Shown here: in pieces, positions 1-46,306 of the stretch
Layout: every line of letters begins with the position of its first letter
Position numbering within the stretch: position 1 is the first letter of the stretch
Assembly: GCA_028345065.1 (NCBI GenBank)
Contig: JAOMCN010000013.1
Coordinates: 1 to 46,306, forward strand
DNA length: 46,306 bases
Direction of reading: 5' to 3'
From: Rhodospirillales bacterium
GTDB taxonomy: Bacteria > Pseudomonadota > Alphaproteobacteria > Rhodospirillales > UBA2165
Position numbers and translations under genes: made by a program
The notes under the pieces: generated by a model
What the model was told of the DNA's origin: nothing
Seen by the model: the letters and a program-made list of their open reading frames with translations, nothing else
The model's database searches: none

Positions 1-433
1 TGACATCTATTTTGCAAAGGGAAATTATTTTGTTTTAAACAGAAAATCACCTTTTAAACGCCTAATATACCCTGTGCCAGATGAAGCAGGTCTGGGCGTG
101 CATTTAACATTAGACTTAGAAGGGCAAGCGAGATTTGGTCCAGATGTAGAATGGGTAGATCAGATTAACTATGCAGTCGATCCCTCCCGAATCTATAATT
201 TTTACACGGCTATCAGGGAATATTGGCCAAATCTACCCGAAGATTCCCTTTCCGCCGCTTATTCAGGTATCAGACCTAAACTAAATGGCCCAGAAAACCC
301 TCAATCAGATTTTGTTATTTCAGGTCCTGAAACCCATAATGTGCAAGGACTAATTAATCTTTTCGGTATAGAATCACCGGGAATCACAGCATCCATGGCT
401 CTCGCAGAGGAAGTATTGACCAAATTGCCATAA
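1..433 (+). CDS. FAD-dependent oxidoreductase, L-2-hydroxyglutarate oxidase-like (C-terminal part, 5' end outside window)
   Basis: This is the C-terminal 143 or so residues of a DAO-superfamily flavoprotein; the reading frame is open from base 2, so the gene begins upstream of the window. The segment reading [14 protein letters not shown], followed by [13 protein letters not shown], is characteristic of the L-2-hydroxyglutarate dehydrogenase/oxidase (LhgO-like) group. These enzymes oxidise L-2-hydroxyglutarate or a similar 2-hydroxy acid using FAD. The motif [21 protein letters not shown] near the C-terminus belongs to the FAD-binding end of the fold. The N-terminal dinucleotide-binding motif cannot be inspected. 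A GTG at base 74 is internal and is not the start. The exact substrate is uncertain. Confidence 0.8.
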
Positions 434-512
434 AATTACCATCGTTTTGTGGTTCTAATGAACTTTTAAAATACCATTTGTGTGATTAGTGATAAATTCC
501 AAAATAGTTAGA

Positions 513-1598
513 ATGTCTTATATTTTTAAAATTATTTTTTTATGTAGCGTATTTTTATTTTCGGATATTACACTTGTTTTTGCCCAAGCTGGAATACGCG
601 CACAAGGTAGAGATGTAAACTTAGGTCGCCGAGGCCAGAGTGCGCAAGGACTTGTGGATTCAATGGTTAACATCAACCACCGTCAACAAATGAGAAAGTT
701 TATTCGATCAATAAGTAAATTTTCTCGACGACTTGACCCTAATTTTATCGTAATGACCCAGGATGGTTTAGAATTATTAGAAAAAGGGAGCACAGCTGAA
801 GAAGGAGGTAATGCACCCTCCTCAACCTATATCCAAGCAATCGATGGGGTACTAATTAAAGGTTTAAATTTTCGTCCCCCACTCCCCGGAAAAGATGAAA
901 TCAAAACGGATGCTAAAGCCCGTAAGGAACTATTAAGACTGGCAAAATTGGGTAAGAAGAGAGGGTTGCAAATATGGGTTTCCGATTACGCGCCTAATAA
1001 ACAAATTGCTAAGGATATTATAATTCTCAATAAAGCAAATGGCTTTATCCCTTTCGCTACAAACAGTAACGATAACATTTTTAACTCAATCCCGAGTTTT
1101 CCTCCACAGCCAATTGATGTGAATCCCAAAAATGTGACTGGCCTCAAAATTGCCAATAATTTTTTGTATTTAACCGATTCGTCTAACTTTGATAGACAAG
1201 AAGATTTTGTATTAGCGCTCAGTAATACGAATTATGATGCTGTTATAACTGATGTTTTCCACCGTGGAAGAAGGCCTTTCACAAAAAATAATATACGTAG
1301 CTTTAAATTTAAAAAGGTTGGAGCTAGGAGATTAGTTTTTGCAAGGGTCGATATTGGTCATGCAGATAGCTCTCGATACTACTGGAAGCCAGGATGGAAA
1401 GAAGGTTCTCCCGCTTATATAGGGGCGCCCACGCCAACCAATCCTGACAAATATTACGTTCGTTACTGGTATAAAGCCTGGCAAGATGCCATAACGGGAA
1501 CACCTAAGGCTTATGTTTATGGAATCTTCAAACAAGGTTTTGATGGTGTCATCATTGACGGTATCAACGCGTACAATTTTTTTGAAGGTGCCCAGTAA
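513..1598 (+). CDS. Secreted GH114-like (endo-alpha-1,4-polygalactosaminidase family) protein
   Basis: This 361-residue protein starts at the ATG at 513; an in-frame GTG at 489 would add eight residues ahead of the signal peptide. The N-terminus has a hydrophobic stretch ending in LVFAQA, a probable signal peptidase I site, so the product is exported. The body resembles the TM1410/GH114 TIM-barrel family: DGVLIKGL early on, YDAVITDVF in the middle, a YYWKPGWKEG segment, and FDGVIIDGINAYNFFE at the end. Family members cleave galactosaminoglycan-type polymers or are uncharacterised secreted proteins. Where the family usually has an acidic GEAE motif before the tyrosine/arginine segment, this protein reads GHAD, so activity is uncertain. 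It converges on a small minus-strand gene. Confidence 0.65.
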   Translation: MSYIFKIIFLCSVFLFSDITLVFAQAGIRAQGRDVNLGRRGQSAQGLVDSMVNINHRQQMRKFIRSISKFSRRLDPNFIVMTQDGLELLEKGSTAEEGGNAPSSTYIQAIDGVLIKGLNFRPPLPGKDEIKTDAKARKELLRLAKLGKKRGLQIWVSDYAPNKQIAKDIIILNKANGFIPFATNSNDNIFNSIPSFPPQPIDVNPKNVTGLKIANNFLYLTDSSNFDRQEDFVLALSNTNYDAVITDVFHRGRRPFTKNNIRSFKFKKVGARRLVFARVDIGHADSSRYYWKPGWKEGSPAYIGAPTPTNPDKYYVRYWYKAWQDAITGTPKAYVYGIFKQGFDGVIIDGINAYNFFEGAQ

Positions 1599-1642
1599 TG
1601 GTCTTATAGGAAATGTATTTCCTTACAGCTCCTCAACAAATA

Positions 1643-1876
1643 TCAACCAAGAGCCGTCAACTCTTCAATAACGAAACCCTGGTCCGGGGGATATCGCCGT
1701 GAAATCAACTTGCGTGCTTCAGTTTCACTTTGCGCATGCACATCCTGAAATTGTAGATCAGCCCAATGATCACCGAACAAAATATGACTTTGATTACCCT
1801 TTACAGCCGCACGAACATCTCGGTTATAAATACTAACCTCATAAGCATTCCTGCCATCAGTCAGAGGTTGAAGCAC
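1643..1876 (-). CDS. Small conserved hypothetical protein (77 aa)
   Basis: A 77-residue soluble protein with no signal peptide or membrane segment. It starts with GTG, preceded by an AAAGG-like ribosome binding site. It contains YNRDVRAAVKGNQSH and an acidic/aromatic FGDHWADLQFQDVHA stretch, and ends with PPDQGFVIEEL. The composition (charged, no low-complexity sequence) looks like a real gene and similar small proteins seem to occur in other alphaproteobacteria, but I cannot assign a function. It lies 115 bp downstream of the DUF1489 gene on the same strand and may be co-transcribed with it. Confidence 0.55.
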   Translation of the reverse strand: MLQPLTDGRNAYEVSIYNRDVRAAVKGNQSHILFGDHWADLQFQDVHAQSETEARKLISRRYPPDQGFVIEELTALG

Positions 1877-1991
1877 GATTGAAACCTTTCAGTCATTTAA
1901 AGCTATTATCACTCATATAATATTACCAACAGATGAATCTGCATAATCGAGGATCAAATTTAGCCAATATTTAAATTATAGGAGGAAATGA

Positions 1992-2426
1992 TCAAATTAA
2001 CCCCAACTCACGGAGTTCATCCGCTAATGCCGACGGTAAGTTCGTTACTTTTGACTGAGAAGGATGTAGATCTGTTGGAATATCTTCTGGTTTCAGATAT
2101 CGCCAGCCTTGAAAAGCCTTTTGGCGTCGCGCAACGACTTGCTTTAGCTCCGGGTCAATTTGAATAGCACAATACACCCTCCCCTCGTCGTTTGTGTGCC
2201 TTTCAATACCCAAAATTCTTTGGCGCACCTTGATATACTTTTTGATAACCCAATAGATAGACCCATCATCAATTAGCTCGTCTATCCGTTTAGGAATATT
2301 TCTAGTATACGTATAAAGTTCACTTTTATTTTCTGCCCCACTTTGGACCAAGCGTTCAGCTTGAAGCTGCTTTAGTTTTGCAACACTTTCAACTCGGACT
2401 GCCATGCGAAGGAGATGGATAGTCAT
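1992..2426 (-). CDS. DUF1489 family protein
   Basis: A 144-residue cytoplasmic protein. The segments GSIYWVIKKYIKVRQRILG and KAFQGWRYLKPEDIPTDL match the alphaproteobacterial DUF1489 family, whose length is also about 140-150 residues. The family has no established biochemical role. The start is the ATG at 2426, and the gene is transcribed toward the 77-residue hypothetical gene. A short gap separates it from the enoyl-CoA hydratase gene, which lies upstream on the same strand. Confidence 0.8.
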   Translation of the reverse strand: MTIHLLRMAVRVESVAKLKQLQAERLVQSGAENKSELYTYTRNIPKRIDELIDDGSIYWVIKKYIKVRQRILGIERHTNDEGRVYCAIQIDPELKQVVARRQKAFQGWRYLKPEDIPTDLHPSQSKVTNLPSALADELRELGLI

Positions 2427-2523
2427 TTAAAATTGAATGTGCCGATTAACTTTGGAATTGAACATTTATCAGACGCATATATCGTTACTAAATAATGGAT
2501 TTATCGAGATATATCATGATTAC

Positions 2524-3321
2524 CTACTCGTCCATCAAATACCAATTAGGGGAACGCTTTTCAAGAAAAGCTTGAAAACCTTCAATTCCCTCGGGAGTAC
2601 TTCGACCTGCCGCGCTAATTCTAGCCATTTTTTCTACTTCTTCGTCTGGTAATAGACTATCACCTACTTCTGCAACAAGGGCCTTAGTATCCCTTATTGC
2701 CTTTGGCCCGCCGCGAAGTAGTTGATCTATTATAGGTGCTGCAGCTACATCTAAACTTCCTACTGCACAAATTTCGTGAACTAGCCCAATTTCTTTCGCT
2801 TCTCTCACATCAAATGTTTCGGCTGTAAGGGCATATCTTCGCATCTGACGGACACCAATCGCATTTATTAACTGGATCATAATTGGCGCGGGCGTTATCC
2901 CAACCCTGACTTCAGTAATTGCAAATCGCGCATCTTCAGAAGCTATAACGATATCGCATGCAGCAGCATACCCCGTTCCTCCACCAAAACAGGCGTTATG
3001 TATCATAGCAATGGTTGGCACTTTACAATTATTCAAGGCTCTCATGGCACCTGTACTTAGTCGGGCAGCAGCTAATTGCACTTCGGGCGTGGATTTGGCT
3101 AGCTCTTTAAACCAATTCACGTCGGCACCAGCAGAAAAATGCTTTCCTGCGCCCCTTAACGTAATCACCCGTACAGAAGTATCCGATTCCAATTCACTAA
3201 TTGTACCCTGAAATTGTCTGAGAAACTCTTCATTATAACCGTTAAAAATATTTGGGCGATTGAGTGTAATCGTAGCTACACCCTGGCTACTTAGTGATTT
3301 CAAAATCAATTGTTCTGACAT
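2524..3321 (-). CDS. Enoyl-CoA hydratase/isomerase family protein (methylglutaconyl-CoA hydratase-like)
   Basis: A 265-residue crotonase-fold protein. The oxyanion-hole motifs are visible as HFSAGADVNWF near residues 62-72 and NACFGGGTGYAAACD near residues 108-122. The active-site glutamate region reads AITEVRVGITPA. The first catalytic glutamate position after GGG is not acidic, as in the AUH/methylglutaconyl-CoA hydratase branch, and SAGADVNWF also resembles that branch. It would hydrate an enoyl-CoA in fatty-acid or branched-chain amino-acid breakdown. The thiolase gene lies 120 bp upstream on the same strand, so the two probably work in one degradation route. The substrate cannot be fixed from sequence alone. 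Confidence 0.85.
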   Translation of the reverse strand: MSEQLILKSLSSQGVATITLNRPNIFNGYNEEFLRQFQGTISELESDTSVRVITLRGAGKHFSAGADVNWFKELAKSTPEVQLAAARLSTGAMRALNNCKVPTIAMIHNACFGGGTGYAAACDIVIASEDARFAITEVRVGITPAPIMIQLINAIGVRQMRRYALTAETFDVREAKEIGLVHEICAVGSLDVAAAPIIDQLLRGGPKAIRDTKALVAEVGDSLLPDEEVEKMARISAAGRSTPEGIEGFQAFLEKRSPNWYLMDE

Positions 3322-3441
3322 ATTACTTTACACTTTCTGAACACTGAATGAATTTAATATTCTAATTTTTTGATTACAATAAATCAGTAGACGAACCAGA
3401 CAATAAAACAACTGTCCTTCTAGTTAACTACATCGGAATGA

Positions 3442-4629
3442 CTAGTTTAACCTCTCAATGGCGATTGCAGTAGCTTCCCCCCCTCCAATACAGAGAGACG
3501 CAACACCCTTTTTAAGATCATATCTACTAAGCGCATGTAATAAGGTTACAATAATCCTTGCACCAGTTGCACCGACAGGATGCCCAAGAGCGCAGGCACC
3601 ACCGTGTACATTTACTTTATCATGCGATAAACCGAGATCTTTCATCGCTGCCATAGTGACAACGGCAAAAGCCTCGTTAATTTCGAAAAGATCAACTTCA
3701 TCTTTATTCCAAGAGGCTTTTTCCAGCACCTTATTAATAGCTTCAATAGGAGCTGTCGTGAACCATTCCGGATCTTGGGCATGAGTGGCATGCCCATGTA
3801 TTGCAGCTAGAGGAGTTAAACCTTGTTTTTCAGCTTCAGAACGCCGCACTAATATCAAGGCAGCAGCGCCATCCGAAATGGAACTAGAATTTGCTGCTGT
3901 AACGGTTCCATGCTCTCTAAATGCGGGCTTCAGTTCCGGAATTTTTTCAGGTCTTGCATTTCTCGGTTGTTCATCGATGTTTATTACAGTTTTTGCTTTT
4001 CGAGATGAAACAGTAATCGGCACTATTTCATCAGAAAACTTTCCATTCTCTGATGCTAGTAAGGCACGTTTCAACGAGGTGATAGAGAACTCGTCCTGCG
4101 CATCACGAGTAAACTGATAGGCCTCAGCGGTATTTTCTGCATAGACACCCATTAACGTTCCCGTGTCATAAGCGTCTTCAAGACCATCTATAAACATGTG
4201 ATCCTTTAGTTGTCCATGCCCCATCCGTATTCCTGATCGAGCATCCGGCAGCAAGTACGGGGCATTGCTCATGCTCTCCATTCCACCAGCCACAATAACT
4301 TCGTGGGCACCTGATAAAATACTGTCGTGAGCGAACATCGCCGCCTTCATGCCTGATCCACACATCTTGTTTATCGTTGTAGCGCCTACTGCCATTGGAA
4401 TCCCCGCTCCTATGGATGCTTGCCGTGCAGGCGCTTGTCCCTGGCCTGCTGGCAACACGACACCCATTATCACTTCATTAACGTCAGTAACCTTGATACC
4501 AGATTTTGTAATTGCATCGGAAATTGCTACAGCACCAAGCTCTGGAGCAGATAACGCGGCGAGATCTCCGCCAAAGCCACCCAAGGGGGTCCTTGACGCT
4601 CCTATTATCACTACCGGGTCTTCAATCAT
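3442..4629 (-). CDS. Acetyl-CoA acetyltransferase (thiolase)
   Basis: A 395-residue thiolase, the usual length for the bacterial biosynthetic/acetoacetyl-CoA thiolase group. The nucleophilic cysteine is C90 in NKMCGSGMKA. The second-half motifs NEAFAVV (histidine/asparagine region), GGACALGHPVGATGARI and the general-base cysteine in CIGGGEATA are all present, so the active site is complete. It interconverts two acetyl-CoA and acetoacetyl-CoA, or cleaves short 3-ketoacyl-CoAs. It starts at the ATG at 4629 and is followed by the enoyl-CoA hydratase gene on the same strand, consistent with an acyl-CoA degradation pair. Confidence 0.92.
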   Translation of the reverse strand: MIEDPVVIIGASRTPLGGFGGDLAALSAPELGAVAISDAITKSGIKVTDVNEVIMGVVLPAGQGQAPARQASIGAGIPMAVGATTINKMCGSGMKAAMFAHDSILSGAHEVIVAGGMESMSNAPYLLPDARSGIRMGHGQLKDHMFIDGLEDAYDTGTLMGVYAENTAEAYQFTRDAQDEFSITSLKRALLASENGKFSDEIVPITVSSRKAKTVINIDEQPRNARPEKIPELKPAFREHGTVTAANSSSISDGAAALILVRRSEAEKQGLTPLAAIHGHATHAQDPEWFTTAPIEAINKVLEKASWNKDEVDLFEINEAFAVVTMAAMKDLGLSHDKVNVHGGACALGHPVGATGARIIVTLLHALSRYDLKKGVASLCIGGGEATAIAIERLN

Positions 4630-4781
4630 CGTATAAAACCTCCCAGCTTTATCAAATTGGAATGAAAATTAGTTGGTTATCATTAAGTTAACTTGATCTG
4701 GCTGCATCATGTATAAAATTGATAAACACATATAATTTCGGCATGGCTTCATCGGTTCATTTTTTTCAAATTTGTAAAGCC

Positions 4782-5723
4782 TTAACTCTCCGCGTCTGAA
4801 CTATTAACTAGATCCGCCTCTCCATCACTTTCCGGAATTGAATCTACATTAGGATCGTTTTCATTACTCAGTTCCGAATTCAAATTTGAACCTGATCCTT
4901 CTTTTGAAGCAACTGCATCATCAGGGCTCACTCCCGGCTCTGAAGCAACCGCATCATCCGATGTCGCCCCCGGTTCTGAAGTAGATGCGTCATCGGAGCC
5001 CACTCCCGGCTCTGAAGCAACTGCACCATCCGATGTCACCTCCGATTCTGAAGTAGATGCGTCATCGGAGCCCACTCCCGGCTCTGAAGCAACTGCACCA
5101 TCCGATGTCGCCCCCGATTCTGAAGTAGATGCGTCATCGAGGATCGCTTCGGGTTCTAACTCTTGGTCTAGATCTAAGGTAGGGGCAACTTCAGAGTAAG
5201 ACTCGATCGCTTCATCCAGGTTAACTTCTACATTTAAAAGCTCTGGTGCGCGTTCAATTACAACTTTTAAAATTTCTTTAGCCTTTGCCCGTTTCTCCGC
5301 CATATTATCTGAAAGAAGCTTTTGATTATTATTTTCCTTCATAACGTCTTCTGCTTCAGAAAGTGTTTTTAGTTCCTGCTCAAATACATGACGTGTGCCA
5401 ACTGGCAAATATTCCCGTTCAGATAGAACCGTCAAAAAACCAATCGATCCCTCCATTAAAACAGACCATGTCGCAACGACTAGTTTATCAAATTGCTCGG
5501 ACAAGAGATCCTTTCGTTCTCCTTCAACTTCGCTGATGCGGCCTTCAATGATTACTAGAAAGGACAGACATTCGTCTGACTTTTCACGAAACTTTTTATA
5601 ATCGACAAAACTAAGTTTAGCGGGATTTGAGACAGGTATCTTAGACAGAACTAAAAGTTCTTGAACCTTTTGCTCCAAAGCCGTTAGAAACCGCTCAGCA
5701 TCATGTTCAGTTTGATCATTCAA
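4782..5723 (-). CDS. Hypothetical acidic protein with C-terminal 24-residue repeats
   Basis: A 313-residue protein of unknown function. Residues 1-190 are charged and predicted helical, with several EL/EK-rich segments that could be coiled coil. No signal peptide is seen and one moderately hydrophobic stretch (VVATWSVLMEGSIGFLTVL) is present. From about residue 190 the protein becomes acidic low-complexity sequence built from a 24-residue unit of the type DDASTSES..GAVASEPGVGS, repeated about three times, then an Asp/Ser-rich tail. The only possible upstream start in frame is TTG at 5723, without a strong ribosome binding site, so the exact start is uncertain. It is isolated between gaps and is not in an obvious operon. 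Confidence 0.6.
   Translation of the reverse strand: MNDQTEHDAERFLTALEQKVQELLVLSKIPVSNPAKLSFVDYKKFREKSDECLSFLVIIEGRISEVEGERKDLLSEQFDKLVVATWSVLMEGSIGFLTVLSEREYLPVGTRHVFEQELKTLSEAEDVMKENNNQKLLSDNMAEKRAKAKEILKVVIERAPELLNVEVNLDEAIESYSEVAPTLDLDQELEPEAILDDASTSESGATSDGAVASEPGVGSDDASTSESEVTSDGAVASEPGVGSDDASTSEPGATSDDAVASEPGVSPDDAVASKEGSGSNLNSELSNENDPNVDSIPESDGEADLVNSSDAES
4906..5150 (-). repeat. 72-bp in-frame tandem repeat inside the acidic protein gene
   Basis: About three and a third copies of a 72-bp unit. The segment beginning GAAGTAGATGCGTCATC recurs at 4978, 5050 and 5122, exactly 72 bp apart. Adjacent copies are nearly identical at the DNA level, which points to recent expansion or ongoing homogenisation. 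The unit is a multiple of three, so copy-number change alters protein length by 24 residues without frameshift. Confidence 0.9.
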
Positions 5724-6323
5724 TTTGTTACAACCGTCATTTTTTGGATTCTATGTCACGCGAAACACATGGCACTACCTATTTTAAGGTGATACCGCAC
5801 ACGATTTATAGTGTCACCTCAGAATATCAATAGCCAACAATTTTATATCCTCACGTCAAAAAGGTACATTAATCTAATATAGATGCCACTAACTCACTGT
5901 CTCCGAACGGGCACCCTATCAAAAAGAATTACAAGCCGGCTTGGACATTGATATCATTTTTAGTTTGTTTATTTCTAATATCAGGTCCTGATATAGTATT
6001 AACCTTAATTTAAGAAGAACCTAAAGGAATAAAAATTGTAAAAAAATGTGTATTAATAGAAATTAATGCAAAAGTTAAGCGTCTGAGCCTGCATGCTTAA
6101 ACCTGCCACCATATTTTCAAAACATTAAGGGCCTCGTAAAAAGTATAGATTAAAGAAAGTAGGCAAAGACTGACACCGACAATCAGCAGAAGAGTATTAT
6201 TAGAACTTCAATGCGGGCGACATATTCGAACATCGGTCCGGTCGCAAGGTCTCAGAAGCGGATAATGCACTGTTTCCTATATTAACCATGTGCTCATAAA
6301 ATTAATTATTATAAGGATTTAGA
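5724..6323. other. 600-bp intergenic gap with a 17-bp palindrome
   Basis: No convincing gene is visible here. The gap lies between the divergently oriented acidic protein gene and the MaoC gene, so it should carry promoters for both. The only structured element I found is a perfect inverted repeat at 5978-5994 (ATATCAGG-T-CCTGATAT). A ribosome binding site (AAGGATTT) precedes the MaoC ATG at 6324. I do not recognise any RNA family. Confidence 0.4.
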
Positions 6324-6842
6324 ATGGTCGCTAATTCAAAGAAAGTAGGAGAAAACCGCTATCGTGAGTCTTATGGGCGTTACCTAGAGGATTTTAAGAT
6401 TGGGGATATTTACGAACATCGCCCTGGGCGCACTATCACCACATATGACAACACAGCCTTTACACTTCTAACTATGAATCAACATCCGTTGCACTTTGAT
6501 GAGGAATACGCCAAGAATAGTGAGTTTAAGCAACCTTTAGTCAATTCCTGCCTCACTCTATCCATTGTCGCCGGCATGAGCGTTTCAGACGTAAGCCAAA
6601 AAACGATTGCCAATCTAGGTTGGGATAAAGTGACGATGCCTAATCCAGTGTTCAACGGCGATACACTATACGCTGAGAGTGAAGTTTTAGCAGTCCGAGA
6701 GAGTAAGTCCCGCCCAAGTCAAGGCATTGTTACCATTAGAACGATTGGAAAAAAGAGTACTGGAGAAGTTGTAATCACGTTTGAACGGATAATGCTAATA
6801 CCAAAGCGTGGACATGCAGTGGACGACAAAACAAATTACTAA
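6324..6842 (+). CDS. MaoC family hydratase
   Basis: A 172-residue hot-dog-fold hydratase of the MaoC/(R)-hydratase type. The N-terminal YLEDFKIGDIYEH and the hydratase motif around residues 42-62, including HPLHFDEEYA, supply the usual aspartate/histidine catalytic pair. The later PVFNGDTLYAESEVL segment is typical of the mesaconyl/itaconyl-CoA hydratase-like branch. It hydrates a trans-enoyl or branched unsaturated acyl-CoA. The start is the ATG at 6324 with AAGGATTT upstream. It converges on mgtE with only 5 bp between stop codons. The exact substrate is not known. Confidence 0.85.
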   Translation: MVANSKKVGENRYRESYGRYLEDFKIGDIYEHRPGRTITTYDNTAFTLLTMNQHPLHFDEEYAKNSEFKQPLVNSCLTLSIVAGMSVSDVSQKTIANLGWDKVTMPNPVFNGDTLYAESEVLAVRESKSRPSQGIVTIRTIGKKSTGEVVITFERIMLIPKRGHAVDDKTNY

Positions 6843-6847
6843 GCTAA

Positions 6848-8242
6848 TTAAAGTAATATTAATGCTGCCAGACCTAAAAATACATAGAAACCCAACACGT
6901 CAGTAATAGAGGTTAAGAAAGCGCTGGAGGCGATCGCGGGGTCAAATCCTAAATGATTTAAGATCACTGGCAATGCACTGCCCGAGAGCCCAGCTGCCAA
7001 AAGATTAATTATAATAGCAAGGGCTATTACTCCGCCTAAGGCCAGGCTGCCAAACCAGCCCCAAGCCACAGTTCCTATCAAAATGGCAAATATAATGCCG
7101 TTTAATAGACCCACAGCTACTTCTTTTCTAATTGTTCGAAAGGCATTTTCAGTAGTCAGTTCTTTCATCGCAATCGCACGAACGACTACGGTTAGAGCCT
7201 GGACACTGGCAGTACCACCCATTGTCGCAACTATAGGCATAAGCACAGCAAGAAATACCAATTCCTCGATTATTTCTGTAAACAAGCTTATTACGTATGC
7301 GGCAGCTATCGCGGCAACCAAATGTATAAGTAGCCAGGAAAAACGGGATCGCGTAGTGGAAATAACTGCATCATAAAGATCGTCATCTTCACCAACCCCA
7401 GCTAGACGCATTATATCTTCTTCATTTTCTTCATGGATCACATCAACGACATCGTCTATCGTAATTACCCCGACTAGTTTTGAAGAATTATCCACGACTG
7501 GTGCTGAAACTAAATCACGCTGCCGAAATAAAAACGCTACATCCTCCTGATCCATTTCTACCGGCACAGTTTTCATTTCTACCACCATGAGGGCATTTAG
7601 CGCCACATGTCGATGTGCCCTCATTATACGACTAAGGGGTATACTACCAACCGGAATACCCGTCGGATCAACTAAAAAGATATCAAAAAAATCCCGTGGC
7701 AGGTTCCTTTCCTTTCTTAAAACATCTATAGCCTGTCCAACATTCCAGTGACTTGGAACACTCACCGCTTCGCGTTGCATCAAACGTCCTGCACTGTCCT
7801 CAGGATAAGATAATCCTTCTTCAATGAGCAACCTCTCATCGTGAGGTAACGCGTCCAGAATTTGAAGTTGATGCTTAAACGTCAATTCTTCCACCACATC
7901 AACGGCGTCATCAGTATCCATTTCTGCAATAGCTTCCGCCATTTCTTGAATACCTATTTGATCTGCTAACTGCCCAAGGAGCGATTCATCTAATTCGGCA
8001 ATCATGTTGGGATTTAAATCTTCGCGTAAAAGTTCTATCAGCCATTCACGACGTTCAACCACCATCCCTTCAAGGAGATCAGCTAAATCGGAATGATGAA
8101 GTGTGTCGGTTAGTTTTCTAACTTCTTCGACCCGCTCCGCCTGCATGGCTTCGTTGAAAACAGATAAAAACTCAGGACTTAGCCCGGTAATTTCTTTGGT
8201 ATTTTTAGCTGAGGTTTGGTCGTTATTTTCTCTAGTTCCCAT
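6848..8242 (-). CDS. mgtE: Magnesium transporter MgtE
   Basis: A 464-residue inner-membrane Mg2+ channel/transporter. Architecture in order: superhelical MgtE-N domain (about residues 30-150, with LADLLEGM and AEMDTDDAVDVVEEL), a CBS-domain pair (about 155-275, including DDVVDVI) that senses cytosolic Mg2+, a linker helix, and five predicted membrane helices from about residue 300 to the end. The conserved pore-lining aspartate lies in the SITDVLGF segment. Full length for the family. It starts 20 bp after the maeB stop on the same strand, so co-transcription with maeB is likely; Mg2+ is also a cofactor of malic enzyme, though a functional link is only inference. Confidence 0.93.
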   Translation of the reverse strand: MGTRENNDQTSAKNTKEITGLSPEFLSVFNEAMQAERVEEVRKLTDTLHHSDLADLLEGMVVERREWLIELLREDLNPNMIAELDESLLGQLADQIGIQEMAEAIAEMDTDDAVDVVEELTFKHQLQILDALPHDERLLIEEGLSYPEDSAGRLMQREAVSVPSHWNVGQAIDVLRKERNLPRDFFDIFLVDPTGIPVGSIPLSRIMRAHRHVALNALMVVEMKTVPVEMDQEDVAFLFRQRDLVSAPVVDNSSKLVGVITIDDVVDVIHEENEEDIMRLAGVGEDDDLYDAVISTTRSRFSWLLIHLVAAIAAAYVISLFTEIIEELVFLAVLMPIVATMGGTASVQALTVVVRAIAMKELTTENAFRTIRKEVAVGLLNGIIFAILIGTVAWGWFGSLALGGVIALAIIINLLAAGLSGSALPVILNHLGFDPAIASSAFLTSITDVLGFYVFLGLAALILL

Positions 8243-8262
8243 TGATTAATCAACGCAGAACC

Positions 8263-10542
8263 CTATGAGTTTTCTTCCGTCGATTGAGATTCAGCTACGG
8301 CCAATGCGGTCATATTAACAATTCCACGAGCCGTCACTGACTCTTGCAGAACATGTGCTGGCATCTTCATACCTATCAACATTGGACCAACTGACACACC
8401 ATCACCAAGCATCCTCAGAGAATTATAGGTAATATTTGCAGCGTCCAATGATGGCATTACCAACACGTTTGCACGACCAGTCAATTTGGAATCGGGCACC
8501 AAGGCATCACGAACTTCTTCAGACAGCGCGGCATCAGCATGCATTTCCCCATCAATCTCCAAGCCCGGAGCCATTTCGCGGATCAAATGCACCGCTTTTT
8601 CCATTTTTTTTGCATTACCATGTCTAGAACTCCCGAAATTGGAGTGGGATAAAACAGCAATTTTAGGTTCAATTCCAAAAAATTTAACGGTCTCCGAAGC
8701 CAGTACAGTAAATTTCGCAATTTGTTCCGCTGTTGGACCAGGATTTACATGAGTATCACAAATAAAAAATGTTCCTTTTGGCATTATCAGCATACTTAAT
8801 GCTGCTGCACGCCCCACACCTTCCCGGAGCCCCACAATTTTAAAGACATGAGGCAAGTGTTCCCGATAACGGCCTGTAACACCGCAAATCATGGCATCTG
8901 CCTCCTTCCTTTTAAGCATTAATGATGCAATTACGGTGGTGTTGGTGCGCACGAGAAATCGTGCTTCATTGCGGGAAACGCCATCTCTACTGGTAATGGA
9001 GTGATAATCCTCCCAATATTCTCTGTAGCGTTCATCCCCTTCTGGATCCACCAATTCAAAATCGTCATCTACACTAAGCCGAAGTCCTAATTGCTCAATT
9101 CGCATTGACACCACGCTCCGACGTCCAACCAAAATCGGCTTCACAATCCCCTCATCAACGGCGTTTTGAACTGCCCTAAGGACCCGCCTTGATTCACCTT
9201 CGGCATAAACAACTCTTTTTGGATTCGAAATTGCTCTTTCGAATACCGGTTTCATAGCAATGCCGGAGCGAAAGACAAAATCGGTCAATTTCTGCCGGTA
9301 AACTTCAAAGTCCTCTATAGGCCTTGTAGCTACTCCTGAATCCATTGCAGCGCGCGCCACGGCTGGTGCTAATTCGACGAGAAGGCGAGGATCGAATGGT
9401 TTAGGAATCAAATAATCAGGTCCAAAATTGAGCTCTTGGAGACCGTAAGCCCGAACGACCGTTTCATCCGATTCAATATGCGCCAATTCCGCAAGAGCGT
9501 GAACGCAAGCCATTTTCATTTCATCGTTGATGGCAGTCGCTCCAACATCTAGCGCGCCTCTAAATAAAAATGGGAAACACAATACGTTATTAACTTGATT
9601 AGGATAATCAGAACGACCAGTTGCTATCACTGCATCAGGCCGGACTTTTTTTGCCTCTTCAGGCAAAATTTCAGGCGTAGGGTTTGCAAGTGCCATTATT
9701 AACGGACGATCCGCCATTGTCTTTACCATTTCAGGTTTCAACACGCCTGGCGCAGACACCCCTAAAAATACATCTGCTCCTCCAATAACGTCCCCAAGAG
9801 TTCGAGCGTCCGTATTCTGTGCATACTTAACGTTATATTCGTTGATCTCTTCGGTCCGACCTTCATAAATGACACCGGCTATATCAGAAACAAAAATATT
9901 TTCTTTTTTTACTCCCAACTTTACTACCAGATCCAAGCAGGCTAACGCTGCTGCACCTGCGCCTGAGCATACCAATTTAATCGCTCCAATCTCTTTTTCA
10001 GCAACCTTAAGCCCATTCATTAGGGCCGCACCCACTATGATAGCTGTTCCATGCTGATCATCATGCATGACCGGGATATTCATTTGCTCCCTGAGTTGTG
10101 ACTCAATGGTGAAGCATTCTGGTGCCTTGATATCCTCAAGATTTATACCTCCGAACGTGGGTTCCAAGGCACGAACAACTTTTATAAATTGTTCTGGGTC
10201 AGTTTCGTCAACTTCAATATCAAAAACGTTTATACCAGCAAACTTTTTGAAGAGACCAGCCTTCCCCTCCATCACGGGCTTCGATGCCAGGGCTCCTATA
10301 TTTCCAAGACCTAGAACGGCTGTACCATTTGATATCACTGCGACTAGATTACCACGTGATGTAAGGTTTGCTGCCTCTGATTCATCACCTGCAATCAGCA
10401 TACTTGCAGCAGCGACCCCCGGCGAATAAGCGAGAGACAGATCATATTGGTTTGCTAGTGGTTTAGTAGAGACAACCTCAACTTTTCCGGGCGTTGGATA
10501 TCGATGATAGTCTAAAGCATCTTGATCTAATTTATCCGCCAT
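8263..10542 (-). CDS. maeB: NADP-dependent malic enzyme with phosphotransacetylase-like domain
   Basis: A 759-residue two-domain enzyme converting malate plus NADP+ to pyruvate, CO2 and NADPH. Residues 1 to about 430 are the malic enzyme part: SLAYSPGVA near the N-terminus, GIN LEDIKAPECF metal/substrate region, HDDQHGTAI, and a nucleotide-binding GAGAAALACL motif. Residues about 435-759 are a phosphate acetyl/butyryltransferase-like domain, which in characterised MaeB proteins is regulatory (acetyl-CoA inhibition) rather than catalytic. The length matches the family. It is the first gene of a likely maeB-mgtE operon and is divergent from the tRNA/lipB region. Confidence 0.95.
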   Translation of the reverse strand: MADKLDQDALDYHRYPTPGKVEVVSTKPLANQYDLSLAYSPGVAAASMLIAGDESEAANLTSRGNLVAVISNGTAVLGLGNIGALASKPVMEGKAGLFKKFAGINVFDIEVDETDPEQFIKVVRALEPTFGGINLEDIKAPECFTIESQLREQMNIPVMHDDQHGTAIIVGAALMNGLKVAEKEIGAIKLVCSGAGAAALACLDLVVKLGVKKENIFVSDIAGVIYEGRTEEINEYNVKYAQNTDARTLGDVIGGADVFLGVSAPGVLKPEMVKTMADRPLIMALANPTPEILPEEAKKVRPDAVIATGRSDYPNQVNNVLCFPFLFRGALDVGATAINDEMKMACVHALAELAHIESDETVVRAYGLQELNFGPDYLIPKPFDPRLLVELAPAVARAAMDSGVATRPIEDFEVYRQKLTDFVFRSGIAMKPVFERAISNPKRVVYAEGESRRVLRAVQNAVDEGIVKPILVGRRSVVSMRIEQLGLRLSVDDDFELVDPEGDERYREYWEDYHSITSRDGVSRNEARFLVRTNTTVIASLMLKRKEADAMICGVTGRYREHLPHVFKIVGLREGVGRAAALSMLIMPKGTFFICDTHVNPGPTAEQIAKFTVLASETVKFFGIEPKIAVLSHSNFGSSRHGNAKKMEKAVHLIREMAPGLEIDGEMHADAALSEEVRDALVPDSKLTGRANVLVMPSLDAANITYNSLRMLGDGVSVGPMLIGMKMPAHVLQESVTARGIVNMTALAVAESQSTEENS

Positions 10543-10770
10543 AATTACATCCCCGTCATTTAGTAAACATCTTGTTATTAACCAAAGGGCATACCATGAC
10601 CACCCCTCTAAGGGAAGAGTATGATAGATAAATTCACTCTCGCTTATAAACGCAATGTCAAAGATCTAATAACTAAACAGAAGGAGAATGTTAAACTCAA
10701 AGTATTCGAAAGTTGGTAAATTTAGGACAAAGGGGAAACCAATTTTTCCGGACTTACTTTTCTTAATTAA

Positions 10771-10857
10771 TGGTGCGGTCGAGAAGACTCGAACTTCCAC
10801 GGGATTTCTCCCACAGCGACCTCAACGCTGCGCGTCTACCAGTTCCGCCACGACCGC
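10771..10857 (-). tRNA. tRNA-Leu (anticodon GAG)
   Basis: An 87-nt class II tRNA on the minus strand with encoded CCA. The acceptor stem GCGGTCG pairs with CGACCGC; the anticodon stem CAGCG/CGCTG closes the loop TTGAGGT, giving anticodon GAG (bases 10821-10823 on the plus strand read CTC). A long variable arm GGGAGAAATCCC and a T-arm with GTTCGAGT are present, as expected for tRNA-Leu. It decodes CUC/CUU. Confidence 0.97.
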
Positions 10858-10959
10858 AAACAGAATAATTCGTAATTGTGTCCATATATCGCTAAACTAG
10901 CCGCTGATTAGCAAAAAGACATCATGTTAGCAAGGTGCTCAACATAAATTTAGAAATAG

Positions 10960-11643
10960 ATGGAACCTAATAACCTATTTTCCTCTCGATCCGTGACAGA
11001 CATTCAGAATACACAACCTGGTGACATCGAGTGGCGTACTAGCTTAGAACTGATAAATTATCCTGACGCAATCGATTTTATGGAAAATAAAGTAAACGAA
11101 ATACATCAGGGGAGCGCACAAGAAATGGTCTGGCTTTTGGAGCACCATTCAGTTTATACCGCGGGTTCAAGTGCTAATAAACAAGACCTCTTGGCTTCAC
11201 GCCGTTTCCCAGTATTTCAAACTGGACGGGGTGGACAGTACACCTACCACGGTCCTGGCCAACGTGTTGTTTATCTTATGCTTGATCTAAGAAAAAGAGG
11301 TGCTGATATCAAGGCCTATGTCCGAAAATTAGAAGAATGGTTAATTGCTACATTAGCCCAATTTAACATTATTGGCGAAAGACGTGAGGGAAGAGTCGGA
11401 ATTTGGGTCACAGACTCACAAAATAGGGAAAAGAAAATTGCTGCCATTGGCGTTCGGGTGCGTCGCTGGATCAGCTTTCACGGTGTTTCTATTAATGTAA
11501 ATCCGGCGCTCGATCATTACGATGGCATAGTACCATGCGGCATATCAAAATTTGGAATAACCTCCCTACATGATTTAAAGAAAAATATCTCAGTTTCTGA
11601 AATCGATCGTGCACTGAAACAAACTTTCTATGAGACTTTCTAG
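10960..11643 (+). CDS. lipB: Octanoyl-[acyl carrier protein]:protein octanoyltransferase (LipB)
   Basis: A 227-residue enzyme that transfers octanoyl groups from ACP to lipoyl domains of 2-oxoacid dehydrogenases and the glycine cleavage H protein, the first step of lipoate synthesis. The diagnostic segments are LEHHSVYTAG, RGGQYTYHGPGQRVVY, KIAAIGVRVRRW (catalytic lysine) and GIVPCGI (nucleophilic cysteine). The length is typical. It starts at the ATG at 10960. It converges on the acylphosphatase gene and seems to be a single-gene transcription unit. Confidence 0.95.
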   Translation: MEPNNLFSSRSVTDIQNTQPGDIEWRTSLELINYPDAIDFMENKVNEIHQGSAQEMVWLLEHHSVYTAGSSANKQDLLASRRFPVFQTGRGGQYTYHGPGQRVVYLMLDLRKRGADIKAYVRKLEEWLIATLAQFNIIGERREGRVGIWVTDSQNREKKIAAIGVRVRRWISFHGVSINVNPALDHYDGIVPCGISKFGITSLHDLKKNISVSEIDRALKQTFYETF

Positions 11644-11719
11644 GGATCTTGGCTTTAATCGAAATAATAGGTCAGAGAGGAATGTTGGATCCCAGAGGGT
11701 ACTAATACAATAGGATGGA

Positions 11720-12010
11720 CTACGCCGTGACAAGTTGCTTAAAACCACGATCGAGAGGTGGGTCACATGACTTCAAGCGGATGGACGTAACATGAGCTGC
11801 CGATGGGCCTACCTCAAACACATTAAGCATCTCTTGAATATTTTCCGGAGAACCACTGATTAAAGCTTCTACGGTGCCATCCCGACGATTTCTGACCCAG
11901 CCGGATATTTGCAACCGGCAAGCTTGGTTCTTTGTCCAATCTCGGAAGCAAACACCCTGTACGCGACCGGTCACCCTGACTCTATAGGTAGATTTTTCCA
12001 ATACTGTCAC
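11720..12010 (-). CDS. acyP: Acylphosphatase
   Basis: A 96-residue protein of the acylphosphatase family, which hydrolyses carboxyl-phosphate bonds. The N-terminal GRVQGVCFRDWT motif provides the phosphate-binding arginine and GWVRNRRDGTVEA provides the catalytic asparagine. The start is a GTG that overlaps the pccA stop codon by four bases (GTGA), so translation is probably coupled. Acylphosphatase genes directly after pccA-type genes occur in related bacteria, but the metabolic reason is not established. Confidence 0.92.
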   Translation of the reverse strand: MTVLEKSTYRVRVTGRVQGVCFRDWTKNQACRLQISGWVRNRRDGTVEALISGSPENIQEMLNVFEVGPSAAHVTSIRLKSCDPPLDRGFKQLVTA

Positions 12011-14025
12011 TTTAATTCCATTATTAATTGACCTACCTCTAGGTTATCCCCCGAACGTGAGTGAATTTTGATAATAACTCCATTTCGCTCAGCAACTATT
12101 TTATTTTCCATTTTCATAGCCTCGACTGTAGCTAAGGATTCGCCCAGATTTACTTCTTGTCCTTCTTCAACATCGATAGACATTAAAAGTCCGGGCATTG
12201 GAGATAACACTTGCTTTGAATAATCCGGCGCCAATTTTTCCGGTATCATTGAAAGCATGTCAGCTGCTATAGGAGAAATTACTCTTACGTCAGTAGTTAA
12301 GCCTGTGTGTTGGACTTTATAAAACGTAGCTTCCCTTTCAATTTGCATAGAAACCAGTTCACCATTAAGTCGGCCGGAAAATATCGGATTGCCCGGTGTC
12401 CAGTCAGTTTCTACTACGAACGATCGTTTCCCAACACTAATATCAAACCCACTGTTGGATCTAATTACTCGGATTGGATATTTTTCTTCACCAAAAATAA
12501 CTACCCAATTCTGTCTGACTTGGTAATTATCACGATAATACGAAGTGCCATCCATCCTACGTAGCAGGAGGCGAGATCTTTTTTCAGCGACAATACAATT
12601 AACCGCACCCAGGACAACAACGATCAATTCGATATCCTCGTGTTCAGTTTTTTCTGGAATAAATCGGTTTCCAAACTCTTCTGCAATAAAATTAGTTGAT
12701 AAACTACCCGCCTGAAATCGCGAATTAGACATGACAGCAGCCAAAAAACCTAAGTTATTTGCAACACCTCGTATATAATATTCGTCTAAGGCCCAACGCA
12801 TGTGCCTAATTGCTTCTCCGCGAGTTTCCCCATTGGTTATCAATTTCGCGATCATGGGATCGTAATATCTGTTAATCTCATCTCCTTCATTAACACCACC
12901 ATCAACGCGGACGTTTTTTGTTGTACCAAAGGCTGATGTGATTGGCTCCCTATATCTCACCAACCGACCAATTGAAGGCAAAAAACCGCGGGTCGGGTCT
13001 TCTGCATAGATACGTGATTCCATTGCCCAACCATTTAATTTAATGTCGCTTTGACTGAACTCAAGTTTTTTACCAGCAGCTATTTTTATCATTTGTTCAA
13101 CTAGATCGACACCAGTAACTAATTCAGTTACTGGGTGTTCAACCTGAAGACGAGTATTCATTTCAACAAAATAAAAGTTTCGATCAGCATCTACTATAAA
13201 TTCGACTGTACCTGCAGAGGAATAGTCAACGGCAGCAGCAAGGGTGACCGCCTGAGTACCCATATCCTTCCGCATTTGATCTGATAAGAAAGGACTTGGG
13301 GCCTCCTCCATGACTTTTTGATGTCGACGTTGAATTGAACACTCTCTTTCGCCCAAATGAACAATATTTCCAAACGTATCTGCAAGTATCTGAATTTCGA
13401 TATGTCGTGGATTAGCTATAAACTTTTCTAAAAAAATGCGGCCGTCCCCAAAGCTAGACTCAGCTTCCGAGATGCACGTTTTTAGGGCATTTTTTAATTC
13501 CGATTTATCAGTTACTACCCGGATACCCTTGCCACCACCACCTGCAGAAGCCTTGAGAATTATCGGGTAACCAATTTCATTCGCGATCTTATTAGCCATC
13601 TTAATATCAAGGATTGGTTCCTCAACACCAGGTACGGTCGGAATACCGTTTTTTATTGCTATCATTTTCGACTCAATTTTATCCCCCATCTGACGGATAG
13701 CATCCGGGCGAGGTCCAATAAAAGATATACCATCATGCTGAAGCCGTTCAACGAAATCTGCATTTTCCGACAAAAATCCATAGCCAGGATGCACAGCGTC
13801 TGCACCGCTTAATTCTATTGCTTCCATAATGGCGTCTATATTTAAATAACTTTCGGCAGGAGACGCTGGTCCAATAAGTATGGAATCACTGGCCATATCG
13901 ACGTGCAGGGCATTTTTATCTGCTTCTGAATAAACTGCAACTGACTTAATACCAAGAATGCGTGCTGTCCTAATTATCCGGCAGGCGATCTCCCCGCGGT
14001 TGGCAATCAAAATAGATTTAAACAT
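12007..14025 (-). CDS. pccA: Propionyl-CoA carboxylase alpha subunit (biotin carboxylase plus biotin carrier)
   Basis: A 672-residue biotin-dependent carboxylase subunit. Residues 1 to about 450 form the biotin carboxylase: ILIANRGEIACRI at the start, the ATP-binding glycine-rich KASAGGGGKGIR, and EMNTRLQVEHPVTE near residue 290. A BT-type linker domain follows, and the C-terminal biotin carrier domain holds the biotinylated lysine in EAMKMEN, near residue 638. The QVLSPMPGLL segment is typical of PccA. It works with PccB to convert propionyl-CoA to methylmalonyl-CoA. The beta subunit gene is 15 kb away at 29153-30685, which is unusual. The alternative, a methylcrotonyl-CoA carboxylase alpha, is less likely since the only beta subunit in the window is PccB-type. 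Confidence 0.9.
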   Translation of the reverse strand: MFKSILIANRGEIACRIIRTARILGIKSVAVYSEADKNALHVDMASDSILIGPASPAESYLNIDAIMEAIELSGADAVHPGYGFLSENADFVERLQHDGISFIGPRPDAIRQMGDKIESKMIAIKNGIPTVPGVEEPILDIKMANKIANEIGYPIILKASAGGGGKGIRVVTDKSELKNALKTCISEAESSFGDGRIFLEKFIANPRHIEIQILADTFGNIVHLGERECSIQRRHQKVMEEAPSPFLSDQMRKDMGTQAVTLAAAVDYSSAGTVEFIVDADRNFYFVEMNTRLQVEHPVTELVTGVDLVEQMIKIAAGKKLEFSQSDIKLNGWAMESRIYAEDPTRGFLPSIGRLVRYREPITSAFGTTKNVRVDGGVNEGDEINRYYDPMIAKLITNGETRGEAIRHMRWALDEYYIRGVANNLGFLAAVMSNSRFQAGSLSTNFIAEEFGNRFIPEKTEHEDIELIVVVLGAVNCIVAEKRSRLLLRRMDGTSYYRDNYQVRQNWVVIFGEEKYPIRVIRSNSGFDISVGKRSFVVETDWTPGNPIFSGRLNGELVSMQIEREATFYKVQHTGLTTDVRVISPIAADMLSMIPEKLAPDYSKQVLSPMPGLLMSIDVEEGQEVNLGESLATVEAMKMENKIVAERNGVIIKIHSRSGDNLEVGQLIMELK

Positions 14026-14569
14026 TTCCTCGCCAAGCGGCGGTGCCGGTGCTGTTCAAGCTATTAAAGAATACCAATCTGGACAATATTATATCCCTTG
14101 TTTCCACTGCGTGCTCAATACGAAATGGAGAATATCTCACGAAATCAATATAACATTATTTATAATAATTTTTACTTCTAACATTACATTTTGTCTCATT
14201 TCACAAACACTTTATCTACAATTTTCTTCATTTCCTTTGGAATGTTCAAAAACCAACATAATTATAGCAATGCTTTTGCATATCAATAAAATGATATCAA
14301 TTGCTTATAGAATGTAATTTCCTTGTCATTGTCTAGGCTGCAGGTAGATCGCAGAAACATACAATAAAGCCAAAATTGCTAATCCTTAGCGCATAATTTT
14401 TTATTAGCGGGATTTCTCAGTTCTTAAACAAAGTATGCCTTTGTTCCCATAAGTTTAAGAATTGACCAGACCGGGAATGTTAGAATAATTCTAGGGAGAC
14501 AAAATTAATTTTCGTCGTTGGGAAATAAATCAACAAACCAATCAAAACACTATTTAATTCTCATTTTCC
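14026..14569. other. AT-rich intergenic gap upstream of pccA
   Basis: About 540 bp without a supportable gene. It lies between the pccA start and the end of the MlaA-like gene, both on the minus strand, and should contain the pccA promoter. A TATAAT hexamer on the minus strand at 14261-14266 is a possible -10 box, but I see no matching -35 element at good spacing. No repeat or RNA gene was recognised. Confidence 0.35.
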
Positions 14570-15481
14570 TCAATCTTGATTTAAAATTTCCATTCTGCGT
14601 TTTTGAAGATGTAAACTACGTATCGTCCCATAGAAATCTACTGATGTATCCTTTAGACCGTCCATATGGTCTTTCACATCTGCATATGAGGCCACACCTT
14701 TGAGAGCTGTTAACCCATAACCAACTTCTTCTAGATCTTGATCATCTAAATAATACCCCAAAGGGTCAAAGAACGGATCCACTATAATTTGACCTAAAGC
14801 GTCTCTTGGATTTGATGGCCCCAAAAGTGGCAAGACTAAATAAAGCCCATCTCCAATACCCCAGGTAGCCAGAGTCTGTCCAAAATCTTCCTCATGTTCT
14901 TCAAAACCCAAATTCTTAGCCACATCAAAAAGTCCTCCCACACCCACAGTAGTATTGATTACCAAGCGACTAGCCGTGACAAATCCTCTTTTGAACTTTC
15001 CCTGAAGAAGATCGTTGGCCAAAACCACCGGTTCGCTAATGTTATTGAGAGCATTTGCTATCGCCGCACGCGCGACTTCTGGTAAAACTGAATTATATCC
15101 TGTAACCACAGGATCCAGAAGATACTGTCTGACTACTTCATTAAAAGCGAATATCCTGCGGTTTATTGATTCAAGTGGGTCATTTACCTCAGACAGCGTA
15201 TACTCATTCTTCGAACCAAACTCATACTGTTCGGATATCCTAGACCTATTTTCAGGTGGAGTTATTGTTCGATTTATTGAAGGCTGCATTCTAAAGGGAT
15301 GAGGTTGCAGCAAAAGATGATCCATATTATAGATTGAAGGACCAGCAAACGGTTGCCGTACGTCAAAGAGAATTACAACAACAACAGTTGCAGCAACCCT
15401 AGAGATGGGTACTATTAACCTGCTCAATGCCGGTGTCATCAAATTTATTATAAGCTGAGCCCTCTGTATTCTGAAAACCAT
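14570..15481 (-). CDS. mlaA: MlaA/VacJ-like outer-membrane lipid asymmetry protein
   Basis: A 303-residue MlaA (VacJ) family protein. The core spans about residues 100-280 with NDPLESINRRIFAFNEVV, LLQGKFKRGFVTASRLVINTT, GGLFDVAKNLG and FGQTLATWGIGDGLYLVLPLLGPSNPRD, all hallmark motifs. MlaA removes phospholipids from the outer leaflet of the outer membrane. The N-terminus has a hydrophobic segment (RVAATVVVVILF) ending around QPFAG, so it is exported by signal peptidase I; the protein contains no cysteine, so it is not a lipoprotein like the E. coli version. The start could be the ATG at 15481 or the internal one at 15439. The Mla ABC transporter genes are not nearby. Confidence 0.88.
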   Translation of the reverse strand: MVFRIQRAQLIINLMTPALSRLIVPISRVAATVVVVILFDVRQPFAGPSIYNMDHLLLQPHPFRMQPSINRTITPPENRSRISEQYEFGSKNEYTLSEVNDPLESINRRIFAFNEVVRQYLLDPVVTGYNSVLPEVARAAIANALNNISEPVVLANDLLQGKFKRGFVTASRLVINTTVGVGGLFDVAKNLGFEEHEEDFGQTLATWGIGDGLYLVLPLLGPSNPRDALGQIIVDPFFDPLGYYLDDQDLEEVGYGLTALKGVASYADVKDHMDGLKDTSVDFYGTIRSLHLQKRRMEILNQD

Positions 15482-15805
15482 AACGGAATATTAGCATGAA
15501 ACAAGCATCACCAGCGACGATAACACCACAACAACTCAATAATTTCACTTGCTATAGGTTGCTCTAAAATGTTTACACAAAAACAGAACAGATGCTTTTA
15601 GAAAAACTATTTAAGCAAAACCACTTTATCTAAATTTAAATCATATTTCATTCAATTTAGACAGGAATTTAGTTAAACTTTATTCTCAAATTATTTCTAT
15701 AATTTGAATTTAAATTAACCAACCAAATTCAATGGTAGTGCTTTTTCCTGATAACCTAATAGCATAGATTAAAACCTGATATGTTATTAGAACGAGGTCA
15801 CTGGG
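15482..15805. other. AT-rich divergent intergenic region
   Basis: About 320 bp between the divergently transcribed mlaA-like and carbonic anhydrase genes. It must hold promoters for both. The sequence is strongly AT-rich and shows no gene, RNA or repeat I can support. Confidence 0.35.
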
Positions 15806-16327
15806 ATGAGGTATGAGTTACAAGAAAAAGTATCGAATGTAGATGAGTCTGAGTCTTGGGTTGCACCAAGCGCTGATTTAATCGGCGAAGTCACAATTGG
15901 CAAAAATTCTAGCATATGGTGGCAGGCAGTTCTGCGAGCGGACAACGAACCCATAACCATTGGCACCCGTACAAACATTCAAGATGGCTGCGTATTGCAT
16001 ACTGACCCTGGGTTTCCTATTTTAATAGGCAATGATGTTTCGGTGGGCCATCTATGCATGCTTCATGGGTGTACTATTGATGATGGCACACTTATTGGTA
16101 TTGGCAGTATCATTCTAAATGGAGCAAAAATAGGAAAAAATGTGCTCATAGGCGCCAACTCTTTGATTACTGAAGGGAAACACATCCCACCCAATACATT
16201 GGTGATGGGATCGCCAGGTAAAGTAATTCGTGAATTATCTGAAGAGCAAATCAGCAATCTCTTTTCAAACGCTGCGGGTTATGTTCAAAGAGCTGATCTA
16301 TACCGCCATAATTTACAATCCGGCTAA
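15806..16327 (+). CDS. Gamma-class carbonic anhydrase-like hexapeptide-repeat protein
   Basis: A 173-residue left-handed beta-helix protein. Repeats of the type [I/V]G.[N/D]..I run through most of the length. The three metal-binding histidines are visible in VLHTD and VGHLCMLHG, matching the gamma carbonic anhydrase/YrdA pattern, and the C-terminal GSPGKVIREL segment is typical. The expected function is zinc- or iron-dependent hydration of CO2, though many YrdA-like members lack strong activity. The ATG at 15806 has an AGG-type ribosome binding site. The oxalate decarboxylation cluster nearby releases CO2, but a functional connection is only a guess. Confidence 0.88.
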   Translation: MRYELQEKVSNVDESESWVAPSADLIGEVTIGKNSSIWWQAVLRADNEPITIGTRTNIQDGCVLHTDPGFPILIGNDVSVGHLCMLHGCTIDDGTLIGIGSIILNGAKIGKNVLIGANSLITEGKHIPPNTLVMGSPGKVIRELSEEQISNLFSNAAGYVQRADLYRHNLQSG

Positions 16328-16540
16328 ATTTTTTTTATAACCTTTTGGCAATTACCTTCTCTAACATTGACCCAATCTAATTAATCAATCTCAGTGTTAA
16401 AGAGTTCGAGTGAAAATTATTAATTTTCCAATCCACCAAACCTTCAATTTTAAAATTTATTAATTCCTGAATCGAAATTATTCGAATTCAAATTGCCCAT
16501 TCTTTATAGATTTATAAAATTCTGTCGAATCAAACTTCTC

Positions 16541-16912
16541 TTAAACATTCGATGGAATATTTTTAACTATAAAATGCAGATTTTCCTTCGGTGGTACAAT
16601 ATCCGTCACCAGATCTTTTATGAGAACCTTATTAGATAAAGGTTCAATGGTTGTATCCCTATTTAACAAACGCGTGGTACAGGCATATTGAGTTTTCCCA
16701 TCAACCATGACCATACATTCTTTACAGGCATTAGCGTTGATACAACTATACCGAACCGCTAACGATGAATCGATATTTGTACGAATCCACATGATTGCAT
16801 CAAGCACGGACATACCCTCACGATATGGTACACGGTAGACTTCAAAATGGGGTTCCTCATTTTGAGCGCCCCGTTTAACGGTGATTGTCACCCTATCCTT
16901 CATTTCATTCAT
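16541..16912 (-). CDS. Small 2Fe-2S ferredoxin-domain protein, SdhB/FrdB N-terminal type
   Basis: A 123-residue protein similar to the N-terminal ferredoxin domain of succinate dehydrogenase/fumarate reductase iron-sulfur subunits, but with no C-terminal 3Fe/4Fe domain. The cluster ligands read C-INANA-C-KE-C followed eleven residues later by another cysteine (C-x5-C-x2-C-x11-C), one residue longer in the first gap than the usual C-x4-C. The start ATG overlaps the flavoprotein stop by four bases (ATGA), so the two subunits are translationally coupled. It probably passes electrons between the flavoprotein and an unidentified acceptor. Confidence 0.75.
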   Translation of the reverse strand: MNEMKDRVTITVKRGAQNEEPHFEVYRVPYREGMSVLDAIMWIRTNIDSSLAVRYSCINANACKECMVMVDGKTQYACTTRLLNRDTTIEPLSNKVLIKDLVTDIVPPKENLHFIVKNIPSNV

Positions 16913-18621
16913 CTAGCGTTTTTTAATTCACTAAAGTTTTTAGATGTTACGAATCTCGAATTTAACGAGCCATTCCTATCGAGACTTATGGACTGGTTTC
17001 GTTCAAAAGACTGTTTCGTTTCAGTAAAGTCTTCCCTCTGATGTGCACCTCGGCTTTCTGTACGATTTAAAGCTGATAGCGTAACTGCTTCGGCAGTCAG
17101 CAATCCTGACCGAAGATCAAACCAATCTTGAAGTGTAAGATTAAACGCCTGTCCTTTGGCAGGTGTTACTTCCTCAAGGTTCTCCCGAATTGATCGGAGG
17201 CGTAATAGGGTTTTTTTCAGTTTTAGACCTGTTCGCAACACACCAACATTCTGCCACATTAAGTTTTGAAGTTCAGCCCATATTTGCCCAAGCTCCGCGT
17301 GTTCAGGATCGTCACTATGCTTACAGGAAATCAAATTATTAAGAGAATCAAGATGCCTAATTCCACTCTTATTTGACCAACCTCTTTGTTTACCTGTGGC
17401 ATAGATTGCTGAAAACCTTCCCGCTCTTTCTCCGAAAACAAAAGCCTCAACAAGAGCGTTACCAGACAGTCGATTAGCACCATTTGCCCCACCAACGGCC
17501 TCGCCCGCAGCATAAAGCCCTAACACACTTGTCTCCATTCGGCTATTAACCTTAATACCCCCCATGTGATAATGAGCAATAGGCGCAACTTCAATTGGAC
17601 GCTTTGTAAGATCTATGCCGTTAGCTGCCAACCTGTCGATAACTGGCCCAAATGCGGACCGTAATTCCTCCTCCAACAAATGTTCAAAACTAAGGTACAC
17701 ACCCCCGTTAGATGTTGCACGTCCCGCCTCTTCTTCTTTAGTAATTGCATATGAAATTATATCACGTGTCGTAAGATATTTACCTTCATCTTGGCCTCCA
17801 TATTCATGAACGAACTCTTCTCCTTTTGCATTCCTTAACCTACCACCAAGTTTGTAGCGAAATGGATCCCACATTATCGGATCCATACCAACCAACCTAG
17901 GCGCTAAATGCCCAATGGGAAAAAACTGAGGGAATTCCATATCGATTAACTCTGCACCAGCCCGTAATGCCATCGCGTAACCATCCCCATTCATGTTTGC
18001 TGATGCGCTATTTCGCGAATACAAACGCGTTAAACCCCCAGCCGCAATGATGACAGCTTTTGCCGCTATAGTAACCGGGGTTTGATCTGCAAGATTAAAT
18101 CCAACAGCGCCAACGACTACACCATCTTCAACAACGACGTCGGTAATCAAGAGGCCACTAATTCGGGTTACCTCGGCATTACGCACTATTTGTGTTCTTA
18201 GACACTTCGCAACAGCGGGACCAGTATTTAAAAAATCCACATAAACGCATCGCGGTTTTCTATGACCAGGGGCTCCAACACCGGTTATTTTTCCATTTTT
18301 TCTCGCCCAACCCACTTTCCAATCATCCATTTCTCGAATTCGATCAATTGCCTCTTTACATAAAACAGATGAAAGTTCTTCATTACAAAGACCCCTTCCT
18401 GCTAAGAGGGTGTCTTCAAGATGCATTGTCCAGTGATCTGGTTCTTCATCGCCAAGAGCAGCAGCTGTTGTCATTTGCGCCATAATTGTCGCGCCCCCGC
18501 GACCAATCATGCTTTTATCAGCTATTATGACTTTGGCCCCATTTCTTGCTGCAGCAATCGCCGCGTACATCCCGGAACCTCCAGCCCCAATGATAAATAT
18601 ATCAGTTTCAAGGTGAACCAT
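16909..18621 (-). CDS. FAD-dependent fumarate reductase/succinate dehydrogenase-like flavoprotein
   Basis: A 570-residue soluble flavoprotein of the fumarate reductase/L-aspartate oxidase superfamily. The N-terminal FIIGAGGSGMYAAIAA is the FAD-binding Rossmann motif; GRGGATIMAQ follows where covalent-FAD members have a histidine, so FAD is probably non-covalent. Active-site motifs of the dicarboxylate-handling group are present: TTRDIISYA (proton-transfer arginine), HYHMGGI near residue 350, and GANRLSGNAL with the substrate-binding arginine. A dehydrogenase or reductase acting on a small organic acid is likely, with the adjacent 2Fe-2S protein as electron partner. No membrane anchor gene is linked. 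It is divergent from the GntR-oxc operon, and true SdhA is unlikely because the genetic setting is wrong. Confidence 0.8.
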   Translation of the reverse strand: MVHLETDIFIIGAGGSGMYAAIAAARNGAKVIIADKSMIGRGGATIMAQMTTAAALGDEEPDHWTMHLEDTLLAGRGLCNEELSSVLCKEAIDRIREMDDWKVGWARKNGKITGVGAPGHRKPRCVYVDFLNTGPAVAKCLRTQIVRNAEVTRISGLLITDVVVEDGVVVGAVGFNLADQTPVTIAAKAVIIAAGGLTRLYSRNSASANMNGDGYAMALRAGAELIDMEFPQFFPIGHLAPRLVGMDPIMWDPFRYKLGGRLRNAKGEEFVHEYGGQDEGKYLTTRDIISYAITKEEEAGRATSNGGVYLSFEHLLEEELRSAFGPVIDRLAANGIDLTKRPIEVAPIAHYHMGGIKVNSRMETSVLGLYAAGEAVGGANGANRLSGNALVEAFVFGERAGRFSAIYATGKQRGWSNKSGIRHLDSLNNLISCKHSDDPEHAELGQIWAELQNLMWQNVGVLRTGLKLKKTLLRLRSIRENLEEVTPAKGQAFNLTLQDWFDLRSGLLTAEAVTLSALNRTESRGAHQREDFTETKQSFERNQSISLDRNGSLNSRFVTSKNFSELKNAR

Positions 18622-18734
18622 TAAAATGACAACTCCAACCTTAATATAATAATTTTTTCAGGGGAATCATCAAAAAATTCGGACGCGATCTCTGGGTTTT
18701 GTTATTAAAATCCGAATTATGAACGTAAACTTGT

Positions 18735-18763
18735 TTGCCATAATCCTTGGTATTATGTATACC
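18735..18763 (+). promoter_or_regulatory. Putative promoter upstream of the GntR-oxc operon
   Basis: TTGCCA at 18735-18740 and TATACC at 18758-18763 are separated by 17 bp, a plausible sigma70-type -35/-10 pair reading toward the GntR gene. The -10 half overlaps the inverted repeat at 18748-18764, the arrangement expected for repression. This is pattern matching only. Confidence 0.35.
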
Positions 18764-18764
18764 A
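18748..18764. promoter_or_regulatory. Candidate GntR operator (TGGTAT-N5-ATACCA)
   Basis: A perfect inverted repeat with six-base arms and a five-base centre, located between the divergent flavoprotein and GntR genes. The TGGT..ACCA outer bases resemble operators of FadR/FCD-type GntR regulators. A repeat of this size can arise by chance in a window this long, so position is the main argument. Confidence 0.45.
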
Positions 18765-18872
18765 GTAATAATTTAAAATGCTAGGAGATCGGGTGATAAA
18801 TGTAATCGAGACTTGAAACATTAGTTTTAAATACCCCTAAACAAGCCAATAACTCAAATTTTTTTAATATCC

Positions 18873-19562
18873 ATGGCCTCACCTCAACTTATTCTTCAGC
18901 CAGTTAGCGAAAACATAAGCCTCAAAGATAAGAGCCACGGCATTTTAAAAAGTGCCATTACTGCGATGGATATTTATGCTACCAACGCCCAATTGAAACT
19001 CGATGAAAGAAAACTTTCTGAACAGCTCGGTATAAGTAGAACTCCTCTACGTGAGGCTTTGGCTCGATTAGAGGAAGAAGGTCTTGTTACCATCGTACCT
19101 CGAATGGGTGTTTATATCACCCGGAAAACAAAACAAGAAATCATTGAAATGATTACTGTATGGGCAGCACTCGAAAGCATGGCTGCTCGACTTATTGCCG
19201 AAAACGCGTCCGATATGGAGATCGCGTCACTTAGAGTAATTTTCAGTGACTTTTGGGACGGAGGTGTTGCTGCTCGGATAGATGAATATTCCGATCTAAA
19301 TATTAGATTCCATCAAACCATACTTGAACTGAGCCGTTGCCAATTATTAAAGGAGACAGCGGATAAACTATTTTTGCATATGCGTGGAATAAGGGCTCGT
19401 ACTATAAACGAGGAGGATCGGGCATCTCGCTCCATAATTGACCATCTATCAATAATCGAAGCCCTAGAAAGTCGGGATGCTGAACTCGCTGAAAATTTGG
19501 TCCGTGAACATGCACTCAATCTCGCAAACCATGTAGAAAAATACGTCGATTATCTGAGTTGA
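18873..19562 (+). CDS. GntR family transcriptional regulator, FCD subfamily
   Basis: A 229-residue DNA-binding regulator. Residues about 25-85 form the winged helix: LKLDERKLSEQLGISRTPLREALARLEEEGLV is the canonical GntR recognition region. Residues about 95-215 form the all-helical FCD ligand domain, with the metal/ligand-binding pattern DLNIRFHQTI, DHLSIIEAL and VREHALNL. Members sense organic acids or acyl compounds. It lies 48 bp upstream of oxc on the same strand and divergent from the flavoprotein gene, so it probably controls both units, with oxalate, oxalyl-CoA or formate-related ligands as candidates. It starts at the ATG at 18873. Confidence 0.9.
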   Translation: MASPQLILQPVSENISLKDKSHGILKSAITAMDIYATNAQLKLDERKLSEQLGISRTPLREALARLEEEGLVTIVPRMGVYITRKTKQEIIEMITVWAALESMAARLIAENASDMEIASLRVIFSDFWDGGVAARIDEYSDLNIRFHQTILELSRCQLLKETADKLFLHMRGIRARTINEEDRASRSIIDHLSIIEALESRDAELAENLVREHALNLANHVEKYVDYLS

Positions 19563-19610
19563 ATATTAAAGTAGTTTATTTGACTCAAACAGACCTGGAG
19601 GACACTAATC

Positions 19611-21345
19611 TTGAAAACTGCAGTTGATACTCAAGAGAATGAAGAAGAAATGGGTGAGTTAACAGACGGCTTTCATCTCATTATAGACGCCCTCAAACTC
19701 AACGGAATCAAGACAATATATAATGTGCCTGGCATTCCGATCACGGATTTGGGACGCCATATGCAGGCTAATGGCATGCGCGTTCTATCCTTTCGACATG
19801 AACAGGCGGCTGGTTATGCGGCTGCGATTGCTGGTTTTTTAACAAAAAAACCTGGCGTTTGCATGACAGTATCAGCACCTGGGTTTTTGAATGGTTTAAC
19901 AGCTCTAGCGCATGCTACTACGAACTGCTTTCCGATGATACTGATATCCGGTTCGTCCGAACGAGAGATCGTTGATCTTATGCAAGGAGATTACGAAGAG
20001 ATGGATCAATTAGCGGTGGCCAAGACACTTTGCAAGGCAGCCTACCGTATATTGCACGTGGAGGATATAGGTATAGGAATCGCGCGAGCTTATCGTGCCG
20101 CCGTGTCCGGCCGACCGGGTGGTGTCTACCTTGATTTACCTGCATCACTCTTAGGCCAAACGATGGGAACAGACGAAGGGGCTAACTCTCTTGTAAAAGT
20201 AGTAGATGGGGCGCCTGCACAGATCCCAGCATCAGAAGCGATAGAACGGGCGCTTAATGTCCTAAAAAGTGCTGAACGTCCTCTCATTATCCTTGGTAAA
20301 GGGGCTGCATATGCGCAGGCCGATATTGAGATTCGGGCTTTTATTGAAAAAAGTGGTGTCCCGTACCTGCCTATGAGTATGGCTAAGGGACTTCTTCCAG
20401 ACACGCACCCTCAATCCGCAGGCCCGGCGCGATCCTTGGTGTTAAAGGAATCTGATGTGGTGATGCTGATTGGTGCCCGACTCAATTGGTTATTATCCCA
20501 TGGCAAAGGGAAAGGCTGGGGCAAATTGCCGAAAAAATTTATCCAAATTGATATTGAACCTAGAGAAATGGATAGTAACGTCGAAATCGCGGCCCCATTA
20601 GTTGGGGATATTGACTCATGCGTGAAGGCGTTACTTGAAGGGATGGGAGAGGCTTGGCCCCCCCCCGCCTGCTGACTGGATCAATCAAGTAAGCGCTAAA
20701 AAGGACACCAATATCGCACGCATGGCGCCCAAATTACAGAATAACAATGTGCCCATGGATTTTCATGGAGCTTTGGGGACCCTGAGTAGGATCATTGCGG
20801 ATCGGCCCGATACAGTACTTGTCAATGAAGGGGCCAACACGCTCGATTTTGCGCGCTCCATTATTGATATCCACAAACCTCGCAAGCGTTTGGACGTTGG
20901 CACCTGGGGGGTAATGGGTGTTGGTATGGGACAGGCAATCGCTGCAGCTGTTGAAACAGGCAGCCCGGTTCTAGCGGTGGAAGGCGATAGCGCTTTTGGT
21001 TTTTCAGGTATGGAAATTGAGACCATTGCTCGTTACAGCTTGCCAATTTGTGTGGTTGTTTTTAATAACGGAGGGATCTATCGGGGCACAGATATAAACC
21101 CTTCGGGTGGATCAGATTCGGCAACAACTGTGTTTGCAAAAGATATACGCTACGACAAAATGATGGAAGCGTTTGGAGGGTGTGGATACAATGCTACTTC
21201 TCCTGATGAATTGAAACGCGCGGTGATTGAAGCCCTGGATTCTGGAAAGCCAAGCTTAGTAAATGCGGTGATTGATGAGGAAGCTGGAACCGAGAGTGGG
21301 CGCATCGGGAACCTCAATCCGCAGAGCGTTGTATCAAAAAAATAA
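19611..21345 (+). pseudogene. oxc: Oxalyl-CoA decarboxylase, interrupted by a +1 frameshift in a C9 run
   Basis: Two overlapping frames (19611-20675 and 20635-21345) together encode a full oxalyl-CoA decarboxylase. Removing one C from the nine-C run at 20658-20666 gives one 577-residue protein, the family length. Oxc is a thiamine-diphosphate enzyme converting oxalyl-CoA to formyl-CoA and CO2. Seen motifs: the cofactor-activating glutamate in FRHEQ (E64), GDYEEMDQ (Y128/E129, equivalent to the substrate-site Tyr-Glu pair of Oxalobacter Oxc), and in the second part GDSAFGF...NNGGIYRG (ThDP/Mg motif and active-site tyrosine) and ESGRI. These favour genuine Oxc over 2-hydroxyacyl-CoA lyase. The start is TTG at 19611 with a GGAGGA ribosome binding site, although an in-frame ATG at 19650 is possible. 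The break may be a sequencing error, a phase-variable tract or a real mutation. Confidence 0.9.
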
Positions 21346-21386
21346 ATAACGAGGATCAACAAAGACCCGTCTAAAAGGAATGAAGG

Positions 21387-22643
21387 ATGAAAGCTCTCGA
21401 AGGCATTAAAATTCTTGATTTTACTCACGTTCAATCAGGTCCAACTTGTACACAGCTGCTCGCCTGGCTCGGTGCCGACGTAATAAAAGTCGAAAGACCG
21501 GGTATTGGTGATATCACTCGAGGTCAACTCGTAGATATTCCGGACGTAGATTCTCTTTATTTTACCATGCTGAATTCGAATAAACGTTCAATAACTCTCG
21601 ATACAAAAAATGAAACTGGTAAAGAGATATTGATAAGATTAATCAAATCCTGCGATGTACTGGTGGAGAATTTTGCGCCCGGAGCGTTGGACCGTATGGG
21701 ATTTCCCTGGGAACGAATTCAAGAACTTAATCCTCGGATTACTTATGCCTCAGTTAAAGGCTTTGGTCCTGGCCCCTACGAAGACTGTAAAGTTTATGAG
21801 AATGTGGCTCAGTGTACAGGAGGGGCTGCCTCAACGACGGGTTTTGATGATGGACCTCCTTTGGTCACAGGTGCACAAATTGGGGATAGTGGCACCGGCC
21901 TAAACCTTGCCTTCGGGATAGTTGCGGCACTTTTTCAACGAGTAACGAGCGGACGGGGGCAAAGGGTCCAAGCAGCTATGCAAGATGGGGTTTTAAATCT
22001 AGCTCGTGTCAAACTACGGGATCAACAGCGTTTAGCCCACGGTCCGTTGACTGAGTATCCGGTAAATACTGATGTTGATGAAACGCCAAGGGCCGGCAAT
22101 GCTTCCGGTGGAGGTCAACCTGGATGGGCTGTCCGGACCAAAGGTGGTGGGCCAAACGATTACATTTATGTGATTATTCAACCCCCAGGTTGGGCTAATT
22201 ATATGGAACTCTGTGGCCGACCCGAATTAGTCGATGACCCGGAATGGTCAACACCGGCTGCACGATTACCCAAACTGGATAAATGTTTCAAAATTATTGA
22301 AGAATGGACACTAACAAAAACAAAACGAGAAGCAATGGACATTTTAAATGCCCGAGATATACCATGTGGACCAATCCTATCTATGAAGGAAATTGCTGAT
22401 GAACCTGCCCTTAGAAATACTGGAACCGTCGTAGAGGTCGATCATCCAACGCGGGGAAAATATTTGACCGTTGGAATGCCCGTGAAACTCTCAGATTCTG
22501 AAGCAAAAGTTCAATCATCACCCCTTTTAGGAGAACACACGGAAGAAATACTATTAGATGTCTTGGGTTTAAGTAGGGAAGAAGTCAATGCTGCATGGAA
22601 CAGTGGCGCTTTAGGAGAACCAGCAGCAAAAACAATCGACTAG
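21387..22643 (+). CDS. frc: Formyl-CoA:oxalate CoA-transferase
   Basis: A 418-residue class III (family III) CoA-transferase. It moves CoA from formyl-CoA to oxalate, producing oxalyl-CoA for Oxc and releasing formate. The sequence follows Oxalobacter Frc closely: [12 protein letters not shown] at the start, [23 protein letters not shown], and [10 protein letters not shown] with the catalytic aspartate at D167. The mobile glycine loop GGGQPGW near residue 240 is present, and a [11 protein letters not shown]-terminal motif. The length is within ten residues of the known enzyme. It starts 41 bp after the oxc stop and belongs to the same operon. CoA-transferases with this loop are usually annotated as Frc with good reliability. 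Confidence 0.93.
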
Positions 22644-22709
22644 ATATTTTTCTACTTCTTTATTTTAATCTGACGGAAAAAACTCCAAAAATCACTGGGA
22701 GAATTCATT

Positions 22710-23624
22710 ATGAGGTTAGTAATTCATGGTCAACAGGCTTTTGGAAAAGCCGTACTTGAAAAGCTTATTGAGAGAGGCGATAACGTCGTCGGGGTTTTTT
22801 GCGCACCAGATAAAGAAGGACGTCCTCTTGATCCACTAAAAGAGTGTGCCCTCGAAAATAGACTAACAGTTCATCAACCGACTTCTTGGAAAACTGATGA
22901 AGCGCACGAACTTATGAATTCCTTCAAGCCAGACCTTTGCGTTATGGCTTATGTAACATTATTTGTTTCCCAAGAGGTTCTCGACGCCCCGACCCATGGC
23001 ACTATCCAATACCATCCCTCTCTTTTACCCCTCCACCGAGGGCCTAGTTCAATAAACTGGCCAATAATAAAAGGTGCCAAAAAAACCGGTCTCTCTATAT
23101 TTTGGCCCGATGCCGGTCTAGATGAAGGTCCCATACTAATCCAAAAGGAAGTCGAAATTGGACCCGATGACACTTTGGGTAGCATTTATTTCAATCATCT
23201 TTTTCCAATGGGTGTGGATGCGATGATTGAAGGCGTCGACTTGGTAAATACCGGAAACCCGCCCAAAATCGACCAAAACCATGAAAAGGCTACCTACGAA
23301 AGCTGGTGTAGGAAAGATGATGCGAAAGTGGATTGGACGAAGCCAGTTCAAGAAGTTTACAACTTAATTCGGGGCACTAACCCTCAGCCAGGCGCCTGGA
23401 CTACCTTTCAAGGGAATGAATTAAAACTTTTTAATAGTAACATGGTCGATGCAGATGGAACTCCCGGGTTGATCATCGATACATCTAACGAAGGAATAGT
23501 CGTGGCTGCGGACGGTGGTGGAATTCTAATTCAGCGTGTACGTCCTCATGATGCCGGCAAAATTGCCGCACATGAATTTGTTGCAAACTACAGACTTTCA
23601 GTAGGTGCTAGTTTTGGATTATGA
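22710..23624 (+). CDS. Stand-alone formyltransferase, homologous to the hydrolase domain of 10-formyl-THF dehydrogenase
   Basis: A 304-residue protein matching the N-terminal folate-binding formyltransferase/hydrolase domain of ALDH1L1-type 10-formyltetrahydrofolate dehydrogenase: the GQQAFGKAVLEKL start, VVGVFCAPDKEG, YHPSLLPLHRGPSSINW with catalytic histidine H102, and SIFWPDAGLDEGPILIQKE with D138. A C-terminal formyltransferase C-like subdomain follows (about 205-304, KVDWTKPVQEVYNLIRG). The aldehyde dehydrogenase and carrier domains of ALDH1L1 are absent. It sits between frc and fhs in the operon, so a C1-transfer role is likely: either hydrolysis of 10-formyl-THF or, more speculatively, formyl transfer between formyl-CoA and THF. 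It is not a housekeeping Met-tRNA formyltransferase by motif or context. Confidence 0.82.
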   Translation: MRLVIHGQQAFGKAVLEKLIERGDNVVGVFCAPDKEGRPLDPLKECALENRLTVHQPTSWKTDEAHELMNSFKPDLCVMAYVTLFVSQEVLDAPTHGTIQYHPSLLPLHRGPSSINWPIIKGAKKTGLSIFWPDAGLDEGPILIQKEVEIGPDDTLGSIYFNHLFPMGVDAMIEGVDLVNTGNPPKIDQNHEKATYESWCRKDDAKVDWTKPVQEVYNLIRGTNPQPGAWTTFQGNELKLFNSNMVDADGTPGLIIDTSNEGIVVAADGGGILIQRVRPHDAGKIAAHEFVANYRLSVGASFGL

Positions 23625-23713
23625 ACAAAATATTATTGTAAATTATTGGAATATACATACTTAGAAAATCAATGTAAGTATTTGGGCACAATTTAAGATT
23701 GGAAACTAAAAGA

Positions 23714-25384
23714 ATGGCAAAATCGGACATAGAAATAGCGCGAGATGCGAAAATGCAGCCAATCACGGAAGTTGGCACCAAATTAAATATCCCACCAGAA
23801 CAACTTTTACATTATGGCCCACACAAGGCCAAAATTTCGTTCGATTATATTAATTCATTGAAATACAAAACTGATGGTAAATTAATTCTGATCACTGCCA
23901 TAACACCAACCCCAGCCGGTGAAGGTAAAACGACTACCACTGTCGGCCTAGGTGATGGCCTTAATAGGATCGGGAAACGTACAGCAATTTGTTTGCGTGA
24001 ACCGTCTCTCGGCCCATGTTTTGGCATGAAAGGAGGCGCCGCTGGTGGAGGATACGCGCAAGTCGTTCCAATGGAGGATATTAACCTTCATTTCACTGGC
24101 GATTTTCACGCCATAGGGGTGGCCAATAATTTGCTAGCAGCACTAACCGATAACCATATTTATTGGGGTAATGAATTAGGCTTCGATTCCAGGCGGGTAA
24201 GTTGGAGACGCGTGGTCGATATGAATGACCGGGCTCTCCGGACCATAACAAATTCTCTAGGGGGCGTAGCCAATGGTTTTCCTCGGGAAGATCACTTTGA
24301 TATCACCGTGGCCTCCGAGGTTATGGCAATTTTTTGTCTATCTGAAGATCTGAATGATCTTACGAATAGAATTGGACAAATTGTTGTAGGATACACGCGT
24401 AACCGGGAAGCAATACGTGCAAAGGATCTACTAGCTGAAGGACCTATGGCTGTACTTTTAAAAGATGCATTCGCACCAAATTTTGTTCAAACTTTGGAAA
24501 ATAATCCTGCATTCATTCACGGTGGCCCATTTGCCAATATAGCCCACGGATGTAATTCTGTTATTGCCACCAAGACAGCTTTAAAATTGGCCGACTATGT
24601 TGTAACCGAAGCTGGATTTGGTGCGGACTTAGGTGCGGAAAAATTTTTCGACATTAAATGCCGAAAAGCAGGTCTCAGCCCTTCCGCCGCGGTCATTGTT
24701 GCCACAGTACGAGCGTTGAAAATGCACGGGGGAGTTGGCAAAGACGCATTGAATGAGGAGAATGTTGATGCCGTAAAATTAGGTTGCGCTAACCTAGCCC
24801 GCCACATTGAAAATGTTAAATTGTTTGGCGTTCCAGTAGTGGTGGCAATTAACCAGTTCGTAAACGATACTCATGCTGAACTTGACGCCGTTCGTACCAC
24901 CGCAGACGGATTTGGTGCTAAGGCCATAATTGCACATCATTGGGCAGATGGATCAGAGGGCACAGAAGAACTGGCTAAACACGTCGTGGACTTGGTGGAT
25001 AGCGATACAGCCCAATTCAAATGTCTCTACCCAGACGAAATGCCGCTCATTGAGAAGATTGAAACGATCGCAACTAAGATTTATAGGGCATCATCGGTGT
25101 CTACAGATGCGAGCGTACGGAAACAAATTGACGAGCTTCAAGAGGACTTTGGCCATCTCCCGATCTGTGTTGCCAAGACACAATACAGCTTTTCTACCAA
25201 TCCTGATTTGAAAGGTGCACCCATTAATCATGAATTAGCAATTCGTGAAGTAAGATTATCTGCAGGAGCCGGCTTTATTGTCGTTGTTACTGGTGCCATT
25301 ATGACTATGCCCGGTCTCCCTCGAGTACCAGCGGCCAATAGTATTCGGCTTAACAGCGCCGGTGAAATTGAGGGATTATTTTAA
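23714..25384 (+). CDS. fhs: Formate-tetrahydrofolate ligase
   Basis: A 556-residue enzyme that makes 10-formyl-THF from formate, ATP and THF. The ATG at 23714 gives the family-like start [13 protein letters not shown]; a TTG at 23699 would add five residues. The ATP-binding loop is [13 protein letters not shown] near residue 65-76, followed by [23 protein letters not shown] and the folate-site region; later [19 protein letters not shown] and [24 protein letters not shown] are also diagnostic. Length is normal. As the last gene of the oxc-frc operon it would capture the formate released by Frc into folate C1 metabolism. Its end overlaps the convergent tctA end by nine bases. Confidence 0.96.
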
Positions 25385-26875
25385 ATATTTTTCATATAAC
25401 AGTTTTGCTACTGGCAATAGTAATAAAATCAATGCAAGAACTGAAATCACACTCGCAAACGGTCGTGTAAAGAAGATTGAGAACGAACCACCGGAAATCA
25501 AAAGTGATTGTCTGAGGGCCGGTTCGGCCAAGGGGCCCAGAACGATAGCTAAAACAGCCGGCGCCATCGGATAATTAAGTTTGCGCATCAGATATCCTAC
25601 AACACCAAATATCAGCATTAACCAAACATCGTGCATATCCATAGTCGGAACGAAACCACCTACAATACATAAGATGAAAATTATCGGCGCTAGGATTGTA
25701 AATGGTAGTCTCAGGACCCAGATAAAAGCCGGGATAAAAGCTATATTGATGAGAAGAGAAAATAAGTTGGCAGCATACAGGCTTGCAATCAAACCCCAAA
25801 CAAACTCCTTGTGTTCGACAAATAGCAACGGACCGGGTTCCAAACCCCAAATAACCATACCGCCCAATAAAATGGCAGTCGTTGGAGAACCAGGAATACC
25901 CAAAGTTAACATTGGCAACATTGCACCGGTTGAAGCAGCATTGTTCGCTGCCTCCGGAGCAACTACGCCGTCCACATTACCCTTTCCAAAACTCTCGCGG
26001 TCTTTTGAAATGGTTTTAGCAAGACCGTAAGCCATCAACGCTCCAGGAGTGGCTCCTGCGGCTGGAAGTATTCCAACGAAATAACCGAGGAAGGACCCCA
26101 TCACCATCGTTTTTAACGTTAGTTTTAATTCGCGTAAATTAGCCAGAATTCTCTTAAAACTAACGGAGGCCTGAGAAATCATTACCTCGCCCTGAGATAC
26201 CTCAATCGTCCACAACATTTCGGCAATACCGTAGATTCCTATGGCCAATACCAGAAAATTAATGCCGTGAAAAAAACCCGGAAGACCCCCAAAAATCAGT
26301 CGAGGTTCACCCGAAATAATATCTAAACCAACCGCACCAAATACTAGTCCAATACAGATGGAAAATAACGTCTTTGGTATATCATCCCCACCAAGCCCCA
26401 CGAAGGTAGCAAAGGCCATCAACATTAAGGCAAATATCTCAGGAGCTCCAAAGGTCAATGCGACTTCGGCTAGAGGTGGCGCAAATAAAGTAAACAAGAT
26501 AACCGAAATAGTCCCCCCTACGAATGATGCCGTTGCTGCTGCAACAAGCGCCTTGTCAGCCAAACCCTTAAGTGCTAGTGGCCGGCCATCGAATGTCGTA
26601 GCAACTGCCGTTGAGGCACCGGGAATTCCTAACATAATAGAACTGATGGCACCTCCATACATAGCGCCATAATAAATAGCGGCTAGAAAAATAACTGCGC
26701 CCGTAGGAGGAACCAAAAAAGTCATGGGCAATAGGATTGCCACACCATTTACTGAGCCTAAACCCGGCATAGCCCCAATAAATAACCCTAGGGCGCAGCC
26801 AACAATAACCAGAACCAGATTAAGTGGCTCGAACGCGATGGCAAAGCCATCAATAAGAAGAGTTAAAGTTTCCAT
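25376..26875 (-). CDS. tctA: Tripartite tricarboxylate transporter, large membrane subunit TctA
   Basis: A 499-residue inner-membrane protein with about ten to twelve hydrophobic segments across its length. Two internally repeated family motifs are seen: [20 protein letters not shown] near residue 35 and [19 protein letters not shown] near residue 265. TctA forms the transport channel of secondary, sodium- or proton-driven uptake systems that use a periplasmic binding protein. It is the last gene of tctC-tctB-tctA and meets fhs tail to tail. The family moves citrate, tartrate, terephthalate and other carboxylates; the neighbouring oxalate genes suggest a small dicarboxylate here, by inference only. 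Confidence 0.93.
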
Positions 26876-26905
26876 ACCGGATGAAAAATTTTACGAAGTT
26901 TAAAA

Positions 26906-27403
26906 TTAATAGAAAAAGTCAAAAATTGGTAAAAATAATGGTTCCGTAAAACCTTTAGGGAGAGTCTTTTGGAGTGCGATTTCAAAAAAGAGAAATGTAA
27001 TAACTGGTGTTGATAAAGCAAATGCACTAGTCAATCCCCACGAATGCCCCCCCATAAAACGCAAATAAAAAATCAGAAATATTGGAATTGCCCCGTAAGC
27101 ACCAACAATATGAAACAATCCTATGAACACAGTAATTGCAACAGCATTCAAGAGGAATAATTTTAGAGATCTCCGGTCCATAAATGGGCTGTCTGATTGA
27201 GATTCAGGGGTAACGTGTTTAGCCCAGCGAAAAATGATAGCAACGCAGCTACAAAGCATTCCAGCGGCTAACCAAAATGGCCAGGCACCACCGCCTGGCC
27301 CCTCTCCAGCAATCCATCCAATCGGCAGTTCTGCGCTTTTCCACATCAGATAAATGGAGAAGATACCCATAACAAGCCCCATGACAAGTTCTGCCATGCG
27401 CAT
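26906..27403 (-). CDS. tctB: Tripartite tricarboxylate transporter, small membrane subunit TctB
   Basis: A 165-residue membrane protein with four predicted membrane helices (around residues 5-22, 38-60, 80-105 and 115-150), the usual TctB layout. Sequence conservation in this family is low, so the call rests on length, topology and its position between tctC and tctA. A strong ribosome binding site (AAGGAGGGGG) precedes the ATG at 27403. Confidence 0.85.
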   Translation of the reverse strand: MRMAELVMGLVMGIFSIYLMWKSAELPIGWIAGEGPGGGAWPFWLAAGMLCSCVAIIFRWAKHVTPESQSDSPFMDRRSLKLFLLNAVAITVFIGLFHIVGAYGAIPIFLIFYLRFMGGHSWGLTSAFALSTPVITFLFFEIALQKTLPKGFTEPLFLPIFDFFY

Positions 27404-27457
27404 AAAGGCACCCCCTCCTTTTTATCCTTACCTAATCTTCAAATAAAAGCACTACTG

Positions 27458-28444
27458 CTACTTAAGGGCACCCATTTTTTGTAATATCGCTTTTTGGACA
27501 GCTTTTTCCCTCATCCAGTAGCTCATCAGAGCGTCACCGGTAAGAAACCCGCCTTGAAGGCTCTTTTTCTTCATGTATCCTTGCCATGCGCTGGAATCAA
27601 AAATCTTCTTGAAAAGTCCCTGGTAATAGCTTTTCGCTCCTGCACTCATTCCGGGCGCACCAACAACAGTTCTCTGCATAAAGTAGACAAAATCTTTACC
27701 CAACTCTTTAAATGTTGGCGCATCTTTGAACAATGGTAGTCGTTTTGGCGTGAACGCACCTAGGGGTACAGTCTTACCAGCCTGATAGAAACCAAGCTGT
27801 TCGGACGGATTGTTAACCGTCGAGTTGGCATTATTACCCGCGAGTTCTTTGGCAACACGCCCTCCACCCTTGTAAGGAACGTACTTCATATTAAGACCAT
27901 AGGCCTTATTCAAAAAGTCTGTCAGAATGTTGTCCTCAGAATTTTTTCCAGTCCCTGCCATGATCCATTTATTACCGGCAGCTTTCGCGGCTTTGACAAA
28001 TTCATCAACATTCTTAATACCCGAATCTTTATTTACCCACAGAAGGAAGGTGTCTTCTGCCATACGACCGACTGGGGTAAATTTGGAAATATCAACACCA
28101 AGCCCAGGCTGGCGCAAAGGCGTGGTGTAGAAGCTATTTAAAGTAAACATGATGGTGTGATCGGGATCCTTAGCATTCTTGACATAAACTAAAGCCTCCG
28201 CGCCTGAACCGCCCGGCTTATTAATTGGCGTGTATGGTTTTGAAGACATTTTGTTCTTTGCAATGATGCTTTGTATAAAACGTACTGCCTTATCTGCACC
28301 ACCACCTTTACCGGCCATCACGATGAATTCGACTGGTTTTTTAGGCTCCCATGCAATAGCAGAATTGAATGTAAACAAAGAAAAACCAAAACAAAGACTG
28401 AGAACTAAACCCAGACTTAATACCCCAGTACTTACTTTTTTCAT
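27458..28444 (-). CDS. tctC: Tripartite tricarboxylate transporter, periplasmic substrate-binding protein TctC
   Basis: A 328-residue exported binding protein. The N-terminus (MKKVSTG... followed by a hydrophobic stretch) ends in AIAWEPKKP, a typical signal peptidase I cleavage region, so it lies in the periplasm. The mature part has the TctC/Bug motifs: PVEFIVMAGKGGGADKAVRFI, INKPGGSGAEALVYV, and KYVPYKGGGRVAKELAGN. The Bug family binds carboxylates such as citrate, tartrate or aromatic acids with high affinity. It is the first gene of the tct operon. The ligand is not evident from sequence; oxalate or a related acid is suggested by the adjacent oxc-frc cluster. Confidence 0.92.
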   Translation of the reverse strand: MKKVSTGVLSLGLVLSLCFGFSLFTFNSAIAWEPKKPVEFIVMAGKGGGADKAVRFIQSIIAKNKMSSKPYTPINKPGGSGAEALVYVKNAKDPDHTIMFTLNSFYTTPLRQPGLGVDISKFTPVGRMAEDTFLLWVNKDSGIKNVDEFVKAAKAAGNKWIMAGTGKNSEDNILTDFLNKAYGLNMKYVPYKGGGRVAKELAGNNANSTVNNPSEQLGFYQAGKTVPLGAFTPKRLPLFKDAPTFKELGKDFVYFMQRTVVGAPGMSAGAKSYYQGLFKKIFDSSAWQGYMKKKSLQGGFLTGDALMSYWMREKAVQKAILQKMGALK

Positions 28445-28543
28445 AAATATCTCCCTGGTAAAATACGTTTAAATCATTATTCCAATTGTTCCTAAATTCA
28501 GAATAAGAATTTTATTGTCACCCACATTTCGCTAAAGCCCTTT

Positions 28544-28555
28544 ACTGGAACCAGT
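28544..28555. promoter_or_regulatory. Small inverted repeat upstream of tctC (ACTGG-AA-CCAGT)
   Basis: A perfect five-base-arm inverted repeat about 100 bp upstream of the tctC ATG. Position is suitable for an operator, but arms this short occur by chance many times in a window of this size. Confidence 0.25.
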
Positions 28556-28606
28556 CTAACTCAGACTACTAAACCCTTCCAAAACAAAATAGTCATCGAA
28601 TATTTA

Positions 28607-28618
28607 GTAACCGGTTAC
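28607..28618. promoter_or_regulatory. 12-bp perfect palindrome upstream of tctC (GTAACCGGTTAC)
   Basis: A 12-base palindrome with a central CG in the 283-bp gap before tctC. The form resembles operators of LacI-family regulators; no LacI-type gene is in the window, and a chance origin is possible. Confidence 0.3.
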
Positions 28619-28727
28619 CCAAAAAGGAAAAGTACCCGTAATGGCTTTCCAACATTATAATTTTTTGTAACAAATTGTCTAAACAAACTTCAAATTAGTA
28701 AATTTGTGACAAAGATTGACAAACTAA

Positions 28728-29138
28728 TTACACGTTTTGATTTTGACTAAGCCAATTCTGGTCTAGGGGAATACTCGGTCCAATCCACATCACGTTTGTT
28801 GTGTGATCCTCGTATCCATTCCCTGTATTGGGGTGCAACAGTATATGAAGATCCCCCCGGTTCAAGGCTAAGAAAGGCACGAGTTGGTTGAACATGTTGG
28901 TCGGAAAAGAAACTTGGAAATGTGATGTTGGGTGTGGTCCCTGGGGAGCCATGTCACGCCATCGACCTACGTCAATAGAACCATTGAAACGCCGTTCCAT
29001 CTCCCTCCTAAGATAGCCAGCATATTGCTTCGTCCGGCCATCGTAGTACAGATGTACGTGATAACCCTCAATGTCCTCGGAAGTACGAAAAGAATTTTTA
29101 CCCAATAGTCTCATGTTCAAATTATCCGTACTATTCAT
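28728..29138 (-). CDS. DOPA 4,5-dioxygenase family protein
   Basis: A 136-residue member of the small DOPA 4,5-dioxygenase (aromatic ring-opening) family. The metal-ligand-type histidines are in IEGYHVHLYYD near residue 27, GPHPTSHFQVSFP near residue 68 and LLHPNTGNGYEDHTTNVMWIG near residue 105, matching the family pattern. Fungal homologues open DOPA-type catechols; bacterial members are poorly characterised. It follows pccB with a 14-bp gap on the same strand, so co-transcription is very likely, although no link to propionyl-CoA metabolism is known to me. Confidence 0.8.
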   Translation of the reverse strand: MNSTDNLNMRLLGKNSFRTSEDIEGYHVHLYYDGRTKQYAGYLRREMERRFNGSIDVGRWRDMAPQGPHPTSHFQVSFPTNMFNQLVPFLALNRGDLHILLHPNTGNGYEDHTTNVMWIGPSIPLDQNWLSQNQNV

Positions 29139-29152
29139 TTACAAAAAAACGG

Positions 29153-30685
29153 TCAGAGAGGGATATTGCCATGTTTCTTCCAAGGCAACTCCTGTTTCTT
29201 ATTCTTCAACATTCTAAGAGACCGAATAATACGCCACCGAGTATTATGGGGCATTATTACATCGTCTATATAGCCACGTGTACCAACATGAAAAGGATTT
29301 GAAAAACGTTGTTGATATTCTAACTCACGCTCCTTAATCTTTTCTTCGTCAATCAAGTCCTCTCGGAATATAATCTCCACTGCACCTTTAGCCCCCATCA
29401 CAGCAATTTCTGCGCTAGGCCAAGCATAATTGACATCTCCGCGAAGATGTTTAGATCCCATAACGATATAGGCACCACCGTAGGCCTTACGTGTAATAAT
29501 AGTAATTTTGGGAACTGTAGCTTCAGCAAAGGCGAAAAGAAGCTTAGCTCCATGTCGGATAAGACCACCATTCTCCTGCTGAGTGCCAGGAAGAAATCCA
29601 GGTACGTCGACTAACATAATTATAGGAATATTGAAACAATCGCAAAACCGGATAAATCGAGCTGCTTTGACAGAGGCGTTGATATCTAGGCATCCTGCCA
29701 GTACTGTCGGTTGATTCGCTACTATACCAACGGTTTCTCCGTCCATTCGGCCATAACCGATTATAATATTTTTTGCATAATCAGGCTGAAGTTCAAAAAA
29801 ATAATTTTCATCGACAACTTTAGAAATAAGTTCCATTACATCGTAAGATTCATTCTGGTCTTCCGGGATTAAAGTATCTAGTGAGGGCTCTTGTCGGTTT
29901 GCCTGATCATTTGTTGGGATCTCAGGTGACCGCTCTAAATTATTGGAAGGAATAAAATCGACAAAAACTCGCAACTGTTCTAAGGCGTCAACGTCCGTCT
30001 CAAAAGCCATGTCAGCTACGCCAGATTTTGTTGAATGGGTAATAGCGCCACCTAACTCCTCCTGAGTAACTTCTTCGTGAGTAACAGCCTTAACGACATC
30101 AGGTCCGGTTACAAACATATAAGACGTATCCTTGACCATAAATACGTAGTCTGTGGTAGCGGGTGAATAGACAGCGCCACCTGCGCAAGGCCCCATGACA
30201 ACCGAAATTTGGGGCACAACCCCTGACGCCATAACGTTTCTCTGAAAAACCTCTCCGTAACCAGCTAATGATGAAACACCCTCTTGTATCCGCGCTCCCC
30301 CTGAATCATTAAGGCCAATTATGGGAGCACCGACTTTAATCGCCTGATCCATAATTTTACAAATCTTCTCAGCATGGGTTTCCGATAAAGATCCTCCAAA
30401 GACTGTAAAATCCTGGCTGTATACAAATATTAGGCGTCCATTAATATTGCCGTGACCAACAACTACTCCATCTCCCGGAACAAAGTTTTTATCCATATTA
30501 AATTCTGTAGATCGATGTTCGACAAACATGTCCCATTCCTCAAAGGAATCGGGATCAAGCAACAAATCCAGTCTTTCACGAGCGGTCAATTTACCTCTAT
30601 CGTGTTGGGCTTTGACACGCGCTTTTCCCCCGCCCGCACGTGCTCGTGCGCGGCGCTCTTCGAGTTGTCGAATGATGTCATACAT
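29153..30685 (-). CDS. pccB: Propionyl-CoA carboxylase beta subunit
   Basis: A 510-residue carboxyltransferase subunit, the standard PccB length. The N-terminal domain has [19 protein letters not shown], the acyl-CoA-binding [11 protein letters not shown] segment and [12 protein letters not shown]; the C-terminal half has [29 protein letters not shown] and the typical end KKHGNIPL. It transfers carboxybiotin's CO2 to propionyl-CoA to give methylmalonyl-CoA. The partner PccA is encoded at 12007-14025, with the oxalate cluster and several other genes in between. It starts at the ATG at 30685. Confidence 0.95.
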
Positions 30686-30770
30686 TATGCATTAATATCA
30701 CGAGTTTAGGTTCAGATATTTGTAAATGACTATACTATTTCGATCCAGAAAGAATTTATCAAATACTATT

Positions 30771-31481
30771 TTATTGGAGGATTCTCAATAACCGGTAAGC
30801 TAGGCAAGTTTCTTTGCGTATCTGATCATGTCGGTCAGACACGTTTTTAAATTTTCCCCACCTTTCCATTTGGTAAACCTCTTCAAGAATACTGATATCA
30901 GAAGCCGTGTCAGGGGAAATTACATCTGCCTTTAAGGCCAATCCAACTATCAAAGAACCTGTTGCTGTTACAACAGAAGAAACAGCCGTCATTTCTAAAT
31001 CAGTCAACGTAGCTAATATATCTTCCATCGCACATAATGTTTCCTGAGATTGTGTAATTGGTGAGATACCATCTGTAACCCGAAAAGAGACGTTCAACTC
31101 TTCTTTTGCCCAATTAATTATTGGTTGCCATGTCTTTTCTTGACGATTTATTAGTTCTGGGGGTTCTTGGACCCGGTAGCAAAGTAGGTCCGTTGCACCA
31201 AACTGCAAGATTTTCCTGTTTACTTCCTCACGCTTGGGTCCTACCTCGTCAATCGAGGCGACTAATAACCGAAACAACGGCAGGGTTTGGATGTCAATTT
31301 CTATTTTTTGTCCTTCCCATTCCATCGCAACTGCCTCAATTAATGGCAAACATTCAGTAAATAACACCGTCACTGCTGGCGTTTTAAGAACATTTCCGTC
31401 GAGGGCAATGCCGTAACCCTCGTCGATAGAAATCACAGAGACATCTTTGTATAACCTTTTGGGTAATTTTTTTTCGGCCAT
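30771..31481 (-). CDS. ATP12-family F1-ATPase assembly chaperone
   Basis: A 236-residue protein with the ATP12 signature: KRLYKDVSVI and a GYGIALDGNVLKTPA segment at the N-terminus, AVAMEWEGQ in the middle and TLPLFRLLVASID. It helps fold or assemble the F1-ATPase alpha subunit, and is found in alphaproteobacteria and mitochondria. Located downstream of the pseudouridine synthase gene on the same strand with a 166-bp gap. It starts at the ATG at 31481. Confidence 0.9.
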   Translation of the reverse strand: MAEKKLPKRLYKDVSVISIDEGYGIALDGNVLKTPAVTVLFTECLPLIEAVAMEWEGQKIEIDIQTLPLFRLLVASIDEVGPKREEVNRKILQFGATDLLCYRVQEPPELINRQEKTWQPIINWAKEELNVSFRVTDGISPITQSQETLCAMEDILATLTDLEMTAVSSVVTATGSLIVGLALKADVISPDTASDISILEEVYQMERWGKFKNVSDRHDQIRKETCLAYRLLRILQ

Positions 31482-31647
31482 TATTAAATCACTATGCTGT
31501 CACGACAGAAATAAAGATTTACAGAGTTATTTTTTGAACCATTTCCAAGCGAGATTCTAGTTCTGGCACCATATTGTTACAAATTTGAACAATTGGGATT
31601 AGCCATTAGGAAAGGCAAACGGGTTTATACGCGGCAACAGTAATTCC

Positions 31648-32640
31648 TCAAATGCCGCCATCCCCTAAAAACAAATCACCCTTCTGGTGTTCATTAAATC
31701 CGAACATCTGCCATATCTCGAGCATGTGTTTAGGTAAGGGCGCCAATATCTCTAGAATGCCACCGCTAGGGTTAGGTATGCGGATTCCTTTTGCATGCAA
31801 TTGAAGTCGTCTCTTATTCTTTGGAATATTATTAAAGAATTCAGAACTGTGGCCGTACTTTCTATCCCCTAAAATGGGCGTGCCCAGTTCATTGCAGTGG
31901 ACCCTCAATTGATGTGTTCTTCCTGTGAGAGGTTCGAGAGACAACCAAGCAGCTTTACGTGCAGCGTTATCAATAACACGATACCTGGTAATTGCCGTCT
32001 TTCCTTCCCCATCGACAACCACCTTATCCCCGCCCAATCCCCGTTTCTTTACTAGTGGAAATTCCATAAGCCCAACAGTTGGTCGAGGCACTCCTAACAC
32101 TATCGCCCAATATACCTTGCGGGCTTTACGTGTACGAAAAGCATCGCTTAGGACGGCAGCTGATTTACGTTGCCGAGCTAGAATCAAAACACCTGAAGTA
32201 TCCTTATCTAGGCGATGCACAAGACGAGGCCGCTCATCAGCATCAAATGTCAGAAAATCAAGCATGCTATCTAAATTGTTTACTATCTTGCTGCCGCCCT
32301 GGACCGCAAGTCCAGCCGGCTTGTTGATTGCCAGAATGTCATTATCCATATGGATAATGCTCTCTTTCAAACCTTGGATATCATTTTTTGTGATGTTAGA
32401 TGATAAGTTTGCCTCAGTTGACTTTATGTTCCTCTGTACAATAGGTGGAACTCTTATTTTCTGGCCTTCACAAAGCCTGGCATTAGCCTTCACTCGACTT
32501 CTATTTATCCGAATCTGTCCCGTACGAAGTAATTTTTCTAAACGACCGTGTTTTAACTCTGGATAGTGTTGTTTAAACCAACGATCCACGCGCATTCCAA
32601 TTTCATCCTCAGTGACCGGGATTATTTCGACAGAACTCAT
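31648..32640 (-). CDS. Pseudouridine synthase, RluC/RluD family
   Basis: A 330-residue enzyme that isomerises uridines in 23S rRNA. Residues about 12-75 form an S4 RNA-binding domain (RVDRWFKQHYPELKHGRLEKLL), followed by the RluA-type catalytic domain with LVHRLDKDTSGVLILAR holding the catalytic aspartate and LTGRTHQLRVH further on. The closest functional assignment is RluC, which modifies positions 955, 2504 and 2580 in E. coli. Its ATG overlaps the crcB stop by four bases (ATGA), so the genes are coupled. A separate RluD assignment cannot be ruled out. Confidence 0.88.
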   Translation of the reverse strand: MSSVEIIPVTEDEIGMRVDRWFKQHYPELKHGRLEKLLRTGQIRINRSRVKANARLCEGQKIRVPPIVQRNIKSTEANLSSNITKNDIQGLKESIIHMDNDILAINKPAGLAVQGGSKIVNNLDSMLDFLTFDADERPRLVHRLDKDTSGVLILARQRKSAAVLSDAFRTRKARKVYWAIVLGVPRPTVGLMEFPLVKKRGLGGDKVVVDGEGKTAITRYRVIDNAARKAAWLSLEPLTGRTHQLRVHCNELGTPILGDRKYGHSSEFFNNIPKNKRRLQLHAKGIRIPNPSGGILEILAPLPKHMLEIWQMFGFNEHQKGDLFLGDGGI

Positions 32641-33017
32641 TGAAATAATTGTCTGAACAAAACCATCGCAAGAAAAAGTCCTCCTATTGAAACAGCGATA
32701 GATCCAAGTATATAAAGGCCTGCGGCAATCATTTCGTTCCTTTGCATAAGCACTACTACATCCATAGAGAAAGTAGAAAATGTGGTAAAGCTACCTAAAA
32801 CTCCGACAATTAGAAAAACATGCAATTCGTTGCTTATAGCCGAAAAATGTTTCAGGCTTTCCACTAACCCACCTAAAACAAACGAACCTATTAAATTCAC
32901 TATTAGAGTGCCATAGGGATAACCTGCCCCCAGTAGATGAGAAACAACCATCATAACAGCGTAACGCCCTACAGCGCCAATGGCACCACCAGCCGCAATA
33001 AATAGAACCAAATTCAT
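32637..33017 (-). CDS. crcB: Fluoride ion channel/exporter CrcB (Fluc)
   Basis: A 126-residue inner-membrane protein with four membrane helices, the Fluc length. The hallmark segments GGAIGAVGRYAV near the N-terminus, GTLIVNLIGSFVLG (pore asparagine), and GVLGSFTTFSTFSMD (the phenylalanine-box region) are present. It exports toxic fluoride as a dual-topology dimer. It lies between rarA and the pseudouridine synthase gene. No fluoride riboswitch-like sequence was found in the 73-bp upstream spacer. Confidence 0.94.
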   Translation of the reverse strand: MNLVLFIAAGGAIGAVGRYAVMMVVSHLLGAGYPYGTLIVNLIGSFVLGGLVESLKHFSAISNELHVFLIVGVLGSFTTFSTFSMDVVVLMQRNEMIAAGLYILGSIAVSIGGLFLAMVLFRQLFQ

Positions 33018-33090
33018 AAGTTCCTCAATGTTTTATATTAAAATTCTTTGATGACTCAGTTTAATCGGCAACCTAATCAACTTTACGCTG

Positions 33091-34389
33091 CTAGGGAATT
33101 TCAGGAGTAGATCGTTCCCTTAACTTTAACCAATAATCTAGTCGTTTCTTAATTTCCTTTTCAAACCCCCGTTCAGACGGTTCATAAAACTGACACCTAG
33201 ACATTTCATCCGGAAAATAATTTTGTCCCGAGAAAGCATCATCTACCCCGTGATCATAAACATAGCCATCGCCATAACCTAACCCTTTCATCATTAACGT
33301 AGGTGCGTTGAGGATATGTTTGGGAGGAAGGAGTGACCCAGATTCTTTTGCGGTACCACTAGCGTGCTCAAAAGCCTTATAAACCCTATTGGACTTTGGT
33401 GCAGTTGCCAAATATATAGTACACTGCGCGATAGCCAAGTTTCCTTCTGGTGACCCCACGCGCTCAAAGGCCTGCCATGCAGAAACCGCTTGAGATAGCG
33501 CAACTGGATCCGCCAAGCCTATATCCTCAGTCGCAAACCTAACCAAACGCCTCAGAATATAGTTTGGATCCTCCCCAACAGCTAGCATACGTGCTAGCCA
33601 ATAAAGTGCGGCATTGACATCCGACCCACGTAGGCTTTTATGGAGTGCACTGATCAAATTATAATGAGCGTCTTGAGATTTATCGTAGAGAGGCATCCGT
33701 CTTTGGAGCGCATCTGACATTTTTTCTATATCTAATTTATTTTTATCTCCAATATGAAATAATTCATCGACCATAGTAAGAAGGTAACGGCCATCTCCAT
33801 CAGCAACGTTTTTCAAGGCCTTTCTAGCATCAATCGTGACAGGGATTTCTCGCCCCGCTTCTCTTTCTGCACGAATAAGTAAATCTTCTAATGCAGACTC
33901 ATTCAGTCTTTTTAACACGAGCACCTGACATCGAGAGAGAAGCGCACTATTCAACTCAAAAGAAGGGTTCTCGGTAGTGGCACCAACTAAGATAACCGTT
34001 CCATCTTCGACATAGGGTAAAAACCCATCCTGTTGCGCGCGATTAAAACGATGGATTTCATCAACAAATAGGAGGGTTCCTTTACCAACATCACGCCGTT
34101 TTCTCGCATCATCAAACAATCTTCTAAGATCTGAAACTCCCGAAAATACGGCCGAAATCGACTCAAAATGCATGTCAGTGTTTTCGGCCAACAATCTTGC
34201 GATTGAAGTTTTACCAGTACCGGGCGGTCCCCAAAATATAATCGAAGATAGGCGATTTTCCTCCACCATTCGACGAAGCGGAGCACCGCTAGCTATCAAT
34301 TGTTCTTGCCCTACGACTTCATCAAGAGAACGGGGTCTGAGGCGATCAGCTAATGGTCTTGGAGCTAGAGATTGAAATAACGTAGTCAT
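33091..34389 (-). CDS. rarA: Replication-associated recombination protein RarA (MgsA)
   Basis: A 432-residue AAA+ ATPase related to clamp-loader subunits, acting at stalled replication forks. The Walker A motif is WGPPGTGKTSIARL near residue 50, Walker B is LLFVDEIHRFNRAQQD near residue 105, and sensor region GATTENPSFELNSALLSRC follows. The C-terminal tetramerisation domain carries the QNYFPDEM segment. The length is normal. Its ATG overlaps the Do-protease stop by four bases (ATGA), so the genes are coupled. Confidence 0.95.
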   Translation of the reverse strand: MTTLFQSLAPRPLADRLRPRSLDEVVGQEQLIASGAPLRRMVEENRLSSIIFWGPPGTGKTSIARLLAENTDMHFESISAVFSGVSDLRRLFDDARKRRDVGKGTLLFVDEIHRFNRAQQDGFLPYVEDGTVILVGATTENPSFELNSALLSRCQVLVLKRLNESALEDLLIRAEREAGREIPVTIDARKALKNVADGDGRYLLTMVDELFHIGDKNKLDIEKMSDALQRRMPLYDKSQDAHYNLISALHKSLRGSDVNAALYWLARMLAVGEDPNYILRRLVRFATEDIGLADPVALSQAVSAWQAFERVGSPEGNLAIAQCTIYLATAPKSNRVYKAFEHASGTAKESGSLLPPKHILNAPTLMMKGLGYGDGYVYDHGVDDAFSGQNYFPDEMSRCQFYEPSERGFEKEIKKRLDYWLKLRERSTPEIP

Positions 34390-35819
34390 CCAGGGATCAA
34401 CAACGACAAAATGTCATCCCCCCGTTTGATTAAAACCTTCCAACTATCCTTGGTATGAGCAACAAGTTTCTTCAACGTGGAGACTTTATCTATTTCATTG
34501 CCATTTAATTTTAGAACAATATCTCCAACCTTAAACCCTAATCGATTTGCAACTTTACCTCGTTGGCTCTCAAGAATAATAACGCCCGTTTGTTGAGATG
34601 TAATTCCGAGTTCATCCAGTAAAGCTGGCGATAAGTTGGCCACGGTTGCCCCTTGCAATGGATGAAGTCCCCTTAACTGGGTCCGGTTTGGTATAGGAAT
34701 ATATGGTGGTGCTTTAATTTGTAGTACAACTTGGCGAGTACTTCCCCGACGAATTAATTTTACCGGAACCCTTTCACCAATCGACTGTGTGGCTATTCGA
34801 AATTTTAACGCCTCTAGGTCATTTATCTCACGGCCATTCAATTCAATAATAATATCTCCTATTTGAATTCCCGCTTTATCAGCGGGCCCTTTAGGAAAAA
34901 TTTTTATTACCAAGACACCGGTTGGACGTTTCAAACCAATACTCGCCGCAATCTCAGCGTTTACCGCCTGTCCTTCAACTCCAGCCCACGGACGTACTAT
35001 ACGTCCTTTTGACGTCATCCCAGCCAAAACAGATCGAACCATATTGGAGGGTATGGCAAAACCAATACCGACAGACCCACCCCCCTTATTGGAATAAATT
35101 GCCGAATTTATGCCAACCAGTCGTCCGTCCATAGTGATTAGAGCTCCTCCTGAATTTCCAGGATTGATTGAAGCGTCTGTTTGAATGAAAAAATTTAAAT
35201 TATTTATACCCACTTGGGTCCTAGCCAAGGCCGATATAATTCCACTAGTTACCGTTTGTCCTAGACCAAAAGGATTTCCAATTGCTAAGACGATATCCCC
35301 CACTTCTAGGTCATCTGAATCACGAAACGGTAAAAATGGCAACTTCAGCGCACCAGGTTCAATTTTGAGAATAGCCAAATCCGTACGTTTATCGCTACCC
35401 ACGACCCTAGCATCAAATTCCCTACGATCTGCGAGAACCACCTTGATTTCATCAGCACCAGCAACCACATGATGGTTGGTAATGATAGTCCCATCTGACC
35501 TCACAATCACACCAGAGCCGAGTGAATTTTGAACTCTTTTTTGCCGGCGCGATCCCAATTGAGATCTGTTCCCGAAAAACTGTCTAAAGAATGGATCATC
35601 GAACAAGGGTGAGAAATTGCGGGTATTAACCATTCTATTTGTAGAGATGTTGACCACTGTCGGAGAGGCCCTCTTAACCAAAGGAGCGAATGATAGTTGA
35701 ATTTGGGAACCACTAGTCGGGGAAAGTTTATCATCAGATGCGGCGGGTTTTACCAAAATAAAAAGAATAAAAACGGCGGAGATAACCATTGAAACACTAT
35801 AATTTAGGTAAATTTTCAT
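34386..35819 (-). CDS. Periplasmic serine protease, Do/DegP-DegQ family
   Basis: A 477-residue exported trypsin-like protease with two PDZ domains. The N-terminal hydrophobic segment ending near KPAASDDK is a signal peptide. The catalytic triad is visible: histidine in TNHHVVAG, aspartate in RTDLAILKI and serine in INPGNSGGAL. PDZ1 covers roughly residues 270-365 (IQIGDIIIELNG) and PDZ2 roughly 390-475 (FKVGDIVLKLNG). It degrades or refolds misfolded envelope proteins. It is the first gene of a rarA-crcB-pseudouridine synthase run and starts just past the ribosomal-cluster terminator. Confidence 0.94.
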   Translation of the reverse strand: MKIYLNYSVSMVISAVFILFILVKPAASDDKLSPTSGSQIQLSFAPLVKRASPTVVNISTNRMVNTRNFSPLFDDPFFRQFFGNRSQLGSRRQKRVQNSLGSGVIVRSDGTIITNHHVVAGADEIKVVLADRREFDARVVGSDKRTDLAILKIEPGALKLPFLPFRDSDDLEVGDIVLAIGNPFGLGQTVTSGIISALARTQVGINNLNFFIQTDASINPGNSGGALITMDGRLVGINSAIYSNKGGGSVGIGFAIPSNMVRSVLAGMTSKGRIVRPWAGVEGQAVNAEIAASIGLKRPTGVLVIKIFPKGPADKAGIQIGDIIIELNGREINDLEALKFRIATQSIGERVPVKLIRRGSTRQVVLQIKAPPYIPIPNRTQLRGLHPLQGATVANLSPALLDELGITSQQTGVIILESQRGKVANRLGFKVGDIVLKLNGNEIDKVSTLKKLVAHTKDSWKVLIKRGDDILSLLIPG

Positions 35820-35842
35820 ATCTTAGTTATTGTACCACATAG

Positions 35843-35871
35843 CAAAAAGGGGTAGCCATGAAGCCACCCCT
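35843..35871 (-). terminator. Rho-independent terminator after rplQ
   Basis: On the minus strand the sequence AGGGGTGGC-TTCATG-GCTACCCCT forms a nine-pair stem (one G-U pair) with a six-base loop, followed directly by TTTTT. It lies 33 bp after the rplQ stop and before the Do-protease ATG, so it ends the ribosomal/rpoA transcript. Confidence 0.88.
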
Positions 35872-35903
35872 AATTAAGAATTTTGATTAAACTTTAATTA
35901 CAC

Positions 35904-36341
35904 TCATTCAGGAATATTCTCTTCCTCTTCAGCCTCTAATTCTGCCTGCCTTCGCGCCTTATCCTCCATTCCTTTTGCATCCGGGTCCCGATCAACTAAC
36001 TCAATTACTGCCATGGGTGATGAATCGCCATACCTATGCCCTGCCGCCAAGACACGTGTATAACCGCCCTGACGATCACGATATCGTTCTGCCAGCGCAT
36101 CAAAAACTTTACTGACTACTTCAATATCCTGAAGAAAAGACATAGCCTGCCTACGGGCGTGTAAACCGCCCATTTTCCCCAAAGTAATCATTTTGTCAGT
36201 GAAACTCCTCAATTCCTTAGCTTTAGGTTTGGTCGTCTTTATTTGTTCGTGTCGGAGAAGAGAAGCCGTCATGTTAGCAAACATTGCTTTACGATGTGAC
36301 GAGGTTCGATTTAACTTTCGACCACTCATTTTGTGACGCAT
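35904..36341 (-). CDS. rplQ: 50S ribosomal protein L17
   Basis: A 145-residue L17 with the conserved start [20 protein letters not shown] and the GGYTRVL segment. Compared with the E. coli protein (127 residues) it has a charged C-terminal extension, [16 protein letters not shown], as in many alphaproteobacteria. It lies at the peptide-exit side of the large subunit. It is the last gene of the alpha operon, after rpoA and before an intrinsic terminator. Confidence 0.96.
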
Positions 36342-36374
36342 GTCTTGAACCTCTATGCCTTAGTTTTCACTTAT

Positions 36375-37391
36375 TTAAAAGACTTCTTCAAGGCGCTTAG
36401 CTAAATCCTCGATGTTCTCAGGTGGCCAATTTGAAATCTCCATTCCAAGATGCAAGCCCATTTGAGAGAGTACTTCTTTAATTTCGTTCAATGATTTCCT
36501 TCCAAAATTTGGTGTACGGAGCATATCCGATTCGCTTTTCAGAACCAAATCACCAATATAGATAATATTATCATTCTTTAAACAATTTGCAGATCGAACT
36601 GATAACTCCAATTCGTCAACTTTCCGAAGCAAATGCTTATTGAACGGCAACTCGTCGACATTTTCTTCTGGGGCGGCTATTTGAGGTTCATCAAAATTTA
36701 TAAAAAGCTGAAACTGATCTTGCAATATACGTGCTGCAAAAGCAATTGTATCTTCTGGCGTAATAGTTCCGTCGGTAGTGACATCTATAGAAAGCTTATC
36801 ATAATCAGTCACTTGTCCAACCCGCGCGTTGTCCACTTTATAAGCGACTTTACGAACTGGGGAGAATACAGCATCAATGGGAATTAGGCCGATGGGACTC
36901 TCGTTCGGATTATTTTGACCTGCCGGCACATAACCCTTTCCAGTTTCAACGGTCAATTCCATTCGTATTGATGCGTTGTCATCTAGTGTGCAAATGACTA
37001 AGTCGGGATCCATGATTTCTATACCATGTCCTGTATCAATCATGCCGGCCGTTATTTCACCTGGACCAGAAGCTTGTAGCAAAACACGTTTTTGCCCCTC
37101 ACTATGCATTCGAATGCCCATAGATTTTATGTTTAATACAATATCCGTGACATCCTCATGAACACCCTGAATGGATGAAAACTCATGGAGTACACCATCA
37201 ATCTGAATTGCCGTGACCGCAGAGCCTTGAAGAGATGATAATAATACCCTCCTGAGGGCATTTCCAAGGGTCAGACCAAAACCTCTTTCTAAAGGTTCAG
37301 CAACAATGGTAGCACGACGCTCGGATACGCCACCTTGAAGGACATCTACTTTGCTAGGTTTAATCAACTCCTGCCAATTTTTCTTGATCAC
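36375..37391 (-). CDS. rpoA: RNA polymerase alpha subunit
   Basis: A 338-residue alpha subunit. The N-terminal dimerisation domain has [21 protein letters not shown]; the C-terminal DNA/activator-binding domain contains [23 protein letters not shown] and [12 protein letters not shown]. The start is a GTG at 37391 giving the family-typical [12 protein letters not shown]. It scaffolds RNA polymerase assembly and contacts promoter UP elements and activators. Position between rpsK and rplQ is standard. Confidence 0.97.
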
Positions 37392-37472
37392 TAGAGTTCC
37401 TCACTCTTTAATGTTAAAATAATGCACAAAGTTCGAGCTTAGTGCGTCCAATAAGATAACTTAAACAATTAT

Positions 37473-37871
37473 TTAAACGCGACGGCGTTTTCGAGGCCGG
37501 CACCCATTGTGGGGTATCGGCGTTACATCACGAATAGATGTAATTATAAATCCCACAGCCTGCAAAGCCCTTAAGGCAGACTCCCGCCCTGAACCAGGTC
37601 CTTTTACTTCTATCTCAAGATTCGTCATACCGTGTTCCTGTGCTTTTCGCCCAGCATCCTCAGCAGCAACCTGCGCTGCATATGGCGTTGATTTCCGCGA
37701 CCCACGAAATCCCTGACTTCCAGCCGAGGACCAAGCAATTGCATTGCCTTGAGCATCGGTGATCGTCACCAATGTATTATTAAACGTCGCGTTTACATGC
37801 GCCACGCCAGAAGAAATATTCTTTTTTTCTCGGCGTCGTGTGCGTGTCGTTGCTACAGTAGAGTTAGCCAT
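37473..37871 (-). CDS. rpsK: 30S ribosomal protein S11
   Basis: A 132-residue S11. The core motifs [32 protein letters not shown] and the C-terminal [16 protein letters not shown] are diagnostic. It forms part of the platform of the small subunit near the mRNA exit. It starts at the ATG at 37871 in the alpha operon between rpsM and rpoA. Confidence 0.97.
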
Positions 37872-37960
37872 TTATCAGCCTTCAAGAATATCATTTCTAT
37901 TTCAAAAATAGTCGAATGATTTACACCAGGTTTGTAAGATTAATGAATTTGACCCAGACT

Positions 37961-38338
37961 TTATTTAATCACATTTTTTTTGCCAGCAATTGCCTTAGCA
38001 GGCCCCTTCCGAGTTCTCGCATTTGTATGAGTACGTTGCCCGCGAACCGGTAATCCACGTCGGTGACGTAGGCCACGATAGCAACCTAGGTCCATCAGGC
38101 GTTTGATATTCATCGATACTTCCCGACGAAGGTCACCTTCAACCTGATAATCTCCATCAACGGCATTTCGGATATTTGCAACCTCCTCATCCGTCAAATC
38201 ATTCACCCGCCTTTCTTCAGGTATACTTACCTTTTTACAAATTTCCTTTGCTGCGGTACGTCCGATTCCATATATATAGGTTAACGCTATCACCACCCGT
38301 TTTTGAGTTGGAATATTTACGCCAGCGATACGTGCCAA
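37961..38338 (-). CDS. rpsM: 30S ribosomal protein S13
   Basis: A 125-residue S13 beginning [13 protein letters not shown], with [37 protein letters not shown] and a basic C-terminus. The start codon is TTG, ten bases after an AAGGAG ribosome binding site; an ATG seven bases upstream of it is out of frame, so TTG is the real start. S13 contacts the large subunit and P-site tRNA. It is followed by rpsK; rpmJ is not found between adk and rpsM. Confidence 0.96.
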
Positions 38339-38440
38339 AGCCCATTCTCCTTAGATATCAATTTACTGTTATTTTTTCAGGGTGCCAAAGGACGCGGGAT
38401 TATAGGCGTAACGCGCCTTAAGTCAACAAGCTATAACGTA

Positions 38441-39091
38441 TTAGTCTCCGTCTATTACCTTCTTGATTTCATCAAATACCATATCCATTTCAGCCATGCC
38501 ATTTATACTCTTTAGACAACCTTTTGTGGAATAATATGGTAATATAAGTGCAGTTTGTTCTTTATACGCAGACAAACGATTTCTCAGGGTTTTAGGACTA
38601 TCATCAGAACGTCTCGTGAAACTTGTAGATTTACACTTATCACATATGCCTTCATTAGCCGGCGCAGCAAATTTTTTATGGTATCCCATTCCGCAATCGG
38701 TACAGGAAAATCTGCCCGATAAGCGTTCAACAATCTCTTCTTCGTTCACTTCCAATTGGATAACATGGTTAATTCTTAGATCTTTTTCTTTTAGCATAAT
38801 ATCAAGTGCTTTAGCCTGTTCAGTAGTGCGCGGAAAACCATCAAGTATAATGCCCTCTGCATCACTTTCTTGACTGATACGAACAGAAATCATTTTAATA
38901 ATCAGGTTATCCGGCACAAGCTCACCGGACTCCATAATTTCTTTGGCTTTCTGTCCAAGTTCACTTCCGGTTTTGACCTCAGAACGCAACATTTCACCCG
39001 TTGATAATTGTACCAAGCCGTACGTAGTGACAAGGCGTTCAGCCTGAGTACCTTTTCCAGCGCCTGGAGCCCCCAATAAAATGAGGATCAT
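38441..39091 (-). CDS. adk: Adenylate kinase
   Basis: A 216-residue long-type adenylate kinase (ATP + AMP to 2 ADP). The P-loop is LLGAPGAGKGTQAE at residues 5-18, and DGFPRTTEQA follows. The LID domain carries four cysteines as C-TD-C...C-DK-C, a structural zinc site seen in many alphaproteobacteria and Gram-positives but not in E. coli Adk. Its ATG overlaps the secY stop by four bases, and rpsM follows after about 100 bp. Confidence 0.96.
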   Translation of the reverse strand: MILILLGAPGAGKGTQAERLVTTYGLVQLSTGEMLRSEVKTGSELGQKAKEIMESGELVPDNLIIKMISVRISQESDAEGIILDGFPRTTEQAKALDIMLKEKDLRINHVIQLEVNEEEIVERLSGRFSCTDCGMGYHKKFAAPANEGICDKCKSTSFTRRSDDSPKTLRNRLSAYKEQTALILPYYSTKGCLKSINGMAEMDMVFDEIKKVIDGD

Positions 39092-40431
39092 CCGCGCCGC
39101 CCTCGCAACCTCGATTTTTTTATCAAACCCTCATATTGATGCGCTAAAAGATGTGATTGCACTTGTGCAACGGTATCAAGTGTTACAGAAACAACTATCA
39201 AAAGGCTGGTTCCGCCAAAGAAAAATGGCACTGATAGTTTGGAAATTAATATCTCCGGCAATATTGCTACTGCCACTAGATAGATTGCTCCAACCACCGT
39301 AAGGCGCGTGAGAATATAGTCTAAATGATCAGCTGTATTTTTACCGGGACGGATACCAGGAATAAACCCACCATTCTTTTTCAGATTGTCAGCCGTCTCT
39401 TCCGGATTAAACACCACAGCTGTATAAAAAAACGCAAAGAATGCTATCAACGCACCAAATATTAACAAATAACCTGGTTGTCCTCTACCCAGGAATGTCG
39501 TTATGGTGGTGAGAAAATCTGGTCCCTGACCTGCAGAAAATTGGATTACTGTAATTGGCATCAAAAGTAGAGAACTAGCAAATATCAGTGGAATAACCCC
39601 GGAGGTATTAATCTTTAGGGGTAAATGAGAGCTCTCTCCGCCATACATTTTGTTGCCTTGTTGTCGCTTTGGATATTGAACAAGGACCCTACGTTGAGCC
39701 CTTTCAACAAACACAATGCCGTAAATCGTTGCCACTGCCCCGACAAGTAAAAGTGCGATCAAAGCAGAGGACATGGCACCGGTTCGACCCAATTCTAGGG
39801 TTGCTGCCAGCGCACTAGGTAATTCCGCAACAATGCCTGCAAAAATAATTAACGATATACCATTTCCGACACCTCGAGCGGTCACCTGTTCACCAAGCCA
39901 CATCAAGAACACCGTTCCGCCGACCAGTGTTACAACGGTTGTAAACCGGAAAAAGGCACCCGGATCCATCACTGCCGAACCTTGACTACCAGTCATGCCT
40001 TCGATACCAGCTGAAATTCCATAAGCTTGGGCTGCAGCAATCAAGACAGTACCATAACGCGTGTACTGATTAATCTTCTTGCGTCCTTGTTCACCTTCTT
40101 TTTTAAGTTGCCCCAGTGTGGGTGAAATTGACGTCATCAACTGCATTATAATTGCGGCTGATATATACGGCATAATATTCAAGGCAAATATGGTCATTCG
40201 CCCCAATGCACCTCCAGCAAACATATTAAACATGCCTAATATTCCACCCGCTTGCTGACGGAAAATATCTTGCAAAATAACCGGGTCAATGCCCGGAAGT
40301 GGAATATAAGTACCCAATCTGTAAACGATTAATGCGCCAAGGGTAAACCAAAGGCGCTTCTTCAATTCGGTCGCTTTGGAGAAAGCGCCAAAATTAAGAT
40401 TAGCAGCTAATTGCTCGGCAGCTGATGCCAT
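39088..40431 (-). CDS. secY: Preprotein translocase subunit SecY
   Basis: A 447-residue inner-membrane channel subunit with about ten membrane helices. Diagnostic segments include the N-terminal LGTYIPLPGID, the plug region GGALGRMTIFALNIMPYISA, IIFAGIVAELP and the cytoplasmic loop QYPKRQQGNKMYGG. SecYEG exports unfolded proteins across the inner membrane. It sits between rplO and adk, with a four-base overlap to adk. Confidence 0.97.
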   Translation of the reverse strand: MASAAEQLAANLNFGAFSKATELKKRLWFTLGALIVYRLGTYIPLPGIDPVILQDIFRQQAGGILGMFNMFAGGALGRMTIFALNIMPYISAAIIMQLMTSISPTLGQLKKEGEQGRKKINQYTRYGTVLIAAAQAYGISAGIEGMTGSQGSAVMDPGAFFRFTTVVTLVGGTVFLMWLGEQVTARGVGNGISLIIFAGIVAELPSALAATLELGRTGAMSSALIALLLVGAVATIYGIVFVERAQRRVLVQYPKRQQGNKMYGGESSHLPLKINTSGVIPLIFASSLLLMPITVIQFSAGQGPDFLTTITTFLGRGQPGYLLIFGALIAFFAFFYTAVVFNPEETADNLKKNGGFIPGIRPGKNTADHLDYILTRLTVVGAIYLVAVAILPEILISKLSVPFFFGGTSLLIVVSVTLDTVAQVQSHLLAHQYEGLIKKSRLRGRRG

Positions 40432-40508
40432 TATTAATTCCTCACACCTTTGTCATATTAATATTACGGTACATTAATATTAAGGTGTAAAACTAGTCAT
40501 CAAATTCA

Positions 40509-41099
40509 CTAATCGTTAGCACTATTTGAGTCATTTTCCACGTTGGTAATTGCGCTCGCATCAGCACTTTCGCCTTTGAGACTAGCTCTTTTGGCATGTA
40601 ACTTGGCCGATTGTTCACGAGCTCCAAGTAAAACTTTTGTCGGCTTTGGCAATACTACTTTACCCCCCAATTTCTCGACCGCCAAAATTGCTGTTTTTGA
40701 AGCACCTGCCACTTCAACGTTCAATTTGGTCGATAACTTTCCCATTCCTAATAGACGGACGCCATTTCGATTTCCCGAGATCAAACCAGCATCCTTCATT
40801 GCCTGAGCATCGATAACCTTGGCAATATCGATCTTATTTTGTTCAATTGCGGTCTGCAGGAGGCCTATGTTGACAATATGAAATTCAATTTTGGATGTAT
40901 TGGTAAAACCTCTTTTGGGAAGTCTTCTATAGAGAGGCATCTGCCCCCCCTCAAAACCAACCAAAGATACGCCACTTCGTGACTTTTGACCATTCAGGCC
41001 TCTTCCTCCAGTTTTACCTTTTCCTGATCCTTTTCCGCGTCCAACTCGAATACGCGCTTTCCGAGCGCCATCATTGTCGCGTAATTCGTTAAGCCTCAT
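40509..41099 (-). CDS. rplO: 50S ribosomal protein L15, with an extended C-terminus
   Basis: A 196-residue L15. The N-terminal glycine/basic region RVGRGKGSGKGKTGGRG and the LYRRLPKRGF segment are conserved, and the globular part ends near residue 155. About 40 extra residues follow: polar, Ala/Ser/Asn-rich and probably disordered, ending SNSAND. E. coli L15 has 144 residues. It binds 23S rRNA early in assembly. Confidence 0.94.
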   Translation of the reverse strand: MRLNELRDNDGARKARIRVGRGKGSGKGKTGGRGLNGQKSRSGVSLVGFEGGQMPLYRRLPKRGFTNTSKIEFHIVNIGLLQTAIEQNKIDIAKVIDAQAMKDAGLISGNRNGVRLLGMGKLSTKLNVEVAGASKTAILAVEKLGGKVVLPKPTKVLLGAREQSAKLHAKRASLKGESADASAITNVENDSNSAND

Positions 41100-41146
41100 A
41101 ATAATGATTTCCTATCTAGCCATGATAATTGATACGACTACGTCCT

Positions 41147-41332
41147 CTACTCAATCCGCAGTAAATGCCGCACCTTAGTAATCATACCACGAACTGCCGG
41201 CGTATCCTCTAGGGACCTAGTACGGTGTAATTTATTTAAACCCAATCCCACGAGGGTAGAACGTTGATCCTTTCTGCGCCCAATGGGGCTCTTTATTTGA
41301 GTCACCATCACAAATTTACTCTTTTCTGCCAC
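41147..41332 (-). CDS. rpmD: 50S ribosomal protein L30
   Basis: A small L30 with [26 protein letters not shown] and [15 protein letters not shown], clearly the family. I place the start at the GTG at 41332 because AAGGAG, overlapping the rpsE end, lies eight bases ahead of it; a GTG at 41341 would add three residues. The order rpsE-rpmD-rplO is standard. Confidence 0.92.
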
Positions 41333-41337
41333 GGCTC

Positions 41338-41898
41338 TCACTCCTTGCCCGCAGCAATTTTTCGCCGACCTACAATGTCACTGACTTTTTTCCCGCGCTT
41401 CGCCGCAATAGCCCGCGGTGATGCGAGTTTTTGGAGAGCATCAATCGTCGCTTTAACCATGTTATGAGGATTTTGACTACCTGTCGATTTTGCAACTACA
41501 TCCTGAACCCCAAGGGTTTCAAACACCGCTCTCATTGGACCACCTGCAATTATGCCCGTTCCCGGCGGTGCTGCACGGACTACGACCCGACCAGCTCCAT
41601 ATCGGCCCGTAACATCGTGATGCATTGTACGACCTTCACGGAGCGGGACACGAATAAGATTTCGAGAGGCTGACTCGGTTGCTTTGCGTATAGCTTCTGG
41701 TACTTCTCGTGCTTTACCGCTACCCCAACCAACTCGACCACGACCATCCCCCACAACTACCAAAGAAGCAAAGCCAAAACGACGCCCACCTTTTACAACT
41801 TTGGCAACACGATTTATGCTAACCAGTTTATCAGTCAGCTCTTTTTCTTCCCGAGACCCTCGATCAGTTCGAGATCGTCCCCTTGGTTCCTGTGTCAT
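41338..41898 (-). CDS. rpsE: 30S ribosomal protein S5
   Basis: A 186-residue S5 with [23 protein letters not shown] and [15 protein letters not shown], the conserved double-stranded RNA-binding-like and S5 C-terminal regions. The basic/acidic N-terminal extension before LVSINRVAK is typical for alphaproteobacteria. S5 contributes to decoding accuracy. It starts at the ATG at 41898. Confidence 0.97.
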
Positions 41899-41910
41899 TC
41901 TCTCTAACTC

Positions 41911-42273
41911 CTAAAAAGACAATCCAGCTTCACGTGCTGCATCGGCTAGTGCTCTAACCCTACCATGATAAAGATAGGCACCGCGATCGAAGACTACCTT
42001 GTTGATTCCAGCATCCTTCGCGCGTGCCGCAATTAACTTGCCAACTACTCCGGCAACATCCATTCCCGGATTAATGGTTCCCTTAGACCTCATATCTTTA
42101 TCAAGGCTTGACGCGGCGGCAAGGGTCCTACCTTCTGAATCATCTATCACCTGCGCATAAATGTGTCGTCCAGACCGAAAAACTGACAAGCGAAACCGGC
42201 CTTTTGCCCGTTTACTAATCCCAGCTCTAACTCGATTACGACGTCTACTGGAGAGAAGCTGATTTGACTTCAT
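41911..42273 (-). CDS. rplR: 50S ribosomal protein L18
   Basis: A 120-residue L18 with [20 protein letters not shown] and [23 protein letters not shown], the 5S rRNA-binding signature. The length is typical. It starts two bases after the rplF stop. Confidence 0.97.
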
Positions 42274-42275
42274 CG

Positions 42276-42809
42276 TTATTTTTTCTTTCCTTCTTTACGC
42301 GCAATGAATTCTTCGCGATATTTTATACCTTTTCCCTTAAATTTTTCTGGAGGTCTAAACGATCTGATTTTAGCCGCAACACTTCCCACCAGTTGCTTGT
42401 CTGGACCTGTAATCCTAATTTCGGTCTGAGTAGGACAATCAATCATAACGCCCGTTGGGATCGAAAAATTGACTTCGTGACTATAACCAAGTTGTAAAAC
42501 TAGAGATTGCCCCTGAATAGCTGCACGGTAACCAACACCATTGATATCGAGCACACGTGTAAACCCCTCATGAACTCCTTTAACTAAGTTTCCCGCGAGG
42601 CTACGAAATGTACCCCAGAGCTTACGTGAATTCAAAGTGTCGTTAACTATCTTCACTACCAATTGATCACCCACAATAGAAGGTTCTATTTCATCCACAA
42701 ACTTGAGGCTTAACTCGCCCAGCTTTCCTTTTGCCGTAAGTTCATTACCAGACAGCGCCAAGCTAACACCATCTGGAATGTTCACAGGATTTAAACCCAC
42801 ACGAGACAT
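42276..42809 (-). CDS. rplF: 50S ribosomal protein L6
   Basis: A 177-residue L6 with the usual [14 protein letters not shown] start, [12 protein letters not shown]-like internal sequence ([15 protein letters not shown]) and the C-terminal [20 protein letters not shown] and [10 protein letters not shown] motifs. It binds near the factor-binding site of the large subunit. Standard spc-operon position. Confidence 0.97.
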
Positions 42810-42832
42810 TTTATTTTAGACCCTTCATTTCT

Positions 42833-43231
42833 TCAAAAGACCTGACAAAGCACTTCTCCACCTACATTAGCTTCCCGCGCCTCAGAATCAGACATAACCC
42901 CTCTGGGTGTAGACAAGATGGAGATACCTAAGCCGTTATAGACTCTAGGTAAATCTCTTATTTTAGAATATACCCGGCATCCAGGTCGAGATATCCGATT
43001 AATTTCTCGAATTACCGGCTCACCCTCATAATATTTGAGTTCTATCTTAATTTCATCTATACCGGTCCGAATATTATAACGCTCAAATCCGCGTATATAC
43101 CCCTCACGAACCAAAACACCGAGAACATTTTCTCGAATTCTTGACCCGGGTGCAACCACCGAATCTTTCTTGGCCCTTTGGCCGTTACGAATGCGGGTCA
43201 ATAAATCAGCAACTGGATCGCTCATCGACAT
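42833..43231 (-). CDS. rpsH: 30S ribosomal protein S8
   Basis: A 132-residue S8. I choose the ATG at 43231 ([18 protein letters not shown]), which has AAAGGAGG 12 bases upstream; a TTG two codons earlier is less likely. The C-terminal [20 protein letters not shown] is diagnostic. In E. coli S8 also represses spc-operon translation by binding the mRNA; no such site was identified here. Confidence 0.96.
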
Positions 43232-43246
43232 TGGCAAAATCCTCCT

Positions 43247-43552
43247 TTACCAGCTCGACTTCACCATCCCAGGTATTTGACCTTGGGAGGCTAATTCACG
43301 CATAGCAATTCTTGATAGGCGGAATTTTCGATAATTACCCCTTCCCCGTCCAGAAATTTGGCACCTGAGTCGGACACGAGTAGCCGAAGAATTTCTTGGT
43401 AATTCCGCAAGTTTAATCCAAGCATTAAAACGGTCTTCGGGCGACAACGATTCGTCTTTAGCTTTCGCTTTCAACGCCGCCCTTTTAGTTGCATATCTAG
43501 CAACCATTCTTTGTCTTTTCTTGTTTCGTTCGATGACACTCGTTTTGGCCAT
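43247..43552 (-). CDS. rpsN: 30S ribosomal protein S14 (non-zinc type)
   Basis: A 101-residue S14 of the long, zinc-free (C-minus) type, with [25 protein letters not shown] and no CxxC pairs. It lies between rplE and rpsH as in other proteobacteria and starts at the ATG at 43552. Confidence 0.97.
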
Positions 43553-43573
43553 CTTTTTACTCCATCTTTAGTT

Positions 43574-44113
43574 CTAATTATTGAAGGGCATATTGAATTC
43601 TTTTAGAAGCTCGCGAGCCTCTACATCTGTATTCGCTGTTGTACAAATAACAACATCCATGCCACGAATTTGGTCTACTCGGTCATAGTTAATCTCCGGA
43701 AATATAATCTGCTCTTTTATGCCAAGTGCAAAGTTACCACGTCCATCAAAACTCTTAGACGAAATACCCCTAAAATCGCGAACCCTCGGTAACGCTACAT
43801 TAATCAATCGGTCCAAAAATTCATACATCCTATCACCACGTAACGTTACCTTGCATCCAACGGTCATGCCATCACGCAACTTAAATGTAGCAATTGACTT
43901 TCGAGCCACTGTAATAACAGGCTTTTGACCAGATATTAACGCCATTTCTGCCGCTGCCGCGTCAATTATCTTACGGTCCTGAGAGGCTTCCCCAACACCC
44001 ATGTTGAGAACAATTTTATCGAGCCTAGGTATTTCCATACCATTAGAATACCTCATTTTCTCCATCAGCTTAGGCCGAATTTCTGATTGAAAATAATCCC
44101 TTAAACGCGTCAT
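43574..44113 (-). CDS. rplE: 50S ribosomal protein L5
   Basis: A 179-residue L5 with [37 protein letters not shown], and [21 protein letters not shown]. It binds 5S rRNA together with L18 and contacts P-site tRNA. The ATG is at 44113, eleven bases after rplX. Confidence 0.97.
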
Positions 44114-44124
44114 ATTAAAGAACC

Positions 44125-44442
44125 CTATAAGTCAATTATTTCACCGGACCGCTTCGCATAGCGTACATGCCTCCCACCGTCTAATACCTTCATACCGATG
44201 CGTGCAGGTTTATCATCGCTGGGGTCAAGGTGGGACAAGTTGGATAAGTGGATTGAAGCTTCCTTCTCTACTATACCGCCTGGCCCCGCCTGAGATGGAG
44301 GAGTATGGCGTTTATACAAATTAATTCCCTGAACCACTGCCCGGTTTTTCGAAGGTACAACTTTTAACACTTCTCCAGTTTTACCTTTGTCCTTACCACT
44401 CAGCACCGCAACACGATCGCCTTTTTTAAATTTGGCAACCAT
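44125..44442 (-). CDS. rplX: 50S ribosomal protein L24
   Basis: A 105-residue L24 with a KOW motif ([19 protein letters not shown]) near the N-terminus and [14 protein letters not shown] later. The ATG at 44442 shares one base with the rplN TGA stop; a GTG one codon upstream is possible but less likely. It is an early 23S rRNA-binding assembly protein. Confidence 0.96.
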
Positions 44443-44810
44443 CACAGCACCTCAGGCGCAAGAGAAATTATTTTCATATAATTTTTTGACCTCAGTTCAC
44501 GCGTCACCGGTCCAAAGATACGGGTACCTATCAGTTCATTTTGCGGATCAATTAGAACTGCAGCGTTAGTATCGAATCGAATGGCACTTCCATCTGACCG
44601 GCGAATCTCCTTTGCCGTGCGCACCACTACCGCTCGATGCATTTCACCCTTTTTTACTCGCCCCCTAGGAATGGCTTCTTTAACAGACACCACTATTACA
44701 TCCCCAACAGATGCAAATCTGCGTTTAGAACCTCCCAAAACTTTAATGCACTGCACCCGTCGCGCGCCTGAATTATCGGCAACCTCTAGGTTGGTTTGCA
44801 TCTGAATCAT
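44442..44810 (-). CDS. rplN: 50S ribosomal protein L14
   Basis: A 122-residue L14, exactly the usual length, starting [21 protein letters not shown] and containing [20 protein letters not shown] and the C-terminal [21 protein letters not shown]. It lies at the subunit interface. Confidence 0.98.
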
Positions 44811-44854
44811 TACATTTTTACCTTATTTGAACCCAATTCTATTTTCCTACAATC

Positions 44855-45091
44855 CTAGCTACTAACTGAAATGACTTCCCATCTTTTAGATTTTGACAAT
44901 GGACGACATTCTTGAATTTTAACAATATCACCCATTTTAAATTGATTGTCCTCGTCATGAACATGATAACGCTTAGATCGTTTAATAAACTTTTTATAAA
45001 GAGGATGAGGAAATTTCCGCTCCACATTGACGACAATCGTTTTTTCCATCTTGTCACTAACCACAACACCTTGCATTATTCGCTTCGGCAT
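44855..45091 (-). CDS. rpsQ: 30S ribosomal protein S17
   Basis: A 78-residue S17 starting [18 protein letters not shown], with [19 protein letters not shown]. The ATG at 45091 overlaps the rpmC TGA by one base and has GAGGAG ahead; the TTG one codon upstream is not needed. An early 16S rRNA-binding protein. Confidence 0.96.
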
Positions 45092-45303
45092 CAATTAAAC
45101 TCCTCTGGAGGCTTTTCCCCAGCCTTTTCATTCAAAATAGTCTTTATACGGGCGATATCCCGCCGAACTAGGCCCACACGCGCCGTATTTTCGAGTTGAC
45201 CGGTGGAACGCTGGAATCGCAAGTTAAATGCCTCTTTCGCATATTCATTCAAGCTCTCAGTTAGTTCATCAACAGTTTTTCCGCGATAATCTTCTGCCTT
45301 CAT
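45091..45303 (-). CDS. rpmC: 50S ribosomal protein L29
   Basis: A 70-residue L29: a helical hairpin with the conserved [20 protein letters not shown] and [10 protein letters not shown] segments. It lies near the exit tunnel where SRP and trigger factor dock. It is coupled to rpsQ by a one-base overlap. Confidence 0.96.
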
Positions 45304-45324
45304 TCCCTTAATCCTATCCTGAAA

Positions 45325-45738
45325 TTAGTTTCCTACTCGTTGAACGAATTTTGTTTGATTTGGCAATTTAGCAGAAGCTAATTCAAAAGCTCGTCGGGCG
45401 ACTACTTCGGTAACGCCATCCAGTTCAAATATTATTCTCCCCCGCTTAACTCGCGCTATCCAATATTCCGGTGTTCCTTTTCCCTTGCCTTGCCTGACTT
45501 CAGCCGGTTTAGTTGAGACCGGAATATCTGGGAAAATTCGTATCCAGATTCTTCCTTGCCGACGCATGTGTCGAGTAATCGTACGCCGCGCAGCCTCAAT
45601 CTGCCTAGCGGTGATCCTACCAGGCGTTATAGCTTTTAATCCGTAGGCCCCAAAATTTAAAGACGCACCACCTTTCGCATTTCCATGAATACGACCCTTT
45701 TGGGCTTTCCTATATTTGGTTCTTTTTGGTTGAAGCAT
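45325..45738 (-). CDS. rplP: 50S ribosomal protein L16
   Basis: A 137-residue L16 with the start [39 protein letters not shown] and [16 protein letters not shown]. It binds near the peptidyl transferase centre and A-site tRNA. Standard position after rpsC. Confidence 0.98.
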
Positions 45739-45762
45739 TTTTTTCCTTAACTCTCAGGGCAA

Positions 45763-46306
45763 CTAACGCTGAGGTTGCTGCTCCAATGCCCGCTTTTCAA
45801 CAGCCATAGGATCGTGAACAAGAATTTCTCCCCGATAGACCCATACTTTAACCCCGCAAATACCGTAGGTGGTTTTTGCTATAGCCGTACCATAATCAAT
45901 ATCGGCTCTCAGGGTGTGAAGTGGCACCTGACCCTCCCTATACCATTCGGTTCGCGCAATCTCCGCACCTCCTAACCGACCACCACAATTAATTCGGATG
46001 CCTTTCGCACCTAAGCGAATAGCAGATTGAACCGACCGCTTCATAGCCCTACGAAAAGCAATACGGCGCTCAAGTTGCTGAGCAATATTTTCAGCAATCA
46101 ATTGAGCATCAATTTCTGGCTTCCTAATTTCAACAATATTTAAGTGAACGTCACTCCCAGTTCTTTTTGCAAGTTCCTTACGTAATATTTCAATATCTGC
46201 TCCTTTTTTCCCTATTACGACCCCAGGACGAGCAGTGTGGATGGTTACCCTTGCATGCTTAGCAGGACGCTCAATTACGACCTTACTAATGCCCGCCTGT
46301 CTTAAA
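45763..46306 (-). CDS. rpsC: 30S ribosomal protein S3 (N-terminal part outside window)
   Basis: The C-terminal 180 or so residues of S3; the frame is open to the window end, so the start lies beyond it. The KH-domain loop reads [11 protein letters not shown], followed by the C-terminal S3 domain with [24 protein letters not shown] and [14 protein letters not shown]3 helps form the mRNA entry tunnel with helicase activity. The short TTG-initiated frame from 46101 is only an internal part of this gene. Confidence 0.97.

Follow-up and report, generated by a model that had tools for sequence, protein, structure and literature searches.

A 46,306-nucleotide stretch of contig JAOMCN010000013.1 from a Rhodospirillales bacterium (hereafter the window) encodes, between frc and fhs, a stand-alone formyltransferase (FT; 22710..23624, + strand, 304 aa) of the type found as the hydrolase domain of ALDH1L. 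The locus raises the question of which formyl donor and acceptor such a domain would serve on its own. A sequence-only reading of the window proposed that formyl-CoA could be the donor, providing an ATP-free route to 10-formyl-THF.

The FT gene and its operon

The FT reading frame begins with ATG, has no internal stop (ORF and translation check), and is filled end to end by the Pfam domains Formyl_trans_N (1.1e-28) and Formyl_trans_C (1e-21), so that none of the 304 residues remain to form a carrier or dehydrogenase domain. It is a real gene rather than a chance ORF, because orthologues 49–73% identical to it occur in 15 of 59 relatives of the genome and a scan of public genomes yielded at least 530 confirmed relatives. 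The Fmt proteins of the same relatives are only 26–35% identical and are clearly separate from the FT orthologues. The best solved relatives of FT are ALDH1L1 hydrolase domains (4qpd, E 4.7e-64), below which rank Fmt (4e-45) and then HypX (2e-12). In an AlphaFold2 model built from 59 family members (mean pLDDT 95), the predicted fold is nearest to the ALDH1L hydrolase domain according to Foldseek, whereas a second structural aligner places Fmt level with ALDH1L (equal Z) and HypX lower; because the two rank differently, the fold by itself does not tell which function FT has.

The operon consists, on the + strand, of a gene for a GntR/FCD regulator (18873..19562), which is kept upstream in most linked loci, oxc for oxalyl-CoA decarboxylase, frc for formyl-CoA:oxalate CoA-transferase (21387..22643; TIGR03253 649 bits, cut-off 504), FT, and fhs for formate–THF ligase (23699..25384; PF01268 875 bits). 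FT thus lies directly after frc (66 nt gap) and directly before fhs (74 nt gap), as the sequence-only reading had it. The oxc frame is broken in the assembly into an N-terminal part (19611..20675) and a C-terminal part in the next frame (20635..21345), which meet at a run of nine C (20658..20666) that exceeds every other C/G run in the window. In relatives oxc is a single open frame rather than two overlapping ones, and the split may stem from misassembly, from slippage, or from a genuine disruption of the gene. The window operon has both enzymes of the oxalate pathway (TIGR03254/TIGR03253); the known pathway ends at formate, while FT and fhs add a folate branch.

Beyond fhs, on the opposite strand, are genes for a tripartite tricarboxylate transporter, TctA (25376..26875), TctB (26906..27403), and the binding protein TctC (27458..28444). 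Many other loci also have TctA and TctC beside the operon, and the transporter is likely involved in substrate uptake. A pair encoding a fumarate-reductase-like flavoprotein and a 2Fe-2S protein (16541–18621, − strand) is divergent from the operon; we considered it as a member of the module and rejected it, since it is absent beside FT in other loci.

Active site and nearest relatives

Across 100 family members, His102, Ser104, Asp138, and Tyr196 are invariant, position 110 is Arg or Lys, and Phe85 is found in 80%. The four invariant residues align to ALDH1L His106, Ser108, Asp142, and Tyr200, and position 110 to Arg114 (PMC4388273), and the folate residues of the active site are retained. FT shares with the ALDH1L1 hydrolase domain the whole-length fold, the His-Ser-Asp triad, and equivalents of Arg114 and Tyr200, which bears out its first description as such a domain with His102 and Asp138 kept and no dehydrogenase domain. 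Unlike ALDH1L1, it lacks the 4'-phosphopantetheine carrier and C-terminal ALDH domains, has Gln or Cys in place of Ile104, and contains RGPS instead of RGAS.

The position two before the catalytic His (Q100 in the FT of the window) is Gln in 84 members, Cys in 16, and Asn in none of the 100. In Fmt, ArnA, and GART this residue is an Asn crucial for formylating amines, while ALDH1L has Ile104 (PMC4388273) and the HypX sequences that we compared have Val or Ile. The acceptor-side residues P112-S113...W117 likewise fit HypX (RGPS...W) and not Fmt (RGAAPIQR). Fmt has the same two Pfam domains and the same overall fold as FT; however, FT scores 169.8 bits against the TIGR00460 cut-off of 201.5, lacks the catalytic Asn, and occurs alongside a separate Fmt in the same genomes, and we reject its assignment as an Fmt paralogue on these grounds.

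The N-domain of HypX/HoxX, which takes part in synthesis of the CO ligand of NiFe-hydrogenase, shares with FT the RGPSxxxW motif and the absence of the Asn. It has been proposed from crystal structures to pass a formyl group between 10-formyl-THF and CoA, the activity that we propose for FT (PMC6802093). FT differs from HypX in having no enoyl-CoA-hydratase-like (decarbonylase) domain and no Arg131, in its low identity (~20–28%), and in its genomic company. By inferred numbering, HypX Arg131, a CoA phosphate contact, falls on the invariant Phe161 of FT, and where HypX has Gln15, members of the FT family have Lys, Arg, or Gln; since the CoA contacts of HypX are mostly not conserved, we claim no CoA site in FT. 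In ALDH1L the formyl acceptor is the thiol of the 4'-phosphopantetheine arm, and the isolated domain acts only with an added thiol, beta-mercaptoethanol (PMC4388273). As both relatives that lack the Asn use a thiol, HypX as proposed, and FT has no carrier, free CoA would be the obvious partner.

In a deep tree of FT, ALDH1L, Fmt, and HypX, ALDH1L falls among the FTs, but with weak support and where long branches meet, so we make no statement on the origin of FT. On this tree, with modest support, the FT of one Dehalococcoidia MAG (L104) lies on a branch adjacent to that of the animal ALDH1L hydrolase domain; its surroundings are near-identical to those in a second Dehalococcoidia MAG (L107).

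Linkage and co-occurrence with formyl-CoA-forming enzymes

Among the 80 best matches of the public-genome scan, which were taken with their flanks, 58 have Frc encoded directly upstream on the same strand, at a median distance of 80 nt, and 43 have Fhs encoded as the next gene downstream; the same GntR regulator, often with TctA/TctC, recurs around FT. The expectation that the same domain would be found beside frc elsewhere is thereby borne out. These loci are found in alpha- and gammaproteobacteria and in MAGs of SAR324, Binatia, Gemmatimonadota, and Chloroflexota. As they are the nearest matches to an operon-bearing window, they may overstate linkage, and we therefore tested co-occurrence on 289 alphaproteobacterial genomes drawn evenly from the class.

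The slot before frc is occupied either by OXC or, in about half of the linked operons, by a different, uncharacterised ThDP enzyme that we call TPP28 (L028:5935-7668 and ~40 other loci, directly before frc). TPP28 is ~26% identical to OXC, its closest PDB relative is HACL/S, and an Arg position that binds acyl-CoA in OXC and HACL appears to have been substituted in it. Mapping the OXC and TPP28 labels onto the Frc tree requires 12 switches, and well-supported branches force 7 of these; the labels are interleaved on the FT tree as well. The window Frc is 82% identical to the Frc of a TPP28 operon, although its own operon has OXC. That OXC and TPP28 have replaced each other repeatedly while Frc and FT were retained suggests that both yield one and the same product, which makes TPP28 a candidate second formyl-CoA-forming enzyme. 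As its product is deduced in this way, statistics are also given with TPP28 genomes left out.

FT is present in 21 of the 289 genomes. An enzyme linked to formyl-CoA (OXC, TPP28, called at ≥66% identity to L028:5935-7668, or a HACL orthologue) occurs in all 21 of these and in 8 of the 268 genomes without FT (table 21/0/8/260; Fisher p ~1e-25); when the 13 TPP28 genomes are left out the table becomes 11/0/5/260 (p ~3e-16). The FT-bearing genomes span 15 families, and related genomes among them are not fully independent. They divide into nine with OXC, ten with TPP28, and two with a HACL orthologue only; one of the TPP28 genomes (G266) encodes a HACL orthologue as well. In the two HACL-only genomes, the only OXC-like gene scores below the OXC cut-off and encodes a HACL/S orthologue 89% or 78% identical to L117:5436-7064, which itself scores 829 bits against crystallised ApbHACL/S and 814 bits against RuHACL. 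FT and Frc occur together in 18 genomes, and in 8 of these they are unlinked, being far apart or on different contigs; the co-occurrence thus does not stem from operon transfer alone. Fhs is found in 20 of the 21 genomes with FT and in 110 of the 268 without it, and the latter rule out Fhs as such as the link of FT.

Outside the class sample, we followed up 21 FT genes without a linked Frc. In 11 cases Frc is encoded elsewhere in the genome. In seven others (G066–G071 and G078) no Frc exceeds the cut-off, and the OXC model matches an enzyme at 512–540 bits. We examined four of these enzymes, and they are HACLs, namely the G078 enzyme and three ~70% identical to it. The HACLs of genomes with FT and without Frc are 70–89% identical to the enzyme that scores 829 bits against crystallised HACL/S, while two Chloroflexota genomes with FT encode a weaker HACL-like enzyme. 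Three genomes break the pattern, having FT but no recognised source of formyl-CoA: nothing recognisable was found in G076, and searches of the close relatives G040 and G056 for OXC, TPP28, and HACL found none. In G040, FT adjoins another ThDP enzyme and an aldehyde dehydrogenase. In G056 it is located directly 3' of a dipeptide-type ABC transporter operon (L025, 9236–15970).

Conversely, G361 and G087 contain oxc and frc without FT, so oxalate use does not need FT. Oxalate is not a sufficient explanation of the link either, since FT persists with HACL where Frc is absent. Taken with the unlinked cases, this indicates that FT is tied to formyl-CoA and not to oxalate, and the proposal of formyl-CoA as its substrate stands on these genomic grounds.

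The neighbors of lone FT genes, such as genes for a carboxylesterase, a dipeptide ABC transporter, or a Usp protein, include no common partner. In three loci from one genus of the family (L031, L033, and L035), FT adjoins an NAD-linked molybdenum formate dehydrogenase (FdsBA), and in two of them oxc lies beyond FdsBA, outside the frc-FT-fhs order.

Proposed activity and direction

We consider it probable that FT is a stand-alone formyl-CoA/10-formyl-THF formyltransferase that couples the CoA and folate one-carbon pools (formyl-CoA + THF <=> 10-formyl-THF + CoA-SH). In this soluble enzyme THF would occupy the conserved folate pocket and the pantetheine arm of CoA would enter from the acceptor side; His102 and Asp138 would catalyse transfer between N10 and the thiol, with Ser104 orienting His102. 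The chemistry would be that of the ALDH1L domain, except that free CoA would take the place of the 4'-phosphopantetheine arm. Formyl-CoA made by oxalyl-CoA decarboxylase or 2-hydroxyacyl-CoA lyase would thereby be joined to the folate one-carbon pool. We infer CoA as the partner, as well as reversibility and direction, from the gene's relatives and company.

In genomes with the lyase only, 10-formyl-THF would likely be the net product, with CoA released and C1 biosynthesis supplied. The situation in oxalate operons is less simple. Frc remakes oxalyl-CoA from formyl-CoA, and each formyl-CoA is spent on the next oxalate. A drain to THF must therefore be repaid by another CoA donor and would otherwise bring no net gain, which makes the ATP-free route doubtful. 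The reverse direction is equally possible. FT may act there as an overflow that frees CoA, or it may run backwards and, with Fhs, produce the formyl-CoA that starts or replenishes the Frc/Oxc cycle.

That FT serves priming only, with 10-formyl-THF and CoA giving formyl-CoA and Fhs plus FT acting as a two-step formyl-CoA synthetase for the cycle, is the same activity restricted to one net flow, and its probability is contained in that of the bidirectional proposal. Frc needs formyl-CoA before the first oxalate can be activated, FT sits between frc and fhs, and HypX has been proposed to work in this direction (PMC6802093). However, priming would leave FT in HACL genomes without Frc unexplained, and we regard it as unlikely to be the whole role.

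The main rival is that FT is a hydrolase that frees formate from 10-formyl-THF, recovering THF that Fhs would otherwise tie up when the breakdown of oxalate or formyl-CoA raises formate. Co-occurrence by itself does not separate the two readings, since every organism that makes formyl-CoA makes formate too; Fhs nearly always accompanies FT, and the closest relative is the ALDH1L hydrolase domain, although that domain in isolation needs an added thiol (PMC4388273). A hydrolase next to Fhs would also run an ATP-burning cycle, and in the class sample FT tracks formyl-CoA enzymes rather than the many genomes that have Fhs without it. We judge this reading improbable. Less probable still is formylation of an amine, a sugar nucleotide, or another thiol such as that of a carrier protein, which would suit a superfamily that includes Fmt, ArnA, and the sugar N-formyltransferases and a protein with an Fmt-type C-terminal domain and equal structural Z to Fmt, but is countered by the missing amine-formylating Asn, the replaced tRNA/amine-side motif, the separate Fmt, and the finding that no carrier or sugar gene is conserved beside FT in the loci compared, unlike Frc, Fhs, and OXC/TPP28. 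The preferred reading thus remains exchange between formyl-CoA and THF.

The sequence-only reading knew of no established enzyme with this activity in the family. This holds for demonstrated stand-alone enzymes, of which our literature search, covering few subscription papers, found none; HypX, however, provides a proposed precedent. The superfamily and its chemistry are already known, and judging from sequence what appears new is the partner and setting of FT. If TPP28 does form formyl-CoA, the finding would amount to more than that. It is conceivable, and we suggest it tentatively, that FT is the first stand-alone formyl-CoA:THF formyltransferase and a widespread bridge between the pools, with TPP28 as a second, previously unrecognised formyl-CoA-forming ThDP enzyme.

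The usual view of formyl-CoA is that of an intermediate on the way to formate, the assimilation of which then costs ATP via Fhs. Direct exchange between formyl-CoA and folate, if confirmed, would change the view of how oxalate and alpha-hydroxyacid users gain C1 units, and synthetic C1 pathways through formyl-CoA (HACL- or OXC-based) would reach 10-formyl-THF with a single enzyme. Uncultured marine and soil bacteria commonly carry the family, whose members would otherwise be taken for Fmt paralogues; its occurrence is nearly confined to cells able to make formyl-CoA, and there it probably moves formyl groups between CoA and folate.
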